64,000 bases of DNA from Stappia albiluteola. Lineage in GTDB: Bacteria; Pseudomonadota; Alphaproteobacteria; Rhizobiales; Stappiaceae. The notes under the pieces were generated by a model, which had not been told where the DNA came from, did no database searches, and saw only the letters and a program-made list of their open reading frames with translations. How positions within the stretch are numbered: the first letter of the stretch is position 1; each line of letters opens with the position of its first letter. The position numbers and the translations under genes were made by a program. The stretch spans positions 62,001 through 126,000 of the forward strand of contig NZ_JACFXV010000053.1 in assembly GCF_014050225.1 (NCBI RefSeq). The letters are read 5' to 3'. This document shows, piece after piece, positions 1 to 64,000 of the stretch.

Positions 1-950
1 CCAACCACGCCGGCGTCCTGATGGTCGGTCTCGGCTGCGAGATGAACCAGATCGACTGGCTGCTCGAAGCCTATGGCATCGAGCGCGGACCGCTGTTCCA
101 GACGATGAACATCCAGGACGTGGCAGGCCTCAGGAAAACGGTCGAGCTCGGCATCGAGAAGGTTCGCGCCATGCTGCCGGAAGCCAACAAGGCGGTGCGC
201 GTGCCCTGTCCGGCTTCAGAGCTGAAGGTCGCTCTGCAGTGCGGCGGCTCCGACGCCTGGTCCGGGATCACGGCCAATCCCGCGCTCGGCTATGCCTGCG
301 ACCTGATCGTCGCGCAGGGCGGGACGGGCGTGCTAGCCGAAACGCCGGAAATCTACGGCGCCGAGCACCTGCTGACCCAGCGCGCGGTCGATCGCAAGGT
401 CGGCGACAAGCTCATCAAGCTAATCCGCTGGTGGGAGGACTATACCGAGCGCAACAAGGGCTCGATGGACAACAATCCTTCGCCCGGCAATAAGAAGGGC
501 GGCCTGACGACGATCCTGGAAAAATCGCTGGGTGCGGCCGCAAAGGGCGGCACCACGCCGCTGACGGGCGTCTACAAATATGCCGAGCCGGTAACTGCCA
601 GGGGCTTCACCTTCATGGATTCGCCCGGCTACGATCCGGCCTCGGTCACCGGACAGATCGCCTCGGGCTGCAACCTCGTCGCCTTCACCACCGGACGCGG
701 ATCGGCCTTCGGGTCCAAACCTGCGCCTTGCATCAAGATCGCCACCAACACGGACATGTACAACCGCATGACGGAAGACATGGATGTCAATGCCGGCGCC
801 ATGTTGTCCGATGGTGTGTCTTTGGAGGAAAAGGGCCGCGAGATTTACGAGCTCCTGCTGCGCGTCGCTTCCGGCGAGCAGTCCAAATCGGAACTGCAGG
901 GCCTCGGCGATTTCGAGTTCGTTCCCTGGCAGATCGGGGCGACGATGTAA
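1..950 (+). CDS. UxaA-family hydro-lyase (altronate/galactarate dehydratase type), 5' end cut by window
   Basis: The reading frame is open from the first bases, so the true start lies left of the window; about 315 residues are visible. The protein matches the large C-terminal domain of altronate/galactarate dehydratases and sulfolactate sulfo-lyase subunit B, which eliminate water or sulfite from sugar acids or hydroxy acids. Family-like features are an ALQCGGSDAWSG segment, an NPSPGNKKGG segment and, near the C-terminus, SGCNLVAFTTGRGS followed by GSKPAPCIKIATNT. The small N-terminal SAF domain would lie upstream or in a separate gene. A dioxygenase gene starts 26 bases downstream, suggesting one operon. 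The family is secure; the substrate is not readable. Confidence 0.85.
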   Translation, partial: NHAGVLMVGLGCEMNQIDWLLEAYGIERGPLFQTMNIQDVAGLRKTVELGIEKVRAMLPEANKAVRVPCPASELKVALQCGGSDAWSGITANPALGYACDLIVAQGGTGVLAETPEIYGAEHLLTQRAVDRKVGDKLIKLIRWWEDYTERNKGSMDNNPSPGNKKGGLTTILEKSLGAAAKGGTTPLTGVYKYAEPVTARGFTFMDSPGYDPASVTGQIASGCNLVAFTTGRGSAFGSKPAPCIKIATNTDMYNRMTEDMDVNAGAMLSDGVSLEEKGREIYELLLRVASGEQSKSELQGLGDFEFVPWQIGATM

Positions 951-975
951 TCGGATAGTCGAAGGGAGGAATGCG

Positions 976-1860
976 ATGCGCCAGCTTGAAGCGTTGAGCC
1001 AGGCTCAGGTCTCCTTCTACAACGAAAATGGCTACCTCCTGCTGGAGAAGCAGGTTCCGGACGACATCATCGCCGCGATCCGCACCGAAATTGCCCGCTT
1101 CCAGGAAGAGGCGCGCGGCCTTGCCCAGTCCAACGACCGGCTCGACCTGGAAGACAGCCACACGCCCGAGAGCCCGCGTGTCCGCCGCATCAAACTGCCG
1201 CATACGATCAGCGAGGTCGTGAATTCGCTGATGCACTCCGACCATATCCTCGCACCGGTTCGCGACCTGATCGGGCCGGATATCCGCCTGCATACGACGA
1301 AGCTCAACATGAAATCGGCCGGCTACGGGGCTGCGATCGAGTGGCATCAGGATTTTGCCTTCTACCCGCACACCAATGACGACGTCCTGGCCGTCGGCGT
1401 GATCATCGACGACATGGTGTCGGAGAACGGGCCGCTGATGGTCTTTCCGGGCTCCCACAAGGGGCCGATCCACGATCACCACGTGGATGGCGTCTTTGCC
1501 GGCGCCATCGATCTCGAAGCCAATGGATATGACCTGAAGAACGCGGTGGAGCTGACGGGCCCTGCCGGATCTATTTCGATCCACCACGGCCGGATCGTGC
1601 ATGGATCGGCGCAGAACCGCTCGTCCCGCGACCGCCGCCTGCTTTTCTACGAGATGATGGCGGCAGACGCCTTCCCCATCATGGGGTCGATGACGAAGTT
1701 CGAGTCCATCGACGACTACAATTCGAGGCTTTTGTGCGGAAGGCCGACCCTGGAGCCAAGGCTGGCACCGATCCCCGTCCGCATTCCGCAACCGCAACCC
1801 GGCAACAACCGCTCAATCTACGAGATACAGTCGCAACTGAAGAAACGGGCCTTCTCATGA
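976..1860 (+). CDS. Phytanoyl-CoA dioxygenase (PhyH) family oxygenase
   Basis: A 294-residue Fe(II)/2-oxoglutarate-dependent oxygenase of the PhyH family. The metal triad is visible as H124-x-D126 in WHQDFAFYPH and the distal H209 in HHGRIVHGSAQNRS; Arg218 or Arg220 just after it would hold 2-oxoglutarate. The start was chosen at the ATG preceded five bases upstream by GGGAGGA; longer in-frame extensions run into the upstream gene and lack family similarity. It lies between a UxaA-type lyase and a hydroxyacid dehydrogenase, so it probably hydroxylates a small acid in the same catabolic route rather than phytanoyl-CoA. The substrate is inference only. Confidence 0.85.
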   Translation: MRQLEALSQAQVSFYNENGYLLLEKQVPDDIIAAIRTEIARFQEEARGLAQSNDRLDLEDSHTPESPRVRRIKLPHTISEVVNSLMHSDHILAPVRDLIGPDIRLHTTKLNMKSAGYGAAIEWHQDFAFYPHTNDDVLAVGVIIDDMVSENGPLMVFPGSHKGPIHDHHVDGVFAGAIDLEANGYDLKNAVELTGPAGSISIHHGRIVHGSAQNRSSRDRRLLFYEMMAADAFPIMGSMTKFESIDDYNSRLLCGRPTLEPRLAPIPVRIPQPQPGNNRSIYEIQSQLKKRAFS

Positions 1861-2021
1861 GGAATAAGGCGGTCCGGGCATCGGTTAAGTTTGGCCTTGC
1901 GGCCTGAAGCTCAGGCCGAATAAGTAATACGAATTCAAGCGGCGGGCCGCATGGGTGCTCATACTTCATCTGCGCCCGCTCGCGAAACCCGCCAAGAGCA
2001 GCCGCGAAACGGAGAAGAACA

Positions 2022-2924
2022 ATGACCAAACCGGCCATCGGTTTCATCGGCCTCGGCCTGATGGGCTCCGCCATGGTGCAACGCCTCATCGATCTCGGCT
2101 ACACGATGACCGTGCTCGCCAACCGCTCCCGCGCCAATGTCGAAAAGGCAGTGGCGCGGGGAGCTACCGAGGTAACGACCGCACGCGAGCTGGCGGCAAG
2201 AAGCGACGTGATCATGCTTTGCGTCGACACATCCGCGTCTGTCGAGGAGCGCATGTATGGCGACGACGGCGTGATCGCCGGCCTTCGGCGGGGCACCATC
2301 GCCATCGACTTCGGCACGTCGTTGCCGGGTTCCACTCGCCGGATCGGCGAGGCGGTTGCCGCGCGCGGCGCGCATTATCTCGACGCTCCCCTCGGCCGCA
2401 CGCCGGCGCATGCTGTGGACGGCAAGCTCAACATCATGTGCGCCGGCGAGGAAGCGATCTTCGACAAGGTCCGCCCAGTACTCGACGATCTCGGCGAAAA
2501 CGTCTTTCACCTCGGGCCGCTCGGTTCCGGCCACACGATCAAGCTGATCAACAACTTCTTTGCCATGACCATGGTGTCGGCGCTTTCGGAAGCATTCGCC
2601 GTTGCCGATCTGGCCGGCGTGGAACGTGAGAAGCTCTACAATGTCATGTCGGCCGGCCCGCTTCACTCCGGCATGATGGATTTCATCAAGGCGAATGCCG
2701 TGGACGGCATCAAGGACAAGCTGGCCTTCTCCATCCGCAACGCACGCAAGGACGTCGGCTACTACTCGGCAATGGCCGAGGAAGCCGGCGCCGCAAGCCT
2801 GGTCTCGCCGGCAACCAAACAGGCCTTCTCGCTGGCGCTTGCCTGCAATTTCGGCGACCGAATGGTGCCGGAGCTGGTCGACTTCTTTGCCGCCCTCTAC
2901 GCCGGCGAATTCAAGGCCGATTGA
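2022..2924 (+). CDS. NAD(P)-dependent beta-hydroxyacid dehydrogenase (3-hydroxyisobutyrate dehydrogenase family)
   Basis: A 300-residue cytosolic oxidoreductase. The N-terminal Rossmann motif is GFIGLGLMG (residues 7-15) and the catalytic lysine is K174 in GSGHTIKLINN, with N178 four residues on, as in 3-hydroxyisobutyrate and tartronate semialdehyde dehydrogenases. The substrate loop, usually DAPVSGG, reads DAPLGRTPA (121-129), so the substrate is probably not the textbook one. GGAGAAG precedes the ATG. A 161-base gap with no clear terminator separates it from the PhyH gene, and its stop nearly touches the transporter gene that follows. It probably oxidises or reduces a hydroxy acid made by the upstream enzymes. 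Confidence 0.85.
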   Translation: MTKPAIGFIGLGLMGSAMVQRLIDLGYTMTVLANRSRANVEKAVARGATEVTTARELAARSDVIMLCVDTSASVEERMYGDDGVIAGLRRGTIAIDFGTSLPGSTRRIGEAVAARGAHYLDAPLGRTPAHAVDGKLNIMCAGEEAIFDKVRPVLDDLGENVFHLGPLGSGHTIKLINNFFAMTMVSALSEAFAVADLAGVEREKLYNVMSAGPLHSGMMDFIKANAVDGIKDKLAFSIRNARKDVGYYSAMAEEAGAASLVSPATKQAFSLALACNFGDRMVPELVDFFAALYAGEFKAD

Positions 2925-2926
2925 CG

Positions 2927-3853
2927 ATGGCGGGATTGACGGCGAGGGCGAACGAGGATCGTCCGATGCTCGGCATCGCGCTGATGCTTTTCGCCTATGC
3001 CGTCTTTTCCTGCATCGATACGAGCGCGAAATGGCTCGTGCTTGCCGGCATCCCGGCGATGCAACTGTCCTTTATGCGCTATCTCGGCCACTTCGTGCTG
3101 TCCCTGGCGCTGATTGGCCGCGGCGGACTGAACTTCCGCCGTTTCGGAACCGACCAACTGTTCCTCGTTCTATTGAGAGCGCTGCTGCTGGTAGCGTCCA
3201 CGGTTCTGAATTTCATTGCCGTCCGCTACCTGCCGCTGACGCTGACATCCACAATACTGTTTTCCGCGCCCATCCTGATCTGCGCACTGTCGGGCCCCCT
3301 CCTTGGTGAGCGGGTCGGCATCTGGCGGTGGTCGGCCATCATGGTCGGATTCTGCGGCATCCTGGTTGCCATCCGCCCCTTCGACGAAAGCTTCCATTGG
3401 TCGGTTTTCCTGTCGCTCACGGGTGCTTTCTGTTTCGCGCTATACACGCTCCTGACCCGCAAGCTTGCCGGGATCGTCGCCTCCGGGACATTGCAGTTCT
3501 ACGCGGGCTTCGTGGGCACGCTCGTGCTTGCACCGCTTGCCTTTTCGGTCTGGCAAAGCCCGGCGACCGGTATTGAATGGACGCTGATGATCCTGCTCGG
3601 CGTCTTCGGCTGGTTCGGGCATGAGTTATTGACGCGCGCGCACAGCTTCGCCGCCGCCAGCACCCTCACCCCTTTCACCTATTCCTTTATTATTTACCTG
3701 AGCCTGTGGAGCTATGCCATTTTCGACCACCTTCCCGACAGATGGACCGTGGCGGGTGCCGCAATCATCGTCACGGCGGGGCTTTTCATCTGGTTTCGGG
3801 AACGGATGCTGAGCCGCAGCCGGCGGGCTCCAAGGCCCGCGGAAGCCGGTTAG
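2927..3853 (+). CDS. EamA/DMT-family transporter
   Basis: A 308-residue integral membrane protein with about ten hydrophobic helices in two tandem EamA repeats, the drug/metabolite transporter layout. The first repeat runs from about residue 12 (MLGIALMLFAYAVFS) to the LVAIRPF segment; the second starts near FLSLTGAFCFALYTL. The first ATG lies two bases after the dehydrogenase stop; a TTG at 2921 and an ATG at 2966, behind a GAGGAT, are alternative starts. Close coupling to the dehydrogenase suggests it moves a substrate or product of the 1-3 kb pathway. DMT sequences rarely reveal substrate, so none is assigned. Confidence 0.8.
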   Translation: MAGLTARANEDRPMLGIALMLFAYAVFSCIDTSAKWLVLAGIPAMQLSFMRYLGHFVLSLALIGRGGLNFRRFGTDQLFLVLLRALLLVASTVLNFIAVRYLPLTLTSTILFSAPILICALSGPLLGERVGIWRWSAIMVGFCGILVAIRPFDESFHWSVFLSLTGAFCFALYTLLTRKLAGIVASGTLQFYAGFVGTLVLAPLAFSVWQSPATGIEWTLMILLGVFGWFGHELLTRAHSFAAASTLTPFTYSFIIYLSLWSYAIFDHLPDRWTVAGAAIIVTAGLFIWFRERMLSRSRRAPRPAEAG

Positions 3854-4198
3854 CAACCTCCGGCCATCCTTCTCCACTGCACACTGTCGCGCCAGCCGCC
3901 CCTCCGGCGGTTCACGCAGTGCCCGTACTTGCCACAAAAGCTTAACTCGCGACAAGCTGACTCCAGAACCAGAATGCCCCGAAAACGACACAAGTTTTCC
4001 ATATGAAAGTCACTAGCTTATAGAGACTGATCTAATATTATGTGCCATTGTAACTAAACGAATCCGGAACAAAATGCGTTTAGTCGCAATGATATGGTTA
4101 AAATATAAAACTATACATATTACTTAATCAATTTGTTTTAAAAATTATTCGAAATTAATTTGAGTTTTGAACGAACTGAGCCTGGAGAAGCGAGGTCG
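3854..4198. other. AT-rich intergenic/promoter region
   Basis: The left 90 bases are GC-rich with a weak CCGCC/GGCGG hairpin that may end the transporter transcript. From about 3995 to 4170 the DNA becomes strongly AT-rich, unlike the flanking genes, which suits a promoter or an H-NS/MucR-type binding zone for the MarR gene. No open reading frame or RNA gene is recognisable here. Confidence 0.5.
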
Positions 4199-4789
4199 AT
4201 GGAGAAGACTACGGCAAGCGCGGCAGCGGCTGCAAAAGATGCGAGTGGCGAAGAAGAAAATTGGGGCGGCAGAATGTCTTCCAGCCAGATCCGAAGCAGC
4301 AGCGAGGACACGCGCCCATCGGCGACCCATCTGGAGCTCGTCCGTATCATCGAACGGATGCACCGGCGGTATCTCGACCAGCTGCGCCTTGAACTAAACG
4401 GCATCGGCGCGGACGATATCAGTCCGGCGCAGGTGATGCTGCTGTTCACGATCGGCAACTATGAGCTTTCTGTCCGCGACCTGCTGGATCGGGGCCATTA
4501 CCTTGGCTCCAACGCTTCCTATAATCTGAAGCAGCTCGTACAGGCCGGTTACATCGATCGCACCGCATCGCAGCGCGACAGGCGTTCGGCACGCATCCGC
4601 CTAACGGAAAAAGGACGCCAGCTCTGCCTTGCCGTCGAGAGCGCGGATGCGGCCTACCAGAGAACGATCGTACGCACCGAAAACGAACAGAAGGCGCTGG
4701 AAAACACGATCGACACCCTCCGTCGGCTCGAAGTTGCCTGGGCAACCAACCTCCATCGCGGGGAACTGGCAAAACTCGACCTTCTCTGA
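4199..4789 (+). CDS. MarR-family transcriptional regulator, LdtR-like
   Basis: A 196-residue winged-helix regulator. An acidic and alanine-rich N-terminal tail of about 55 residues is followed by the MarR core: dimer helix (LELVRIIERMHRRYLDQL), recognition segment (LGSNASYNLKQLVQAGYI) and a wing with RTASQRDRRSARIRLTEKG. This core resembles LdtR, the rhizobial and Liberibacter regulator that activates L,D-transpeptidase genes and osmotic tolerance. The ATG at 4199 has GAGG upstream; a TTG at 4160 and an ATG at 4274 in frame are alternatives. An L,D-transpeptidase gene exists at 48.6 kb in this window, but no direct link can be read. LdtR orthology is moderate confidence. Confidence 0.75.
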   Translation: MEKTTASAAAAAKDASGEEENWGGRMSSSQIRSSSEDTRPSATHLELVRIIERMHRRYLDQLRLELNGIGADDISPAQVMLLFTIGNYELSVRDLLDRGHYLGSNASYNLKQLVQAGYIDRTASQRDRRSARIRLTEKGRQLCLAVESADAAYQRTIVRTENEQKALENTIDTLRRLEVAWATNLHRGELAKLDLL

Positions 4790-4918
4790 GAGGCAACCGC
4801 ATCAGTTCGTCCATTACCCCTCGCGTATAGACGCGGCCCGCTACCTCACGCAGTCGTGAGCGGCTCCGTCTTGCCGTTGCAGGCCACCGCTGGAACAGTC
4901 TGCCCAAGGGGCAATCAT

Positions 4919-4948
4919 CGGGTGGGCGGCTTTTTCGCCGCGACCCGG
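4919..4948 (+). other. Hairpin in the leader of the cytochrome c' gene
   Basis: CGGGT and ACCCG arms with an inner GCGGC/GCCGC-like stem around a TTTTT loop lie just before the CGGAGG ribosome-binding site of the cytochrome gene. It may shape translation or end an upstream transcript. There is no T run after the stem, so it is not called a terminator. Confidence 0.3.
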
Positions 4949-4964
4949 AAAGCGGAGGTTCTGG

Positions 4965-5411
4965 ATGTTCAAGAAAGCGCTCGCTGTTTTCGCGATCGGC
5001 ATGGCCGCAATGGCCGGATCGTCATTTGCAAACGACGATCCGGTGGCAACGAGGCAAAACCTGATGAAGTCGGTGGGCCTCGCCACGGGCACCCTCGGCA
5101 AGATGGTCAAGGGTGAACTGCCCTACGACCCGATCACCGCCGAACTCGCCATGCGGGTGATCTTCACATCGGCAGTCGGCTACGTGGACCTTTTCCCCGA
5201 AGGGAGCGGCGAAGGGGCCAATACGGAAGCTTCGCCCAAGATCTGGGAAGACAAGGCCGGCTTCGACGCCGTCGCGCTCAAGCTGGAACAGTCGGCTCTC
5301 GCGGCGATCCCCGCTTCCAAGGAAGGACTCGATAGCCTGAAGGCGAATTTCGGCAGCGTTGCGCAAAACTGCCGGGCCTGCCATGAGAATTATCGCGTGA
5401 AGAAAAACTGA
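4965..5411 (+). CDS. Class II cytochrome c (c'/c-556 type)
   Basis: A 148-residue periplasmic electron carrier. A signal peptide (residues 1-22, ending GSSFA) leads to a four-helix cytochrome c' fold with the haem site C136-R-A-C139-H140 next to the C-terminus, typical of class II. Methionine 34 (RQNLMKSVG) is placed where c-556 proteins provide a sixth haem ligand, so a six-coordinate electron-transfer role is more likely than gas binding. CGGAGG precedes the ATG. The gene for a dihaem cytochrome starts 23 bases after its stop, so the two are probably cotranscribed and exchange electrons. Confidence 0.88.
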   Translation: MFKKALAVFAIGMAAMAGSSFANDDPVATRQNLMKSVGLATGTLGKMVKGELPYDPITAELAMRVIFTSAVGYVDLFPEGSGEGANTEASPKIWEDKAGFDAVALKLEQSALAAIPASKEGLDSLKANFGSVAQNCRACHENYRVKKN

Positions 5412-5434
5412 TCGCGAAACGGAAAGACCAAGGG

Positions 5435-6364
5435 ATGCGCAGGCGCACGTTCAGCCGGATTCTGGGCTTCATCCTGCTTGTTATCGCAGCAGGGCTCTGG
5501 CTCACCCGGCCGGAACGGATCGATGCGGCTGCATTGCCGGAGCACTCGCCGGACCTGGCCAATGGCGAGGTCATGTTCTGGGCGGGCGGCTGCGCTTCCT
5601 GTCACGCCGCGCCCGGCGCCAAGGGCGAGGCAAAGTTGCTGCTGGAAGGCGGGCTCGATCTCAAGTCGCCTTTCGGCACCTTCCGCATTCCGAATATCAC
5701 GCCCTCCAAGACAGCCGGGATCGGAAACTGGTCGACCGCGGATTTCGTCACCGCCATGGTCAAGGGTACGTCGCCGGACGGCCGCCACTACTATCCGGCC
5801 TTTCCCTACGGCTCCTATCGTACCATGCGGTTCGAGGACCTGATCGACCTGAAGGCGTTTCTCGATACCCTGCCCTCCTCGGAAAATGCCGTTGGGGATC
5901 ACCAGCTTGCCTTTCCCTACTCCATTCGCGCCGGCGTGGGCGTCTGGAAGATGCTCTATCTCGACGTTGAATTGCCTCAGACGGCAAGCGGCGATCCGAT
6001 CGTCGAACGCGGTGCCTACCTTGCAAAAGGGCCGGGTCACTGCGCGGAATGCCACACTCCCCGCGACTTCATCGGCGGCCTCAACCTGATGCGCTGGATG
6101 GCCGGCGCGCCCGATCCGGAGGGCGGAGACGGCCGCGTTCCCAACATCACGCCCGACGGCGACGGCATCGGCAGTTGGGCAGCCAACGACATCGCCTATT
6201 TTCTGGAAACCGGATTCACACCGGACTTCGATTCCGTCGGCGGCAGCATGACCTCGGTCCAGGACAACTGGTCCCGTGTGCCGGCGGCCGACCGGGAGGC
6301 CATTGCCGCCTACCTGAAGGCGATCCCGCCCCTACCTTCATCCCCTGCACCCGCAGCTCAATAA
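5435..6364 (+). CDS. Membrane-anchored dihaem cytochrome c
   Basis: A 309-residue protein with one N-terminal membrane helix (about residues 8-24) and two class I cytochrome c domains facing the periplasm. The haem sites are C53-A-S-C56-H57 and C203-A-E-C206-H207. Each domain carries a PNITP-type segment (about 86-90 and again in the second half), which is typical of the cytochrome subunits of membrane alcohol, aldehyde and gluconate dehydrogenases. No dehydrogenase catalytic subunit lies beside it; the only partner is the upstream cytochrome c'. It probably passes electrons from a periplasmic donor to a terminal oxidase. The donor is unknown. Confidence 0.85.
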   Translation: MRRRTFSRILGFILLVIAAGLWLTRPERIDAAALPEHSPDLANGEVMFWAGGCASCHAAPGAKGEAKLLLEGGLDLKSPFGTFRIPNITPSKTAGIGNWSTADFVTAMVKGTSPDGRHYYPAFPYGSYRTMRFEDLIDLKAFLDTLPSSENAVGDHQLAFPYSIRAGVGVWKMLYLDVELPQTASGDPIVERGAYLAKGPGHCAECHTPRDFIGGLNLMRWMAGAPDPEGGDGRVPNITPDGDGIGSWAANDIAYFLETGFTPDFDSVGGSMTSVQDNWSRVPAADREAIAAYLKAIPPLPSSPAPAAQ

Positions 6365-6509
6365 GTCTTGCATTCCTAACCGGACGCCCCAGCCAGGCCG
6401 CCGTGCAAGCGCTGGCTCGAATACTGGTGGCGGCCGATGCCTATAAAAGAGATATGATCCTCCATTATTGATATTTTATACATCAGTATCGTGATATGAG
6501 ACTTGAAGC

Positions 6510-6767
6510 ATGATCACCGCCGCACAACTTCGCGCAGCCCGCGCCCTTCTCGGGATCGATCAGCGAACTCTTGCCGAACTGGCGGGTGTCTCGCTACCGA
6601 CCATCCAGCGCATGGAGAAGAGCGAGGGGAACGTGCGCGGCGTTGTCGATACCTTGATGAAGGTCGTTACCGCGCTCGATCGGGCCGGCGTCGAGCTCAT
6701 CTACGACAGTGCACGAAGCGAGAGCGGCGGACGTGGCGTCAGGCTGAAGGAGCCTAACGGCACGTAG
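6510..6767 (+). CDS. Small XRE-family helix-turn-helix regulator
   Basis: An 85-residue protein that is almost entirely one Cro/cI-type HTH: QLRAARALLGIDQRTLAELAGVS is helices 1-3 and PTIQRMEKSEG continues the recognition region. After about residue 65 it has only a short polar tail and no sensor domain. The region just upstream (6440-6505) is AT-rich and is the likely promoter. Its neighbours are the dihaem cytochrome upstream and a SulP transporter 91 bases downstream, which may be a target. The fold is clear; the regulon is not. Confidence 0.8.
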   Translation: MITAAQLRAARALLGIDQRTLAELAGVSLPTIQRMEKSEGNVRGVVDTLMKVVTALDRAGVELIYDSARSESGGRGVRLKEPNGT

Positions 6768-6858
6768 ATCAGACCAAGAGAGTGTCGCATTCCGCGACGG
6801 CGATCGCCGACAGATCTGCCGACGACCACCGCCGCCCTCAGATGAGCAGGCAGCAGGC

Positions 6859-8586
6859 ATGGACGCATCGAGCGCCAACAGGGGCCATTCGCACGAGCCC
6901 GGTTTCCGTGAACTCTTCACTCCAAAGCTGATCACCACGCTGGCAAGGGGCTACCGTTTAGGGGACTTCCGGGCGGATGCCATCGCCGGCCTGACGGTCG
7001 CCATCGTTGCCCTACCGCTTTCCATGGCGATTGCGATTGCCTCCGGCGTATCGCCGGACCGGGGGCTGATCACCGCAATAGTCGGAGGTTTCTTCGTTTC
7101 CGCCCTGGGCGGCAGCCGCTTCCAGATCGGCGGGCCGGCCGGCGCCTTCATCGTGCTTGTCGCCGCTACAGTCCAGCGCCACGGCATCGAGGGCCTCGTG
7201 CTGGCGACCATGATGTCCGGCATCTTCCTGCTCGTGATCGGCTTTCTCAGGCTCGGCACCTACATCAAGTTCATCCCCTATCCCGTGACGGTGGGCTTCA
7301 CCGCGGGCATCGCCATCATCATCTTCGCCAGCCAGGTGAAGGAATTGTTCGGGCTGACGCTTGCCACACCCGAACCCGGCCCGATCCTCGAGAAAATCCC
7401 GGTCCTCGTCGACGCGCTGCCCAGCGTGAATGCCGCATCGGTCGTGGTGGCGGCATCGACGATCGTCATCATTCTCGGCCTGAAACGCCTGAGACCCAAC
7501 TGGCCCGGCATGCTGATCGCCGTCGCCGCGCTTTCCGTCGCAGCCGCCATATTCGGATTGCCGCTTGAAACGATAGGAACGCGGTTCGGCGGCATCCCGA
7601 GCGGGCTGCCGGTGCCAAGCTTGCCTGAAATCTCCCTGGAGCGGCTGCATGCCGTCCTGCCCGACGCCATCGCCTTCACCCTGCTTGGAGCAATCGAGTC
7701 GCTGCTTTCAGCCGTCGTTGCCGATGGCATGACGGGCCGGCGGCACCGCTCCAACAGCGAATTGGTGGGTCAGGGCGTCGCGAATATCGCTTCCGCGCTC
7801 TTTGGGGGGATATGCGTTACAGGCACCATCGCGCGGACCGCGACCAACGTTCGCGCAGGCGGACGGACGCCGGTTGCCGGCATGATGCATGCCGCTTTCC
7901 TGCTTTTGTTCATCCTGGCTGCCGCCCCGCTGCTGAGTTACGTGCCGCTGGCCGCGCTTGCTGGCGTTCTGGCGCTCGTTGCCTGGAACATGATCGAGAA
8001 ACATGCGATCCGCGCTTTGCTTGGCGGCGAACGCGGCGACGCTCTCGTGCTCATCGTAACGCTAACGCTGACGGTCTTCGCGGACCTCACCGAAGCGATC
8101 GTGGTCGGTTTCCTGCTGGGTAGCGTGCTCTTCATCGACCGGCTCGCCAAAACGATCGCGATTGAACATCACATGGATTTCGTGCCCGAAGACGTGGCGG
8201 ACACGACCAATGGCCAGAGGAAACCCTACGATCCGGCGCTGGCGGCCGATCCGGATCTCGTTGTCTACCGCATTTCCGGGCCGGTCTTCTTCGGCGCGGC
8301 CTCGACGGTCGGCTCAATTCTCGACCGCATCGCCGACCAGCACAAGGCATTCGTCCTCGACTTCCGCTCTGTGCCGTTCCTCGACTCCACTGCCGCAAAC
8401 ACGGTGGCTGGAGCGGCACGGAAAGCGGCGGCGCGCGGCGTCAGATTGTTTGTGACCGGCGCCCAACCGCATATCCGCCATGAGTTGCACCTGCATGGCG
8501 TTCGCCCGCCGCAGGTCCGCTTCCTGCCATCGATCGACAAGGCCGTTGCTATCGTCCGGCGACGGGAGGGCGGCGAAGCAGGCTGA
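6859..8586 (+). CDS. SulP-family inorganic anion transporter with STAS domain
   Basis: A 575-residue inner-membrane protein. Residues about 30-430 hold ten or more hydrophobic helices, with the SulP-type segment TVAIVALPLSMAIAIASGVSP near residues 50-70 and GGPAGAFIVLVAATVQ in the core. The C-terminal part (about 460-565) is a cytoplasmic STAS domain, recognisable from ISGPVFFGAA and DFRSVPFLDSTAANTV. Such proteins import sulfate, bicarbonate or dicarboxylates. There is no carbonic anhydrase fused or adjacent and no cys gene beside it, so the anion is unknown. The start is an ATG 91 bases after the XRE gene. Confidence 0.85.
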   Translation: MDASSANRGHSHEPGFRELFTPKLITTLARGYRLGDFRADAIAGLTVAIVALPLSMAIAIASGVSPDRGLITAIVGGFFVSALGGSRFQIGGPAGAFIVLVAATVQRHGIEGLVLATMMSGIFLLVIGFLRLGTYIKFIPYPVTVGFTAGIAIIIFASQVKELFGLTLATPEPGPILEKIPVLVDALPSVNAASVVVAASTIVIILGLKRLRPNWPGMLIAVAALSVAAAIFGLPLETIGTRFGGIPSGLPVPSLPEISLERLHAVLPDAIAFTLLGAIESLLSAVVADGMTGRRHRSNSELVGQGVANIASALFGGICVTGTIARTATNVRAGGRTPVAGMMHAAFLLLFILAAAPLLSYVPLAALAGVLALVAWNMIEKHAIRALLGGERGDALVLIVTLTLTVFADLTEAIVVGFLLGSVLFIDRLAKTIAIEHHMDFVPEDVADTTNGQRKPYDPALAADPDLVVYRISGPVFFGAASTVGSILDRIADQHKAFVLDFRSVPFLDSTAANTVAGAARKAAARGVRLFVTGAQPHIRHELHLHGVRPPQVRFLPSIDKAVAIVRRREGGEAG

Positions 8587-8664
8587 TGGATGGCAAGCGC
8601 CAGTGCATCAAGGACAATTCCCTTTTGGTGGGCTCCATGCTAGCCCCATAGAGGGAGGACCGTG

Positions 8665-9447
8665 ATGCACAAGAGCCTCGATCATGTCGAGAAGATCGCC
8701 TTTATCGCCAGCCATACCGACGAGGCGAAAGTGGCGCGGGACGCGCTTGAGGCGCGCTACGGCGCCTGCGACCTGAAGTCGGCGGAAGCCATTGTCGCGC
8801 TTGGCGGCGACGGGCTGATGCTGCAGACGCTGCACCGCTTCATGAACACGGGCAAGCCGATCTACGGCATGAATCGCGGCTCCGTCGGCTTCCTGATGAA
8901 CGAATACGACGAAAGCGGCTTGCTGGAGCGTATCCGCAGCGCCGTCGCGACGGAGATCCATCCTCTCGTCATGGAAGCGACAGACGTGGAAGGCATGGTC
9001 CATGCCGCGCTCGCCATCAATGAAGTGTCGTTGCTACGCCAGACCTACCAGGCCGCAAAGCTCAAGGTCTCCGTCGACGGGCGCGTGCGGATGGAGGAAC
9101 TGATCTGCGACGGGGTCTTGATCGCAACGCCGGCGGGCAGCACCGCTTACAATCTTTCGGCGCACGGGCCGATCCTGCCGATCCATGCCCAGCTTCTGGC
9201 GCTCACCCCGATCAGCGCCTTCCGCCCGCGCCGCTGGCGCGGCGCACTGCTGCCCAATCACGTCGAGGTACAGATCGATGTGCTTGAACCGGAGAAGCGC
9301 CCTGTCGCCGCGGTCGCAGACCATACCGAGATCCGCAATGTGGCAAGCGTCAAGGTACTGGAAGACGCCAGGTCAAGCAGTCTGATCGTCTTCGACGCGG
9401 ACCACGGCTGGGACGAACGCATCCTCAGCGAGATGTTCCGCTACTGA
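8665..9447 (+). CDS. nadK: NAD kinase
   Basis: A 260-residue cytosolic enzyme that phosphorylates NAD to NADP. The diagnostic GGDG motif is residues 47-50 (ALGGDGLML), followed by [10 protein letters not shown] and the substrate motif [18 protein letters not shown]. The length and gaps are normal for the short alphaproteobacterial NadK. The ATG at 8665 is preceded by GAGGGAGG; a GTG one codon earlier is possible. The gene is preceded by a 78-base gap after the SulP gene and appears to be a single transcription unit. Confidence 0.95.
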
Positions 9448-9592
9448 GGCCCTGCCTGGCCAAGAAACGCCGACTGCGCCCTCTTTCGGATAGGTAGTAT
9501 TACCGGCAATTATCCCGATAACCGATTTGTAATATCCGTAACGTCATATTGTGGTTTCAAGACTCGCCCCCATCCAACGCGATAAGTGAGCT

Positions 9593-10246
9593 GTGCACGA
9601 GACGGCCTTGCCAAAGCTGGAATTCACGGGCTTGCGTGTATTGGTCGCGGAAGACAATCCCCATATGCGTAAACTGCTTTTCACGCTGCTTTCGGGCCTC
9701 GGGCTGCGGAGTATCGCAATGGCGGAAGACGGCATCGACGCCTACGAAGCTTTCAAAAGACAAGCACCCGACATCATGCTGGTCGACTGGCAGATGCCGA
9801 TCATGAATGGCGCGGAACTGACGCGGCTGATCCGCAACGGGCCGGAGCCAAGCTGCTTCGTTCCGATCATCGCCGTGACAGCTTTCTCCGAAAAACGGCA
9901 TGTCCTTGCCGCACGTGATTGCGGTGTAACGGAAATCCTTTGCAAGCCCGTATCGGCGAAAGGGATCTATCTCCGCATCGTTAATTGCATTCTCAACCAG
10001 AGAAATTTCGTTCGCACGCGAGGATTTTTCGGGCCGGACCGCCGGCGATTCCAGAACCCCCACTACACGGGAGCGGAAAGGCGCGGCGGCAAAAGCGACG
10101 ACAAATATGATCTGGACCCGTCGGACGAAGTCACGCAGGCTGCGCCCAGCGAGCGAAAAGCCGATTCGGTAATATCATCAATGGTCGCTCGGACAGCCGG
10201 GGCCGATTCCGGCTCCTCGTCCTCCCGAAAGGGGAATGCGGAATGA
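9593..10246 (+). CDS. Response regulator: receiver domain with a disordered C-terminal tail
   Basis: A 217-residue protein starting with GTG. The receiver domain spans about residues 13-135, with the acidic pair E20-D21, phosphoacceptor D65 (MLVDWQMP), T96 and K118 (LCKPVS). No DNA-binding or enzymatic output domain follows: residues 140-217 are polar, basic, then serine-rich, and probably disordered. Its last four bases overlap the start of an Hpt-domain gene, so the two are translationally coupled. It most likely acts by protein contact, either as a phosphate sink or as a relay partner of the Hpt protein. No histidine kinase is adjacent. Confidence 0.88.
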   Translation: MHETALPKLEFTGLRVLVAEDNPHMRKLLFTLLSGLGLRSIAMAEDGIDAYEAFKRQAPDIMLVDWQMPIMNGAELTRLIRNGPEPSCFVPIIAVTAFSEKRHVLAARDCGVTEILCKPVSAKGIYLRIVNCILNQRNFVRTRGFFGPDRRRFQNPHYTGAERRGGKSDDKYDLDPSDEVTQAAPSERKADSVISSMVARTAGADSGSSSSRKGNAE

Positions 10247-10764
10247 CGCGCGAGACGCCAAAAGAACCCGCGAAAGAGCGGAAGGATTATGAGGTGGTGA
10301 AGCCACCTCAGGACCTGCGCTCCAAGGTCAAGATTCTGGAGGGAAAGGATGCTGCCCGGTTTGATCCGGTCCAGGCGGCGGAAGCCGCTCTCCAGCGCCT
10401 GTCCGGCGAATTCGACGCATGGATGGGCCTTGAAGTCGGCACGTTGCTTGATGCCTGGGCGGCACTTCCCGAAGGTCCGCTGACGGAAGAAGGCAAGACG
10501 ACGCTGTTCCGCGCGGCTCATGACATCAAGGGCCAGGCTGGAACGCTCGGCTATCCGCTGGCCGGCGCCGTCGCCGGCAATCTGTGCTACCTGTTCGAAC
10601 ACGTGAGCCCGGCAGCGGACATCCCCCGCGTACTCGTCGAGCAGCATATCGATGCCGTGCGCGCCATGGTTGCCGAAGGCGCGAAGGACGCAGATAACGA
10701 AGTGGCCAAGGCACTCGTGACGCGACTTGCCGACGTCACGGACGATTTCATTTCCAGACGATAA
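10243..10764 (+). CDS. Histidine phosphotransfer (Hpt) domain protein
   Basis: A 173-residue protein whose C-terminal half is an Hpt helical bundle with the phosphorylatable H93 in AAHDIKGQAGTLG (K96 and G97 fit the HxxKG motif). Residues 1-40 are charged and probably flexible. It overlaps the receiver gene by ATGA. A phosphorelay from the receiver D65 to H93, or the reverse, is the simple reading. The DUF2336 gene converges on it from the right with only 16 bases between stops, an arrangement that suggests a functional set, although the two units are transcribed towards each other. Confidence 0.88.
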   Translation: MTRETPKEPAKERKDYEVVKPPQDLRSKVKILEGKDAARFDPVQAAEAALQRLSGEFDAWMGLEVGTLLDAWAALPEGPLTEEGKTTLFRAAHDIKGQAGTLGYPLAGAVAGNLCYLFEHVSPAADIPRVLVEQHIDAVRAMVAEGAKDADNEVAKALVTRLADVTDDFISRR

Positions 10765-10780
10765 CAGGTCGGGACCAGGT

Positions 10781-11917
10781 TCAGGCCGCAAGGGAACGCC
10801 CGACAAAGGCGCGGGCTGCGTCCCGGGCGGTTTCGGTCGCGAAGCGGCGCAGCAGCGCCAGGAGATCGTCGAGCTCATCCTGCCCGAAATCCTGATACCG
10901 GGTGAGGATCCGCTCCACCATCCGGCGCGCGGTCACCGGATCGCCCGGTACGGCGTCCACCTCAAGCTCCCGCCAGACCTCCACCGCGATGACGAAGGCC
11001 CGATGAGTGCGTGGCGGCAGGCCGGCCTTTGCAACAAGCGCCCTGACGGCGCTCGGCCGGCCATGGGCCACGACATCATAGACGCGAGCAAGCGGCATGT
11101 GCGCCAGGCGTGCGAGGGCCGCCTCGAACAAGCGGATATTACCGGAACAAACGGCACGCAGGAGGAGGGCCGCAGTCAGTTGCTCCGAAACACGCAGGTG
11201 CTCGACCAGTGCCTCGGCCTCCTGCAGGGTGGCGTCAGCGGCGAGCGCCAATGTCGCCCGCTCGCGAGCCTCCACCACGACCTGCTCGGCACGCTGACCG
11301 CGCAGACCCTGGCGCACCAGAGGATGGGCGGCGAGCATGTCGCCGAGCTGCTTGACCAGCATTTGGCGAATGTTGAGCGGTGTATCCGCGCGGCCCATCA
11401 AGGCATTGCGAAGGGTAGCCGTCTCGCCATGGCGCTCGATCATCCGCGCCATGCTGAAATGAGCAATCTCTGCAGCTTCGTTCCTGATGAGCGCGAGACA
11501 GGATTCCAGCGAGCCGACTTCCGCGATTGCTGCCGCAACGGCGGGCGACACTTCCGCTCTTTTGGCAATCGCAACCTGTTGCGGCCCATCGAACGATGCG
11601 GCGAAATCCACCAGCTCGGCGTCGAGCAGGATCGGCGACGCCTCCAGAACGATTGCTGCAATCTCGGGAATATCCTCGACAAGCGCCAGGATGATGTGCC
11701 TCGGCGCCTGATCGCTCCTCGCCAGGGCATAGGCAAGGGCGCTGCGGACATAGGGGGACGGATCATCGAGCTGGATCGTCATGGCGGCTTCCGCAGCCTC
11801 GCGATCCGCCTCTCCCATCTCTGAATAGAGCCAGGCACGCGCCAATGCGTTGGTCGCCTCTGCCCGGCGATGGTCGGGAGCAGTCTGCACCCAGCGGAGA
11901 AAGGCCTGTACGATCAT
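10781..11917 (-). CDS. DUF2336-domain protein, HEAT-like helical repeats
   Basis: A 378-residue, all-helical, probably cytosolic protein of a family widespread in alphaproteobacteria and without an assigned biochemical function. The sequence is a series of alanine/leucine-rich helical hairpins of about 35-40 residues that look like HEAT repeats, for example ALARAWLYSE...DDPSPYVRSALAYALA. The start was set at the ATG followed by IVQAFLRWV, preceded by AGGGG; in-frame starts at 11968, 11998 and a TTG at 12010 would add up to 31 residues without family similarity. A near-consensus CtrA box (12103-12117) lies upstream. A scaffold role with the convergent receiver/Hpt pair is inference. Confidence 0.8.
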   Translation of the reverse strand: MIVQAFLRWVQTAPDHRRAEATNALARAWLYSEMGEADREAAEAAMTIQLDDPSPYVRSALAYALARSDQAPRHIILALVEDIPEIAAIVLEASPILLDAELVDFAASFDGPQQVAIAKRAEVSPAVAAAIAEVGSLESCLALIRNEAAEIAHFSMARMIERHGETATLRNALMGRADTPLNIRQMLVKQLGDMLAAHPLVRQGLRGQRAEQVVVEARERATLALAADATLQEAEALVEHLRVSEQLTAALLLRAVCSGNIRLFEAALARLAHMPLARVYDVVAHGRPSAVRALVAKAGLPPRTHRAFVIAVEVWRELEVDAVPGDPVTARRMVERILTRYQDFGQDELDDLLALLRRFATETARDAARAFVGRSLAA

Positions 11918-12102
11918 GGCACCCCTGCCCCGGTCCGCCGACCGGCTGCAAGCCAGAAGCTGATCCATGATTTTTGGATGGCTGCGACCCAAAATCATGC
12001 ACGTGATCAATTTGAGGCTTGGAAGGCAGACAGACTACAAAACAAGTGCCGGTCGCACCCAACCGCCCCGTTTTTCATGACTCAATCATGACGCATGAAT
12101 AC

Positions 12103-12117
12103 TTAACGAGTCGTTTA
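12103..12117. promoter_or_regulatory. Near-consensus CtrA box upstream of the DUF2336 gene
   Basis: The site reads TTAA-N7-TTTA, with one mismatch to the CtrA consensus TTAA-N7-TTAA. It lies about 190 bases before the chosen DUF2336 start, and just upstream of a possible small ORF on the other strand. It is weaker evidence than the exact sites at 13513 and 38679. Confidence 0.4.
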
Positions 12118-12155
12118 CCATAATTTCCGTTTGGTCAATTTTTACGAGGAGAAGC

Positions 12156-12257
12156 ATGCCGAATATACTGCCCGCCGGCAGGGTATATCGAGCTGACCTG
12201 GTGAGACTTATGCTGGAACCGATTCATCCTCGAGCCGGCAACGGCCCGCCAGGATGA
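12156..12257 (+). CDS. Possible 33-residue small protein
   Basis: The gap between the DUF2336 gene and the transglycosylase contains a short ORF whose ATG has a strong GAGGAG ribosome-binding site seven bases upstream. It would encode a 33-residue basic peptide (MPNILPAGRVYRADLVRLML then a Pro/Gly-rich tail) with no recognised family. A hairpin formed by ATATAC/GTATAT and TGCC/GGCA lies inside it. It could equally be a leader peptide or chance. The rest of the 11918-12321 gap shows nothing else beyond the CtrA-like box. Confidence 0.3.
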   Translation: MPNILPAGRVYRADLVRLMLEPIHPRAGNGPPG

Positions 12258-12321
12258 AACCACGCCCAGCCTGCAGCACATACTTGCCGCTCACACCGGT
12301 TCGATTTGAGCGGGACAATCC

Positions 12322-13455
12322 CTAGACGGGGGGCAGCACGTCCTTCGGCTCCTTATGCGGCCGATAGGTGAGGAAGGCGAGCAGGTTCAGCGGTGATGTC
12401 TTGTCGCCGGAAATTCCGCCTGCGTTGAGGCTCACAGAAGACTCGCTCTGCGCCTCGCCATTCGCTTTTCCTGTCAAGGAACCGATTTCCGCCGGAGCGG
12501 CAACGGGCTTGATCAGTCCATCCAGCGCGGCCTCGTCCGCTTCATTCTGGATGGCGAAGGACGACAGAAAAGTCGCGGAGAATTCAGCCGAAGGCGCACC
12601 ATTGCCATCACGGAACAAGGCATGGAAGGGCGAGGCAGGCTCCGAGGCGGCCGACCATGCCGCAAGCACCCGGCTGGCCGGGTCCGAACCGGTCAAGGGC
12701 ACAGCGTCCGAAGACCCGCCCTGCGGCGGCGCGCCCCCTGCGTCTTGTGACTGCGGCGCAAATGCCAGGACAGTGCGTGGCGCAGCCGTCGGCACCGGCA
12801 CGTTCTGCCCTGCCGTTCCTGCCACCAGGGTTTCTCCAGCCGACGGAGCGTGTTGCCGGATCAAATTGGCATAGACTTCCCCGACAGTTTTGGCCGAACC
12901 GTCGGAATTGAAGAATATTCTCCGATTGGCATTCGCCTGCTTGGCGAAAACATCGCTCGCCGCAACGTCGGGCTTGCTTTCCGCAAGACCTATCAGCTTG
13001 TTCGCCCCACCCGCTCCAAGGAAGTGGGCGATATAGAGCTCACCATCGCTCGGCTCGCGTCCAAGCTTGTCACGCAGGTAGTTTGCATTCTTCTGCGTCA
13101 ACTCGCCGGCGAGGCGGGCGGAAATTTCGGGATCCTTGCGCAGCGCCAGGATCTCCTTGCGAAGCGCCGCGTCAGAAACGCGATAGTGTCCGGAAGGCGT
13201 GCGCTCGATCTTCTCGGCATAACCGCCAAGCCCGTGCCTATGGCCGCTCTCCTTGACCGTCTCCAGCCAGGTGCTTTCGATAAACTGAAAAAGACCCGAG
13301 GCGCTCGAGGTTTTTGCCCTGGCCTGCGGATTGAGGGCCGATTCCCGTTGCGCCGTCTTCAACAGGTAGTCGAAGGAAGCGCCGGTGGTGGAACTGGCAG
13401 CCTGGAAGGCATGTTCAATTCGGCTTGCGATGGAAGCAGATCCGGAGATCTTCAT
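12322..13455 (-). CDS. Lytic transglycosylase, SLT domain
   Basis: A 377-residue protein with an N-terminal SLT-type lysozyme fold. The catalytic glutamate is E38 in QRESALNPQA, followed by SASGLFQFIESTW. Further on, GELYIAHFLGAGGA is a conserved part of this rhizobial subfamily. The C-terminal 150 residues are Ala/Pro/Ser-rich and probably disordered. No clear Sec signal is seen at the N-terminus, so it may be exported by another route, as for flagellum- or secretion-linked transglycosylases. The start ATG follows AAGAGGCAGGGA. An exact CtrA box lies 58 bases upstream, which suggests cell-cycle control of wall remodelling. Confidence 0.82.
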   Translation of the reverse strand: MKISGSASIASRIEHAFQAASSTTGASFDYLLKTAQRESALNPQARAKTSSASGLFQFIESTWLETVKESGHRHGLGGYAEKIERTPSGHYRVSDAALRKEILALRKDPEISARLAGELTQKNANYLRDKLGREPSDGELYIAHFLGAGGANKLIGLAESKPDVAASDVFAKQANANRRIFFNSDGSAKTVGEVYANLIRQHAPSAGETLVAGTAGQNVPVPTAAPRTVLAFAPQSQDAGGAPPQGGSSDAVPLTGSDPASRVLAAWSAASEPASPFHALFRDGNGAPSAEFSATFLSSFAIQNEADEAALDGLIKPVAAPAEIGSLTGKANGEAQSESSVSLNAGGISGDKTSPLNLLAFLTYRPHKEPKDVLPPV

Positions 13456-13512
13456 ATCCCTGCCTCTTGACACCGTGAGCCTTGCCGAATGGTAAATATC
13501 CGCCCATTTTGG

Positions 13513-13528
13513 TTAACGAGCGGTTAAC
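13513..13528. promoter_or_regulatory. CtrA-type binding site (TTAA-N7-TTAAC)
   Basis: TTAACGAGCGGTTAAC is an exact match to the alphaproteobacterial CtrA consensus. It sits 58 bases before the start of the SLT transglycosylase gene on the minus strand and about 120 bases before the MaoC gene on the plus strand. The position suits direct control of the transglycosylase promoter. Function is inference from motif and position. Confidence 0.6.
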
Positions 13529-13645
13529 GGCACGCCGATTTGCGCCCCTAACCTTCCGGCCCTCTTTTCAATCTCCGCAGGGTAATTCAGTAAAGTGAGT
13601 CGCACGAGACTTGCATGGAATCAACGAAACAATTGGGGAAGCGAA

Positions 13646-14107
13646 ATGCCAGGGCTTTATTTCGAGGAGTTCGAGGTTGGACATGTGTTCCACCATACGC
13701 TGACGCGGACGGTGACGGAGATGGACAACATGCTCTTCTCGAACATGACGCTGAACCCGCAGCCACTGCATATAGACAGGCATTTCTGCGAGACCCAGAC
13801 GGAATGGGGCCAACCGCTGGTCAACAGCCTCTTCACGCTCGGCCTGCTGATCGGCATTTCGGTCAATGACACAACGGTGGGCACGACGATCGCCAATCTC
13901 GGCATGAGCGATGTCCGCTTTCCCAAACCGCTCTTCCAGGGCGACAGCGTGCATTGCACGACGCTCGTCGTCGACAAGCGGGAATCGAAATCGCGCCCCG
14001 ACGCGGGGATCGTGGAATTCGAGCACAAGGCCTTCAACCAGCATGACGACCTCGTCGCGATTTGCCGGCGCCAGGCCTTCATGCGCAAGAAGCCTGCGAG
14101 CGTTTGA
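13646..14107 (+). CDS. MaoC-family (hot-dog fold) acyl-CoA hydratase/dehydratase
   Basis: A 153-residue single hot-dog domain. The hydratase-2 signature appears as N37-P38-Q-P-L-H42-I-D44, preceded by MTL where many R-specific hydratases have the catalytic Asp two residues before the Asn. This NPQPLH variant is typical of MaoC proteins paired with CitE-like lyases. The start ATG follows GGGGAAG; an upstream ATG at 13613 is out of frame. The stop is three bases before the lyase gene, so both are one operon. By analogy with itaconyl-CoA hydratase/citramalyl-CoA lyase pairs, it may hydrate a branched unsaturated C4-C5 acyl-CoA. Confidence 0.82.
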   Translation: MPGLYFEEFEVGHVFHHTLTRTVTEMDNMLFSNMTLNPQPLHIDRHFCETQTEWGQPLVNSLFTLGLLIGISVNDTTVGTTIANLGMSDVRFPKPLFQGDSVHCTTLVVDKRESKSRPDAGIVEFEHKAFNQHDDLVAICRRQAFMRKKPASV

Positions 14108-14110
14108 CAG

Positions 14111-14989
14111 ATGCGCTCGCTGCTCTTCGTTCCGGGCGACAGCCCCAAGAAACTGGCCAAGGGTTTTCAGTCCGGAGCCGATGTCCTGCTGATCGACCTC
14201 GAGGATTCCGTCGCCCAGGCGGCCAAGCAGGAGGCCCGCGACTGCACGGCGGGCTTCCTGCGAGAGACCGTGGATCGAAGGACGGGACCGAAGCTTTTCG
14301 TGCGCGTCAACGCGCTCGATACCGGCCTTGCGGATGACGATCTCGCCGCCATCATGCCCGCACGGCCGGACGGTATCATGCTGCCGAAATCGACATCCGG
14401 CGCCGACGTAGAGCATCTCTCGACGAAACTGGCGGTGCTGGAGGCTCTGCATGGCCTTGAAGACGGCATTACGGAAATCCTTGTGGTTGCCACGGAGACC
14501 GCTGCGTCCGTCTTCAATCTGGGAACCTACCGGGGCAAGAGCGCACGCCTTGCCGGCATGACCTGGGGCGGGGAGGACCTGTCCGCCGATATCGGTGCGC
14601 TGGCCAATCGTGACGAGGATGGCCGCTACACGGACGTCTACCGGCTTGCTCGCGCGCTTTGCCTGCTGGGCGCAACGGCTGCCGAGGTGACCGGCATCGA
14701 TTCCGTCTACACGAACTTCCGTGACGAAGAAGGCCTGCGGCGGGAAGCACTGGCAGCCCTGCGCGACGGCTTCACCGCCAAGATGGCGATCCATCCGGCG
14801 CAGGTGCCCGTCATCAACGAGGTCTTCACACCGGTGCCGGCGGACGTGGCGCGTGCAAGGCGTGTCGTAGAGGCCTTTGCCGAGGCGGGCGATGCCGGCG
14901 TTATCGGGCTGGATGGGGAAATGCTCGACCGGCCGCATCTGAAACGGGCGCAGAAGCTGCTCGCCCGCGCCGATGCGGCCGGGATTTAA
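14111..14989 (+). CDS. CitE-like HpcH/HpaI-family CoA ester lyase
   Basis: A 292-residue TIM-barrel lyase that cleaves or forms beta-hydroxyacyl-CoA esters such as malyl-, citramalyl- or beta-methylmalyl-CoA. Family features are the N-terminal RSLLFVPGDSPKKLAKG, LIDLEDSV (metal-binding acidic residues), the VRVNALDT arginine strand, and GMTWGGEDLSADIGA. No citrate lyase alpha or gamma subunit is nearby, so it is not a CitDEF component. It is coupled to the MaoC gene. The next gene, on the other strand, ends six bases away. The exact substrate cannot be read from sequence. Confidence 0.85.
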   Translation: MRSLLFVPGDSPKKLAKGFQSGADVLLIDLEDSVAQAAKQEARDCTAGFLRETVDRRTGPKLFVRVNALDTGLADDDLAAIMPARPDGIMLPKSTSGADVEHLSTKLAVLEALHGLEDGITEILVVATETAASVFNLGTYRGKSARLAGMTWGGEDLSADIGALANRDEDGRYTDVYRLARALCLLGATAAEVTGIDSVYTNFRDEEGLRREALAALRDGFTAKMAIHPAQVPVINEVFTPVPADVARARRVVEAFAEAGDAGVIGLDGEMLDRPHLKRAQKLLARADAAGI

Positions 14990-14995
14990 GCTCGC

Positions 14996-15610
14996 CTACC
15001 GCTCTCCAGGACGCGTCATCTGGAAGACGCTGTCCACGGAGGCATAGTCCTTGTAGCCGAGACGGGCGATCGTTCTGACCCTGGTTATGTCGAACCGGCC
15101 GTCCACGATCGCCTCGTCCGCGATATGGATGCCCACGACCTGTCCAATTACGATCCAACATTCCGCCTCCCCGCCCTCGAGGGTGGAGGGGTGGATCGTC
15201 TGCAGGTGGCGGCATTCGAGCACGGCCTTTGCGCCGGCAACGTGCGGCGCCTTGACCAGACGCGAGGGCGCGGCGGCAAGCCCCGCCTCCTCGAACTCCG
15301 ACACGCCATGCGCGAAGGCGCCCGACGAGCGGTTCATCGCATCCTTCATATCGTAGGTGGCGAGGCTGCAGGTAAAGTCGCCCGTCGCCTCGATATTCGC
15401 GACCGAGTCCTTCCACGCCGTGGAAGAAAACAGCACGATCGGTGGCGTATCGCAGACGGCATTGAAGAAGCTGTATGGGGCAAGATTTGGCCGCCCCTCG
15501 GCATCCAGCGAACCGATCCAGCCGATCGGACGGGGGGCAACGATCGCCTTGAACGGATTATGCGGCAGGCCGTGGTTGTTTTTTGCAGTTTCAAAGAACA
15601 CGGCGCTCAT
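14996..15610 (-). CDS. Flavin reductase-like FMN-binding protein
   Basis: A 204-residue split-barrel flavoprotein of the flavin reductase-like family. The FMN-binding strand APRPIGWIGSLDAEGRPNLAPYSFFNAV (about 25-52) is characteristic, followed by TPPIVLFSS. AAGGAGA precedes the ATG. The ATG overlaps the nitroreductase stop (ATGA), so the two are translationally coupled. Such proteins supply reduced flavin or act as stand-alone oxidoreductases; with a nitroreductase partner, a role in flavin-based detoxification is a reasonable guess, but neither substrate is known. Confidence 0.82.
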   Translation of the reverse strand: MSAVFFETAKNNHGLPHNPFKAIVAPRPIGWIGSLDAEGRPNLAPYSFFNAVCDTPPIVLFSSTAWKDSVANIEATGDFTCSLATYDMKDAMNRSSGAFAHGVSEFEEAGLAAAPSRLVKAPHVAGAKAVLECRHLQTIHPSTLEGGEAECWIVIGQVVGIHIADEAIVDGRFDITRVRTIARLGYKDYASVDSVFQMTRPGER

Positions 15611-16191
15611 TCTCCTTGCCAGTAAGTGACGATCTGGTCGAGTTCGGGACGCGGCCGCTCGGTCGGCGGGAGCGACGGCGTTCCGATGTGAATGAAGCCC
15701 GCTATCTGCTCGCCGTCCTTCACGCCCAGGATCCGGCCGGCTTCTGCGTCGTAGGCGACCCATTCGGTGAGCCACTGCGCGGCATAACCCAAGGCATGGG
15801 CAGCATGGAGGAGCGTCATGCAGCAGGCTCCAGCCGAAAGTTGCTGTTCCCAGACCGGGATCTTGGGGTGCTCGGCTGCGCGGCTGACAACTGCGACAAC
15901 CAGGGGAGCCCTGGCAAGGCGCTCAAGCTCCTGCTTGCGCTGTCCCTCGTCGAGCGTGCCGTTCTTCCTTTCCGCGATTGCCAGAAGCCTGCGTCCTGCT
16001 TCAAGCCGGGCCTCGCCGCGAAAGACGATGAAACGCCAGGGAGCAAGCTTGCCATGATCCGGAATGCGAGCGGCTGCCGTCAGCAGTTGCATCAATTCGG
16101 CATCGTCGGGCGCCGGCTCGACCATCGTATTGCTGGCATGCGAGCGCCGGGTCAAAAGCAGCCGAAGCGCGTCGTTTGGTTCTTGCGTCAT
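15607..16191 (-). CDS. Nitroreductase-family flavoprotein
   Basis: A 194-residue FMN enzyme of the nitroreductase fold. The N-terminal LLLTRRSHAS is the RRS-type FMN phosphate-binding motif; AAARIPDHGKLAPWRFIVF is the second cofactor segment and AAHALGYAAQWLTEW lies near the C-terminus. The subfamily resembles YdjA-like proteins. The ATG is preceded by AGGATTTCC. In-frame sequence extends upstream to 16671, but family similarity begins only at MTQEPNDAL. It is the first gene of a two-gene operon with the flavin reductase. Confidence 0.83.
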   Translation of the reverse strand: MTQEPNDALRLLLTRRSHASNTMVEPAPDDAELMQLLTAAARIPDHGKLAPWRFIVFRGEARLEAGRRLLAIAERKNGTLDEGQRKQELERLARAPLVVAVVSRAAEHPKIPVWEQQLSAGACCMTLLHAAHALGYAAQWLTEWVAYDAEAGRILGVKDGEQIAGFIHIGTPSLPPTERPRPELDQIVTYWQGE

Positions 16192-16453
16192 GGAAATCCT
16201 GTCGGACAATGCCGGGCATCCAAAATGTCCGGATCGAATTGAGGTTCGCAAAAGAGGTAACCGACTGTGGCCCTCTGTCAACAACACCCTTCCCGCAGGA
16301 GCGGCGAAAGTTGAGCCTCCTACTCCACAAAATCCGAATGACGCCAGGTGAGGCAGCATGGGACTTGAAATCGCCCGAATTTTGGCCCCAAAAAGCGGCA
16401 CAGATTGTTTGCGTGCCGGAGATGCATCGCGCTGGAAGCAGGAGAGCTGATAT

Positions 16454-17542
16454 ATGGCGGCCACGACCGGAAGCTTGAAGCGATGGATCGCGTGCGCCGC
16501 ATTGGTCCTGGCAATATCGGCCGCCGGTTTTCCAAGCTCGGCCGAGGAAACGGTCGTTCCCCTGCCGAAGCCCGATCCGGCGGCGGAAGTAGCGCCCGAT
16601 TCGCCTTCGACGTTAGGGTTGCCCGCTCTTCTCGAAACCCATCCGGCGCCGCGTTTTGCCCCTTCGATCACGCCTTATGCGCCGGCTACGCTTCCTGATC
16701 CCGCCTTGTCGAACTTCTCCGACGACGGAGCGCTCTACCTCGTCGCCAAGCTCACCGAGGACGATGAGCCGCTGTCCAACGGCGTTGTATGGCGGGTCTA
16801 TTCCGAAAGCGCGAATGCGGACGGAAAGCTGGAACTCGTGGCATCGGCCGCAGGCGGAGACGCGGAATTCCACCTCGATCCCGGCTCCTATCTGATCCAC
16901 ACCGCTTACGGGCATGCCGGCACGACAAGCCGCATCACGCTGCATCGCGGCGTGGAATCCAGAACCGTCGTTCTGAGCGCCGGAGGCCTAAAGCTCGACG
17001 CGCTCTTTTCGGACCGTACGCCCATCAGTTCGAACCAGGTGCTTTTCGACATCTACGAGACGGAGTTCGACAGCCGCGGCGAACGCCAGCTAGTTGCGAG
17101 CAACGTGCGGCCGGCCTCGATCATCCGCCTGAATGCCGACACCTATCATGTCGTGAGCCGCTACGGCTCGGTCAATGCGGTGGTTCGCGCCGACATTCGC
17201 GTCGAGCCCGGCAAGCTGACGGATGCAACGGTCTATCACAATGCGGCCGCGGTGACCTTGAAGCTGGTGAAGGAAGAAGGCGGCGAAGCGCTTGCGAATA
17301 CCTCCTGGTCGGTGCTGACCCCGGGCGGCGATGTTGTGGTCGAGGCGACCGGCGCATTCCCGAGCTTTGTGCTCGCGTCTGGCGAATATCAGGTCGTTGC
17401 CCGCAACAATAGCCAAAATTACAGCCGCAATTTCACCGTGGAGACCGGCCGCGACCGAGAAGTCGAGGTGCTGACGTCGAATACGCTGACCAGCCAATTC
17501 GATGCCTCCGGGACGCCGGTCGTTCAGACCGAAACCGAGTGA
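16454..17542 (+). CDS. Uncharacterised periplasmic protein with three tandem beta-rich repeats
   Basis: A 362-residue protein with a Sec signal (residues about 9-30, basic LKR, hydrophobic WIACAALVLAISAAG, then SSAEE). A Pro-rich linker follows to about residue 88. Three similar segments come next: about 94-178, 179-265 and 266-340. Each starts with a Leu/Lys-rich strand, has a W/F-x-V/I-Y/L strand, a 'D/S-G-x-Y-x-V' turn (GSYLIHT, DTYHVVS, GEYQVVA) and ends with V-E-x-G or its equivalent. This recalls transthyretin- or CarboxypepD-regulatory-like sandwiches, but the match is my reading, not a known assignment. It converges on thrS across a long palindrome. Function unknown. Confidence 0.75.
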   Translation: MAATTGSLKRWIACAALVLAISAAGFPSSAEETVVPLPKPDPAAEVAPDSPSTLGLPALLETHPAPRFAPSITPYAPATLPDPALSNFSDDGALYLVAKLTEDDEPLSNGVVWRVYSESANADGKLELVASAAGGDAEFHLDPGSYLIHTAYGHAGTTSRITLHRGVESRTVVLSAGGLKLDALFSDRTPISSNQVLFDIYETEFDSRGERQLVASNVRPASIIRLNADTYHVVSRYGSVNAVVRADIRVEPGKLTDATVYHNAAAVTLKLVKEEGGEALANTSWSVLTPGGDVVVEATGAFPSFVLASGEYQVVARNNSQNYSRNFTVETGRDREVEVLTSNTLTSQFDASGTPVVQTETE

Positions 17543-17573
17543 CCCACGCAAACTCGGAAGGAATGTCCCGTAA

Positions 17574-17620
17574 GAATCTAAAGCGGCGGGAAGGCTGAGC
17601 CTTCCCGCCGCTTTAGATTC
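17574..17620. terminator. Long bidirectional hairpin terminator
   Basis: A 47-base element has two perfectly complementary 23-base arms around a single central base. It lies between the convergent unknown-protein gene and thrS, 22 bases from the thrS stop. T-rich sequence follows on the plus strand (CTTTTCGTCCTTTTAA). Position and structure fit termination of both transcripts. Confidence 0.85.
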
Positions 17621-17641
17621 GGAACTTTTCGTCCTTTTAAC

Positions 17642-19579
17642 TCACTCGGCAAGATCGGGAGGCGTTGCCTCCTTGACCAGCGAAGCGAGGGCCTCATCCA
17701 GGCCGAAGCTCTGCTGGTCGCGTGAACCCAGCCGGCGCATGTTCACCGTACGCTCTTCCGCCTCGCGCTTGCCGCAGACAAGAATGACCGGAACCTTGGT
17801 CAGCGAGTGCTCGCGGACCTTGTAGTTGATCTTCTCGTTCCTGAGGTCCGCCTCCGCCTTGAGGCCCGCCTTCTTCAGCGCGGCGACGACCTCGCGGGCA
17901 TAGTCGTCCGCTTCCGACGTGATGGTGGCAACGACAACCTGGAGCGGCGCCAGCCACAGCGGGAAATGCCCGGCATAGTTCTCGATCAGGATGCCGAGGA
18001 AGCGCTCCATCGAGCCACAGATCGCGCGGTGTACCATCACCGGCGTCTTCTTCTCGCCGTCCTTGTCGACATAGAAGGCACCGAAGCGTTCCGGCAGGTT
18101 GAAGTCGACCTGGGTCGTGCCGCACTGCCACTCACGACCAATCGCATCGCGCAGCGTGTATTCGAACTTCGGCCCGTAGAAAGCGCCCTCGCCCTCCAGA
18201 ATGCCAGTCTTGATGCGTCCGCCCGACTGTTCCTCGATCGTCTTCAGCACCCTGGACATCACCTCTTCGGCATGATCCCAGGATGCATCGGAGCCGACGC
18301 GCTTTTCCGGCCGGGTCGACAGTTTCACAACAATCTCGTCGAAGCCGAAATCGGCATAGGTCGACAGGATCAGGTCGTTGATCTTCAGACACTCGTCGGC
18401 AAGCTGATCCTCGGTGCAAAAGACGTGGGCATCGTCCTGCGTGAAGGCGCGAACGCGCATCAGTCCATGCAGCGCGCCGGAAGGTTCGTAGCGGGAAACT
18501 GCACCGAATTCGGCAAGACGAAGCGGCAGGTCGCGATAGCTCTTCAATCCGTGCTTAAAGATCTGCACGTGCCCCGGACAGTTCATCGGCTTGATCGCGA
18601 AAACGCGCTCGTCCTCCGTCTCGGTGACGAACATGTTCTCCCGGTACCAGCCCCAGTGACCCGACGTCTCCCAGAGCGCCTTGTCGAGGATCTGCGGAGC
18701 GTTGACCTCGTCATAGTCGGCCGCGAGCCGGCGACGCATGTAGCTGACCAGCGTCTGGAACAGCGTCCATCCCTTGGGATGCCAGAAGACGACGCCGGGC
18801 CCCTCTTCCTGAAAATGGAAAAGGTCCATTTCCCGGCCAAGCTTGCGATGATCGCGCTTTTCCGCCTCCTCCAGCATGTGAAGATAGGCATTGAGTTCGG
18901 TCTCGTTCGCCCAGGCGGTGCCGTAGATTCGCGTCAGCATCTCGTTGTTGGCGTCACCCCGCCAATAGGCGCCGGCCACCTTCATCAGCTTGAAAGCCTG
19001 GCCGATCTGGCCCGTGGACGCCATATGCGGGCCGCGGCACAGGTCGAGCCAATCGCCCTGCTTGTAGATCCTGATCGTCTGGTCTTCAGGGATCGCGTCG
19101 ACCAGTTCGACCTTGTAGGTCTCGCCTTTGTTCAGGAAGAAGCGTTTGGCCTCGTCGCGCGACCAGATCTCCTTGGTGAAGGGCTGATTGCGGGCGATGA
19201 TTTCCTTCATCTTCTTCTCGATGACCGGCAGGTCTTCGGTGGTGAAGGGTTCATTGCGCTTGAAATCGTAATAGAAGCCGTTCTCGATCACCGGCCCGAT
19301 GGTGACCTGGGTGCCCGGCCAGAGTTCCTGGACGGCTTCAGCCATCACATGTGCGGCGTCGTGACGAATGAGTTCCAGCGCGCGCGGATCGTCGCGCGTC
19401 ACGATCTCCAGGCGAGCGTCCTGCTCGATCGGATCTGCGAGATCGCGCAATTCGCCGTCGAGCGCCATCGCCACAGCCTTCTTGGCAAGCGATTTGGAAA
19501 TGCCCTCGGCGATTTCCCGGCCAGAAATGCCGGGGTTGAATTCGCGCACGGAATTGTCGGGGAAAGTCAGTCGGATCAT
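17642..19579 (-). CDS. thrS: Threonyl-tRNA synthetase
   Basis: A 645-residue class II aminoacyl-tRNA synthetase that charges tRNA-Thr. The domain order is normal: TGS (residues 1-62), the SAD editing domain with [11 protein letters not shown], the catalytic core with PMNCPGHV, motif 2 [21 protein letters not shown], motif 3 near the [12 protein letters not shown] segment, and a C-terminal anticodon-binding domain ([15 protein letters not shown]). GGAGAG precedes the ATG. A longer frame upstream to 19687 has no family similarity. It stands alone between two hairpins and is probably monocistronic. Confidence 0.97.
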
Positions 19580-19710
19580 GTCGTCTCTCCGGCTCACTCC
19601 TGCAGACGAGGCAGGTAAGCGGTATGGGTCGGTAAACGGCGCAAAGCGATAAACGATCCGGGCAGCATCGTCTACCCGGTGCGTCAAATTCCCTTGCCTG
19701 CGACAGGAAA

Positions 19711-19730
19711 GGGCGGCCCTCGGGCCGCCC
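19711..19730 (-). terminator. Terminator downstream of groEL
   Basis: GGGCGGCCC and GGGCCGCCC form a nine-pair stem with a two-base loop 26 bases after the groEL stop. On the minus strand it is followed by TTTCCTGTC, a modest T-rich tail. It probably ends the groESL transcript. Confidence 0.7.
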
Positions 19731-19755
19731 CTAGACGTTGCAGAAAGGCTTGTTG

Positions 19756-21396
<1,641 letters not shown>

Positions 21397-21446
21397 TCAC
21401 TCCTCCAAAACGTAACGAGATTGACTACTGACGATTTTCCGATGGG

Positions 21447-21761
21447 TCAGGCAGCGGCCTTGCGAGCGGCGGCAGGCTCGATCACGCCCAGGATATCGCT
21501 TTCCTTCATGACCAGAAGATCTTCGCCGTCGATCCTGACTTCCGTGCCGGACCATTTGCCAAACAGGATCCGATCGCCGACCTTCACGTCCATTGCGACG
21601 AGAACGCCACGCTCATCACGACCTCCGGAGCCTACCGCAACCACTTCTCCCTGTAGCGGCTTTTCCTTTGCCGTATCGGGGATGATGATCCCTCCAGCGG
21701 TCTTTTCTTCCGCGTCGATCCGCCTGATCAGGACGCGATCATGCAAGGGACGGAACTTCAT
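21447..21761 (-). CDS. groES: Co-chaperonin GroES (Hsp10)
   Basis: A 104-residue protein that caps the GroEL ring. Typical features are [35 protein letters not shown] at the N-terminus, which includes the mobile loop, and [14 protein letters not shown] later. The alanine-rich C-terminal extension (AAARKAAA) adds a few residues beyond the usual 95-98. AAGGAGGAAG lies directly before the ATG. It is the first gene of the groESL operon. Confidence 0.97.
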
Positions 21762-21921
21762 CGAACTTCCTCCTTTGTCTTCAACACGTTGGCCTGACTA
21801 TCTGCAACTCGTAACCGGCACTGCGATCCGGCGTGGTCTCCTCGATCAGACTAAAATAGTGGATCGGGTGAAGGCGATTTGGGAACGGGAAACCGGCCTT
21901 TCAAGAGCGCGCGGAGCGATT

Positions 21922-21948
21922 TTAGCACTCTCACCCCAAGAGTGCCAA
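21922..21948. promoter_or_regulatory. CIRCE operator (HrcA binding site)
   Basis: TTAGCACTC, nine bases, then GAGTGCCAA matches the CIRCE consensus TTAGCACTC-N9-GAGTGCTAA with one mismatch in the right arm. It is 161 bases upstream of groES, between groES and the convergent end of the LysR gene. HrcA repression relieved by heat is the established role of this element. Confidence 0.9.
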
Positions 21949-21977
21949 CCACGGCGCAGGGACAGTTGCCATGATGA

Positions 21978-22880
21978 TTATCGGTCACGGCGGGCTTCAT
22001 CTTCCCGCGCCATGCTCCTGAGCCAGGAAACGAAGCGCTTCAACGGCGGCCGCATCGGCCCCTTGCGGCGAACGAGATAATAGCCGACCGGCGTATCCTC
22101 GTTGCCGTCCTCGAACAGAACGACAAGGCGACCGGAACGAATTTCATCCTCGACAAATACGCGGGCAACACCTCCAACACCCTGACCTTCGCGCACGGCC
22201 GGCAGCAGCATGTAGCCCGGCAAGTGGGTAATGTTCTTCTTGTTTACCGCACGGACGCCGCGGGCGGCCAGCCACGTGCCGAGTTCGCCTGTGCCGAGTT
22301 CCTGAAGCCATGGCAGTCGCAACAGGTCTTCCGGGGTTTCAACGGGCTTTCCTCTGAGCAGCGACGGTGCGGCCACCATCACAAGCCGCGACCCCAGGAG
22401 CAGTTCCACGTCCACGCCTGGCCAATCGCCCGAGCCGAAACGGATCGCCAGATCGTAACCGTCACGGCTCATATCGACGACTTCCGCCGAGGGATTCAGC
22501 ATCAGTTCGATATCAGGATATTTGGCGCGAAACAGGCCGATGCGCGGCATCAGCCAGCTGACGGCGAAACTCGGCGTCAGCGTGACCTGCAACGGACGCA
22601 GATCCTCCGTCTCCAGCAATTCCCGGACGGCCGTCTTCATGATGTCGAGGCCGTCGCCCAAGGCGGCAGCGAGACGCAGCCCTTCATTCGTCAATGCCAG
22701 AGACCGGCCGTCGCGGTAGATCAATGAGACTCCGAGATGCGCCTCAAGGCGGCGCACCTGCTGGGCGACGGCAACATATGTCACGTTGAGCTCGCGACCT
22801 GCCGCGGTAAAGGAGCGATGCCTTGCAGCCGCTTCAAAGGCCCGCAAAAGCGACAAAGATGGCAGCCCGGCCCACGACAT
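21978..22880 (-). CDS. LysR-family transcriptional regulator, GcvA-like
   Basis: A 300-residue regulator. Residues about 6-65 form the winged HTH (LLRAFEAAARHRSFTAAGRELNVTYVAVAQQVRRLEAHLGVSL), and 90-300 form the periplasmic-binding-like effector domain (LQVTLTPSFAVSWLMPRIGLF, then DLAIRFGSGDWPG), which is the GcvA/AmpR subgroup pattern. It is divergent from a tiny 47-codon gene whose start is 100 bases away; LysR regulators commonly control the divergent neighbour. The effector is unknown. Confidence 0.88.
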   Translation of the reverse strand: MSWAGLPSLSLLRAFEAAARHRSFTAAGRELNVTYVAVAQQVRRLEAHLGVSLIYRDGRSLALTNEGLRLAAALGDGLDIMKTAVRELLETEDLRPLQVTLTPSFAVSWLMPRIGLFRAKYPDIELMLNPSAEVVDMSRDGYDLAIRFGSGDWPGVDVELLLGSRLVMVAAPSLLRGKPVETPEDLLRLPWLQELGTGELGTWLAARGVRAVNKKNITHLPGYMLLPAVREGQGVGGVARVFVEDEIRSGRLVVLFEDGNEDTPVGYYLVRRKGPMRPPLKRFVSWLRSMAREDEARRDR

Positions 22881-22979
22881 ACAAAACCTCAGCTTATATT
22901 TGCGAACAATTCGTTTCTCGCGAAGCCTGCAGGATTTGGCAGAATATTACCAGATCGATCAAAAGAGGAGATTTTGGCG

Positions 22980-23123
22980 ATGTTCAATATTCTGGCCAAA
23001 ACCTTCATGGTTTCAAGCGGCATGGACCAGTTCACTCACACGGAGGCAATTAAAGCCAAGGACCGCCCGCCCCCGCAGCCCACGCGCTATCCGAGGGCGC
23101 GCCGCCTATTCGGCATCCTGTAA
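22980..23123 (+). CDS. Small unknown protein divergent from the LysR gene
   Basis: A 47-residue ORF begins with an ATG nine bases after AGAGGAG and ends just before a strong hairpin. The product has a hydrophobic start (MFNILAKTFMVSS), a polar middle and a basic Pro/Arg-rich end (PPPQPTRYPRARRLFGIL). No family is recognised. Good ribosome-binding site, divergent promoter with a LysR gene, and its own terminator make it more convincing than most short ORFs. It may be the regulator's main target. Confidence 0.55.
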   Translation: MFNILAKTFMVSSGMDQFTHTEAIKAKDRPPPQPTRYPRARRLFGIL

Positions 23124-23139
23124 TATCACTCAAACGCAA

Positions 23140-23169
23140 GACGGGCGGATCCACCTGGATCCGCCCGTC
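23140..23169. terminator. Hairpin terminator between the small ORF and the DsbA-like gene
   Basis: GACGGGCGGATCCA and TGGATCCGCCCGTC form a perfect 14-pair stem with a two-base loop, placed 17 bases after the small ORF and 46 bases after the stop of the DsbA-like gene on the other strand. There is no long T run, but its position between convergent genes fits a bidirectional terminator. Confidence 0.7.
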
Positions 23170-23215
23170 CGAGCCTGAAACCGTCAGTCTGCAATTGCCG
23201 CTTTCAGCGACCTGG

Positions 23216-23884
23216 CTAAGCCGCCTTCTCCGCTGCCACCTGCGTCAGGACCCGAGACAGGTTCTCTACACCTTGCGCGCCCGAAACAAGGTAGCGCTGA
23301 TTCAGAATGTAAGCCGGCACGCCCTGGATGCCGCGTTCGAGCCAGAACCGCTGGTCCGCACGCACCGCACCGGCATAGGTCTTCTCGCGAAGCACGCGTT
23401 CGGCTTCCTCGCGATCAAGTCCGACCGTCTCCGCAACATCTACGAGAACAGTTTCATCGCTGACATCCTCCCGACGGGTGAAGAAGGCGTCGAACAGCGC
23501 AAGCTTCAACGCGGTCTGCTTGCCCTGCTGGTCCGCCCAATGCAGCAACTGGTGCGCCTGGAAGGTGTTATACATGCGCATGTCGTCGGTATACTGGAAG
23601 GAGAAGCCCAGCTGGGCCCCAGCCTCGGTCAGGCGCGCACGTGATGCGATGCTCTGCTCCAGGGTGGTGCCGTATTTCTTCGCCAGATGCTCGCGGAGGT
23701 TCTCACCCTCCTTCGGCATCTGCGGGTTGAGCTCGAAGGGGTGCCAGTGCAGGTCGATCGCCACACCGCTTTGCTCGGACGCCTTTTCAAGCTGCTTGTA
23801 GCCAAGGATGCAATAAGGGCAAACGACGTCGGACACCACGTCGATACGAATGGTCCCGGCGGCTGTATTCTCGTTCTCGGACAT
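23216..23884 (-). CDS. DsbA-family (FrnE-like) thioredoxin-fold oxidoreductase
   Basis: A 222-residue protein with the active site C22-P-Y-C25 in SDVVCPYCILGYKQLE and the DsbA helical insertion. Near the C-terminus, GIQGVPAYILNQRYLVSGAQ carries the cis-proline. There is no signal peptide, so it is probably cytosolic, like FrnE and the related 2-hydroxychromene-2-carboxylate isomerases. Expected roles are disulfide handling or oxidative stress tolerance. The start was placed at MSENEN; an in-frame extension upstream has no similarity. Confidence 0.85.
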   Translation of the reverse strand: MSENENTAAGTIRIDVVSDVVCPYCILGYKQLEKASEQSGVAIDLHWHPFELNPQMPKEGENLREHLAKKYGTTLEQSIASRARLTEAGAQLGFSFQYTDDMRMYNTFQAHQLLHWADQQGKQTALKLALFDAFFTRREDVSDETVLVDVAETVGLDREEAERVLREKTYAGAVRADQRFWLERGIQGVPAYILNQRYLVSGAQGVENLSRVLTQVAAEKAA

Positions 23885-24016
23885 CTCTGAGTTCCCGATT
23901 GAATGGTTTTCCAGGGCGGAACGGCAGCTGCCGCGCACCGGCAGATCACCCCGTTTCCGTCGCCCGTCGTTGCCACCAATCTATCAGTAGATAGACAGAT
24001 AGGCCAGCCGCGAAAT

Positions 24017-24781
24017 TCACGCGATCAGGCCGACGCGCCTGCGGATCGCTTCATCGCGAAGGGAAACATCCACGCCGGCAAGATCCGAAGCATCATCAGT
24101 ACACAGCCAGGCGATGGCACGACCCGGCCAGGAAGGATCGATATGCACCGACGGATCGAGCTGGCTTACGGGATTGATGCCGGAAGCGCGGATCGCCTTT
24201 TGCATATAGGTGGCAACCGTACCAGGGCTGAGCCCCACGATACGCACCCCCGTTCCCTGCATTTCCAGATGGGCGGACCGTGTCAACATCAGGGACGCGG
24301 CCTTGGCGCTGCAATAATGGCTCCAGCCTTCGTAAGGGTTTTGCGCAGCACCCGAACTGACATTGACGACGACGCCGCCGCCCTGCGCTTTCATGACCGG
24401 CAGAGCCGCGCGCAGGCCATTGTAGACACCCTTGAAATTGATATCTGTCGCCCGGCTCCACTCGGCCGGATCGGAGTCGATAAGTGGGCCGATCGGATCG
24501 ATGACGCCGGCATTGTTGATCATGAAATCGAGCCGGCCGAAAACCTCCGTTGCCCGGTATACCGCCTTTTCGACCTGGGAGTAGTCCGAGACGTCGCAGA
24601 CCCTGACTTCAGACCGGCCGCCTGCCCGGCGAATTTCCTCTGCCAGGCCTTCGATCTCCGCCCCGCTTCTAGCTGCAAGCACGACCGCGGCGCCCGCGTC
24701 CGCGAAAGCTCTTGCAGTCGCGGCCCCGATCCCCCGGCTTGCGCCTGTCACCAACGCGACCTTGCCGCTCAGATCCTGCAT
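24017..24781 (-). CDS. Short-chain dehydrogenase/reductase
   Basis: A 254-residue classical SDR. The NAD(P) motif is TGASRGIG (12-19), NNAG follows at about 90, and the catalytic Ser and Tyr-x-x-x-Lys are in NVSSGAAQ and YCSAK. An acidic residue or arginine pattern after strand 2 (AARSGAE) suggests possible NADP use but is not decisive. GGAGGAA precedes the ATG. It is divergent from the methyltransferase gene with 108 bases between starts. The substrate cannot be read. Confidence 0.87.
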   Translation of the reverse strand: MQDLSGKVALVTGASRGIGAATARAFADAGAAVVLAARSGAEIEGLAEEIRRAGGRSEVRVCDVSDYSQVEKAVYRATEVFGRLDFMINNAGVIDPIGPLIDSDPAEWSRATDINFKGVYNGLRAALPVMKAQGGGVVVNVSSGAAQNPYEGWSHYCSAKAASLMLTRSAHLEMQGTGVRIVGLSPGTVATYMQKAIRASGINPVSQLDPSVHIDPSWPGRAIAWLCTDDASDLAGVDVSLRDEAIRRRVGLIA

Positions 24782-24889
24782 TCTGTTCCTCCGCCTGTGT
24801 CGCAATCGATTCCGTCGGCGCCCAAGCTATTTCCGTTTTCCGGCAATCGCAAAAGACAGGCGCGCCGACTTCGGCTATATCCCCGCGCT

Positions 24890-25954
24890 ATGAAGGATCC
24901 CGTACTCGAAACCCTGTTCCTGCCCTTTTCGGCAGGTGACCTTGACTGGCCGGAAGGCGAAAAGGTGCTGTTCCTGCGTGCGCGCATGAGCGATGCGCTG
25001 AAGGACGCCACGGCAGGAACCGTCGACATCGTTCAAAGCTTCGCACCCCATGCCGTTTCGCTGGAAAAAGCCGGCTTCGAGGTGAAACGACAGCTGCAAG
25101 ACGAGAATGCCCGATATCCGCTCGTCCTCGTGTTGCCGCCTCGCCAGCGGGAGGAAGCACGCACCCTGCTGGCGACGGCCTTCGCTCACGCGGCGCCCGG
25201 GGGCATGGTGGTCGCATGCCAGTCGAATACCGAAGGCGCCCGCACGCTGGAGCACGACATCGAGCGGCTCGCCGGCGCCGCCGCCTCCCGCTCCAAACAC
25301 AAGGCGCGAGCGGTCTGGGCCACTGCCGATCGTGCGAGACTGGATTTCGAACTCATCGCGGAATGGCGGTTGCTCGACGCGCCGCGCCCCATCGGCGACG
25401 GTCGTTTCGTGTCCCGCCCGGGCCTTTTTGCGTGGGACCGGCTGGACGCTGGAACGGCAACCCTGGCCGCCAATCTGCCCGCATCGCTGAAAGGTCGCGC
25501 GGCAGACCTTGGCGCGGGCTATGGCGCGCTCGCCGATGCCCTCCTCGCTCGCGCGCCGAAAATCACCGCGCTCGATCTCTATGAGGCGGAGGACCGGGCG
25601 CTCGAACTCTGCCGGCAGAACCTTGCACCCTATTTGCTCCCGACGGACGGCAGCGCGCGCGATCTGCAATTTTACTGGCGCGATGTCACAACCGGTCTCG
25701 TGCGGCGTGACTATGACGTTATCGTCAGCAATCCACCGTTTCACGAGGGGCGCGCCGACAGGGCGGATATCGGTCAGGCCTTCATTCGCGCCGCCGCCTT
25801 TGGGCTGAAGCCCGGCGGCGAATTCTGGCTAGTCGCCAATCGGCACCTTCCCTACGAGGCTACTCTCGGCGAACACTTTGCTTCGGTGACGACAGTTGCT
25901 GAAAGCGAAGGTTACAAGGTGATCCGCGCTGCCAGACCGAAGGCAAGGCGATGA
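24890..25954 (+). CDS. RsmC-like rRNA guanine-N2 methyltransferase
   Basis: A 354-residue protein of two tandem methyltransferase-like domains, the first degenerate and the second active. The SAM-binding motif is ADLGAGYGALADALL (about residue 205), and the catalytic motif is VSNPPFHEG near 283, the NPPF of N-methyltransferases acting on rRNA guanine. This is the layout of RsmC/RlmG, which methylate 16S G1207 or 23S G1835. Its last four bases overlap the pseudouridine synthase gene, so both rRNA-modification genes are coupled. The exact target base is uncertain. Confidence 0.85.
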   Translation: MKDPVLETLFLPFSAGDLDWPEGEKVLFLRARMSDALKDATAGTVDIVQSFAPHAVSLEKAGFEVKRQLQDENARYPLVLVLPPRQREEARTLLATAFAHAAPGGMVVACQSNTEGARTLEHDIERLAGAAASRSKHKARAVWATADRARLDFELIAEWRLLDAPRPIGDGRFVSRPGLFAWDRLDAGTATLAANLPASLKGRAADLGAGYGALADALLARAPKITALDLYEAEDRALELCRQNLAPYLLPTDGSARDLQFYWRDVTTGLVRRDYDVIVSNPPFHEGRADRADIGQAFIRAAAFGLKPGGEFWLVANRHLPYEATLGEHFASVTTVAESEGYKVIRAARPKARR

Positions 25955-26658
25955 AACTGATCAAACTCCTCGCCAATCTCGGCTACGGCAGCCGGAAGGA
26001 CGTGCAACGGATGATCCGCAACGGCTGGGTCACCGATGCGGAAGGGCGCCCGCTCAAGGAAAGCGAACTGATCGCCCATGAAGAGATCCGCGTCGACGAC
26101 GAACCGCTCGACCCGCCGCACGGTTCGCTGATCCTGCTCAACAAGCCGGTCGGCTACGTCTGCTCGACCAAGGATCAGGGCCGCCTTGTCTACGATCTTC
26201 TCCCCGACCGGTTCCGCTATCGCAAGCCCGTGCTGTCGACCGTGGGCCGGCTGGACCGTGACACGTCCGGCCTGCTGCTCCTGACCGACGACGGCGCTTT
26301 GCTGCACAGGATCATCTCGCCGAAGAACCATGTGCCAAAGATCTACGAGGTGACGCTCGAGCGCCCGCTGTCGGGAAACGAAGCGGAAATCTTCGCCTCG
26401 GGCACCCTGGTCCTGAACTCGGAGACGACCCCGCTGGCTCCGGCCGAATGGCAGGCGGAGAGCGAAACTTTCGGAAAGCTCATCCTGCATGAAGGCCGCT
26501 ATCATCAGGTTCGGCGAATGTTTGCGGCCGTTGGCAACCACGTCATCGCACTTCATCGTTCTCAGACCGGCGAGCTTGCGCTCGAAGGTCTTGATGAAGG
26601 CCAATGGCGCCTTTGTACTCAGGTTGACATAGATAAGATCCTGCAGAGCAAGAAATAA
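25951..26658 (+). CDS. rsuA: RsuA-family pseudouridine synthase
   Basis: A 235-residue enzyme with an N-terminal S4 RNA-binding domain (MKLIKLLANLGYGSRKDVQRMI) and the RsuA/RluB/E/F catalytic core. The catalytic aspartate lies in VGRLDRDTSGLLLLT. GRYHQVRRMFAAVGNHV is the second family signature. It overlaps the methyltransferase gene by ATGA. The short S4-plus-core form is closest to RsuA (16S U516), but RluE/RluF-type activity cannot be excluded. An AT-rich 227-base gap follows. Confidence 0.88.
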   Translation: MKLIKLLANLGYGSRKDVQRMIRNGWVTDAEGRPLKESELIAHEEIRVDDEPLDPPHGSLILLNKPVGYVCSTKDQGRLVYDLLPDRFRYRKPVLSTVGRLDRDTSGLLLLTDDGALLHRIISPKNHVPKIYEVTLERPLSGNEAEIFASGTLVLNSETTPLAPAEWQAESETFGKLILHEGRYHQVRRMFAAVGNHVIALHRSQTGELALEGLDEGQWRLCTQVDIDKILQSKK

Positions 26659-26885
26659 TAAATTTTATTTCGACGTTTAATTTATAATTGAATTTATATA
26701 TTACACTCAAACAGATGGAAAACACCTTACAAATTTTTCAATATGGGACGCTACAAATTAAAATATTACAAAAACTACGCCAATATCAACGAAAATTCAC
26801 ATTTCTGCCTCAAACGAAAAGACTACTAAATTATCTTTACGGAATATCTCGTGGGACAACACGTGCTTGCAGGGGGATTCGGGAG

Positions 26886-28100
26886 ATGGTCGAGCTAGCG
26901 TCGCTACGAACTCTTGCGACAATGCTTCTGGCAACCGGATTGCTCAGCCAAGCCATCTGGCCGCCGGCGGAAGCGAACGCTGCTTCGCTCGCGTCCTGCG
27001 TAAAATCTATCGAAGCCGAAGCGATCAAGACCGGCGTCGATCCGGGCATCGCTCACAAGGCGCTGTCTTCAGTCTCCTTCGATGAAAAGGTCGTCCGCTT
27101 CGCGACGAGCCAGCCGGAATACAAAACCCCGATCTGGGATTACCTCGCCTTTCTGGTCGACGAGGAACGTGTGGCCGACGGCAAGGACATGCTGAGGCGA
27201 CACGACCGTACCCTTCGTGCCGTGGAGAAGGCCTACGGGGTCGACCGTCATGTCGTCGTTGCGGTCTGGGGCGTGGAAAGCGACTACGGTCAGGACAAGG
27301 GCGACTTCTTCGTCCCGCATGCGCTCGCCAATCTCGCCTGTGCGGGCGGCAGGCGGGCTTCCTATTTTCGCGGCGAGCTGATCGCAGCCCTCCTGATCGC
27401 CTCCAGGGGCGACGTCCGCCTGGATGAACTCGCGGGCTCCTGGGCCGGGGCTTTCGGACAGACGCAGTTCATGCCGACAACGTATCGAAGGCTCGCGGTC
27501 GATTTCGACGGGGATGGCCGGCGCGATCTTGTCGAATCCGTCCCCGACGCTCTCGCCTCCACCGCGAATTATCTGCGCAAGGCCGGCTGGCAACCTGGTG
27601 CGCCTTGGGGCTACGAAGTGCGCATTCCCAAAGGCTACAAGGGGCCTTCGGGACGCAAACGCACCGCATCGCTCGGCCAATGGCAAAAACGCGGCATCGC
27701 ACGGGCCGACGGCAAGAAACTTTCAGGCTCCGGAAAGGCGGCGCTGCTGCTTCCGGCGGGCCGCAATGGCCCGGCATTCCTGGTATTCGGCAATTTCAAC
27801 GCGATCTATTCCTACAATGTGGCCGAGTCCTACGCTCTGGCTATTTCCCACCTTTCCGACCGCCTGAAAGGCGGCGGCGGACTGAAGACTGCCTGGCCGA
27901 CAAGCGATCCCGGCCTGTCGAGGGCAGAACGGCTGGAACTGCAGAAACGCCTGATCCGGGCGGGTTATGATATCGGCGAGGCCGACGGGCGCATCGGACC
28001 AATCACGCGGGCAGCAATCCGCGAGGCGGAAGCCCGTTACGGCTTGCCTCAGACGGGACGCCCAGGCAGGAAAATCTACCGCGCCCTTGGGGGAAAATAA
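26886..28100 (+). CDS. MltB-like lytic murein transglycosylase with peptidoglycan-binding domain
   Basis: A 404-residue periplasmic enzyme that cuts glycan strands to 1,6-anhydro-muropeptides. A signal peptide (residues 1-33, MLLATGLLSQAIW then AEANA) precedes the SLT_2 domain, whose catalytic glutamate is E131 in VWGVESDYGQDKG. AFGQTQFMPTTYRR and SYNVAESYALAISHL are further family segments. Residues about 340-400 form a PG_binding_1 domain (LQKRLIRAGYDIGEADGRIG). No lipobox is seen, so it is soluble rather than a lipoprotein. GGGGGATTCGGGAG gives the ribosome-binding site. Upstream DNA is very AT-rich. Confidence 0.9.
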   Translation: MVELASLRTLATMLLATGLLSQAIWPPAEANAASLASCVKSIEAEAIKTGVDPGIAHKALSSVSFDEKVVRFATSQPEYKTPIWDYLAFLVDEERVADGKDMLRRHDRTLRAVEKAYGVDRHVVVAVWGVESDYGQDKGDFFVPHALANLACAGGRRASYFRGELIAALLIASRGDVRLDELAGSWAGAFGQTQFMPTTYRRLAVDFDGDGRRDLVESVPDALASTANYLRKAGWQPGAPWGYEVRIPKGYKGPSGRKRTASLGQWQKRGIARADGKKLSGSGKAALLLPAGRNGPAFLVFGNFNAIYSYNVAESYALAISHLSDRLKGGGGLKTAWPTSDPGLSRAERLELQKRLIRAGYDIGEADGRIGPITRAAIREAEARYGLPQTGRPGRKIYRALGGK

Positions 28101-28113
28101 GCGACCGCTTTCT

Positions 28114-28449
28114 TCAGTCGATACGCGTCGCCGGATCGATATGGGCACCGGTCCATTGGCCGTAGCGCCAGGGCAGATACCACTTCGCATCCGGGGGAAG
28201 CCTGTCGGGCACGGGATCGAATCCGCTTGCGCCACCCGGCCTGCAGCGCAGGATCCTCGCAAGCCCCATCCAGCCGCCGCGCCACAGGCCGTAACGGCGG
28301 ATCGCCTCCTCCGTGTAGTGCGAACAGGTTGGCGCATACCGGCAGCTTCGCCCGAGAAACAGGGAAAAGCTGTGCTGGTAGATCTTGATCGCAACTCTCG
28401 CTGAGAGAGACGGAAATTTGCGGATATTGTTGAGTATGTGATAAATCAT
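28114..28449 (-). CDS. yidD: Membrane protein insertion efficiency factor YidD
   Basis: A 111-residue peripheral inner-membrane protein that assists YidC in inserting membrane proteins. The family pattern is clear: a short amphipathic start, YQHSFSLFLGRSCRYAPTCSHYTEEAIRRYG with its three conserved cysteines, then GLARILRCRPGGASGFDPVP. An extra 30 residues follow the core, as usual in rhizobia. The start was set at MIYHILNNIRK; longer in-frame sequence upstream has no family similarity. It converges on the MltB-like gene with 13 bases between stops. Confidence 0.9.
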   Translation of the reverse strand: MIYHILNNIRKFPSLSARVAIKIYQHSFSLFLGRSCRYAPTCSHYTEEAIRRYGLWRGGWMGLARILRCRPGGASGFDPVPDRLPPDAKWYLPWRYGQWTGAHIDPATRID

Positions 28450-28702
28450 GATTCGGAAGCGATCTCGCGCACCGTAGTCCCAGGATTGTTGCGTCGCAGT
28501 ATTCGAAGCAAGCACTTCTGATGTCGCATTCTCAATATTTGGCGACCGTTTCCAGCCATGACGGATATTCCATTCGTTAAACCATGGCTCATCATGGCGC
28601 TCATCTTTTTCACTCCAAGCCTGCCATGAGCCCGAACGCACCGACAGCGCCTTTGGCCCAGGGGCCAACCGAACTGCCGAAATCCGTCTCGGAGGTTATT
28701 GA

Positions 28703-29116
28703 ATGTACAAGACCATAATGGTTCCAGTGGATCTCGCCCATGCCGAAAAGCTGGAAAAGGCAATCGCCACGGCGGCGGACCTTGCAAAACACTACAACGT
28801 CCCCGTCTGCTTTGTCGGTGTAACCACTGCCCTTCCCGGCACGATTGCCCACAGTCCGGCCGAATTCGGCGCAAAGCTCGAAAAGTTCGCGAAAGCGGAG
28901 GGTACCAAGCGCGGCATCAAAGCCAGTTCCCTCGTCAAGGTCAGCCACGATCCCAGCATCGACCTCGACAAGACGCTGATCGAAGCTGCCGCCGAAGCGG
29001 AAGCCGATCTTGCCGTGATGGCGTCGCATGTGCCGGGCCTGCCCGAACATATCTTCGCGTCGAACGCCGGCTACCTCGCTGCACACGCCCCGTTTTCCGT
29101 GCTGGTCGTGCGCTGA
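28703..29116 (+). CDS. Universal stress protein (UspA family)
   Basis: A 137-residue single Usp domain. It starts with the usual YKTIMVPVDLAHAEKLEKAI strand-helix and ends with ASNAGYLAAHAPFSVLVVR. The ATP-binding pattern G-x2-G-x9-G-S/T is degenerate: the segment reads ASHVPGLPEHIFASNAGY, with only some of the glycines. It may therefore not bind ATP. GGAGG precedes the ATG. A BCCT transporter gene starts 44 bases downstream, so the two probably form an operon; Usp proteins paired with transporters can act as regulators of them. Confidence 0.88.
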   Translation: MYKTIMVPVDLAHAEKLEKAIATAADLAKHYNVPVCFVGVTTALPGTIAHSPAEFGAKLEKFAKAEGTKRGIKASSLVKVSHDPSIDLDKTLIEAAAEAEADLAVMASHVPGLPEHIFASNAGYLAAHAPFSVLVVR

Positions 29117-29160
29117 CGCAGGCGGCACCGCCCTCTATTCAGATCGAGAGTATAAAAACG

Positions 29161-30777
29161 ATGACCGACGAAATCGACATGAGCCCGGACGGGGCCGCAA
29201 ACATTATCGAAACCGATTACCAGATCGGACAAGATAATATCCAAACACGGATCGGCCCCTTCGGGCTCGATATTCATAACCCCGTATTCCTGATCTCGGG
29301 CCTTACCATTGTCGCATTCGTCTTCTTTACCCTCGCGTTTCAAAACAGCGTGGGCCCGCTTTTCAACGACCTGAGAGTCTGGCTGACCTCCACGTTCGAC
29401 TGGTTCTTCCTGAGCGCGGCCAATATTTTCGTGCTGGTCTGCTTTGCCTTGATCGTTTCACCGCTTGGCAAGGTGCGGATCGGCGGAACCGAGGCCGTGC
29501 CGGACTATTCCTACAGCGGATGGTTTGCGATGCTGTTCGCTGCGGGAATGGGCATAGGCCTGATGTTCTACGGCGTCTCCGAGCCGATATCGCACTATTC
29601 GTCGTCTCTGGCCGCCGATGCGGGCACTGCCGATAGCTGGGCGCCGCTCGCGGGAGCTGCCGGCGATAGCGACGCAGCCCGAAACCTCGGCATGGCGGCC
29701 ACGATCTTTCACTGGGGTCTGCATCCCTGGGCAATCTATGCCGTCGTCGCCCTTTCCCTGGCGATTTTCAGTTACAACAAGGGCCTGCCGTTAACGATAC
29801 GATCCGTTTTCTACCCGATTTTCGGCGACCGGGTCTGGGGCTGGATCGGGCATGTCATCGACACGCTTGCCGTTTTCGCCACGCTTTTCGGCCTGGCGAC
29901 ATCCCTCGGTTTCGGCGCCGAGCAGGCAAACGCCGGATTGCAGTTCCTCTTCGGCTGGCCAGTGAGCGACGTCTCGAAGGTGTTCCTGATTACCGGCATC
30001 ACGGCGGTCGCGCTGATTTCCGTCGTGGCGGGTCTTGATGCGGGCGTTAAGCGGCTCTCCGAAATCAACATGGTGCTTGCCGCACTTCTTTTGCTCTTCG
30101 TCACCCTTGCCGGTCCGACGATGGAGATCCTGCGCGGCTTCGTTACCAACCTGATCGCCTATGGCGAATATCTGCCGTCGCTTTCAAACCCCTTCGGCCG
30201 CAGCGACGACAACTTCCGCCAGGGCTGGACGTCCTTCTACTGGGCCTGGTGGATTTCCTGGTCGCCATTTGTCGGCATGTTCATCGCGCGCGTTTCGCGC
30301 GGTCGCACCGTCCGCGAGTTCATCACCTGCGTTCTTCTGATCCCCTCGCTTGTCTCCGTCTTCTGGATGACCGCCTTTGGCGGAACAGCAATCAGCCAGA
30401 TCGTCAATGACGGCTATCAGGCGGTCGCCGACGCCTCCCTGGAGCTCAAGCTCTTCATCATGCTGGAGCAATTGCCGCTGACGCAGATCGCCTCGTTCGT
30501 CGGCATCATACTGGTTATCGTCTTCTTCGTGACCTCATCGGACTCCGGCTCGCTGGTGATCGACACCATCACGGCCGGCGGCAAGGTGGACGCGCCAGTT
30601 CCGCAGCGTGTGTTCTGGGCGATCTTCGAGGGGCTCGTGGCAATCGCGCTGTTGCTTGGCGGCGGGCTGGGCGCGCTCCAGGCAATGGCGGTTTCCACCG
30701 GCTTCCCCTTCACCATCGTGCTGCTTCTGGCCTGCTACGCCACGGTGAAGGCGTTGATGAGCGAACCGCGCACGTAA
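29161..30777 (+). CDS. BCCT-family betaine/choline/carnitine transporter
   Basis: A 538-residue inner-membrane carrier with about twelve helices. The BCCT signature GWTSFYWAWWISWSPFVG is present, as is the glycine stretch AAGMGIGLMFYGVSEPI that in sodium-coupled BetP-type carriers lines the substrate and cation site. An arginine as found in sodium-independent CaiT is absent, so sodium-coupled uptake of glycine betaine or a relative is likely. The C-terminal tail ends directly after the last helix (ALMSEPRT), without the long osmosensing extension of BetP. It sits downstream of a Usp gene. Confidence 0.9.
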   Translation: MTDEIDMSPDGAANIIETDYQIGQDNIQTRIGPFGLDIHNPVFLISGLTIVAFVFFTLAFQNSVGPLFNDLRVWLTSTFDWFFLSAANIFVLVCFALIVSPLGKVRIGGTEAVPDYSYSGWFAMLFAAGMGIGLMFYGVSEPISHYSSSLAADAGTADSWAPLAGAAGDSDAARNLGMAATIFHWGLHPWAIYAVVALSLAIFSYNKGLPLTIRSVFYPIFGDRVWGWIGHVIDTLAVFATLFGLATSLGFGAEQANAGLQFLFGWPVSDVSKVFLITGITAVALISVVAGLDAGVKRLSEINMVLAALLLLFVTLAGPTMEILRGFVTNLIAYGEYLPSLSNPFGRSDDNFRQGWTSFYWAWWISWSPFVGMFIARVSRGRTVREFITCVLLIPSLVSVFWMTAFGGTAISQIVNDGYQAVADASLELKLFIMLEQLPLTQIASFVGIILVIVFFVTSSDSGSLVIDTITAGGKVDAPVPQRVFWAIFEGLVAIALLLGGGLGALQAMAVSTGFPFTIVLLLACYATVKALMSEPRT

Positions 30778-30804
30778 GACAGACGCACCCAGAAAACGAA
30801 AACG

Positions 30805-30830
30805 CGCAGCCGCATCATTGTGCGGCTGCG
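30805..30830 (-). terminator. Terminator overlapping the end of the NifU-like gene
   Basis: CGCAGCCGCA and TGCGGCTGCG form a ten-pair stem with a six-base loop. On the minus strand the stop codon of the NifU-like gene lies in the loop, and the stem is followed by CGTTTTCGTTTTC. It lies between the convergent BCCT and NifU-like genes. Overlap of stem and stop codon is unusual but efficient. Confidence 0.75.
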
Positions 30831-31267
30831 ACTACCTTGGCACGGGTCTCGATCTGATCGATCGCATCGACAACCGCATCGAAGGTCAGCAGCGTAGAAG
30901 CATGGCGCGCCTTGTAGTCCCGCACCGGTTCGAGGAAGCGGCATTCGTCGAAACGCCCCTCGGGCGCAGGGCCGTTTTCCTTCAGCATGCGGCGCATCGT
31001 CTCACGCAGATCCCGAAGTTCCTCGAAGCTCGCTCCCACGACGTGGCGCGCCATGATGGAAGACGACGCCTGGCCCAGCGCGCACGCCTTCACGTCATGG
31101 GCGAAATCCGTAACAATGCCGTCCTTCGCCTTGAGGTCGACAGTGACAGTGGAGCCGCACAACTTGGAATGGGCCCGCGCGCTGGCATCGGGATGCTCCA
31201 GGCGCCCAAGCCGCGGGATATTTCCCGCAAATTCAAGGATTTTTGCATTATAGATATCGTCGAGCAT
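30815..31267 (-). CDS. NifU/SufU-like iron-sulfur cluster scaffold protein
   Basis: A 150-residue protein of the IscU/SufU fold (MLDDIYNAKILEFAGNIPRLG...). Three cysteines stand where cluster or zinc ligands are expected: C37 in KLCGST, C62 in KACALGQAS and C109 in DECRF. The Asp that normally follows the first Cys by two residues (CGD) is Ser here. The late RIKC-type motif reads KARHAS. The ligand set is therefore altered relative to SufU. In rhizobia this gene often neighbours folE and hisI, as here. A role in cluster assembly is likely but the altered ligands leave doubt. Confidence 0.8.
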   Translation of the reverse strand: MLDDIYNAKILEFAGNIPRLGRLEHPDASARAHSKLCGSTVTVDLKAKDGIVTDFAHDVKACALGQASSSIMARHVVGASFEELRDLRETMRRMLKENGPAPEGRFDECRFLEPVRDYKARHASTLLTFDAVVDAIDQIETRAKVVAAAQ

Positions 31268-31580
31268 GCTCGCCCTTTCGTGAAGGCTGGTGACTTCACA
31301 GTTATTCTCTCTCTCTTATATAGATCGCAGCATGCTATCGAAACTCAAGATCCTGTTGTCGGTCTTGAAACGATTGGCAAGGAGCGGATAGCGGCAGCTT
31401 CCGCCCGGACAAAGGGATTGCCCGGAGCGCATTCGACCCAAGCAGCGGCGGATCCGTTCCGGCCATTGACGTGTGTTCGCCATTGCGGACGGGCATTTGG
31501 CCTTGCCAACATGCGTGAAATTGGTCCAAGTCGCGGGCCGAAGCGTAAGTGTGAGGACTGGTTTGAACGAGGAGACCCTT
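31268..31580. other. Divergent promoter region between the NifU-like gene and folE
   Basis: The left end has a TATATAAGAGAGAGAG stretch (minus strand) near the NifU-like start, probably its -10 region and leader. The right end carries the CGAGGAG ribosome-binding site of folE. No clear ORF, repeat or RNA structure was found in the remaining 250 bases. Confidence 0.4.
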
Positions 31581-32216
31581 ATGGACGCAATCCTTAAGCC
31601 AATCGGCAGTCAGGTGGAGGCGGAAGTCTCTTCCAAGCCGGTGGCGCGTCCGAGCCGCGAAGATGCCGAGGCTGCCGTCCGCACGCTCCTTGCCTGGGTC
31701 GGCGACGACCCTGATCGCGAGGGCCTTGTCGATACGCCAAAGCGCTTCGTGAAGGCATACAAGGAGATCTTCGGCGGCTACTTCGAGGATCCGGCCGAGC
31801 ATCTCAAGCGCACCTTCGAGGAAGTCGGCGGCTATGACGACATCATCCTCGTGCGCGATATTCCGTTCCATTCGCATTGCGAACACCACGTGCTGCCCTT
31901 CGACGGTCATGCCCATATCGCCTACTATCCGTCGGGCGGCGTGGTCGGCCTGTCGAAGATCGCCCGTGTCGTCGACATCTTCGCCAAGCGCCTCCAGACG
32001 CAGGAGAACCTGACCGCGCAGATCGTCTCGGCGATCGATGAGCATCTGTCCCCGCGCGGCATTGCGGTAATGCTGGAGGCGGAGCACAAATGCATGAGCA
32101 TGCGCGGCATCCGCAAGGAAGGCGTGTCCACGGTGACGACCCAGTTCACCGGCGTGTTCCGCGACGATCCGGCAGAGCAGGTTCGCTTCATGACGCTGGT
32201 ACGCGGGGGCCGCTGA
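31581..32216 (+). CDS. folE: GTP cyclohydrolase I
   Basis: A 211-residue enzyme that converts GTP to dihydroneopterin triphosphate, the first step of folate synthesis. The zinc and catalytic motifs are visible as [19 protein letters not shown] and, near the C-terminus, [16 protein letters not shown] with the second zinc Cys. [16 protein letters not shown] is another family signature. CGAGGAG lies upstream of the ATG at 31581. This is the type IA zinc enzyme. It is followed, on the same strand, by hisI, a common rhizobial order. Confidence 0.96.
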
Positions 32217-32314
32217 GCCCGTGAAGGCAAGGTTCCGCGAATAAGTTCCCCGGCAGGCGGATGCGGAGAATATCCGTTTCCGCTGCCTTTCTTTTGAGTT
32301 CGAGCAGGCAATCC

Positions 32315-32740
32315 ATGGGCGAGCCCCTCTTTCCCGCACCCGGTACCAAGGCCGAGATCGAGAATGGCGCCGTGCTGGCACCAAAATTCGACGACGATGG
32401 ACTGATCGTCTGCATCACGACGGATGCCGATGACGGCACCGTTCTGATGGTCGGCTACATGAATGCGGAATCCCTTCACCGGACGATCGAGACCGGTGAA
32501 GCGTGGTATTGGAGCCGGTCGCGCGGGGAATTCTGGCGCAAGGGCGCGACGTCGGGGCAGACCCAGCAGGTAATCGAGATCAGAACGGATTGCGACCAGG
32601 ATGCGATCCTGCTTCGCGTGAAGGTTGGCGGGAACGGCGGTACCTGCCATGCCGGCTACCGCTCATGCTTCTACCGCAGCGTGGAAAAAGGGCCGGACGG
32701 CTCGGTTCGCCTCATCCACACAGGTGGCGAGAGGCTGTGA
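32315..32740 (+). CDS. hisI: Phosphoribosyl-AMP cyclohydrolase
   Basis: A 141-residue enzyme of histidine synthesis, opening the adenine ring of phosphoribosyl-AMP. Motifs: YWSRSRGEFWRKGATSGQTQ, then the zinc and magnesium site EIRTDCDQDAILLRV, and CHAGYRSCFYR with the paired cysteines. It is the single-function form without the HisE domain. The ATG at 32315 gives a normal length; an in-frame ATG at 32261 would add 18 residues with no similarity. It lies 98 bases after folE, possibly cotranscribed. Confidence 0.95.
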   Translation: MGEPLFPAPGTKAEIENGAVLAPKFDDDGLIVCITTDADDGTVLMVGYMNAESLHRTIETGEAWYWSRSRGEFWRKGATSGQTQQVIEIRTDCDQDAILLRVKVGGNGGTCHAGYRSCFYRSVEKGPDGSVRLIHTGGERL

Positions 32741-32744
32741 GGAA

Positions 32745-32770
32745 GCCGGGAAGCACCGCCGCTTCCCGGC
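32745..32770. terminator. Hairpin between convergent hisI and CBS gene
   Basis: GCCGGGAAGC and GCTTCCCGGC form a ten-pair stem with a six-base loop in the 44-base space between the hisI stop and the stop of the convergent CBS-domain gene. It probably ends both transcripts, though no T run is evident. Confidence 0.65.
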
Positions 32771-32784
32771 GCTCCGAAGAAATA

Positions 32785-33216
32785 TCAGCTCATGGCGATA
32801 TAATTGCGCATGTCTTCCGCTTCGCGCTCTATTTGCGCGATGCGGTGCTTGACGACGTCGCCGATCGAAATAAGGCCCGTAAGCAGACCGTCCTTCACGA
32901 CCGGCAGGTGGCGGAAGCGGCCTGACGTCATCTTGGCCATCACGTCGTTCACCGTATCGCTTTCGGAACAGGTCACGACCTTTTTCGTCATGTGCTCGGT
33001 TACCGGCTGATCGAGTACGTCATCGCCATGTTTCGCGATCGAGCGCACCACGTCGCGTTCCGAGACGATCCCCTCGATTCCGCCACGCTTGTCCACGATG
33101 ACGATGGCGCCAATTCCCCTCTCGCCAAGGATCGTGCAGATCTGGCGAAGTGTCTTGTCGCCGGTCTCGGTAAAGACGTCATGACCTTTGACGTTGAGTA
33201 TCGAAGCAACCGTCAT
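32785..33216 (-). CDS. CBS-domain protein
   Basis: A 143-residue protein made of two CBS domains in tandem. They form one Bateman module that binds adenosine nucleotides. The first starts at VFTETGDKTLRQICTILGERGIGAIVIVDKRGGIEGIVSERDVV, the second at VTCSESDTVNDVMAKMTSGRFRHLPVVKDGLLTGLISIGDVVK. No enzyme or channel domain is attached. AAGGAG precedes the ATG. It is similar to stand-alone CBS proteins thought to sense energy state. Its partner is unknown. Confidence 0.88.
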   Translation of the reverse strand: MTVASILNVKGHDVFTETGDKTLRQICTILGERGIGAIVIVDKRGGIEGIVSERDVVRSIAKHGDDVLDQPVTEHMTKKVVTCSESDTVNDVMAKMTSGRFRHLPVVKDGLLTGLISIGDVVKHRIAQIEREAEDMRNYIAMS

Positions 33217-33268
33217 GGAGAGCTCCTTCCCCTTGTGGAGCGGCTTCTCTCCGGCCCGACGCAACCAT

Positions 33269-33286
33269 CTGACCGGAAAGCGCTCC
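33269..33286. repeat. Short extragenic repeat, copy 1 (18-base core)
   Basis: The 18 bases CTGACCGGAAAGCGCTCC also occur at 41150-41167. They belong to a rhizobial intergenic repeat type in which a GATCAGGTG palindrome is followed by CGGAAAGCGCTC. Here the left palindromic half is not preserved, so this copy is partial. Confidence 0.55.
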
Positions 33287-33400
33287 TGAGGCTGTCGGTC
33301 CGACGGAAGCACCTGCGTCAGCCTGCCTCTTCAACTCGCATTGTGCCGAATTTCCTCAAGGTCGCAAGCATATCGATAGCAACTGCAGGCAGGATGCCTG

Positions 33401-34162
33401 TCAACGCGGCACGGCTCGCCGCGCGATCGGGTCAAACAGGGGAAAGAGCAGCAGTCCGAACACAAAGCCTCCGACATGGGCCTGCCAGGCGATCGTGCTG
33501 CCCGCTCCGGCGATCGGTTCCGACCAGATACCGAAAAGGAGGTTGAGCCCGAACCAGACACCCAGGAACGCCAGAACCTGCCGGTTCGCGAGCGACTGGA
33601 CGAGGCTTACCGCCGGCACGCGATAGGCCGCATCGTCGGTCTGGCGCATGACGCTGAGCGGCCCGCCGATCTCGAAGACGAAGCGGGAGGCGGCAGCCAT
33701 CTGTCCGGAAATCGCCGCCGAAGCGCCAACCATGGGCGTTGTATCGCCGATATGTGTGACGAGATGGGCGAGCGCGCCGCCAATCGCGCAAAGCGCGGAA
33801 AAAAGCAGAAATCGTTTCGCCCCGAAGCGCCGGGCCACGGCACTGCCGAAGACCGTCATCCAAAGCAGGTTGAAAAACAGATGCATGCCGCCGCCATGCA
33901 GGAAGGCGTAGCTCAGGAACGTCCAGATATCGGCTGCCTGCCCACCCGGCAGGATAAGCCCGCCAAGCTGCTCGGGCGAATAACGGACGGGCAGGAAAGA
34001 AAAGAGGAAGATGACGTAGGTCTCGTATTCCAGGCTGAGGCCATAGACCCGGATGAGATGGATCGCGATCAGGATCGCACAAAGGGCGGCGACCACTCCG
34101 GGAATATTGAAGGCCGGCTCCGAATCCGGCGGAAAATATCCGTTGGGCTCAATATCGCTCAT
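33401..34162 (-). CDS. Rhomboid-family intramembrane serine protease
   Basis: A 253-residue membrane protein with six or seven helices. The catalytic dyad is S148 (VGASAAISG, a GASA rather than the common GASG form) and H229 (WQAHVGGFVFG). N98 lies in the HLFFNLLW segment that supports the oxyanion hole, and a tryptophan-rich L1 loop is present. It cleaves membrane proteins within their helices; the substrate is unknown. The start was set at MSDIEPNGYF, 14 codons inside a longer frame. It is preceded upstream by a possible minus-strand small RNA. Confidence 0.88.
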   Translation of the reverse strand: MSDIEPNGYFPPDSEPAFNIPGVVAALCAILIAIHLIRVYGLSLEYETYVIFLFSFLPVRYSPEQLGGLILPGGQAADIWTFLSYAFLHGGGMHLFFNLLWMTVFGSAVARRFGAKRFLLFSALCAIGGALAHLVTHIGDTTPMVGASAAISGQMAAASRFVFEIGGPLSVMRQTDDAAYRVPAVSLVQSLANRQVLAFLGVWFGLNLLFGIWSEPIAGAGSTIAWQAHVGGFVFGLLLFPLFDPIARRAVPR

Positions 34163-34300
34163 GAATGTCCCGACAATATCCCGACCGGGCCGACGACAGC
34201 ACATTCAGGGCATAGTCGTCGAAGGGCGACCATTCAACCCTTCAGACGTTTCATCACCGAAGTTGCGTTGCCAAGCCCTCGGAATCACGACAGAAAAAAG

Positions 34301-34342
34301 CGAACCGTCCGGTGCGGGAAAATCCGGCAACCGGACGGTTCG
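34301..34342 (-). terminator. Orphan intrinsic terminator, minus strand
   Basis: CGAACCGTCCGGT pairs perfectly with ACCGGACGGTTCG around a 16-base loop. The minus strand continues with CTTTTTTCTG. It is 139 bases upstream of the rhomboid start, so it ends either a small RNA or a prematurely stopped rhomboid leader. Confidence 0.7.
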
Positions 34343-34472
34343 GTTTCCGCGTCCCCCCGGAGCGAAAATGCCCGTATGCGAAAGTTTGTCAGTGCTGTCA
34401 TGGACCCGTGAGCCCTTGACCGGAAGCCTGCCGCAGCGGGCACGGGCAATCAATTGAAACCCTTTGTTAATC

Positions 34473-34487
34473 TTAATGATTGGTTAA
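34473..34487. promoter_or_regulatory. CtrA-type box TTAA-N7-TTAA upstream of the PAS_5 gene
   Basis: TTAATGATTGGTTAA matches the CtrA spacing exactly, with G instead of C after the second half. It lies 151 bases before the PAS_5 start. Two further TTAA words occur just to the left (GTTAATCTTAAT). This suggests, but does not prove, cell-cycle control. Confidence 0.45.
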
Positions 34488-34637
34488 GAAACTGGATTCA
34501 ATTGATGGCACGACATCTGCTTCTTCCACGTCGAGTTGCGAGCGCATGTCTCATTTTGTCCAAAAGCAGGACAATCCCGTCGCATTCGGTCGCAAAACGG
34601 CACCGCCCCGCACAGGGCACGGAACCATAGGGCAGAC

Positions 34638-35279
34638 ATGAAACACCCGACGACACAGCGCCTCTACGAGCATTGGGACAAGCTTCGCGGATCCCGCCCT
34701 GCCCCCGACCGTAGCGAGGTCGAGCCGGGGCAGATCCGGGGAATACTCGGGGACACCTTCATTCTGGAGGTGATCGATCCCATGACCTACCGGTACCGGC
34801 TGGCGGGAACACGCCTGTGCGCGCTGCATTGCCGGGAACTGAAGAGCCGCAACATTCTGCGCGGCTGGCGCGGCGATGACCAGGAGGCGGTCTCAACCCT
34901 CCTTTCCGCGGTTTCCGACGATGCCGCGGCGGCTGTGCTCGGCATCAGCGGTCATACCGAACGCGAACAGACGATCGACATGGAGATGCTGCTGCTGCCG
35001 CTGCATGTGCCGGGCGAAGGCTGCAGCCGTATCCTGGGCTCCTGCGTCGCCCTGCAACAGCCCTACTGGACGGGTTTGCACCCGATCCTGGGCCAGTCGG
35101 TCAAGAGCGTCCGGCTGCTTTGGCCGGATGAACGGCCGGCTTTCCTGTCGACCCGTGCCACGGGCGCGTTCGCCTCGGTACCGGTAATCAGCAGCCAGAG
35201 CCTGCAGCAAGCGGCGGTCGCCGCGGAAGCTGGACGCCAGGTCGGGCATCTGCGCGTTTTCGACGGCGGCAAGAACTGA
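34638..35279 (+). CDS. PAS_5 (DUF-type PAS) domain protein
   Basis: A 213-residue protein of the PAS_5 family, common in rhizobia and usually without any attached output domain. The family opening LYEHWDKLRGSRPAPDRSEVEP is clear, followed by the PAS core GDTFILEVIDPMTYRYRLAGTRLCALHCRELKSRN. The C-terminal part is polar. It is probably a cytosolic sensor that acts by protein contact. The start ATG was chosen by family similarity; a longer frame runs upstream to 34536. The next gene, 278 bases on, encodes a double-PilZ protein, a pairing worth noting for c-di-GMP control. Confidence 0.82.
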   Translation: MKHPTTQRLYEHWDKLRGSRPAPDRSEVEPGQIRGILGDTFILEVIDPMTYRYRLAGTRLCALHCRELKSRNILRGWRGDDQEAVSTLLSAVSDDAAAAVLGISGHTEREQTIDMEMLLLPLHVPGEGCSRILGSCVALQQPYWTGLHPILGQSVKSVRLLWPDERPAFLSTRATGAFASVPVISSQSLQQAAVAAEAGRQVGHLRVFDGGKN

Positions 35280-35557
35280 GTTGGACGCGCACCGACTGAT
35301 TCATCCCTGCAATTTGGCGTTGCCCGAATTCGTTCACCATCGCGCGGTTCGGGCAGCCTCCCTTACGGACTGTTAACCTAGACTGTCTAAAGTGGTGAAG
35401 ACCAGCAGCACGGCAGGATTCAGGCCTGTCGCTGGAGCGGTTCCGGCGTCGAAATCGATGCGGCGGACCGTATCCAGGCAGTTTACGAAGTGACCGGATC
35501 CACGTCTCGAATTCCTCCCGATTTGGGGCGGATCGGTCCAGCCAAGGTTGACGATGG

Positions 35558-36178
35558 ATGGCGAGCGCCCGGGCAGCGGACATAGCGCGAACTATCGCGG
35601 CACGCAGCGCCGACAAGCGGGGCCACTACCGCGTGAAGGTCAACCTGCTCGGCCGGTTCATGCTGGAAGACCGACGCGAATATCCGTGCCACGTGATCAA
35701 CATGTCGCTGAGCGGGGCGGCGCTGATTGCTCCGGTTCGCGGACGGGTCGGCGAGAAGATCATCGCCTATATCGACCATGTCGGCCGCATTGAAGGCGAA
35801 ATCGTCCGCGAGATCGAAGGCGGCTTCGCAATGACGATCTACACGACGATGCGCAAGCGCGACAAGTTAGCCAACGTGCTGACCTGGCTCGCCAATCGCG
35901 ACATGCTCAACCTGCCGGAAGACCGACGTCACGACCGTTTCGTGCCGAAGAACCCCTTCACCAAGATCATTCTGCCGGACGGTCGCGAGTACAAGAGCCG
36001 CATCATCGACGTTTCGTTGTCGGGCGCCGCCCTCAAGACCGACGTCCGGCCGGAAATCGGCCTGTCGATCGCGCTCGGCAAGATGCGGGCCCGCGTCGTC
36101 CGCCACACGGAAGACGGCATCGCGGTCGAATTCGCCGCCGTCCAGAACCGCGACCTGCTGGAGCGGCATATTTCCTGA
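35558..36178 (+). CDS. Double-PilZ c-di-GMP receptor protein
   Basis: A 206-residue protein of two PilZ domains. The first has R21-GHY-R25 (RxxxR) and N48-M-S-L-S-G53 (N-x-S-x-x-G). The second has R123-RHD-R127 and D151-V-S-L-S-G156. Both halves therefore keep the full c-di-GMP-binding pattern, including the near-identical SLSGAAL. No other domain is attached, so it works as an adaptor that binds the nucleotide and changes a partner. Two GGDEF-EAL proteins at 58.8-63.5 kb could supply or remove the ligand. It is 278 bases after the PAS_5 gene, with no clear terminator between them. Confidence 0.88.
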   Translation: MASARAADIARTIAARSADKRGHYRVKVNLLGRFMLEDRREYPCHVINMSLSGAALIAPVRGRVGEKIIAYIDHVGRIEGEIVREIEGGFAMTIYTTMRKRDKLANVLTWLANRDMLNLPEDRRHDRFVPKNPFTKIILPDGREYKSRIIDVSLSGAALKTDVRPEIGLSIALGKMRARVVRHTEDGIAVEFAAVQNRDLLERHIS

Positions 36179-37003
36179 AACCTCGTAGATCGCCGTTTCT
36201 CTCGTGAACCAGGATTGGCAGGCCGGCAGCGCTTCCTGCCGCCAGACCGGATAGGGGAAGCGAGGCTGAGCGCGGATCCGGCATCCGGAAATCCGCCGAG
36301 CGCGAAAGCTCCCTCAGTCAAGCAATGACGCGCTTTGGGCGGATTATTTCCGGTTCCCGGTTCTCGCAGTGCGCTTTCGCACGCACGGTCCGGGGTGACG
36401 ATGGAGTGTGGGGCAAACACCTGCCTCACCCTCGACCGCCGGAGGACGCACAGTCTCTCCCCTCGTCATCGCCGGGCCCAGACCCGGCGATCCATGGACG
36501 GTTGCGGCGAGGAGACATGCCACATGGATACGCGGGTCAAGCCCGCGTATGACGGACCGAAAGGTTGCGGCAGAGAGGCCGCTCACTCTGTCGTGCTTGC
36601 ACTACCGCATACTCTGTCATGCCCGGCTCGACCGGGCATCCAGTAACCGCCAGTTCCAGAGATCTTGCCACTGAGGCTTGTGTCTACTCGATCCCCGTTT
36701 TCACGGGGATGACATCAGAGGATGGGGCAGGCGCCGGCCTCACTCGTCAACCGTCGAATGGGCGCGCTGCCTCTCCTCTCGTCTTCGCCGGGCACGGACC
36801 CGGCGATCCGCCTGAATAGGCGCGTATCGGAGCGGCTTTCGAATTCCATAAAATTTTATGCAAATTCAAATAATATTTGAATAAATATTTCCAAAATAAA
36901 TAATAAAAAGCAATATTGATTGTATTAAATCTTGACGCCCGATCTTAGACGCAAGTAAAAATCAAGATGTCATATTGAAGTCAGCCTTGGGGAGGGCTTC
37001 AAT
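36179..37003. repeat. Mosaic of short extragenic palindromes
   Basis: This 825-base gap has no believable gene. From 36440 to 36830 it contains at least five short palindromes of about 20-24 bases: 36468-36491 and 36785-36806 (CGCCGGG / CCCGGCG type), 36528-36550 (ACGCGGG / CCCGCGT type), 36619-36639 (ATGCCCGG / CCGGGCAT type) and 36691-36710 (ATCCCCGT / ACGGGGAT type). Each is flanked by CTCGTC, TGTCAT or GATGACA-like words, the look of rhizobial REP/RIME mosaics. The last 150 bases are AT-rich and probably promoter DNA for the next gene. Confidence 0.7.
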
Positions 37004-37621
37004 ATGATGACTTGGAATTTCAAACTTTTCAGAACTGCCATCGCCACCAGCCTGCTTGTCTTCACCGTCGGTCAGGCGCAGGCGGAAACCGGGCGTTTTA
37101 TGCGCGTGCTGGGCAATACGTCGGCACCCTACGGCCACCGGGAATTCTGCAACGAGCATCCGAGCGAATGTGCGGCGCGCACCGGCAACCCTCTTGTCGT
37201 CAAGCTCAGCCGCGAGCGCTGGAACGAGCTTCTCGCCGTGAATGCGGAAGTCAACGCCGCCGTCGCGCCGCGCACCGATGCCGATCTCTATGGCGTCGAG
37301 GAATACTGGACCTATCCGGCCAGCGGCGCCGGCGATTGCGAGGAATACGTGCTGGAGAAACAGCGTGTGCTGATGGCGCGCGGCTGGCCGCGCAGCGCGC
37401 TCCTGATCACCGTGGTCAAGGACCTGAACAACGAAGGCCACGCGGTGCTGACGGTGCGAACCGACAAGGGCGACGTCATCCTGGACAATCAGCTGGAGGT
37501 CGTCCTGCCCTGGTATTCCACCCCTTATCGCTTCGTGAAGCGCCAGTCGCCGAACGATGCCGCCAAATGGACGTCGATCTCAGACACGCGTGTCAGCACT
37601 GTTGCGAGCATCGCGAGATAA
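37004..37621 (+). CDS. LapG-family (BTLCP) transglutaminase-like cysteine protease
   Basis: A 205-residue periplasmic protein with a signal peptide (residues about 1-28, ending GQAQAE). The catalytic triad is C112 (GAGDCEEYVLEKQ), H146 (NEGHAVLTV) and D161 (VILDNQLEV), the bacterial transglutaminase-like cysteine proteinase pattern. In Pseudomonas the homologous LapG cleaves a large surface adhesin and is controlled by the c-di-GMP receptor LapD. No lapD or adhesin gene lies beside it here, so it may serve another target. An ATG one codon downstream is an equal start. A convergent carbonic anhydrase gene follows. Confidence 0.87.
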   Translation: MMTWNFKLFRTAIATSLLVFTVGQAQAETGRFMRVLGNTSAPYGHREFCNEHPSECAARTGNPLVVKLSRERWNELLAVNAEVNAAVAPRTDADLYGVEEYWTYPASGAGDCEEYVLEKQRVLMARGWPRSALLITVVKDLNNEGHAVLTVRTDKGDVILDNQLEVVLPWYSTPYRFVKRQSPNDAAKWTSISDTRVSTVASIAR

Positions 37622-37786
37622 GCGGCACAGCCTCATTCGGGATAGAGACGCCTTACCCGGCCGCGTCCCCTCCCCATACTTCACGGTCGGGCAGGAAGGC
37701 CGGTCTCCGGCTCCGGTTCTTGTGGCCGATAAAAGCAAGAGCCGGGCGGACGACCGGCCTTTCCATTTCAGCCGGCCGGCAGCCCG

Positions 37787-38314
37787 TCAGATCTCGACAA
37801 GACCGGCCTGGTGCCGCCGCCAGTTGCCGACATAGCCGGCCGCGGAAGCGGTGAGGCCCTGGATTGCCTGGTCGTCCAGCGTGCGAACGATCTTGCCCGG
37901 CATGCCGACGACAAGGGAATTGTCCGGGATCACCTTGCCTTCGGCGATCAACGCGTTGGCGCCGATGATGCAGTTGCGGCCAATATGAGCGCCGTTCAGG
38001 ATCGTCGCGCCCATGCCGACCAGCGTATTGTCGCCGACGACGCAGCCATGCAGGATCGCGCGATGGCCGATGGTGCAATCGGCACCGACCTTCAGGGGAT
38101 AGCCCATATCGGTATGAAATACCGAATTGTCCTGGACGTTGGTCCTGCGCCCGATGGTGATACGCTCGTTATCGCCCCTGAGCACCGCGCCATACCAGAC
38201 GCTCGCCTCGTCTTCCAAAACCACTTCGCCAATCAGCACGGCGGTCGGCGCCACCCAATATTCACCGCTATCGGGGAAGACCGGGCTCCTCTCTCCAAGG
38301 CTGTAGATCGGCAT
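37787..38314 (-). CDS. Gamma-class carbonic anhydrase family protein
   Basis: A 175-residue left-handed beta-helix protein built of hexapeptide repeats, which forms trimers. The three histidines that bind the metal are H67 (VFHTDMGYP), H84 (TIGHRA) and H89 (ILHGC). [14 protein letters not shown] and [12 protein letters not shown] are typical of the CaiE/PaaY-YrdA branch. Bacterial members often lack strong carbonic anhydrase activity. The gene is alone, with the unknown membrane protein gene 33 bases upstream on the same strand, so an operon of two is possible. Confidence 0.88.
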
Positions 38315-38347
38315 GTTCGGCTCTTCCCGTGCTGTTTCAGGTGATGG

Positions 38348-38674
38348 TCAGAACTGCGACGCGATCACCAGGGCAAACTGCATGACGACTATACCGGAGC
38401 AGATGCTCCACATCCCGGCAATCGTCGAAGATGCAACCAGCCAACCTATCGGACGATGTTCGAGCCGGCGCCCGCGAATCGCATTGCGCATGATTATGAA
38501 CGGGCCGACGAAAAGGCAAAGAAGGAAAGTCCCCATTGCCTTCAGCCACGACCCCAGCGCAATCGAGAACTTCGGCGCCTCTCCCGTCACCAACTGATAG
38601 AGGCTGCCGAGAATGCCGGCCGCCACGAAACCCGCACACCCAATATAAGCCGCCAAATAGAGCTCAAAAAGCAA
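38348..38674 (-). CDS. Uncharacterised inner-membrane protein (possibly DUF6949)
   Basis: A 108-residue protein with three predicted membrane helices: residues about 4-25 (YLAAYIGCAGFVAAGILGS), 45-65 (AMGTFLLCLFVGPFIIM) and 80-104 (GWLVASSTIAGMWSICSG). A basic stretch RNAIRGRRLEHR joins the last two. It resembles small unknown proteins restricted to Rhizobiales; the DUF6949 name is a tentative memory. Its start is five bases from an exact CtrA box, so its promoter or leader may be under CtrA. Function unknown. Confidence 0.7.
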   Translation of the reverse strand: MLFELYLAAYIGCAGFVAAGILGSLYQLVTGEAPKFSIALGSWLKAMGTFLLCLFVGPFIIMRNAIRGRRLEHRPIGWLVASSTIAGMWSICSGIVVMQFALVIASQF

Positions 38675-38678
38675 GTTC

Positions 38679-38694
38679 TTAACCCCTTGTTAAC
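38679..38694. promoter_or_regulatory. CtrA-type binding site (TTAA-N7-TTAAC)
   Basis: TTAACCCCTTGTTAAC is an exact match to the CtrA consensus. It begins five bases upstream of the start of the membrane-protein gene (38348-38674, minus). A near match, TTAA-N7-CTAAC, lies at 38766-38781. A site so close to the start codon would overlap the transcript leader and might repress. Confidence 0.55.
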
Positions 38695-38954
38695 CATTAA
38701 TGCCAAATCTGGCATATGTATCCGTGGGGCTACAGTGCAATCGGCGTGCCGAAATCGCTGTCTCATTAAGGTTCTGCTAACCGTTCGAGCGCGTACAATG
38801 GGGCGCTATCTTCCCGCTTGCTCCGGGAATCGTGCCAGCCTGGGACGATGCATCGCGACTGACGAGCGACGGCCGTGGTGAGACCAGGATCCGATGAGGG
38901 ATGCTGCAACAAAGGCCCGCGGCGAGAAATGTGTTCGCCTTTGAAGGACTGAGC

Positions 38955-39665
38955 ATGACGCCGGCGAACCTGCCAAGGTCAACAGGCGGTATCGCAACCC
39001 AGTTTACCGGGGTTGTGCTGGCGCTTGCGCTTGTCGGTACGGCGTTCGTCTTCAAGACCGCCGGTCAGTGGCTGTCGCATGCCAATCCGCACGGCGACTG
39101 GACGGAAGAAACGCACCCGGTCGATGTCGATCTCGCCGGCCGCGACTTCACCATTCCCGCCAATATGATCCGCCACGCACCGCAGCGCACGGCGACCGCC
39201 CCGACGGACCGGGTCGACCTTGCCGTTCTGTGGCCGGACATGAAGGGCTATGAACAGGAACTGGCGGCGGGTTTCATGGACGCCAGCGACAACTCGCCGC
39301 TGATCCTTGTTTCCATCGAAACGGACAGCAAGTCGCAGGGAACGAGCGAGCTGCTGGACAATGTCTACAGGACGCTTGCCGTCGGCGAACCGGCCAAGGG
39401 GCCGGGCGGGCTGTCGCTGCTCTGGCTTTCCGACGGCAAGAACGGCGGCACCGACTTCGTGGCTTTCGAGGAAGGAAGCGCGCCGCGCTTCGCCGCACGC
39501 TGTTTCACGCCGACCAATGCGGGCCTTGCGGCCACCTGCCAGCGGGATATCCGCCTTGGCGACGATCTGATGGTGAGTTACCGCTTCCGCCAGTCCTATC
39601 TGTCCAGCTGGAGTTCGCTGGAACGGAAGATCGGCGCACTCGTGCAATCCTTTCAACCGCACTGA
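38955..39665 (+). CDS. Uncharacterised membrane-anchored protein
   Basis: A 236-residue protein with one N-terminal membrane helix (residues about 15-35, FTGVVLALALVGTAFVF) and a large domain predicted outside the cytoplasm. The domain contains DFTIPANMIRHAPQRTA and DRVDLAVLWPDMKGYEQEL, with two cysteines late (ARCFTPTNAGLAATCQRD) that could form a disulfide. I recognise it as a conserved rhizobial hypothetical protein but know no function. AAGGA lies seven bases before the ATG. It is divergent from the small membrane protein gene. Confidence 0.75.
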   Translation: MTPANLPRSTGGIATQFTGVVLALALVGTAFVFKTAGQWLSHANPHGDWTEETHPVDVDLAGRDFTIPANMIRHAPQRTATAPTDRVDLAVLWPDMKGYEQELAAGFMDASDNSPLILVSIETDSKSQGTSELLDNVYRTLAVGEPAKGPGGLSLLWLSDGKNGGTDFVAFEEGSAPRFAARCFTPTNAGLAATCQRDIRLGDDLMVSYRFRQSYLSSWSSLERKIGALVQSFQPH

Positions 39666-39748
39666 CGCCCGTTCGGCGGCTTGGATCCGACCGGCGCGGC
39701 CCGCCTGAGATGGAAACGGGCGCGATACGCGCCCTGATCCTTTGCCTT

Positions 39749-39964
39749 TTATTCTTCTTCCAGGTCGATCTCGAGGATCGCCATCTGAAAGCTCCAGCTC
39801 AGCTCCTCGTCCTCGTCATCGCGAAAGAGCACGCCGATGAATTCGTCGCCGATATAGACTTCGGCGGAATCGTCCTTGCGCGGACGTTTGCGAACCGAAA
39901 GGCTCGGAAGGTCGAACTTCCTCTTGAGATAGGCTTCGATCTTGCTGATTTCGTCGGGCTTCAC
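39749..39964 (-). CDS. DUF3126-family small protein
   Basis: A 71-residue acidic protein starting with GTG, with GGAGG eight bases upstream. The sequence begins KPDEISKIEAYLKRKFDLPSL, has a basic RKRPRKDD strand, then EVYIGDEFIGVLFRDDEDEELSWSF and ends in an acidic tail. This pattern fits DUF3126, a family restricted to alphaproteobacteria and typically encoded near cysE, as here. Function unknown; likely cytosolic. cysE ends 237 bases away on the same strand with only hairpin-poor DNA between. Confidence 0.85.
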   Translation of the reverse strand: MKPDEISKIEAYLKRKFDLPSLSVRKRPRKDDSAEVYIGDEFIGVLFRDDEDEELSWSFQMAILEIDLEEE

Positions 39965-40201
39965 TGGGAGCCTCCGTCTTTGGTCCGGTGGCCCGGCGGA
40001 CAAGCCGGGAGCCCCGGGCCGGGGTTGCACAGGATGGCCGAACCTACACATTCACATGGCGATGCCAAGGCGCATAGCCATCTTTTCCAGACCTGATGCG
40101 CAGACGGAAGGCAGCCGCAAGGCCGAAACGGAACCCGACACGGCACGGAAAAACCGCCGCCCCACGCCTCGGCGGGCGCCGGGGCGACGATCGGACCGAT
40201 A

Positions 40202-41029
40202 TCAGCTTTCCTGGGTTGCGATGAGCTGGTCCATGGCAACGGAGGGCTCGGCGCACCCGGCCTTGCCCACGATCTTCGCCGGCACGCCGGCAACCGTCGT
40301 ATTGGCCGGCACCGGGTTCAGCACCACGGAACCCGCAGCGACCTTGGAGCAACGGCCGATCTCGATATTGCCAAGTACCTTGGCGCCGGCGCCGATAAGA
40401 ACGCCGTTGCGGATCTTGGGATGGCGGTCGCCGCCTTCCTTGCCCGTGCCGCCGAGCGTGACGTTCTGCAGGATCGAGACGTTGTCCTCGATCACGGCCG
40501 TGCTGCCGATGACGACACCGGTCGCGTGGTCGATGAAGATGCCGCGCCCCATCGGGACCTGCGGATGGATATCGACCTGGAAAACCTCCGACGACCGGCT
40601 CTGCAGATAGAGCGCGAAATCTTCACGCCCCCTGCGCCATAGCCAGTTGGCGAGGCGGTGCGTCTGGATGGCATGGAAGCCCTTGAAATACAGCACTGGC
40701 TCCAGGAAGCGCGTGCAGGCGGGGTCCCGATCGAACACCGCCGCCATGTCGGCGCGCACGATCTCGCCGATCGCCGGCTCGTCGGAAAGCGCTTCCAGAT
40801 AGGTCTGGCGGATCAGCGAGGCGGAGACGACCACATGGCCGAGACGGTCGGCGACGCGGTGGATGACCGCTTCTTCAAGCTTGTCGTGGTTCAGCACCGT
40901 CTCGTAGACGAAAGAGGCAAGGGCCGGCTCCGCCGATACCATGGAGGTCGCTTCCGAACGAAGACGCTCCCAAACCGGGTCGTGGCGGGGAAGGCGGACC
41001 GCGCCGGAAAGCTGCGAGGATTGCGACAT
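40202..41029 (-). CDS. cysE: Serine O-acetyltransferase
   Basis: A 275-residue enzyme that makes O-acetylserine for cysteine synthesis. An N-terminal helical domain (DPVWERLRSEATSMVSAEP) precedes the left-handed beta-helix hexapeptide domain. Active-site regions DIHPQVPMGRGIFIDHATGVVIG and VSILQNVTLGGTGKEGGDRHPKI are standard CysE. The C-terminus ends with an isoleucine-containing tail (MDQLIATQES). The ATG at 41029 follows GGGAG; a start at 41059 is possible. DUF3126 lies downstream, the order usual in rhizobia. Confidence 0.94.
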   Translation of the reverse strand: MSQSSQLSGAVRLPRHDPVWERLRSEATSMVSAEPALASFVYETVLNHDKLEEAVIHRVADRLGHVVVSASLIRQTYLEALSDEPAIGEIVRADMAAVFDRDPACTRFLEPVLYFKGFHAIQTHRLANWLWRRGREDFALYLQSRSSEVFQVDIHPQVPMGRGIFIDHATGVVIGSTAVIEDNVSILQNVTLGGTGKEGGDRHPKIRNGVLIGAGAKVLGNIEIGRCSKVAAGSVVLNPVPANTTVAGVPAKIVGKAGCAEPSVAMDQLIATQES

Positions 41030-41350
41030 GAAGGCACTCCCGAAAGCCGACTGGAGCATATCCCCGCTCGGAGCAAACCGGCCCGAGCGTGAACAATATG
41101 CTCAAGGTATTGAACCTGGAGCAATTTCCTGCCGATCAGGTGAATTAACCTGACCGGAAAGCGCTCCAGCGCACTTGCCCTCTAACATAAGGCATGGCGG
41201 GCCCAAACCAAGCGCAAAATGATGACGGAATTCTTGACCCAGCGTTCGGCGCAGCCGGCAAAGCCCGCCATTCGGACCGGTTGACTTTCGCCGGGGCCGC
41301 CTTTCCCCTGTCGAACGGCATTTGCTCCCGCGTCAGCTTTCGAGGCGATC
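41030..41350. other. Intergenic region with nested hairpin and a short repeat
   Basis: Between cysE and the crotonase gene lies a nested inverted repeat: GAGCATA (41054-41060) with TATGCTC (41097-41103), enclosing CGCTCGG (41065-41071) with CCGAGCG (41083-41089). Next comes a GATCAGGT/ACCTGA palindrome and the repeat core at 41150-41167. The hairpin lies in the cysE leader and could affect it. No gene is visible. Confidence 0.5.
41132..41167. repeat. Short extragenic repeat, copy 2
   Basis: A GATCAGGTGAATTAACCTGACC palindrome is followed by GGAAAGCGCTCC. The last 18 bases match 33269-33286 exactly. A related form, CGATCAGGCGCATCCGCCCG, occurs at about 42613. These are diverged members of one rhizobial intergenic palindrome family. 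Confidence 0.6.
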
Positions 41351-42160
41351 ATGACTTCCTCCCCCTCCCCCGCACCCCGGGGCTCAGTCCGCACGGAAAT
41401 CGATGGACCGCTTGGCTGGCTCGTGATCGACAACCCGGCAAGGCGCAATGCGATCACACTCGCCATGTGGCGGGAGATCCCGCTGGCCGTCGCGCGGCTC
41501 GCCGGCGACGAAGCCGTCCGCGTCATCGTGCTGAGAGGCGCGGGCGAGCGCACCTTCATCGCCGGTGCCGACATTTCGGAGTTCGAGACGACTCGAAAGG
41601 ACGCGGTCTCGGCCCGCACCTATGAGGCCGCCAATGCGGCGGCGTTCGATGCCTTGCGCGACTGCGCCAAACCCACGATCGCCATGATACGCGGCTTCTG
41701 CCTCGGCGGCGGGCTCGGGCTCGCGATGGCCTGCGACATGCGCATCGCGGAGGAAGGAAGCGTGTTCGGCATTCCGGCAGCGCGTCTCGGCGTCGGCTAC
41801 CCGCCGGATGCGGTGCGCGACGCGGTGAAGCTGGTGGGTCCTTCAAGGGCGAAGGAACTGTTCTTCACCGCAAGGCAGATCGGCGCGGCCGAAGCGCTGA
41901 AGATCGGGCTCATCGATCGCATTGCGCCGGCGGACGGGCTGGACGTGGAAATCGGCTCGCTGGTTGCAGCAATATCGGAAAACGCGCCACTGACGATCCA
42001 GGCTGCAAAGGCCGCGATCGATGCGGTGAGCGGCGACCCGGATCGAACCGACTGGGCGCATGTGCGCAACCTCGCCGAAGCCTGTTTCGACAGCGCCGAT
42101 TTTGCCGAAGGAAGACGCGCGTTTCTTGAGAAACGCGTACCCAGGTTCAGCGGCCGCTAG
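41351..42160 (+). CDS. Crotonase-fold protein annotated as enoyl-CoA hydratase, catalytic Glu residues absent
   Basis: A 269-residue crotonase-superfamily protein. The oxyanion-hole segments are present: FIAGADISEF (69-78) and GFCLGGGLGLAMACDMRI (115-132). Enoyl-CoA hydratases use two glutamates: in GGGCELAM and in the next FG-x-PE motif. Here these positions are G123 (GGGLGLAM) and A143 (FGIPAARLG). Without them hydration is unlikely; another crotonase reaction such as isomerisation, decarboxylation or hydrolysis, or an unusual mechanism, is expected. It is a stand-alone gene with a strong terminator after it. Confidence 0.85.
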   Translation: MTSSPSPAPRGSVRTEIDGPLGWLVIDNPARRNAITLAMWREIPLAVARLAGDEAVRVIVLRGAGERTFIAGADISEFETTRKDAVSARTYEAANAAAFDALRDCAKPTIAMIRGFCLGGGLGLAMACDMRIAEEGSVFGIPAARLGVGYPPDAVRDAVKLVGPSRAKELFFTARQIGAAEALKIGLIDRIAPADGLDVEIGSLVAAISENAPLTIQAAKAAIDAVSGDPDRTDWAHVRNLAEACFDSADFAEGRRAFLEKRVPRFSGR

Positions 42161-42199
42161 GGTCAGGACGCATCGGTTTGACTGAAAGGGTCGAAGCGG

Positions 42200-42275
42200 A
42201 CAGCCCGGTTGAAGGAGCTGAATCGGATTGTCAGCTCAACCGTGAGTCCGCGCATCCCCGCAGACTCACTTTTTT
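42200..42275 (+). ncRNA. Candidate small RNA or structured 3' UTR
   Basis: A hairpin (GGTTGA and TCAACC as outer arms, GCTGA and TCAGC inside, 42207-42241) is followed at once by an intrinsic terminator with GTGAGTC/GACTCAC arms and six T residues. This two-hairpin layout is typical of small regulatory RNAs and also of stable 3' UTRs. It starts about 40 bases after the crotonase stop, so it could be processed from that mRNA. Confidence 0.35.
42242..42275 (+). terminator. Intrinsic terminator after the crotonase gene
   Basis: GTGAGTC (42242-42248) pairs with GACTCAC (42263-42269) and is followed directly by TTTTTT. Spacing and T run are those of a Rho-independent terminator on the plus strand, about 80 bases after the crotonase stop. 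Confidence 0.8.
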
Positions 42276-42428
42276 AACCACCTGCTGCCAAGAGTAGGAA
42301 GAGGCAGGGGAAATTCGGCCCGCCCACTCGCGAAAGAGGCGGTGAAGGGATATTGACGCAGCGGAATCAACATGATTCCCTGAGATCGCTTTGGAAAAAT
42401 GATTCTGGCGGCCTGAGAATCGGGTTGA

Positions 42429-42455
42429 AGGACTTCATGCGATGCATGAAGTCCT
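42429..42455. repeat. Perfect 12-base inverted repeat
   Basis: AGGACTTCATGC and GCATGAAGTCCT flank a three-base centre. It is isolated from genes on both sides and has no T run, so it is more likely a protein site or a relic than a terminator. Confidence 0.5.
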
Positions 42456-42642
42456 CGAATCTATTTGAGAACTTGAAAAAATGGCGCCAAGCGCCTGCAA
42501 TCTCGCGGCTTTTCCCAGCACAAATCCATATCGAACGTGACGGCTGGCGGATCACATGATCCACGCCGAGTGGCGGTGCTGGAGCATTGATTGCGCGCCG
42601 GTTTCCTGTCGATCAGGCGCATCCGCCCGATCGGGATGCATT

Positions 42643-43512
42643 TCAGGCGGCCTGCAGACGCGTCAGGAAGGGGATAACCGCGTTGGCGAAGGCGTCGTTG
42701 CGGTCGCCGGCAACCATGTGCCCCGCGCCCTTGACGTCCGCGAATTCCGCGTGCGGGACAAGCGACAGGAATTCGTTGACGTGTTCGTCGGCGACCAGCT
42801 CGCTACGCCCTCCCCGCACAAGCAGCGTCGGCAGGCTCAGGCGCGAGGCGGCTACCAGCAGCCTTTCCTCGATTCGCGCCGGATCGGCTTCCGTCGAATG
42901 GCGCTGCTCGATGAAGCGCGGATCCCAATGCCATCGGTAGCGGCCATCGCCATGGATGCGCAGGTTTTTCTTCAACCCCTCCAGGTTCGACGGGCGGGCG
43001 CGATGCGGCAGATAGCTGGCAATGGCGTCGGCCGCTTCCTCGACCGTGGCAAATCCGTCATGCATGCGCTCGGCCATGAAATCGATGATCTTCGATACGC
43101 CGTTCGGATCGACCCGGGGGGTGATATCGACCAGCACCAGCGCCGACAGCGCGCCCGGGCAATGGGCGCCTTCCGCGAGCATCGAGGCGATGCCGCCGAG
43201 CGAAGCGCCGATGACGATCGGCCTGTCGCCGGTTTCCGAGGCGATCTGGCCGGACATGGCGATCACGTCACGGGCAAAATCGTCAAAGGCATACGCGCCG
43301 CCTTCCACCCAGGCACTGTCGCCGTGGCCGCGCTGGTCGGCACTCCAGGCGACACAGCCGCGCTCGGCAAGCCGCTCGCCGGTCGCGTCCCAGGCATGGC
43401 GCGTCTGACCGCCGCCATGCAGCAGCAGGACCGGCCTGCCGTCGCGCCCGTAACGGTCTGCGACGAGCCTGTTTCCGTCAGCGCCGGTGAACTCCGTCGT
43501 TGCAGGCTTCAT
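42643..43512 (-). CDS. Alpha/beta-fold hydrolase
   Basis: A 289-residue hydrolase of the MhpC-like group. The oxyanion segment is LLLHGGGQTRHAW, the nucleophile is the Ser of GASLGG, the acid is probably the Asp/Glu near VRGGRSELVADEHV and the catalytic His is in VKGAGHMVAGD. A lid region with WHWDPRFIEQRHS is inserted. Its ATG overlaps the next hydrolase gene's... stop region by four bases: the upstream gene (43509-44261) ends where this one begins, so they are translationally coupled. Substrate not readable. Confidence 0.85.
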   Translation of the reverse strand: MKPATTEFTGADGNRLVADRYGRDGRPVLLLHGGGQTRHAWDATGERLAERGCVAWSADQRGHGDSAWVEGGAYAFDDFARDVIAMSGQIASETGDRPIVIGASLGGIASMLAEGAHCPGALSALVLVDITPRVDPNGVSKIIDFMAERMHDGFATVEEAADAIASYLPHRARPSNLEGLKKNLRIHGDGRYRWHWDPRFIEQRHSTEADPARIEERLLVAASRLSLPTLLVRGGRSELVADEHVNEFLSLVPHAEFADVKGAGHMVAGDRNDAFANAVIPFLTRLQAA

Positions 43513-44261
43513 CGTCTTTCACCCAGGAAATGGAGCACGCCCGCCTTGTAGACCTTGTCGCCGACTGCGACCATATGGTCGCGATTGGGGATTTCGAGCA
43601 CCTCCGCGTTCTCCATCAGGTCGGCAAGCTTCTGCGGCGAACCGGCAATTTCGTCCTTGGTACCGACTGCGACGAGCGCGGGCTGGGAAATGCGCGCCAC
43701 ATCGGCTTCCGAGATCTTCTGGCGCGAGGAGCGCATGCAGGCGGCGAGCGCCAGCCTGTCGGAGCCGGTCTGTTCGGCGAAGGCGCGAAAGGCGCGTGCC
43801 GTCCTGTCGGCGATCGTGGAGGGGTCGTCGGCTTCCAGCGCGGCGGCGATCGGTTCCGGATTGCCGACCCCCGTCACCATGCCGTAGCCAAGGCCGCCGA
43901 AGATCACGCTGCGCACGCGCTCGGGATGATTGAGCGTCAGGAAGGCGGAGATCCGCGCACCCATCGAGTAGCCCATGACGTCGACCTGAGCGAGGCCCAG
44001 ATGGTCGAGGAGACGGAAGGCATCCTCCGCCATCGCGGGCGCACCGTAGTCGTCGGGATTGTGCGAGCCTTCGCTCTCGCCGTGGCCGCGATTGTCGATG
44101 GCGACAACCCGGCGGCCGTCCTTGACCAGAAGATCGACCCAGCCGGGATAGACCCAGTTCACCTGGGCGTTGGAGGCAAAGCCATGAATCAGCAGGATGG
44201 GCTCGCCCTCGCCCTCATCGAGATAGGCGATCCTCAACCCATCGGACACGAAGCTCGACAT
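43509..44261 (-). CDS. Alpha/beta-fold hydrolase
   Basis: A 250-residue hydrolase with the oxyanion segment LLIHGFASNAQVNW, nucleophile Ser in GYSMGARIS, acid in VAVGTKDEIAG and catalytic His in IPNRDHMVAVGDK. It is only distantly similar to its downstream partner and has a smaller lid. It is the first gene of the pair; its stop overlaps the start of the partner (ATGA). The two may act one after the other or as a heteromer, but nothing beyond coupling supports this. Confidence 0.85.
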   Translation of the reverse strand: MSSFVSDGLRIAYLDEGEGEPILLIHGFASNAQVNWVYPGWVDLLVKDGRRVVAIDNRGHGESEGSHNPDDYGAPAMAEDAFRLLDHLGLAQVDVMGYSMGARISAFLTLNHPERVRSVIFGGLGYGMVTGVGNPEPIAAALEADDPSTIADRTARAFRAFAEQTGSDRLALAACMRSSRQKISEADVARISQPALVAVGTKDEIAGSPQKLADLMENAEVLEIPNRDHMVAVGDKVYKAGVLHFLGERR

Positions 44262-44470
44262 GCACTTCCTAACGTTGACGTAAACGGAAAACCGAAGCGG
44301 AGCTACGATACGGCCAAGGCGCGACGGAGAAAAGCCTGCTCTTGCGCATGGCTGCCCATACCTGCGAAAGACGCTAAAAATCCGGCAACTTCCCCCTGTT
44401 CAATCCCGAGCCCACTCAGTATTGTCCGGGCCGACACAGAACCTGAAACGCAACAAGGCAGGCACACGCG

Positions 44471-44716
44471 ATGGCGGACAAGGTCGTCCCACATTTCCAA
44501 AACGATCGCGGCATCCAGACAATCGAGATCGGCGCGCGGGAATTCCAGTGCATCGGCGCGAAGCCGCCCTTCGATCATCCGCATGTCTACCTGGACATGG
44601 GCAAGGATGCGGAAATCATCTGCCCCTATTGTTCCACGCTCTACCGCTTCAATGCATCGCTGAAGGACGGCGAGGCAAATCCGGCCGATTGCGTCTGGCA
44701 GCCGGAAGCAGCCTGA
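44471..44716 (+). CDS. Zinc-finger protein, NDUFS6/NUMM-like
   Basis: An 81-residue protein of the family related to the 13-kDa zinc subunit of mitochondrial complex I. Likely zinc ligands are C27 (FQCIGA), H36 or H38 (FDHPHVYLDM), and C51 with C54 (IICPYCSTLY). In alphaproteobacteria such free-standing forms associate with NADH:ubiquinone oxidoreductase or its assembly. No nuo gene is nearby. It begins 209 bases from the divergent hydrolase gene and precedes an FAD monooxygenase by about 28 bases. Confidence 0.88.
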   Translation: MADKVVPHFQNDRGIQTIEIGAREFQCIGAKPPFDHPHVYLDMGKDAEIICPYCSTLYRFNASLKDGEANPADCVWQPEAA

Positions 44717-44744
44717 GACTCGCCGATCAGGCAGCACCGTGTCC

Positions 44745-45923
44745 ATGAGCGACGTCCCCCTTGTCATTGCAGGAGCCGGAATCGGCGGCCTTGCCGCGGC
44801 CCTGCACCTAGGCGCGGGCGGCCGCAAAATCATCATCATCGAGAAGGCGGAGCGCCTGGAAGCCGTCGGCGCCGGCTTGCAGATCTCACCGAACGCATTG
44901 AAAGTTCTGCAGAAGCTTGGCCTCGGCTCCTCGATCCGGGCAGCGGCCTTCCGGCCCGAGGCAATCAGCATCCGTTCGATGCGCAATGGGCGCGAAATTG
45001 CCCAGGTTCCACTGGGCATGACAATCAAGCGGCGGCATGGCGCCCCCTATCTCGTCCTGCACCGCGCCGACCTGCAGACGACGCTGCTGGAAGCAACCCG
45101 CCAACACGACAATATCGAGGTGCGCCTCGCCACACGTCTGGTCGATGCCGAGCAGGATGCGGACGGTGTGAGCCTGCGGCTTGAAACCAGCCATGGCAGC
45201 GATCATCTGCGCGCTGATGCCCTTATCGGTGCAGACGGCGTCTGGTCGACGGTGCGCCGGCGGATCCTTGGCTTGCGGCAGGCGGTATTTTCCGGCCGTA
45301 CCGCCTATCGTGCGGTGGTCGATATCGAGGGCGTGGCGGAAACCTGGCGGAGCACGACCGGCCTGTGGCTCGGAGCGGACGCGCATGTGGTTCACTATCC
45401 GATCAGCGCCGGCAAGAAGCTCAATATCGTCGTGCTGGTCAAGGAGCGCTGGGAGGAGGAAACCTGGTCGACGCCTGCCGGCTCCGAGACACTGCTCGCC
45501 AGGTTCCCGAACGCGCCAGCGGATCTGAAAGCCCTGCTCCAGCAGCCGCAAGGCTGGCTGAAATGGGCGTTGTGCGGCATGGACCCCGGCTCCACCTGGG
45601 TGGACGGACGGATCGGTCTGCTGGGCGATGCCGCACACGCAATGCTGCCTTTCGTCGCGCAAGGTGCAGCAATGGCGATCGAGGATGCGGCCATTCTGGG
45701 CCAGTGTTTCGACCGCAACGAGAATGCGGCACAGGCTCTCGTCGCCTACGAAGCCGCACGGCGCGAGCGCGCCGACAGGGTGCTGCGCGTCGCTCGCGAC
45801 AACGACGGCATCTATCACATGGGCTTTCCGCTCTCGCTGGCCCGCGATGCCGTTCTTTCGCGCATTTCCCCCGAAAGGCTGCTTTCCCGCTACGACTGGC
45901 TTTACGGCTGGGAAGCGGACTGA
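44745..45923 (+). CDS. FAD-dependent aromatic-ring monooxygenase (salicylate hydroxylase-like)
   Basis: A 392-residue group A flavoprotein monooxygenase. The FAD-binding GAGIGG is at residues 10-15, the DG motif reads LIGADGVWSTVRRR and the GD motif GRIGLLGDAAHAMLPFVAQGAAMAIEDA. The sequence is closest in style to salicylate/3-hydroxybenzoate 6-hydroxylases. No ring-cleavage or other aromatic genes surround it. A GTG two codons before the ATG is an alternative start. Its 3' end overlaps the convergent LicD gene by 22 bases. Substrate assignment is weak. Confidence 0.87.
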   Translation: MSDVPLVIAGAGIGGLAAALHLGAGGRKIIIIEKAERLEAVGAGLQISPNALKVLQKLGLGSSIRAAAFRPEAISIRSMRNGREIAQVPLGMTIKRRHGAPYLVLHRADLQTTLLEATRQHDNIEVRLATRLVDAEQDADGVSLRLETSHGSDHLRADALIGADGVWSTVRRRILGLRQAVFSGRTAYRAVVDIEGVAETWRSTTGLWLGADAHVVHYPISAGKKLNIVVLVKERWEEETWSTPAGSETLLARFPNAPADLKALLQQPQGWLKWALCGMDPGSTWVDGRIGLLGDAAHAMLPFVAQGAAMAIEDAAILGQCFDRNENAAQALVAYEAARRERADRVLRVARDNDGIYHMGFPLSLARDAVLSRISPERLLSRYDWLYGWEAD

Positions 45924-46927
45924 GGACCTGCCGGAACCGACGCCCGGCGCTTGAACAGCGAATGCCCCAGGAAAGCCGCCTTATAGAGACGGGTCGCAAC
46001 GAAGATCACCCTTGGGCCCAGCAAGCGGTCGATCAGCGGCGGAATGGCTGACGAGTCCCAGAAAGGCATTTCATGCAACCCGGTCTTCAGCGCGCTTTCC
46101 CCATATAGCTCCGCGATACGCTGGTGGGGGGCCGCCGGGGCGCTCAGCAACAGCCCATCGAAGGGCACGCGCACCACGGGCTCATCTTCACAATAGACGT
46201 GAGCTTCCTTGTAGATGTCGAGGATCGGATGGCAAGTGGCGTTTTGCGGCGTCATCTTCCAGTGATTGTAGATCCTGTGCAGGACATAGCCGTCGCGTTT
46301 CGCCTGCGCGGCGAGATCCTCGTAATCACGGAACATGCGGTCGATATCCGCCTTGCGGTACAGCGCGAAGTCGACGTCGTCGTCCCAGGGGACCATGCCC
46401 TGATGACGCTCGGCGCCAAGAAGCGAGCCCCAGGCCAGAACATAGGAAATGCCATTTCTGGTCAGGAATTCATCCGTGTAGCGCGCCAGGTCGATGATCT
46501 TCTCCTGCTCTTTCTGGCAAAGAAGAAACGGTGCCTCGCCGGCGAAACTGAGCGCAGGCATCACCTTCTCGACGCCGTTCACGCTGTAGCGCAGGCCCGG
46601 GCGGGCGCGACGATCGGAAAATGGTGTCACAAACCAGGCAAGCAGCAGAAACGACGCCGCCGCACCGATGATGAAGGACAGGATGATCTGGGTCGCGAGG
46701 GCCGGCAGCACAATCGTCGACAACGCGGCGACGGCAAGCGCCACCGCGTAGAAGGTGCGGTTGGCGATCCTGTATCCCGCCATTGCAAACCCGATGGCCG
46801 CCGCGTTACAGACGAGCCGCGACAGAAGATCGGCGGGCTGGAGCCAGACGAGGCCAAGAGCCGCAATCAGGCAGGCAAGACATGCGAGCCAGGGAAATAA
46901 CCGCTGGAAACGATCGTCGCTCCGCAT
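45902..46927 (-). CDS. LicD-family phosphotransferase-like membrane protein
   Basis: A 341-residue protein. The N-terminal 110 residues hold three to four membrane helices (WLACLACLIAALGLVWL and following). After residue about 150 a LicD domain is clear: YVLAWGSLLGAERHQGMVPWDDDVDFALY carries the GS and DDD nucleotidyltransferase-like motif. LicD proteins transfer phosphocholine or similar groups to surface glycans, so this may decorate lipopolysaccharide or another envelope polymer. The start at 46927 is uncertain; the frame stays open to 47038. Its last 22 bases overlap the FAD monooxygenase gene. Confidence 0.8.
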   Translation of the reverse strand: MRSDDRFQRLFPWLACLACLIAALGLVWLQPADLLSRLVCNAAAIGFAMAGYRIANRTFYAVALAVAALSTIVLPALATQIILSFIIGAAASFLLLAWFVTPFSDRRARPGLRYSVNGVEKVMPALSFAGEAPFLLCQKEQEKIIDLARYTDEFLTRNGISYVLAWGSLLGAERHQGMVPWDDDVDFALYRKADIDRMFRDYEDLAAQAKRDGYVLHRIYNHWKMTPQNATCHPILDIYKEAHVYCEDEPVVRVPFDGLLLSAPAAPHQRIAELYGESALKTGLHEMPFWDSSAIPPLIDRLLGPRVIFVATRLYKAAFLGHSLFKRRASVPAGPQSASQP

Positions 46928-47184
46928 TCGCGAACCCAAATCTTCCGTTAGGGCATCTTTATTAGCTACCTCAAAAGATCGTGGCCGAAAACAGGCCGCG
47001 AGGTTACGCCATCGGGCAATCCGCCTTTCGGCCGGCAACTGTCACGCAAGGGCAACAAGATACCGGGCGGCGATTTTTTGCCTGGATGGCCGTTCAGTCA
47101 TCGCTGCGGGCGCCGTGGCGCTTGTTAGCGTGTGCGGCATGCGCTAAAGGCATGTGCTCTCTTCGCATAAGGAATGCGCCAGTC

Positions 47185-47946
47185 ATGGATGAGAGCAGGC
47201 CCGCCGGATCGCAAGATGAGATCGTCACCGCAGCCTTTGTGGTGATCGGGGACGAGATTCTGTCCGGGCGCACGAAAGACAAGAATATCGGCTACCTCGC
47301 CGATTATCTGACCGCGATCGGCATCGACCTTTGCGAAGTCCGCATCGTACCCGACATCGCGGAAAGGATCGTCGATGCGGTCAACGACCTGCGCACCCGC
47401 TATACCTATGTCTTCACCTCGGGCGGCATCGGCCCGACCCATGACGACATTACGGCCGATTCCATTGCCCAGGCATTTGGCGTGCCGATCGACCATGATC
47501 CGCGTGCCGTGGCGATCCTGAAGAATTTCTACCCCGAAGGGCAGTTGACCGAGGCGCGCCTGAGGATGGCCCGCATTCCCGAAGGCGCCGAGCTGATCGA
47601 GAACAGCGTTTCCAAGGCACCCGGTTTCCGGATCGGCAATGTGCATGTGATGGCCGGTATCCCGGCAATCATGCAGGCCATGCTGGATGCAATCGCGCCC
47701 ACCCTGCGCACGGGCAGGAAGATGCTGTCGCACACGGTCGACGTCGATCTGCCGGAAAGCCGTATTGCCGCCGGACTGAAAGCCGCGCAGGACGCACATG
47801 GCGGCGTTCTCATCGGCTCCTATCCAAGATCGATCGACGGCCGGTTTTCGACGCAGGTCGTCGTCAGGGCACGCGACGAGACGCTGCTGAGAAGCGCCGT
47901 CGCCGCCGTCGAGGCAGCGGTGGAAGCCGCCGGCGCCAGGACTTGA
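47185..47946 (+). CDS. CinA N-terminal-type molybdopterin-binding domain protein
   Basis: A 253-residue protein related to the N-terminal domain of CinA (competence/damage-inducible, later shown to hydrolyse ADP-ribose or nicotinamide-mononucleotide-type substrates in some members). The MoCF-like signatures [23 protein letters not shown] and [23 protein letters not shown] are present. The C-terminal deamidase domain of full CinA is absent, which is common in alphaproteobacteria. An in-frame open region runs back to 46981 but similarity begins at the ATG used here. It lies 52 bases before gpt. Confidence 0.87.
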
Positions 47947-47998
47947 GCAACCATTCTCCAAACCTTTATCGAGACGTCCAGAACACCGGAACGAGACC

Positions 47999-48508
47999 AT
48001 GGAAAATCCGCAACAAGAAAAGGCCTTCCCCGTATCCTGGGACCAGTTTCACCGCGATTGCCGGGCGCTTGCCTGGCGGCTTTCCGGCCAGGGCAAGTGG
48101 GAAGCGATCGTCTGCATCACCCGCGGCGGGCTGGTGCCGGCGGCGATCGTGGCGCGCGAGCTCGGCATCCGCCTGATCGAGACGGTTTGCATCGCCTCCT
48201 ATCATTCCTACGACAACCAGGGCGACCTGCAGGTCATCAAGCCGATTGACCCGAAGGTGATCAACCTGGATGGCGGCAAGGGCAAGGCGGTGCTGGTGAT
48301 CGACGACCTGACCGACACCGGCAAGACGGCCCGCGTCGTCCGCGACATGCTGCCTGAAGCCCATTTCGCCACCGTCTATGCCAAGCCGATGGGCCGCCCG
48401 CTGGTCGACACTTTCGTGACCGAGGTATCCCAGGACACCTGGATCTATTTCCCCTGGGACATGGGTTGGCAATTCCAGCCGCCGATTTCGCACTCGACTG
48501 CCGGCTGA
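47999..48508 (+). CDS. gpt: Xanthine-guanine phosphoribosyltransferase
   Basis: A 169-residue purine salvage enzyme. The PRPP-binding motif is [15 protein letters not shown], the flexible loop region is [14 protein letters not shown] and the purine-binding end is [14 protein letters not shown], all matching Gpt. The length is typical. The gene is 52 bases after the CinA-type gene and may share its transcript. It is followed by an L,D-transpeptidase gene on the same strand. Confidence 0.92.
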
Positions 48509-48619
48509 GCGGATCAAAACCGACGACGATCACGAAGGGTTTTTCGAACATCGGCCCTGCCTGCCGTTACCTTGCCGCATTCGCACTTATTTTTGCGCCA
48601 GCGTAACGACAGAGAGCCC

Positions 48620-49288
48620 ATGACAAAAACCTTTCGTATCGATCGGCGCGGCTTCCTTTGCGGCGGAGCGAGCTTTTTTCTTGCCGGCTGTACCAGCGGC
48701 ATGGAACGGCAGTTCAAACTACCGGTCTCGCCGCAGAACGATCCCTACTATCTCTCGCTCTACGGTCCGCTGCCCGATGAGCGCTTTCCGGTGCCTGCCG
48801 TCGACCTGAAGAAGGTGGATCCGGCCTATTATCGCCGGGTCGTCGACTATGACGGGCCGGAACGGCCGGGCACGCTGGTCGTCGACACGCCCAACCGCTA
48901 CCTCTATCTCGTTGCGGAAAACGGACAGGCACTGCGCTACGGCGTCGGCATCGGGCGCGATGGCTTTGCCTGGAGCGGGCGCGCCAGGATTGCCTACAAG
49001 CGCGCGTGGCCGACCTGGACGCCGCCGGCCGAGATGGTCGCCCGCCAGCCGGAGCTGGAAAAATTCAGGAACGGCATGCCGCCGGGCCTGCAAAATCCGC
49101 TTGGCGCGCGCGCCCTATATATCTTCGACGGCAATCGCGACACGCTCTACCGCGTTCACGGTACGATGGAAGAGTGGTCGATCGGCCGGGCCGTTTCCTC
49201 GGGCTGCGTACGGCTGCTTAACCAGGACGTGATCGACCTGGCCTCTCGCGTGCCGAACAACACGCCGATCATCGTAAGGCCCGCATGA
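48620..49288 (+). CDS. L,D-transpeptidase (YkuD family) lipoprotein
   Basis: A 222-residue periplasmic enzyme that forms 3-3 cross-links in peptidoglycan or attaches proteins to it. The N-terminus has RRGFLCGGASFFLAGC: a twin-arginine-like start followed by a lipobox (LAGC), so it is probably an exported lipoprotein. The YkuD catalytic motif is VHGTMEEWSIGRAVSSGCVRL, with the active Cys in SSGCVR. Its likely regulator class, LdtR, is represented by the MarR gene at 4.2 kb. The start was chosen after a frame beginning at 48572; GAGAG precedes the ATG. Confidence 0.92.
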   Translation: MTKTFRIDRRGFLCGGASFFLAGCTSGMERQFKLPVSPQNDPYYLSLYGPLPDERFPVPAVDLKKVDPAYYRRVVDYDGPERPGTLVVDTPNRYLYLVAENGQALRYGVGIGRDGFAWSGRARIAYKRAWPTWTPPAEMVARQPELEKFRNGMPPGLQNPLGARALYIFDGNRDTLYRVHGTMEEWSIGRAVSSGCVRLLNQDVIDLASRVPNNTPIIVRPA

Positions 49289-49304
49289 CGGGGCCATATT
49301 GCCC

Positions 49305-50009
49305 CTATTCGTCGATGACGACGGCGCGGTCGGCGACGATTTCCTCCGGCGTGATGCGGCAACCGATCGCATAGACCTCGACGCCGCGGCGGCGGGCCAC
49401 ATCGAAGGCTTCGCCATAGGCGGGGTCGATATCGCGTGCAAGGCGGAGGATATCGCAATCCGGGCGCTGGACCAGATAGACCATAGCCGCGCGAGCCCCC
49501 TCCTCCACCATGTCGCCGAGCTCGACCAGATGCTTGGCGCCACGGCTGGTCACCGAATCGGGAAATTCCGCCAGGCCCGGCTGGCGCATCAGGTGGACGT
49601 TCTTCACTTCCACATAGGTTCGGCGGCCCCCGGCATCGGTCAGCAGGATATCGATTCGCGAGTTCCTGCCGTATTTCACCTCGCGACTTAGACCGTCGAA
49701 GCCAGCCAGTTCGGCAAGGCGGGCAGCCCGCAGCGCTTCCTCGACAAGGCCGTTCGGATGGGCGGTGTTGATACCCACCAGCGCGCCATCCGCCTCCACC
49801 AGTTCCCAGGAATATTTCAGCTTGCGAGAGGGATTGTCCGACTGCGACAGCCAGACGCGCGAGCCCGGCGCATTCAGGCCGAGCATAGAGCCGGGATTGG
49901 CGCAGTGGGCGGTGATTTCCTCGCCCGTGTCGTCCAGAACGACATCGGCCAGGAAGCGCTTGTAGCGCTTGACCAGGCGGCCGGATACGAGCTTCGCGGC
50001 AAAGCGCAT
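49305..50009 (-). CDS. sfsA: SfsA family DNA/RNA nuclease-like protein
   Basis: A 234-residue protein of the sugar fermentation stimulation family. Key segments: [25 protein letters not shown] near the N-terminus, [22 protein letters not shown], and [24 protein letters not shown], where the E-V-K and D suggest the PD-(D/E)XK nuclease core. SfsA has been described both as a DNA-binding activator of maltose genes and as a nuclease. The gene ends 16 bases from the L,D-transpeptidase stop and starts after the trkH pair. Confidence 0.93.
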
Positions 50010-50048
50010 GACTTCTCTCCTGCAAAGAGATCGAGCGAAACCGGATTT

Positions 50049-51494
50049 TCAGCGCGACCAGAATTCCGGATCGAAAAGTACGATGACGGTGAAAATCTCA
50101 AGCCTGCCGATCAGCATCGCAAAACACAGGATCCATTTCGCTCCGTCCGGCAGCGGCGCGAAACTGCCGGCCGGGCCGATGGTCGGCCCAAGGCCCGGAC
50201 CGACATTGCCCACGGCCGTGGCCGCCGCCGACAAGGCGGTGACGAGATCGAGATCGAACGCCGCCAGCGCCAGCGTCAGGATGCCGACCGTGCCGAGATA
50301 GCAGACGAGAAAGGCAAGAACGGAAAAGGAAAGTTCGGACGTCAGGCGGCTGCTGCCGTATTCCTCCGACATGATCCGGTTCGGCCGCACCATGCGTCGC
50401 AAATGCGCGCGCACTGTGCCGAAAAAGACAAGGAAACGGAAGATTTTGATACCGCCCGTGGTCGACCCCGTGCAGCCGCCGACGAACTTCAGCAGCAGGG
50501 CCAGCGCCACCATAGGGGCGCCCCAGGATGTGTAGTCGCCATAGGCATATCCGGTGCCGGTGACGACGGAGACGATATTGAAGGTCGACATGAGAAGAGC
50601 GTCGTCGAGCGGTACGCGATGGGTAATGCCGAGATAGAAGGCAACGCCCAGCGACACCACCACGACGAGGCCCATAAAGGCGCGCACCTGCGGATCTCTC
50701 CAGAGCATCATCGGCTTGCCGCGCAGGCCCTGGATGATCAGCACGAAAGGCAGCGCGCCGATGATCATGAACAGCACGGCGAACCAGCCCGTGGCCGGAT
50801 TGGTGAAGTATGCGAAGGAAACGTCGTGCGTGGAATATCCGCCGGTGGCGATGGTCGTGAGCGCATGATTGAGCGCATCGAACGGGCTCATGCCGGTGGC
50901 CCAGTAGGCGACGACGCAACAGGAGGACAGGAACAGGTAGGAAATGCCGATCAGGCGGATCAGTTCAACCGACCGGGCGACGATCTTCTCGCTGCGGTCC
51001 GAGCTCTCCGTCTGGAAGAGCTGCATGCCGCCGATGCGCAGGAAGGGCAGCAACACGATCGCCATGACGATGATGCCGACACCGCCCATCCACTGCATCA
51101 GCGAACGCCACAAGAGCAATCCTGGCGGCAGGCCGTCCAGACCGCTGAGGACCGTCGAGCCCGTGGTGGTGAAGCCGGAAACGGCCTCGAAGACGGCATC
51201 GGTGTAGCCGATGCCGAGCCAGAGAAACGGTAAGGCGCCGAAAACCGGCAGCGACACCCATGACAAGGTGGTCAGAATGAAAGTCTGACGGGTATTAAGC
51301 CCCTCCTCCAGCGCGCCGCCGAAGGCAACCGACATCAACAACCCGATCAGTCCCGTGGCAAGCGAGGAAAGCGCGAAGGCCTGCCAGTCGGCATTGCGGG
51401 CTGCGATATCCACGACAGCCGGGATCAGCATCGCCGTTGCGAGACCCACATAGAGAAGGCCCAGGATATTGAATACGGGACGAAGCGAGATCAC
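50049..51494 (-). CDS. TrkH-family potassium uptake protein, copy 1
   Basis: A 481-residue membrane subunit of the Trk potassium transporter, starting with GTG. It has the four-fold M1-pore-M2 layout. The filter loops are GFTTTGST (107-114), ATGGYSTHD (216-224), VTGTGYAYGD (311-320) and AVGNVGPGLG. The third loop reads T-G-T-G-Y where the sister copy has T-T-T-G-F. It aligns without gaps along its whole length with the upstream copy, so the two arose by tandem duplication. It needs a TrkA-type cytoplasmic subunit, which is not in the window. The two copies could form homo- or heterodimers. Confidence 0.9.
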   Translation of the reverse strand: MISLRPVFNILGLLYVGLATAMLIPAVVDIAARNADWQAFALSSLATGLIGLLMSVAFGGALEEGLNTRQTFILTTLSWVSLPVFGALPFLWLGIGYTDAVFEAVSGFTTTGSTVLSGLDGLPPGLLLWRSLMQWMGGVGIIVMAIVLLPFLRIGGMQLFQTESSDRSEKIVARSVELIRLIGISYLFLSSCCVVAYWATGMSPFDALNHALTTIATGGYSTHDVSFAYFTNPATGWFAVLFMIIGALPFVLIIQGLRGKPMMLWRDPQVRAFMGLVVVVSLGVAFYLGITHRVPLDDALLMSTFNIVSVVTGTGYAYGDYTSWGAPMVALALLLKFVGGCTGSTTGGIKIFRFLVFFGTVRAHLRRMVRPNRIMSEEYGSSRLTSELSFSVLAFLVCYLGTVGILTLALAAFDLDLVTALSAAATAVGNVGPGLGPTIGPAGSFAPLPDGAKWILCFAMLIGRLEIFTVIVLFDPEFWSR

Positions 51495-51637
51495 GTGGCG
51501 GTCGATATCCTGTTAGCGGTCGGGTTCGGCCGTCTTTAGCGCTCGCACATTAGGCTTGGCTCGCCAAGGGAAGCAAGTCGTGAACCCCCATCACCAGGCG
51601 TGTTATCCGCGATTTTCCGCCATCGAGGGCAGGTTTG

Positions 51638-53083
51638 TCAGCGAGACCAGAATTCGGGATCGAGAAGCACGAGCACGGTGAAGAGCTCTAGCCGCCCGAG
51701 CAGCATGGCAAGCGAAAGCACCCATTTGGCTCCATCCGGCAGGGACGAGAAATTGCCGGCCGGGCCAATGACGTCCCCAAGACCCGGGCCGACATTGCCG
51801 ATCGCGGTGGCCGCACCTGTTATCGCCGTCATGGCATCCAGGCCGAAGAAGGTGAGGATGAGGGTGATTGCGCCGACCGAGCCGAGATAGGCGACCAGAA
51901 AGGCCAGCACCGAAAAGGCAATGTCGGGCGTGAGCTGCGTGTCGGCATAGCGGGTGGAGACGACCCTGTGGGTGCGCACCATCATCCTCAGGTGATTGCG
52001 CAGCGTGCCGAAGAAAACGATGAAGCGGAACATCTTGATACCGCCGGAGGTCGACCCCGTGCAGCCACCGGCGAAGGTCAGCATCAGGACGATGCCGACA
52101 ATGGGCGGTCCCCACAGCGTGTAGTCGCCGAGCGCGAAGCCGGTCGTGGTGACGATCGAGGTGAAATTGAAGCTCGTCCGCAGCAGAGCCTCGTGAAGCC
52201 CGATTTCCTGCGTGATGCCGAGATAGATGGCGGCGACGAAGGACGTGGCCGCGAGAAGACAGAGAAGCGCCTTGATCTGCGGGTCGCGCCAGAGCAGCAG
52301 CGGTCGCCCGCGCATCGCCTGGATCATCAGGCTGAAAGGCGACGCCCCCGCGATCATGAAAACGATGCAGATCCAGCCGGTTAGCGGATTGGTGAAATAG
52401 GCAAAGGACGCGTCATGGGTCGAATAACCGCCGGTGGACAGCGTCGTCATCGCATGGTTGACGGCATCGAACGCGTTCATGCCGGTCACCCAGTAGAGCG
52501 CCGCGCAAAGCATGGTCAGCCCGAAATAGATCAGCGCGATCAGCCGCACCAGATCGGCCGAGCGCGACACCACCTTCTCGCCCTTGTCCGAGCTTTCCGT
52601 CTTGAAAAGCTGCATGCCGCCGACCTGCAGGTAGGGCAGCAGCACGAGGGCCATGACGATGATGCCCACCCCGCCCATCCATTGCAGCACCGAGCGCCAC
52701 AAGAGCAAGCCCGGCGCCAGTCCATCGAGCCCGATGAGGATCGTCGACCCGGTCGTGGTAAAGCCTGAGACCGCCTCGAAGACGGCATCCGCATAGGAAA
52801 TGCCAAGCCACAGGAACGGCAGCGCGCCGAAGGCCGGCAGGGTCAGCCAGGCAAGAGCCGTCAGCAGGAACGCCTGGCGGATGGAAAGCGACGAGCCAAG
52901 CTCGCCCGCGCAGGAAATCGCCAGCAGTAGGCCGGACATGCCCGTGAAGAGCGCCGAGATGACGAAGGCCTGCCAGTCCGGATTGCGGGCCGCCACATCC
53001 ACGACCGCCGGCAGGAGCATGCCGGCACCGAGACCAAAGATCAGAAGGCCGAGGATGTTGAGGACGGGGCGAAGCGTTATCAC
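51638..53083 (-). CDS. TrkH-family potassium uptake protein, copy 2
   Basis: A 481-residue paralogue of the gene just downstream, also starting with GTG (TCTTATCACAAG on the plus strand). Filter loops are GFTTTGST, STGGYSTHD, VTTTGFALGD (311-320) and AIGNVGPGLG. Its third loop keeps the usual T-T-G-F type motif. A frame open upstream to 53206 has no TrkH similarity. The two genes are separated by 143 bases without a strong terminator, so cotranscription is possible. They share the identical first-loop flanks and the C-terminal DPEFWSR. Confidence 0.9.
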   Translation of the reverse strand: MITLRPVLNILGLLIFGLGAGMLLPAVVDVAARNPDWQAFVISALFTGMSGLLLAISCAGELGSSLSIRQAFLLTALAWLTLPAFGALPFLWLGISYADAVFEAVSGFTTTGSTILIGLDGLAPGLLLWRSVLQWMGGVGIIVMALVLLPYLQVGGMQLFKTESSDKGEKVVSRSADLVRLIALIYFGLTMLCAALYWVTGMNAFDAVNHAMTTLSTGGYSTHDASFAYFTNPLTGWICIVFMIAGASPFSLMIQAMRGRPLLLWRDPQIKALLCLLAATSFVAAIYLGITQEIGLHEALLRTSFNFTSIVTTTGFALGDYTLWGPPIVGIVLMLTFAGGCTGSTSGGIKMFRFIVFFGTLRNHLRMMVRTHRVVSTRYADTQLTPDIAFSVLAFLVAYLGSVGAITLILTFFGLDAMTAITGAATAIGNVGPGLGDVIGPAGNFSSLPDGAKWVLSLAMLLGRLELFTVLVLLDPEFWSR

Positions 53084-53250
53084 AAGGCGGTCGTGATGTC
53101 GGCGCCGCAACGGCGCGGGATGAAGGGTCGCAACTGGCCCGATCCGACTCGCACGCGAAGGCCCGGCCCGAAACGCCATATACACCCGATCTTGCGGCGC
53201 GACCATGGCAAAGCTGGCGCGGCCGGAAGACCGCTGCCCTCAAAGCAGAA

Positions 53251-53275
53251 GAGCCCGGCGCGACGCGCCGGGCTC
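53251..53275 (-). terminator. Terminator downstream of porin copy 1
   Basis: GAGCCCGGCGCG and CGCGCCGGGCTC are 12-base complementary arms around one base, 29 bases after the porin stop. On the minus strand TTCTGCTTTG follows. It lies between the porin gene and the trkH gene. Confidence 0.75.
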
Positions 53276-53304
53276 CTCCGTTTCAGACCTGACAGAAATC
53301 AGGA

Positions 53305-54534
53305 TCAGAAGGTGCGCTGGATGCGCAGCAGAGCTTCCAGTTCGTCAAACTCCGCATCGACGTCATCAAACTCGGTGCGGATGTATTCCACTTCCGCGCC
53401 GATCAGCAAGCCGCTGACCGGTTCCCACACGAGGTTGCCCTGCAGGAACAGCTGGTCGTGGTCGTAGACATCGCCGAACGGAACGTCGAAGTCGACGTAG
53501 GACACGTTGAACGACGAATTCCAGTGAGCCGACCAGTTGTGGAAGATACCACCGCCAACCTGGAAGCCTTCAACCGTCTCCAGATCATTGCCGGCGTTGT
53601 TCACGACAGCATCGACAACCGCGGTCGGCGACAGATACTGCGAAGCGCCATTCGCATAGACCGCCTGCAACGATACCGTATCGCCTTCCGCGAGGAACGG
53701 CAGGTTGTAGGTGATACCGCCGCCGATCGCGAAGCCGATTTCCGACTCTGCACCGGTGTTGGCCGTGGCATCGTTATTCCAGACCTGATGGATCGCGCCC
53801 ATGATCTGGGCGGAACCCCAACCTTGGTCGACGCGCAGGTTGGCGACGAAATCAGGCAGACGATGCCCGCCGTAGCGATCCGCAAGCGCGCTGCTGGCGG
53901 TCGTGATCGGAAGACCCAGGCTGCTGAGCTGCGCGATTCCGCTGCGGCGCTCCACGCCGTCCTCGACGGAAACCGAAGCCGAGAAACCGTCGCCGAAGGA
54001 GTAGGTGTAACCGAACAGGTTGATCGTCGCGTCCGAGAAACCGGCATCCAGAACGGAAGCGAAGGTGTCGCCGACGTAAAAGTCGAAGAAGGACGTGGTA
54101 CGGCCAGCCGTCAGGCCGCCGAACTGGATGAAGGCACGATCAAGCGTCACGCTGGCACCACTGCCGGTATCCTGCGTCACGAAGATTTCGGTGTAATTAC
54201 GCAGCAGACCGTATTCGGTCTGAGTACGGGCGTCGAGGCGGACATAGCCGCGAGCGCGCAGGGTGGTGCCGTCCTGATCGCGGTTTTGGAAGCCAGTGCT
54301 ACCGAACGGGAACGGATCATCGCCGAAGTTGCGAACGCGAAACTCGGTGCGGACGCGGCCGGCGACGCGCAGGCAGGTCTCGGTGCCAGGAAGATAGAAG
54401 AAGCTGGAACCGAAGGCATCGCAAACGCGAACGTAGTCGACAGGTTCCGGAGCCGCCGGAAGATCGGCAGCCTGAGCGCCGGAAACGGCGGCGGCAGCCG
54501 CGGCGGCACCCAGAAGAATGCTCTTGATGTTCAT
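53305..54534 (-). CDS. ropA: Porin, RopA/Omp2 (Porin_2) type, copy 1
   Basis: A 409-residue outer-membrane beta-barrel porin. A signal peptide (MNIKSILLGAAAAAAAVSGAQA) precedes DLPAAPEPVDYVRVCDAF and a conserved disulfide pair (C38 and the Cys in GTETCLRVAG). The C-terminal phenylalanine (RIQRTF) is the usual barrel-assembly signal. The first 42 residues are identical to copy 2; the middle differs strongly in loop segments. The gene resembles rhizobial ropA and Brucella omp2a/b, which also come as a pair. A terminator follows and a 506-base gap separates it from copy 2. Confidence 0.93.
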   Translation of the reverse strand: MNIKSILLGAAAAAAAVSGAQAADLPAAPEPVDYVRVCDAFGSSFFYLPGTETCLRVAGRVRTEFRVRNFGDDPFPFGSTGFQNRDQDGTTLRARGYVRLDARTQTEYGLLRNYTEIFVTQDTGSGASVTLDRAFIQFGGLTAGRTTSFFDFYVGDTFASVLDAGFSDATINLFGYTYSFGDGFSASVSVEDGVERRSGIAQLSSLGLPITTASSALADRYGGHRLPDFVANLRVDQGWGSAQIMGAIHQVWNNDATANTGAESEIGFAIGGGITYNLPFLAEGDTVSLQAVYANGASQYLSPTAVVDAVVNNAGNDLETVEGFQVGGGIFHNWSAHWNSSFNVSYVDFDVPFGDVYDHDQLFLQGNLVWEPVSGLLIGAEVEYIRTEFDDVDAEFDELEALLRIQRTF

Positions 54535-54904
54535 GTCCTGACCTTTTCAACTTGATTATCGTTGATTTTCAGCTTGCCTGGAGTCGGGAGGCGCCAGACA
54601 CGGGTCCCTAATATGCGAGGCGCTCGGCAAGCAACACTCACGTCAGTTTGATCTATGTCTTTGTTTTATATGTGTTGTTTTTAAGTCACGCCGAAAACGT
54701 GCTTATGCACAATACGCATTTCGAAAGATGCTGAAATTTGCCGAAGAGTGTTCGCATCGAGGGGAGCCGCAGTGATCAATGCGCCCTCACAGCCGCACGC
54801 CCTTTCCGGGCGCTCCAACCGCGGTCGGTTTGAATTGCATCGCGCCGCCGCGCAGAAGGCAGGTTGGCAGGAAACAGAAAAAGGCAAGCTCGTTTTCACC
54901 CCCG

Positions 54905-54944
54905 GAAAAAGGGGAGGCCCGCTGGGTTGGACGCCAGCGGGCCT
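54905..54944 (-). terminator. Intrinsic terminator of porin copy 2
   Basis: AGGCCCGCTGG and CCAGCGGGCCT form an 11-pair stem with an eight-base loop. On the minus strand it is followed by CCCCTTTTT, a proper T run. It lies about 97 bases after the copy 2 stop codon. Confidence 0.82.
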
Positions 54945-54993
54945 GATTGACTGAAAAGAGATCGACTAGAAAGCCGCCTGCCCTTCTCAGTAG

Positions 54994-55018
54994 GAGGCTG
55001 GGCGCTTGGCCCAGCCTC
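54994..55018 (-). other. Second hairpin between the porin genes
   Basis: GAGGCTGGG and CCCAGCCTC form a nine-pair stem with a seven-base loop, 23 bases after the copy 2 porin stop. It lacks a T run and may be an mRNA-stabilising 3' structure ahead of the real terminator. Confidence 0.5.
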
Positions 55019-55040
55019 GTTTCCGATCCGGGTAGCCGGA

Positions 55041-56261
55041 TTAGAACGTGCGTTGGACGCGGAACACTGCGTCGAGCTGGTTGGTGCTGGAACCAACGTC
55101 GGGATCGGTGTGGGTGTATTCCAGTTCGGCGCCGATGATCAGGCCGCTGACTGGGCTCCAGACCAGGTTGCCGGCAACCTGGGCCTGCGAAAGGTCAACG
55201 AGGTTGGTCTCGTCGTTCTCGATCTCGCCGTAGCTCGACACGAGAGCCGACGACCAGTGCGAGGTCCAGTTGTGAAGGATACCGCCGCCGATACCCCAAG
55301 CCGTGGAGGTCTCGAGATCGGTGCTCGTCGCATTCAGAACGCCATCGACGTTGAAGTTCGGCGAAACGTACTTCACAGCGCCGTCGGCATAGGCAGCCTG
55401 CAGGGACAGGGTGTCGCCAGCAGCCAGGAACGGCAGGTTGATGGTCACGCCAGCACCGATCGCCCAACCCAGCTCGGAGTCAGCGGTATTGGCAACCGTC
55501 AGACCGGATGCGGCACGGTCGTTCCACACCTGGTGCAGGGCACCCATGACCTGGGCCGAACCCCAGCCCTGATCGACGCGCAGGTTGGCGACGAAATCAG
55601 GCAGGCGATGACCGCCGTAGATGTCAGCAGCGGTGTTGACGCCACCGCCGCCAAGACGGCCGTAGATGTCGCCACGACGGGTCACGCCATCTTCGATCGA
55701 AGCCGAAGCCGAAAGACCATGGCCGAAGGAGTAGGTGTAGCCGAACAGGTTGGTCGTCGCGTCCGAGAAGGCCTCCGACTGGATCGCACCGAAGGTGTCG
55801 CCGGTGTAGAAGTCGAAGAACGACGTGATGCGACCGGCGGTCAGGCCGCCGAACTGGATGAAGGCGCGATCGAGGGTCAGGCCAGCGGAGCCGCCGGTAT
55901 CCTGCGTGACGAAGATTTCGGTGTAGTTGCGCAGCAGGCCGAACTCGGTGTTCGTGCGGGCGTCAAGGCGGACATAGCCGCGAGCGCGGAGCGTGGTGCC
56001 GTCCTGATCGCGGGTCTCGAAACCGACCGTGCCCGGGACCGGATCGTCAGCGAAGTTGCGGACGCGGAACTCGGTACGGACGCGGCCGGCAACGCGCAGG
56101 CAGGTCTCGGTGCCCGGGATGTAGAAGAAGCCGGTGCCGAAAGCGTCGCAAACGCGAACGTAGTCGACGGGCTCCGGAGCGGCCGGAAGGTCGGCAGCCT
56201 GAGCGCCGGAAACAGCGGCGGCAGCCGCGGCGGCACCCAGAAGAATGCTCTTGATGTTCAT
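55041..56261 (-). CDS. ropA: Porin, RopA/Omp2 (Porin_2) type, copy 2
   Basis: A 406-residue outer-membrane porin and tandem paralogue of the gene downstream. The signal peptide is identical, and the first 42 residues match copy 1 exactly. Blocks such as the AADLPAAPEPVDYVRV and TTLRARGYVRLDART segments are identical, while surface-loop regions (GGGVNTAADIYG, VANTADSELG) diverge. The C-terminus ends in RVQRTF. The DNA of the 5' part is also nearly identical between copies, the pattern expected from gene conversion. Two hairpins and a T run follow. Both porins transport small hydrophilic solutes; their selectivity may differ. Confidence 0.93.
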   Translation of the reverse strand: MNIKSILLGAAAAAAAVSGAQAADLPAAPEPVDYVRVCDAFGTGFFYIPGTETCLRVAGRVRTEFRVRNFADDPVPGTVGFETRDQDGTTLRARGYVRLDARTNTEFGLLRNYTEIFVTQDTGGSAGLTLDRAFIQFGGLTAGRITSFFDFYTGDTFGAIQSEAFSDATTNLFGYTYSFGHGLSASASIEDGVTRRGDIYGRLGGGGVNTAADIYGGHRLPDFVANLRVDQGWGSAQVMGALHQVWNDRAASGLTVANTADSELGWAIGAGVTINLPFLAAGDTLSLQAAYADGAVKYVSPNFNVDGVLNATSTDLETSTAWGIGGGILHNWTSHWSSALVSSYGEIENDETNLVDLSQAQVAGNLVWSPVSGLIIGAELEYTHTDPDVGSSTNQLDAVFRVQRTF

Positions 56262-56712
56262 GTCCTGACCTTTTCTGATTTTTGTCAGCTAGCGAATGTC
56301 ACGAGCCCGCTCGCCGCGAAGCTCATGCAGATTTGTAGGGCTACGCTTGCCGGACTTGCAATCGTCGGTTTCTCCGAAATGCGAAGCTTTTAAGTGCTGT
56401 TGCACTAAAGTCACAAAAATGGTTGCCTTTACACGCAATTGGGTTGCCATTGCCGGCGCGCGAAACCCGAGCTATGCTCCGCTTATCTAATTGATTTTTA
56501 TACATATTAAGTAGCCCGACAGGCGAGTATCGAGGCTACGCATTCGCAATTTCTCGCGACTGTGTAACAACACGCTCGTTGTCGACCTCGAAGGCCCGGC
56601 GCTGCATGCAACGCGGCTCAAGTCGCATCGGATCAGGCGAAAAGCTGTCGAGAACGGAGAATCGTCATCGCGTTCTGGTGGCATTACACGTTTTATGATT
56701 TGACGGGGGGAT
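56262..56712. other. Promoter and spacer between porin copy 2 and tRNA-Leu
   Basis: The 451-base stretch contains the porin leader (ATGTCCTGACCTTTTC type) and an AT-rich block around 56490-56520 (ATTGATTTTTATACATATTAAG) that may hold the tRNA terminator or a porin promoter. An AGTGC/GCACT hairpin lies near 56395. No believable gene or repeat is present. Confidence 0.4.
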
Positions 56713-56797
56713 TGGTGCGGACGACGGGACTTGAACCCGTATGCCTTGCGGCGGCAGATTTTAAGTCTGCTGTGTATACCAGTTCCACCACGTCCGC
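56713..56797 (-). tRNA. tRNA-Leu (anticodon UAA)
   Basis: The minus strand folds to a standard tRNA: acceptor GCGGACG with CGTCCGC, discriminator A and an encoded CCA end; anticodon stem GCAGA/TCTGC with loop CTTAAAA, giving anticodon UAA; T arm CGGGTTCAAGTCCCG. The long variable arm (CGCCGCAAGGCAT) is expected for a class II leucine tRNA. Length 85 with CCA. Confidence 0.95.
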
Positions 56798-57021
56798 GAC
56801 CGATGCCGGGACAAGCACCGCATGACGGCCTGCTCCCGGTCTGAAGGCTTCATTGCTCTAACCGTCCCGCATTGCGCGCACAAGAGCCTTGGCTTGCGGC
56901 ATTATCGCAAACAAATCGATTTGCGACTGAATTTCGCGCCGATTGGCGTTATATGACGGACAAACGAAACAGGCTCGACTTGGCCGGGCGATATGCGCGC
57001 CGGCCTCATGACGGACATCCA

Positions 57022-57843
57022 ATGGTAACCTATATCGACGCAGCGACCGCACCCCTGAAAAACACAGGCCAGGTGCGGCTCTATGGCCCGGACGACTTCG
57101 CGGGCATGCAGCGCGCGGGCCAACTGACGGCCCTTTGCCTCGACCGACTGGCGGAACTGGTCAAGCCGGGCACGACGACCGAGGAGATCGACGATTTCGT
57201 CTATGATTTCGCAATGTCGAACGGCGCCCTGCCCGCCACGTTGAACTATCGCGGCTATATGAAGTCCTGCTGCACATCGATCAACCACGTGGTCTGTCAT
57301 GGCATCCCCAACAACAAGCCGCTGAAGGAAGGCGACATCGTCAATATCGACGTGACGCTGATCGTCGACGGCTGGCACGGCGATTCGAGCCGCATGTATC
57401 CGGTGGGCCGGGTCAAGCGCGCTGCCGAGCGGCTGATGGAAGTGACCTACGAATCGCTCCTGCGCGGGATCGAAGCAGCGCGTCCAGGCAATACGACCGG
57501 CGATATCGGCGCGGCGATCCAGGCCTATGTGGAAGCCGAACGCTGCTCGGTGGTGCGCGATTTCTGCGGCCACGGCGTCGGGCGGCTTTTCCACGACACG
57601 CCGAACATCCTTCACTACGGCCGCCCTGGCGAGGGCGTGGAGCTGAAGCCCGGCATGATCTTCACCATCGAACCGATGGTGAATCTCGGCCGCCCGCACG
57701 TGAAGGTGCTGTCCGACGGCTGGACGGCGGTCACGCGCGATCGCTCGCTTTCCGCCCAGTACGAACACTCCATCGGCATCACATCCGAAGGTTGCGAGAT
57801 CTTCACCCTTTCACCTGCAGGTCTGGACAAGCCGGGCCTTTAG
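57022..57843 (+). CDS. map: Methionine aminopeptidase, type I
   Basis: A 273-residue enzyme that removes the initiator methionine. Metal ligands are in [18 protein letters not shown] (two Asp), [13 protein letters not shown] (His), FTIEPM (Glu) and QYEHSIGI (Glu). The N-terminal SH3-binding and zinc extension of some Map proteins is absent, as is usual in rhizobia. The ATG at 57022 gives the normal length; in-frame ATG codons at 56872 and 56953 would add 50 or 23 residues with no family match. radC follows 59 bases downstream on the same strand. Confidence 0.95.
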
Positions 57844-57902
57844 ATCGAAACATTGCCTCCGGCCGGCAGGCAACGAGCCTGCAAGCAAGCTGGGGGAGCA
57901 CC

Positions 57903-58613
57903 ATGGACCTGGAAACAGTCGAGGATGGGGCCGGCGGCGCCAGGCCGCATTATGCCGGCCATCGCGAACGCCTGCGCGACCGCTTTCGAGATCATGGCGC
58001 CGACGCGCTGCTCGACTACGAACTCCTGGAACTGATCCTGTTCGCCGCGATCAAGCGGGCGGACACCAAGCCGATCGCCAAGGCGCTGATTGCCCGTTTC
58101 GGCTCGTTCGCCGAAGTGCTGGCCGCGCCGCGCCAGCGGCTGCTGGAAGTGAAGGGCGTCGGCGAGCGGGCCGTCGATGAGATCAAGATCGCCCAGGCGG
58201 CCGCCCAGCGTTTCCTCAAGGGCCAGGTTTCGGCGCGCAAGTCGCTTTCCTCCTGGGGTGCGGTGATCAACTACGTCAAGGCCGCGATGGCCTATGCGGA
58301 GCGGGAGGAATTCCGCATCCTGTTTCTCGACAAGAAGAACGGGCTGATCGCGGACGAAGTGCAACAGCGCGGCACGGTGGACCACACGCCTGTCTATCCG
58401 CGCGAAGTAGTGAAACGCGCGCTGGAACTTTCGGCAAGCGCGCTTATCATCGTGCACAATCATCCTTCCGGCGACACCACCCCGTCGCGCGCGGACATTC
58501 AGATGACCAAACAGATTTCGGACATTGCCGGTGCGATGGGGATCATCCTCCACGACCACATCATTGTCGGCCGCGACGCTCATGCCAGCTTTCGCAGCCT
58601 ACAACTACTTTAA
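57903..58613 (+). CDS. radC: RadC family JAMM-domain protein
   Basis: A 236-residue protein with an N-terminal helix-hairpin-helix region ([28 protein letters not shown] and [15 protein letters not shown]) and a C-terminal JAMM/MPN+ metalloprotease-like domain. The JAMM motif is [18 protein letters not shown], with E preceding it in the [10 protein letters not shown] region and H/D ligands. RadC function remains debated. CTGGGGGAG precedes the ATG. It is the second gene after map. Confidence 0.93.
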
Positions 58614-58792
58614 GCATTGAAATAATTTGGCCGGATCAAAAACAGGACGTTCAATTATATTATAAAACAAGCCTCTCCTACGTTAACGTAACATGAGTAA
58701 TTGCACGAGTAGGATTTTGCAGCAGGCAAGTTGCATTTCTTAAGCCGAGGCTGGCGGCTTGCCGTTTCGATACGGCATGAGGGTGCGTTTCC

Positions 58793-61069
58793 TTGGCCAG
58801 GAAGCAGAGCTTCGAATGTGAAGGAATGCAGGCAGACCTGCAGGCGACGCTCCGGTTCCGTCAGAGGCGAGCGCTACGCTATTCGCTCGTCCTGTTTGCA
58901 ACCGTCCTGGGCACCGTTTGCGGCGCGGCCGCGCTTGTCGTCTGGGCCGTCCAGTATTCCGACGCACGGTCGCAGGACCGGGAAGCTTCGCTCATCGAGG
59001 AGGCCATTGCCGAAGAGCAGTATCATCTGCGCAATGAACTGGAAGGCTATGCGTTTTCAACCCAGGCTTACGAGAACATAGACCAGCAATTTTCCGCCGG
59101 CTGGGTATTCGCCAACATGGCGGAGCCGCTCAACCAGTCGCATGGTCACGATGGCCTGATCGTCCTCGATCGCGGCGGACGCGCTGTCTTGACCTTCTAT
59201 GCCGGCGGAACGAGATCTCCTTCATTCTACACTTCTAAGCTGGAGCAGGAGCTCAAGGGACAGGTCTTCCAGATACAGGAGGCGTATCAGCGTGTCGTCG
59301 GCAAGAGGCGGCCGGAAGGCGATACGTTTTCGGACGGCCTGTCCGGCGTTTCCCGCTCAACGCTTCTGCTTCTCGATGGCCGACCGGCAATCGCCGCCGT
59401 TATGGCGGTCGTCCCGAAGCGCAATCGGGAGCCGCTGGCAATGGGTCTCCCCAGCATTGTGATTGCCCTGCGCCACATGGATGGCGATATGCTGCGCTCC
59501 ATCGGGCGTCGAACACAGCTTGCCGGCCTGGATCTGCGAAGCGGCGGACATGAGGGGATCGACGGCGTCGGCCTCCGGACCGCCGACGGCCGTGCCATCG
59601 GCAGTCTTGTCTGGCGGCGGGGCGAAAGCGCGTCCGAAATCCTCGCGACGCTGGCGCCGATCTTCGTCCTCGCCGGTATCATGATCCTCGGGATCACGGC
59701 GGCTGTCCTCGCGCGGGCCGTCCGCGCCAGCCGGGAACTGACCTACAGCGAGGCGCGCGCCCGACAGGCGGCGCTGCACGACCCGCTGAGCGGCCTGCCC
59801 AATCGCGCCTATCTCGATCGGCTGGCCCGCAAGAGGCTTGCTTCCGCATCCTCGAACGGCCGCGGCGTTTCGGCGCTCATCTATCTTGACGTCGATCATT
59901 TCAAGGAAGTCAACGATACGCTCGGCCACCCGGTGGGCGACCAGCTGATTCAGGAAGTGGCGCGCAGGCTGAGGCGGACCGTACGTGGCGGCGACGTCGT
60001 CGCCCGCATCAGCGGCGACGAATTCGTCATCCTGGTGGGCGAGCGCACCGACCGGAACGACATAGAACAAACCTGCGAGCGCCTGATCGCTTCCCTGAAC
60101 CGTGACCTGACTGTCGACGGCCGACGCCTGCCTACGACGGCCAGCATGGGGATTGCCCTCTTCCCGGAGCATGGCACCGACCTCACCCAGCTGCTGCGCC
60201 GTGCCGACATCGCCCTGTATCAGGCAAAGGAGCAGGGCCGGGATCGCTACGTCTTCTTCGAACCGGCGATGGACGAGGCGCTGAAAGTGCGCCGCAAGAT
60301 CGAGGAGGAGATGCGCGCCGGACTGGAGCGGGATGAATTCTTCCTCCTCTATCAGCCGATATTCACCAGCGACGGACGACGGATGGTCGGCGTCGAGGCG
60401 CTGGTGCGCTGGCACCATCCGGAGCATGGCGATCAACTGCCGGCTTTCTTCCTGCCGATCGCGGAGGAAAGCGATCTGATCTGGTCGATCGGCGCCTGGG
60501 TGCTCAAGACCGCCATGCGGGATGCCCTTGCCTGGCCGACACTCACCCTGTCGGTCAACGTTTCGCCGAGCCAGCTCCGCCATCCCGGCTTCGTGCCGTA
60601 TCTGAGCCGCTCGCTTGCGGAAACCGGCTTCCCGCGCGACAGGCTGGAGCTGGAAGTGACCGAAGCGGTGCTGATGGACCACACCGCCTCCGCAAAGCGA
60701 ATCGTCAACGAGCTGAAGGAACTCGGCATCGGTCTCGCGCTCGACGACTTCGGGACAGGTTATTCAAGCCTCAGCTATCTCCGGCAATTCCATTTCGACA
60801 AGTTCAAGATCGATCGCTCCTTCGTCACGCATGTGGAAACGGAGGCGGAATCGGCGGCGATCATTTGTTCGCTTGTGGGCCTTGGCGAAGCGCTTGGGAT
60901 GAAAATCACGGCGGAAGGCATCGAAACCCCGCAGCAGCACCGCTTTCTGCAGGCCGCGGGCTGCGACTACCTGCAAGGCTTCTATTTCGGCGAACCGATG
61001 ACCGCGGCGCAGGTCATGGAAACTTTCCACAGCCGCGCAAAACCGATGCCGCTCGCCGCAATCGCCTGA
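58793..61069 (+). CDS. GGDEF-EAL dual-domain c-di-GMP enzyme with periplasmic CHASE4-like sensor, copy 1
   Basis: A 758-residue membrane protein. Two membrane helices (about 29-50 and 285-310) enclose a periplasmic sensor that fits the CHASE4 family. A GGDEF domain follows, with motif SGDEF (from residue 407) in place of GGDEF, then an EAL domain with VEAL at 534-537 and the full LxxDDFGTGYSSLSYL signature. The SGDEF variant may reduce or abolish cyclase activity, though some SGDEF proteins are active. The EAL domain looks intact. A TTG start with GAGGG nine bases upstream was used; the ATG at 58826 is an alternative. Confidence 0.9.
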   Translation: MARKQSFECEGMQADLQATLRFRQRRALRYSLVLFATVLGTVCGAAALVVWAVQYSDARSQDREASLIEEAIAEEQYHLRNELEGYAFSTQAYENIDQQFSAGWVFANMAEPLNQSHGHDGLIVLDRGGRAVLTFYAGGTRSPSFYTSKLEQELKGQVFQIQEAYQRVVGKRRPEGDTFSDGLSGVSRSTLLLLDGRPAIAAVMAVVPKRNREPLAMGLPSIVIALRHMDGDMLRSIGRRTQLAGLDLRSGGHEGIDGVGLRTADGRAIGSLVWRRGESASEILATLAPIFVLAGIMILGITAAVLARAVRASRELTYSEARARQAALHDPLSGLPNRAYLDRLARKRLASASSNGRGVSALIYLDVDHFKEVNDTLGHPVGDQLIQEVARRLRRTVRGGDVVARISGDEFVILVGERTDRNDIEQTCERLIASLNRDLTVDGRRLPTTASMGIALFPEHGTDLTQLLRRADIALYQAKEQGRDRYVFFEPAMDEALKVRRKIEEEMRAGLERDEFFLLYQPIFTSDGRRMVGVEALVRWHHPEHGDQLPAFFLPIAEESDLIWSIGAWVLKTAMRDALAWPTLTLSVNVSPSQLRHPGFVPYLSRSLAETGFPRDRLELEVTEAVLMDHTASAKRIVNELKELGIGLALDDFGTGYSSLSYLRQFHFDKFKIDRSFVTHVETEAESAAIICSLVGLGEALGMKITAEGIETPQQHRFLQAAGCDYLQGFYFGEPMTAAQVMETFHSRAKPMPLAAIA

Positions 61070-61204
61070 CTATCTGCCGGCGCTCAGCTTTTCGCGCCAA
61101 CCGACTCAGCTGATGATCGCTTGTTATACGGAGCTTTAACTACTCTTGGCGGCACTTTGTTAAGCGGTCGATGACACTATGCGGGCGGTGGGGCGAGGTT
61201 CTGA

Positions 61205-63466
61205 ATGAATTCCAGCGGATCGCAAAGTAGCAACAAACTGGCGAATGCCATTCTGTTTCCCGTCGTGGGAATCGTGCTGCTTGCCATCCTGGTGACGGGC
61301 GTCCTGATATTTCTGACATTCCGCTCCGCCGACGACTCCGCCCTTCGCAATGAAAGCAACCTCATTCTCGGCAGCCTGGCGCTTCAACTCGACCTGCTGG
61401 CGAAGGAGCAGGAAAGCGCGGCTGTCTCCGACGCCGCCTATTTCAATACTCGGACGATATCGCCGGATCCCACCTGGCTGCACGTCAATATCGGCCAAAG
61501 GCTCCACCAGAATTACGGCCACGACCAGACGCTGATCATCGGCGAAACACGGGCGCCGATCTATTTTTCCAACCAGGGCCGGCTCACCGTGAATTTCCAG
61601 GATCAGGCTTTCCTGGACGAGATTTTCCCGCTGATCGCCCGCACGCGGGCGCGGTTCATCAATCGATTCGAAAAGCTGCAGTCAGGCTATTTCGGCTTCA
61701 AGATACCCAACAACGGGCTCGCCCATTCCATCCACGAAGTCGGCTACGCCTCCGTCAACGGCGTCCCCGCCCTCGTCAGCGTCACGGCTGTCTCGCCGGA
61801 ACTGCATGAGGTCGTTCGCCGCAAGCACGCTCCGGCCGTGCTGGTCAGCGTGAAGATGCTGACCAACGACCGCCTGGAAATGGTTTCGAAGATGGCAGGC
61901 GTGCAGGGCCTCAGGCTTGCTGCGCAGAAAGCGGGACCGTCGAAAGATGCGCAATTGGGGCTCAAGGCGCCGACGAGCGCCATGGTCGGCGAGCTGACCT
62001 GGAATCCGCGCTATCCGGGTATGGTGATCCTGGGCCGCCTGACCCCGCTCCTGATGTTTCTGCTGCTGGCCGTCGCCGTCCTGACGACTGCGGTACTTCT
62101 CTACACCCGGCATAACACCCAGCGCCTTGCCGAGAGCGAGGCGCGCGCCAAGCATGCCGCCCGGCACGACGGCCTGACTGGCCTCGCCAACCGCGATTTC
62201 TTCGCCAATCTCTTCGACGACCTCCTGAATTCCTTCGACGAAACCGAAGGCATGCTGGGCGTGCTCTATATCGATCTCGACCACTTCAAGGACATCAACG
62301 ACACGCTGGGCCATGCGGCCGGCGACGACGTCATTCGCGAGGCGGCGCGGCGGCTCAAGCTGCTGGTGCCGCGCGACGCCCATCTCGCGCGCATCAGCGG
62401 CGACGAGTTCGCCCTGCTTGTCCCCGACTGCGGCAGTCGCGAGGACCTGGAAAGCCTGTTGAAGCGGGTGCAGAACCAGTTCTCGGCTCCAATCTACGCC
62501 TCCGAGAACCATCTCTATGTCAGCCTCAGCGTCGGCGCCGCGATGGCACCCGACGACGGCCTGTCGATGGGCGAATTGCTGCGCAAGGCGGACATTGCGC
62601 TTTACGCCGCAAAATCAAACGGCAGGGGCCGCTGGGCCTTCTTCGACGCCAGCATGGAAGAGCAGGTGCGCGCGCGCGAAAGCCTGGCCCGCGAACTGCG
62701 CCAGGCGATCGACCGCGACCAGCTTTCTCTTGTCTACCAGCCGCAGACCTCCATCAACGGCCGCAAGGTGCTGGCGGTGGAAGCACTCGTGCGCTGGAAC
62801 CATCCCGTACGCGGGCCGCTCAGCCCGGGCGCCTTCATTCCGATCGCCGAGGAAACCGGCCTAATCAACGATCTGGGCATGTGGGTGCTCAAGCGCGCCT
62901 GCGAGGACGCCGCGAAATGGCCTCACCTGAAGCTTTCGGTGAACGTGTCGCCGATCCAGTTCCGCCATCCGCAATTCATCGAACGCCTTTCCTCGATCCT
63001 CGGCATGACGCGGCTGAACCCTCATCGTCTCGAGGTGGAAGTGACAGAGAGCGTGTTCTCCAACAAGGACCGCACTGTGCTGGAAACGCTGCAAAAGGTT
63101 CATGAGATGGGGGTGCGGGTCGCACTCGACGACTTTGGTGCCGGCTATTCGAGCCTGAGCTATCTAAGGCAATTCCCCTTCGACACGCTCAAGATCGACC
63201 GCGGGTTTATCGCCGGCCTTGAAAGCTCGCCGCATGCGACAGCCATTCTCGGCACGATCATAAATCTTGGCGAGGCGCTTGGGATGTCCGTAGTCGCAGA
63301 AGGCATCGAAACGGAGCAGCAGGCGGCCTTCCTGCGGCTCACCAAATGCGACCGCCTGCAAGGCTTCTACCTCTCCCGCCCGGTGCCCGCCGACGAAATA
63401 CGCGATGTGGAACACCGGCTTGCACAGCTGGACCAGCTGCAAAGCGTCTCGCGGCGTTTCGGCTAG
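61205..63466 (+). CDS. GGDEF-EAL dual-domain c-di-GMP enzyme with periplasmic CHASE4-like sensor, copy 2
   Basis: A 753-residue membrane protein with the same layout as the gene upstream: helix at about 12-36, periplasmic sensor with PTWLHVNIGQRLHQNYGHDQTL, second helix near 280-302, GGDEF domain with SGDEF at 398-402, and EAL domain with VEAL at about 525-528 and VALDDFGAGYSSLSYL. Sensor regions of the two copies are only weakly alike, so they probably answer different signals. It starts 135 bases after copy 1 on the same strand and ends 12 bases before the convergent hmrR gene. The EAL catalytic core appears complete. Confidence 0.9.
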   Translation: MNSSGSQSSNKLANAILFPVVGIVLLAILVTGVLIFLTFRSADDSALRNESNLILGSLALQLDLLAKEQESAAVSDAAYFNTRTISPDPTWLHVNIGQRLHQNYGHDQTLIIGETRAPIYFSNQGRLTVNFQDQAFLDEIFPLIARTRARFINRFEKLQSGYFGFKIPNNGLAHSIHEVGYASVNGVPALVSVTAVSPELHEVVRRKHAPAVLVSVKMLTNDRLEMVSKMAGVQGLRLAAQKAGPSKDAQLGLKAPTSAMVGELTWNPRYPGMVILGRLTPLLMFLLLAVAVLTTAVLLYTRHNTQRLAESEARAKHAARHDGLTGLANRDFFANLFDDLLNSFDETEGMLGVLYIDLDHFKDINDTLGHAAGDDVIREAARRLKLLVPRDAHLARISGDEFALLVPDCGSREDLESLLKRVQNQFSAPIYASENHLYVSLSVGAAMAPDDGLSMGELLRKADIALYAAKSNGRGRWAFFDASMEEQVRARESLARELRQAIDRDQLSLVYQPQTSINGRKVLAVEALVRWNHPVRGPLSPGAFIPIAEETGLINDLGMWVLKRACEDAAKWPHLKLSVNVSPIQFRHPQFIERLSSILGMTRLNPHRLEVEVTESVFSNKDRTVLETLQKVHEMGVRVALDDFGAGYSSLSYLRQFPFDTLKIDRGFIAGLESSPHATAILGTIINLGEALGMSVVAEGIETEQQAAFLRLTKCDRLQGFYLSRPVPADEIRDVEHRLAQLDQLQSVSRRFG

Positions 63467-63478
63467 GTTCGTGCTTTC

Positions 63479-63877
63479 CTAATCCGCTCCACCGCCGCAG
63501 GCGAGATCGTCGAGGATCGGGCAATCCGGGCGGTGGTCGCCGTGGCACGCCTCGGCCAGCGACTTCAGAACCTTTCGCAGGCCTTTCAGCTCCTCGATCT
63601 TCGCTTCGATCTCGCGGATGTGGGATTCGGCCAGATCCTTCACGTCGGCGCTCGCCCTGCCGCGATCGTCATAGAGCGACAAGAGCTTCCTGCAGTCCTC
63701 TATGGAAAAGCCCAGGGACCTGGCGCGGCGAAGGAAGGCAAGCCGGTGCAGCTCGCTCTCGCCGTAATCGCGATAGCCGTTTTCCTGGCGCAAGGGCCTT
63801 ATGAGACCGATATCCTCGTAGTAGCGGATGGTCTTTGCCGGCAATCCCGTCACCTTGCCGGCGTCGCCGATATTCAT
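63479..63877 (-). CDS. hmrR: HmrR/CueR-type Cu(I)-responsive MerR-family regulator
   Basis: A 132-residue copper sensor. The N-terminal HTH is MNIGDAGKVTGLPAKTIRYYEDIGLI, followed by a dimer coiled coil (about 80-108). The metal site is C111 and C119 in CHGDHRPDCPIL, the two-Cys arrangement of CueR-type Cu(I) sensors. The usual target is a copper-exporting P1B ATPase gene, which in rhizobia lies directly upstream; here only a short fragment of an upstream gene is visible. The tail ends in LACGGGAD with an extra Cys. Confidence 0.93.
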   Translation of the reverse strand: MNIGDAGKVTGLPAKTIRYYEDIGLIRPLRQENGYRDYGESELHRLAFLRRARSLGFSIEDCRKLLSLYDDRGRASADVKDLAESHIREIEAKIEELKGLRKVLKSLAEACHGDHRPDCPILDDLACGGGAD

Positions 63878-63909
63878 GGCCGATCTCCAATCCAGCAGGC
63901 ACGGAGAGT

Positions 63910-64000
63910 TCAGGAGCGCAGCCTGCCATCAAGACCGCGGATTGCGCGAAATGGCCCGCCCGCCTCATCCAACGCCGCGTCGATATCCGACTTCGCCAGC
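63910..64000 (-). CDS. C-terminal end of an unidentified protein upstream of hmrR
   Basis: On the minus strand a frame is open from the window edge to a TGA at 63910-63912, 32 bases before hmrR. The 29 visible residues begin LAKSDIDAALDEAGGPFRAI and end GRLRS. The region is too short to name; the expected neighbour, a copper ATPase, usually ends differently. It may be a copper chaperone or another protein in the same operon, or chance. Confidence 0.35.
   Translation of the reverse strand, partial: LAKSDIDAALDEAGGPFRAIRGLDGRLRS

Follow-up and report, generated by a model that had tools for sequence, protein, structure and literature searches.

A receiver gene that overlaps an Hpt gene, with a DUF2336 gene running towards them across a short gap, raises the question of where such a pair sends its signal. 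The initial annotation of the window (the whole stretch of 64,000 nucleotides analysed here) took the pair for an orphan phosphorelay whose output may act by contact on the DUF2336 protein. Our analysis points instead to a Cle–Hpt motility module, in which the Cle theme is varied, next to a gene that resembles SpbR.

A three-gene neighbourhood conserved across the order

Gene calls and domain matches agreed with the layout described initially: the receiver and Hpt genes overlap by 4 bp (ATGA), the DUF2336 gene converges on them with a gap of 16 bp after the Hpt gene, and there is no histidine kinase among the eight neighbouring genes scanned (positions 8662–15775; Table 1). The ATG at 11917 originally proposed for the DUF2336 gene is also the better start, with most relatives beginning MIV, and a TTG at 12010 is a possible alternative. 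The source genome of the window is an alphaproteobacterial genome of 4.36 Mb that contains five DUF2336 genes.

Table 1 Features of the locus (positions are those of the window)
Feature	Position	Strand	Details
NAD kinase gene, conserved neighbour upstream	8662..9447	+	PF20143/PF01513; present in 146/150 genomes
Cle-type receiver gene, CheY-like REC plus arginine-rich tail	9593..10246	+	GTG start; PF00072 78 bits
REC domain, residues 16–126	9638..9970	+	phosphoacceptor D65 at 9785–9787; alpha-4 Arg R108 at 9914–9916
Arginine-rich region FFGPDRRRFQNPHYTGAERR, residues 145–164, after REC	10025..10084	+	tandem [YF]xGP[DE][RK]R-type c-di-GMP motif
Stand-alone Hpt gene, CheA-P1-like	10243..10764	+	PF01627 26.1 bits versus cut-off 24.6
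SpbR-like DUF2336 gene; product is an all-helical repeat protein with C terminus SLAA	10781..11917	-	PF10098 205 bits
C-terminal Ala-Ala codons of DUF2336, degron-like	10784..10789	-	AA in 44/45 locus orthologs
CtrA-like box TTAACGAGTCGTTTA	12103..12117	.	TTAA-N7-TTTA, 7/8 core bases, 186–200 bp upstream of the DUF2336 ATG
SLT-domain transglycosylase gene, conserved neighbour	12322..13473	-	PF01464

A sample of 150 genomes of the order contained a clear single Hpt ortholog in 75, and we read the stretches around 60 Hpt orthologs as well as those around NAD kinase in most Hpt-less genomes. The gene order NADK> receiver> Hpt> <DUF2336 <SLT, MaoC>, CitE> (arrowheads giving direction) is widespread across the order. 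The receiver lies directly upstream of Hpt in 47 of the 60 Hpt loci and a full-length convergent DUF2336 gene is present in 45, an arrangement far above chance. The three-gene synteny holds across the order, so the initial proposal withstands the synteny part of the refuting condition that it had set for itself. The same arrangement occurs in, among others, Stappia, Cohaesibacter, Rhodobium, Rhodoplanes, Rhodopseudomonas, Bradyrhizobium, Nitrobacter, Methylopila and Phreatobacter, and a scan of named genomes with a receiver alignment as the query recovered all three genes in 67 of the 80 loci located in this way. Adjacency of NAD kinase and Hpt, and pairs of receiver and Hpt, occur in other alphaproteobacterial families too; a search of viral contigs for Hpt relatives found none.

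The receiver carries a Cle-type tail and an intact phosphoacceptor

PF00072 is the only domain found in the receiver, and its closest characterised match is CheY. Residues D21, D65, R108 and K118 are each invariant in the 47 locus orthologs and T96 is either Thr or Ser, so the receiver should be phosphorylatable. The initial annotation had described a receiver without an output domain, which is incomplete: the C terminus carries an arginine-rich motif of the kind with which Cle proteins bind c-di-GMP. This [YF]xGP[DE][RK]R-type motif was defined for Cle proteins, which bind both c-di-GMP and FliM (PMC5677366). The tail in the window reads FFGPDRRR...YTGAERR, the first repeat being exact and the second having Ala for Pro; among relatives from named genomes the first motif is kept in 79/79 and the tandem in 77/79. 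Its only match in the PDB is the CleD peptide 6sft (E 0.015), which is weak but specific for a query of 33 residues. In addition, D65 aligns with the Glu of a CleD-like protein and R108 with the alpha-4 Arg on which CleD function depends, and the 43 residues from D65 to R108 equal the Glu-to-Arg spacing in the CleD-like protein. The motif, together with this alignment and equal spacing, identifies the protein as a Cle-type receiver in which the phosphoacceptor is retained, and we predict from its sequence that the tail is a c-di-GMP-binding element and as such the receiver's own effector element.

The window genome encodes two further Cle-like receivers with degenerate tails, on contigs C31 and C64. 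The gene on C64 (L207:8446–9048) stands directly before an NAD synthetase-like gene, which oddly echoes, though probably by coincidence, the NAD kinase gene that neighbours the receiver in the window. The gene on C31 (C31:4230–4727; L206:4221–4730) belongs with L364–L377 to a monophyletic group of paralogs (support 100/95) that share a conserved altered tail, YFGPAPRxIRNRQ..W, without the second arginine repeat. These paralogs may bind another ligand or none.

A free Hpt protein resembling CheA P1

The Hpt protein has its phospho-His, H93 (10519–10521), in the motif HDIKG (HxxKG). This His is kept in 59/60 Hpt orthologs, and PF01627 matched all 43 of the Hpt relatives scanned. In the AF2 model (pLDDT 91.5) the protein forms a helical bundle, which Foldseek matched best to CheA P1 domains, among them that of the CheA3-P1:CheY6 complex (E 0.013–0.1, probability 1.00). 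At two loci of family f14 (L103 and L136), weak Hpt-like remnants of 33 and 47 bits lie between NAD kinase and DUF2336; there the receiver is gone, FliM is present and Hpt is apparently in decay.

Receiver and Hpt evolve together and follow the primary flagellum

We tested for correlated evolution by comparing dependent with independent gain and loss on an NAD kinase tree of 127 genomes. This tree is a single-gene proxy for the species tree and the test was our own implementation, so we rely on the contrast with control genes. Receiver and Hpt occur together at 51 tips, Hpt alone at 11 and the receiver alone at 1 (LR 69.8), the sole receiver-only tip being a locus with the receiver at a contig end (L119). 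This co-evolution, with catalytic residues that are invariant or nearly so, supports the initial assignment of the two proteins as a putative orphan phosphorelay pair, in which the stand-alone Hpt most likely phosphorylates the receiver.

Hpt is kept at a number of loci where the linked receiver has been lost (L040, L044, L049–L053, L067 and others; L346–L363). Many Hpt-containing genomes have no linked canonical receiver, and several retain just degenerate-tail paralogs. In every genome searched that has Hpt but no linked receiver, a Cle-type receiver is encoded at another site; its motif is complete or nearly so in families f7, f51 and f52, and its tail is of the YFGPAPR type in f1, f11, f25 and f28. 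We considered whether the unlinked high-scoring receivers are relocated copies and rejected this for most of them, which their tails and the tree put in the YFGPAPR paralog group (100/95).

An order-wide search separated FliM into two score classes, at about 180–232 bits and 50–118 bits, which probably correspond to primary and second (lateral-type) flagella. Hpt accompanies the high-scoring class only, which is present in 73/75 genomes with Hpt versus 15/75 without (Fisher p 1.3e-24, a value that ignores relatedness). On the NAD kinase tree, dependent evolution was detected for Hpt and FliM (LR 67.6, p 7e-14) and for the receiver and FliM (LR 44), whereas the control genes MaoC and CitE from the same loci gave LR 12–13 against FliM. 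Hpt was found in 36 of the 37 genomes in the window's own family, and the one genome without it (G459) no longer has the main FliM, only the divergent second type; across the order sample, all 13 genomes with only the divergent type are without Hpt. Hpt and FliM were also lost together inside families f1, f36 and f50. There are exceptions in both directions: G145 has Hpt without FliM, and FliM without detected Hpt is found in genomes of families f6, f8, f14 (with the Hpt remnants), f42, f43 and f47, and in G066. Presence of the SLT-domain transglycosylase gene at the locus tracks the main FliM as well (LR 30.5), and this neighbour of DUF2336 may encode a flagellum-associated transglycosylase.

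The DUF2336 gene is related to SpbR

SpbR is a proteolysed cell-pole protein. The window DUF2336 protein, which exceeds the PF10098 gathering score of 34.6 by a wide margin, matches the SpbR profile NF052659 with 245 bits over 10–356 of 358 positions; the cut-off is 400, so we do not call it an SpbR equivalog. The four DUF2336 paralogs in the same genome score 37–93 bits against this profile. In family f115, where the locus reads NADK> Hpt> <SpbR, the DUF2336 gene in this position reaches 498 and 489 bits, above the cut-off, and f115 also carries a CleD-like protein whose tail shares 77% identity with the CleD tail. The near full-length match and the equivalent position of SpbR in f115 thus mark the window gene as a positional ortholog of Caulobacterales SpbR. 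SpbR is attributed to Wang and Bowman (2019), as cited in PMC12700997, and Caulobacteraceae lineages without a flagellum are missing both spbR and hmrABCX (PMC12700997). Among the literature covered, a search on DUF2336, PF10098 and COG5330 found no paper; NCBIfam names the family SpbR. The AF2 model (pLDDT 92.3) is a helical repeat (HEAT/ARM-like) scaffold, with weak armadillo/HEAT-like Foldseek matches in the PDB of low TM-score (best E 5.7e-3), to which we give no weight. The window genome has four DUF2336 genes besides the one in the window. A distance of about 5 kb separates two of these four paralogs on one contig (C49:352505–353275 and 357764–358540; L208).

Of the DUF2336 orthologs at the loci read, 44/45 end in AA, compared with roughly 3% of the other long ORFs there; we estimated this from a total of 71/833 ORFs with an AA ending, the majority of which are the DUF2336 genes themselves. 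In named genomes the DUF2336 proteins end in AA (50/67) or VA (17/67), and the ending follows a variable linker. The four paralogs of the window genome end GAA, AV, LN and AG. A C-terminal AA is called the classical ClpXP degron in Caulobacter (PMC8119881), and the degron-like end suggests that the DUF2336 protein is subject to proteolysis.

The CtrA-like box that had been noticed upstream of the DUF2336 gene proved to be real and conserved at that position: boxes of the TTAA-N7-TTAA type with at least 7/8 core bases, none of them 8/8, are found upstream of DUF2336 at 34/45 loci versus 1.9 expected. Such boxes also precede the receiver at 26/47 loci versus 2.9 expected (the best box of the window receiver has only 6/8) and SLT at 33/46 versus 2.3 expected. 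The scan of the same loci found no enrichment upstream of NADK, Hpt or CitE. This pattern is consistent with control of DUF2336 by CtrA.

A proposed dual-input module at the flagellar switch and its alternatives

We favour, with a little more confidence than an even chance would warrant, a two-protein motility module in which the receiver is a dual-input effector that takes up phosphate via Hpt and c-di-GMP via its tail and acts at the FliM of the primary flagellum. A histidine kinase from another locus would phosphorylate Hpt on H93, Hpt would exchange phosphate with D65 of the receiver, and the arginine tail would bind c-di-GMP. Once loaded, the receiver would act in the manner of Cle proteins and CheY on FliM, the switch protein of that flagellum, and so tune rotation or the motile-to-sessile transition. 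Sequence and models establish that the genes overlap, that the catalytic residues are intact, that the tail has the Cle motif and Hpt a CheA-P1-like fold, and that receiver, Hpt and primary FliM are correlated in their presence; we infer phosphotransfer and its direction, c-di-GMP binding and the contact with FliM. Caulobacter CleA and CleD function without phosphorylation (PMC5677366), so Hpt need not control motor binding, which counts against this mechanism, as do G145, the families with FliM and no Hpt, the lost linked receivers, the Ala for Pro in the second repeat and the single-gene tree.

The initial model, in which the relay signals by protein contact to DUF2336 as its output, could draw on the convergent adjacency kept at three-quarters of the Hpt loci, on the helical repeat scaffold of the DUF2336 model and on the occurrence of both spbR and hmrX in flagella-associated gene sets of Caulobacteraceae. 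However, synteny extends over the entire block with its metabolic genes, which makes adjacency by itself a weak argument, and the gain and loss of DUF2336 and Hpt are not correlated: both are present at 44 loci, DUF2336 only at 22, Hpt only at 18 and neither at 41, counts to which contig ends add noise (LR 6.2, p 0.19). Moreover, most f41 genomes have the receiver and Hpt and carry DUF2336 nowhere in the genome. DUF2336 as the relay's output is therefore without evolutionary support, and with the negative co-occurrence test ruling against it we regard this model as quite improbable. DUF2336 is a conserved neighbour and no obligate partner of the relay, and any contact with the relay would be optional.

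The receiver might instead be a phosphate sink or intermediate, with Hpt as the hub through which a hybrid kinase reaches other receivers, such as transcription factors or diguanylate cyclases. The receiver linked to Hpt would then drain or buffer the phosphate, and its tail would make this c-di-GMP-dependent. Retention of Hpt where the linked receiver was lost would mean that Hpt has other partners, and the intact phosphoacceptor fits this role too, but a receiver without Hpt at the locus is essentially never seen, both genes track FliM, and Cle relatives act at the motor (PMC5677366); we judge a sink unlikely. The flagellar association could also be indirect, the locus simply belonging to a set of core genes that larger, free-living lineages retain, as synteny of the entire block, metabolic genes included, and the weak correlation of MaoC and CitE with FliM would suggest. 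We give this only a very slight chance, as the values for receiver and Hpt, Hpt and FliM, and receiver and FliM far exceed that background at the same loci and co-losses occurred inside single families.

The dual-input module can tentatively be widened into a view that we find possible, if doubtful. The order's Cle receivers might be coincidence detectors at the primary flagellar switch, combining phosphate from a non-chemotaxis kinase, via a free CheA-P1-like Hpt, with c-di-GMP via the tail. The ancestral locus might have been a motile-to-sessile control island with a CtrA-controlled, ClpXP-degraded SpbR-like polar protein, Caulobacter Cle, HmrX and SpbR being related parts.

Relation to known systems

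Earlier descriptions present Cle proteins as relatives of CheY in which control by c-di-GMP has replaced phosphorylation. The large conserved group described here retains the phosphoacceptor and goes with a dedicated Hpt and with the flagellum, which would mean that the two inputs can meet at the motor. The locus also gives HmrX and SpbR, Caulobacter regulators whose partners are only partly known, an evolutionary setting.

The receiver shares with the Cle proteins (2017, PMC5677366) a single REC domain, the C-terminal tandem motif and the conserved alpha-4 Arg. It differs from CleD, which has Glu at the phosphosite, in keeping Asp in every one of the 47 orthologs, and from Cle proteins in general in the dedicated Hpt encoded alongside, PMC5677366 making no mention of an Hpt. 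The pairing of a P1-like His donor with a CheY-like receiver recalls CheA P1 and CheY (for example, CheA3-P1:CheY6, PDB 3kyi), although here the donor stands free, lacks a kinase core and is encoded outside any che operon, and the receiver has a c-di-GMP-type tail. Like the SpbR family, the window DUF2336 protein gives a near full-length match to NF052659 and its gene faces NAD kinase–Hpt as in f115; unlike that family, it stays below the equivalog cut-off. HmrX (CC_1220), a putative Hpt of the Caulobacter Hmr pathway, has likewise been described as CheA-P1-like, and its deletion lowers swimming and raises holdfast and biofilm formation (PMC11481889). The HmrABC partners are reported from Caulobacteraceae only. 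HmrX itself resembles the Hpt studied here in being small and stand-alone, in its HxxKG motif and in its CheA-P1-like model, and the Hpt family here also follows flagella. The H81/A152 numbering of the L301 Hpt agrees with HmrX, provided that GTG is the start, and orthology of the Hpt at this locus with HmrX is plausible.
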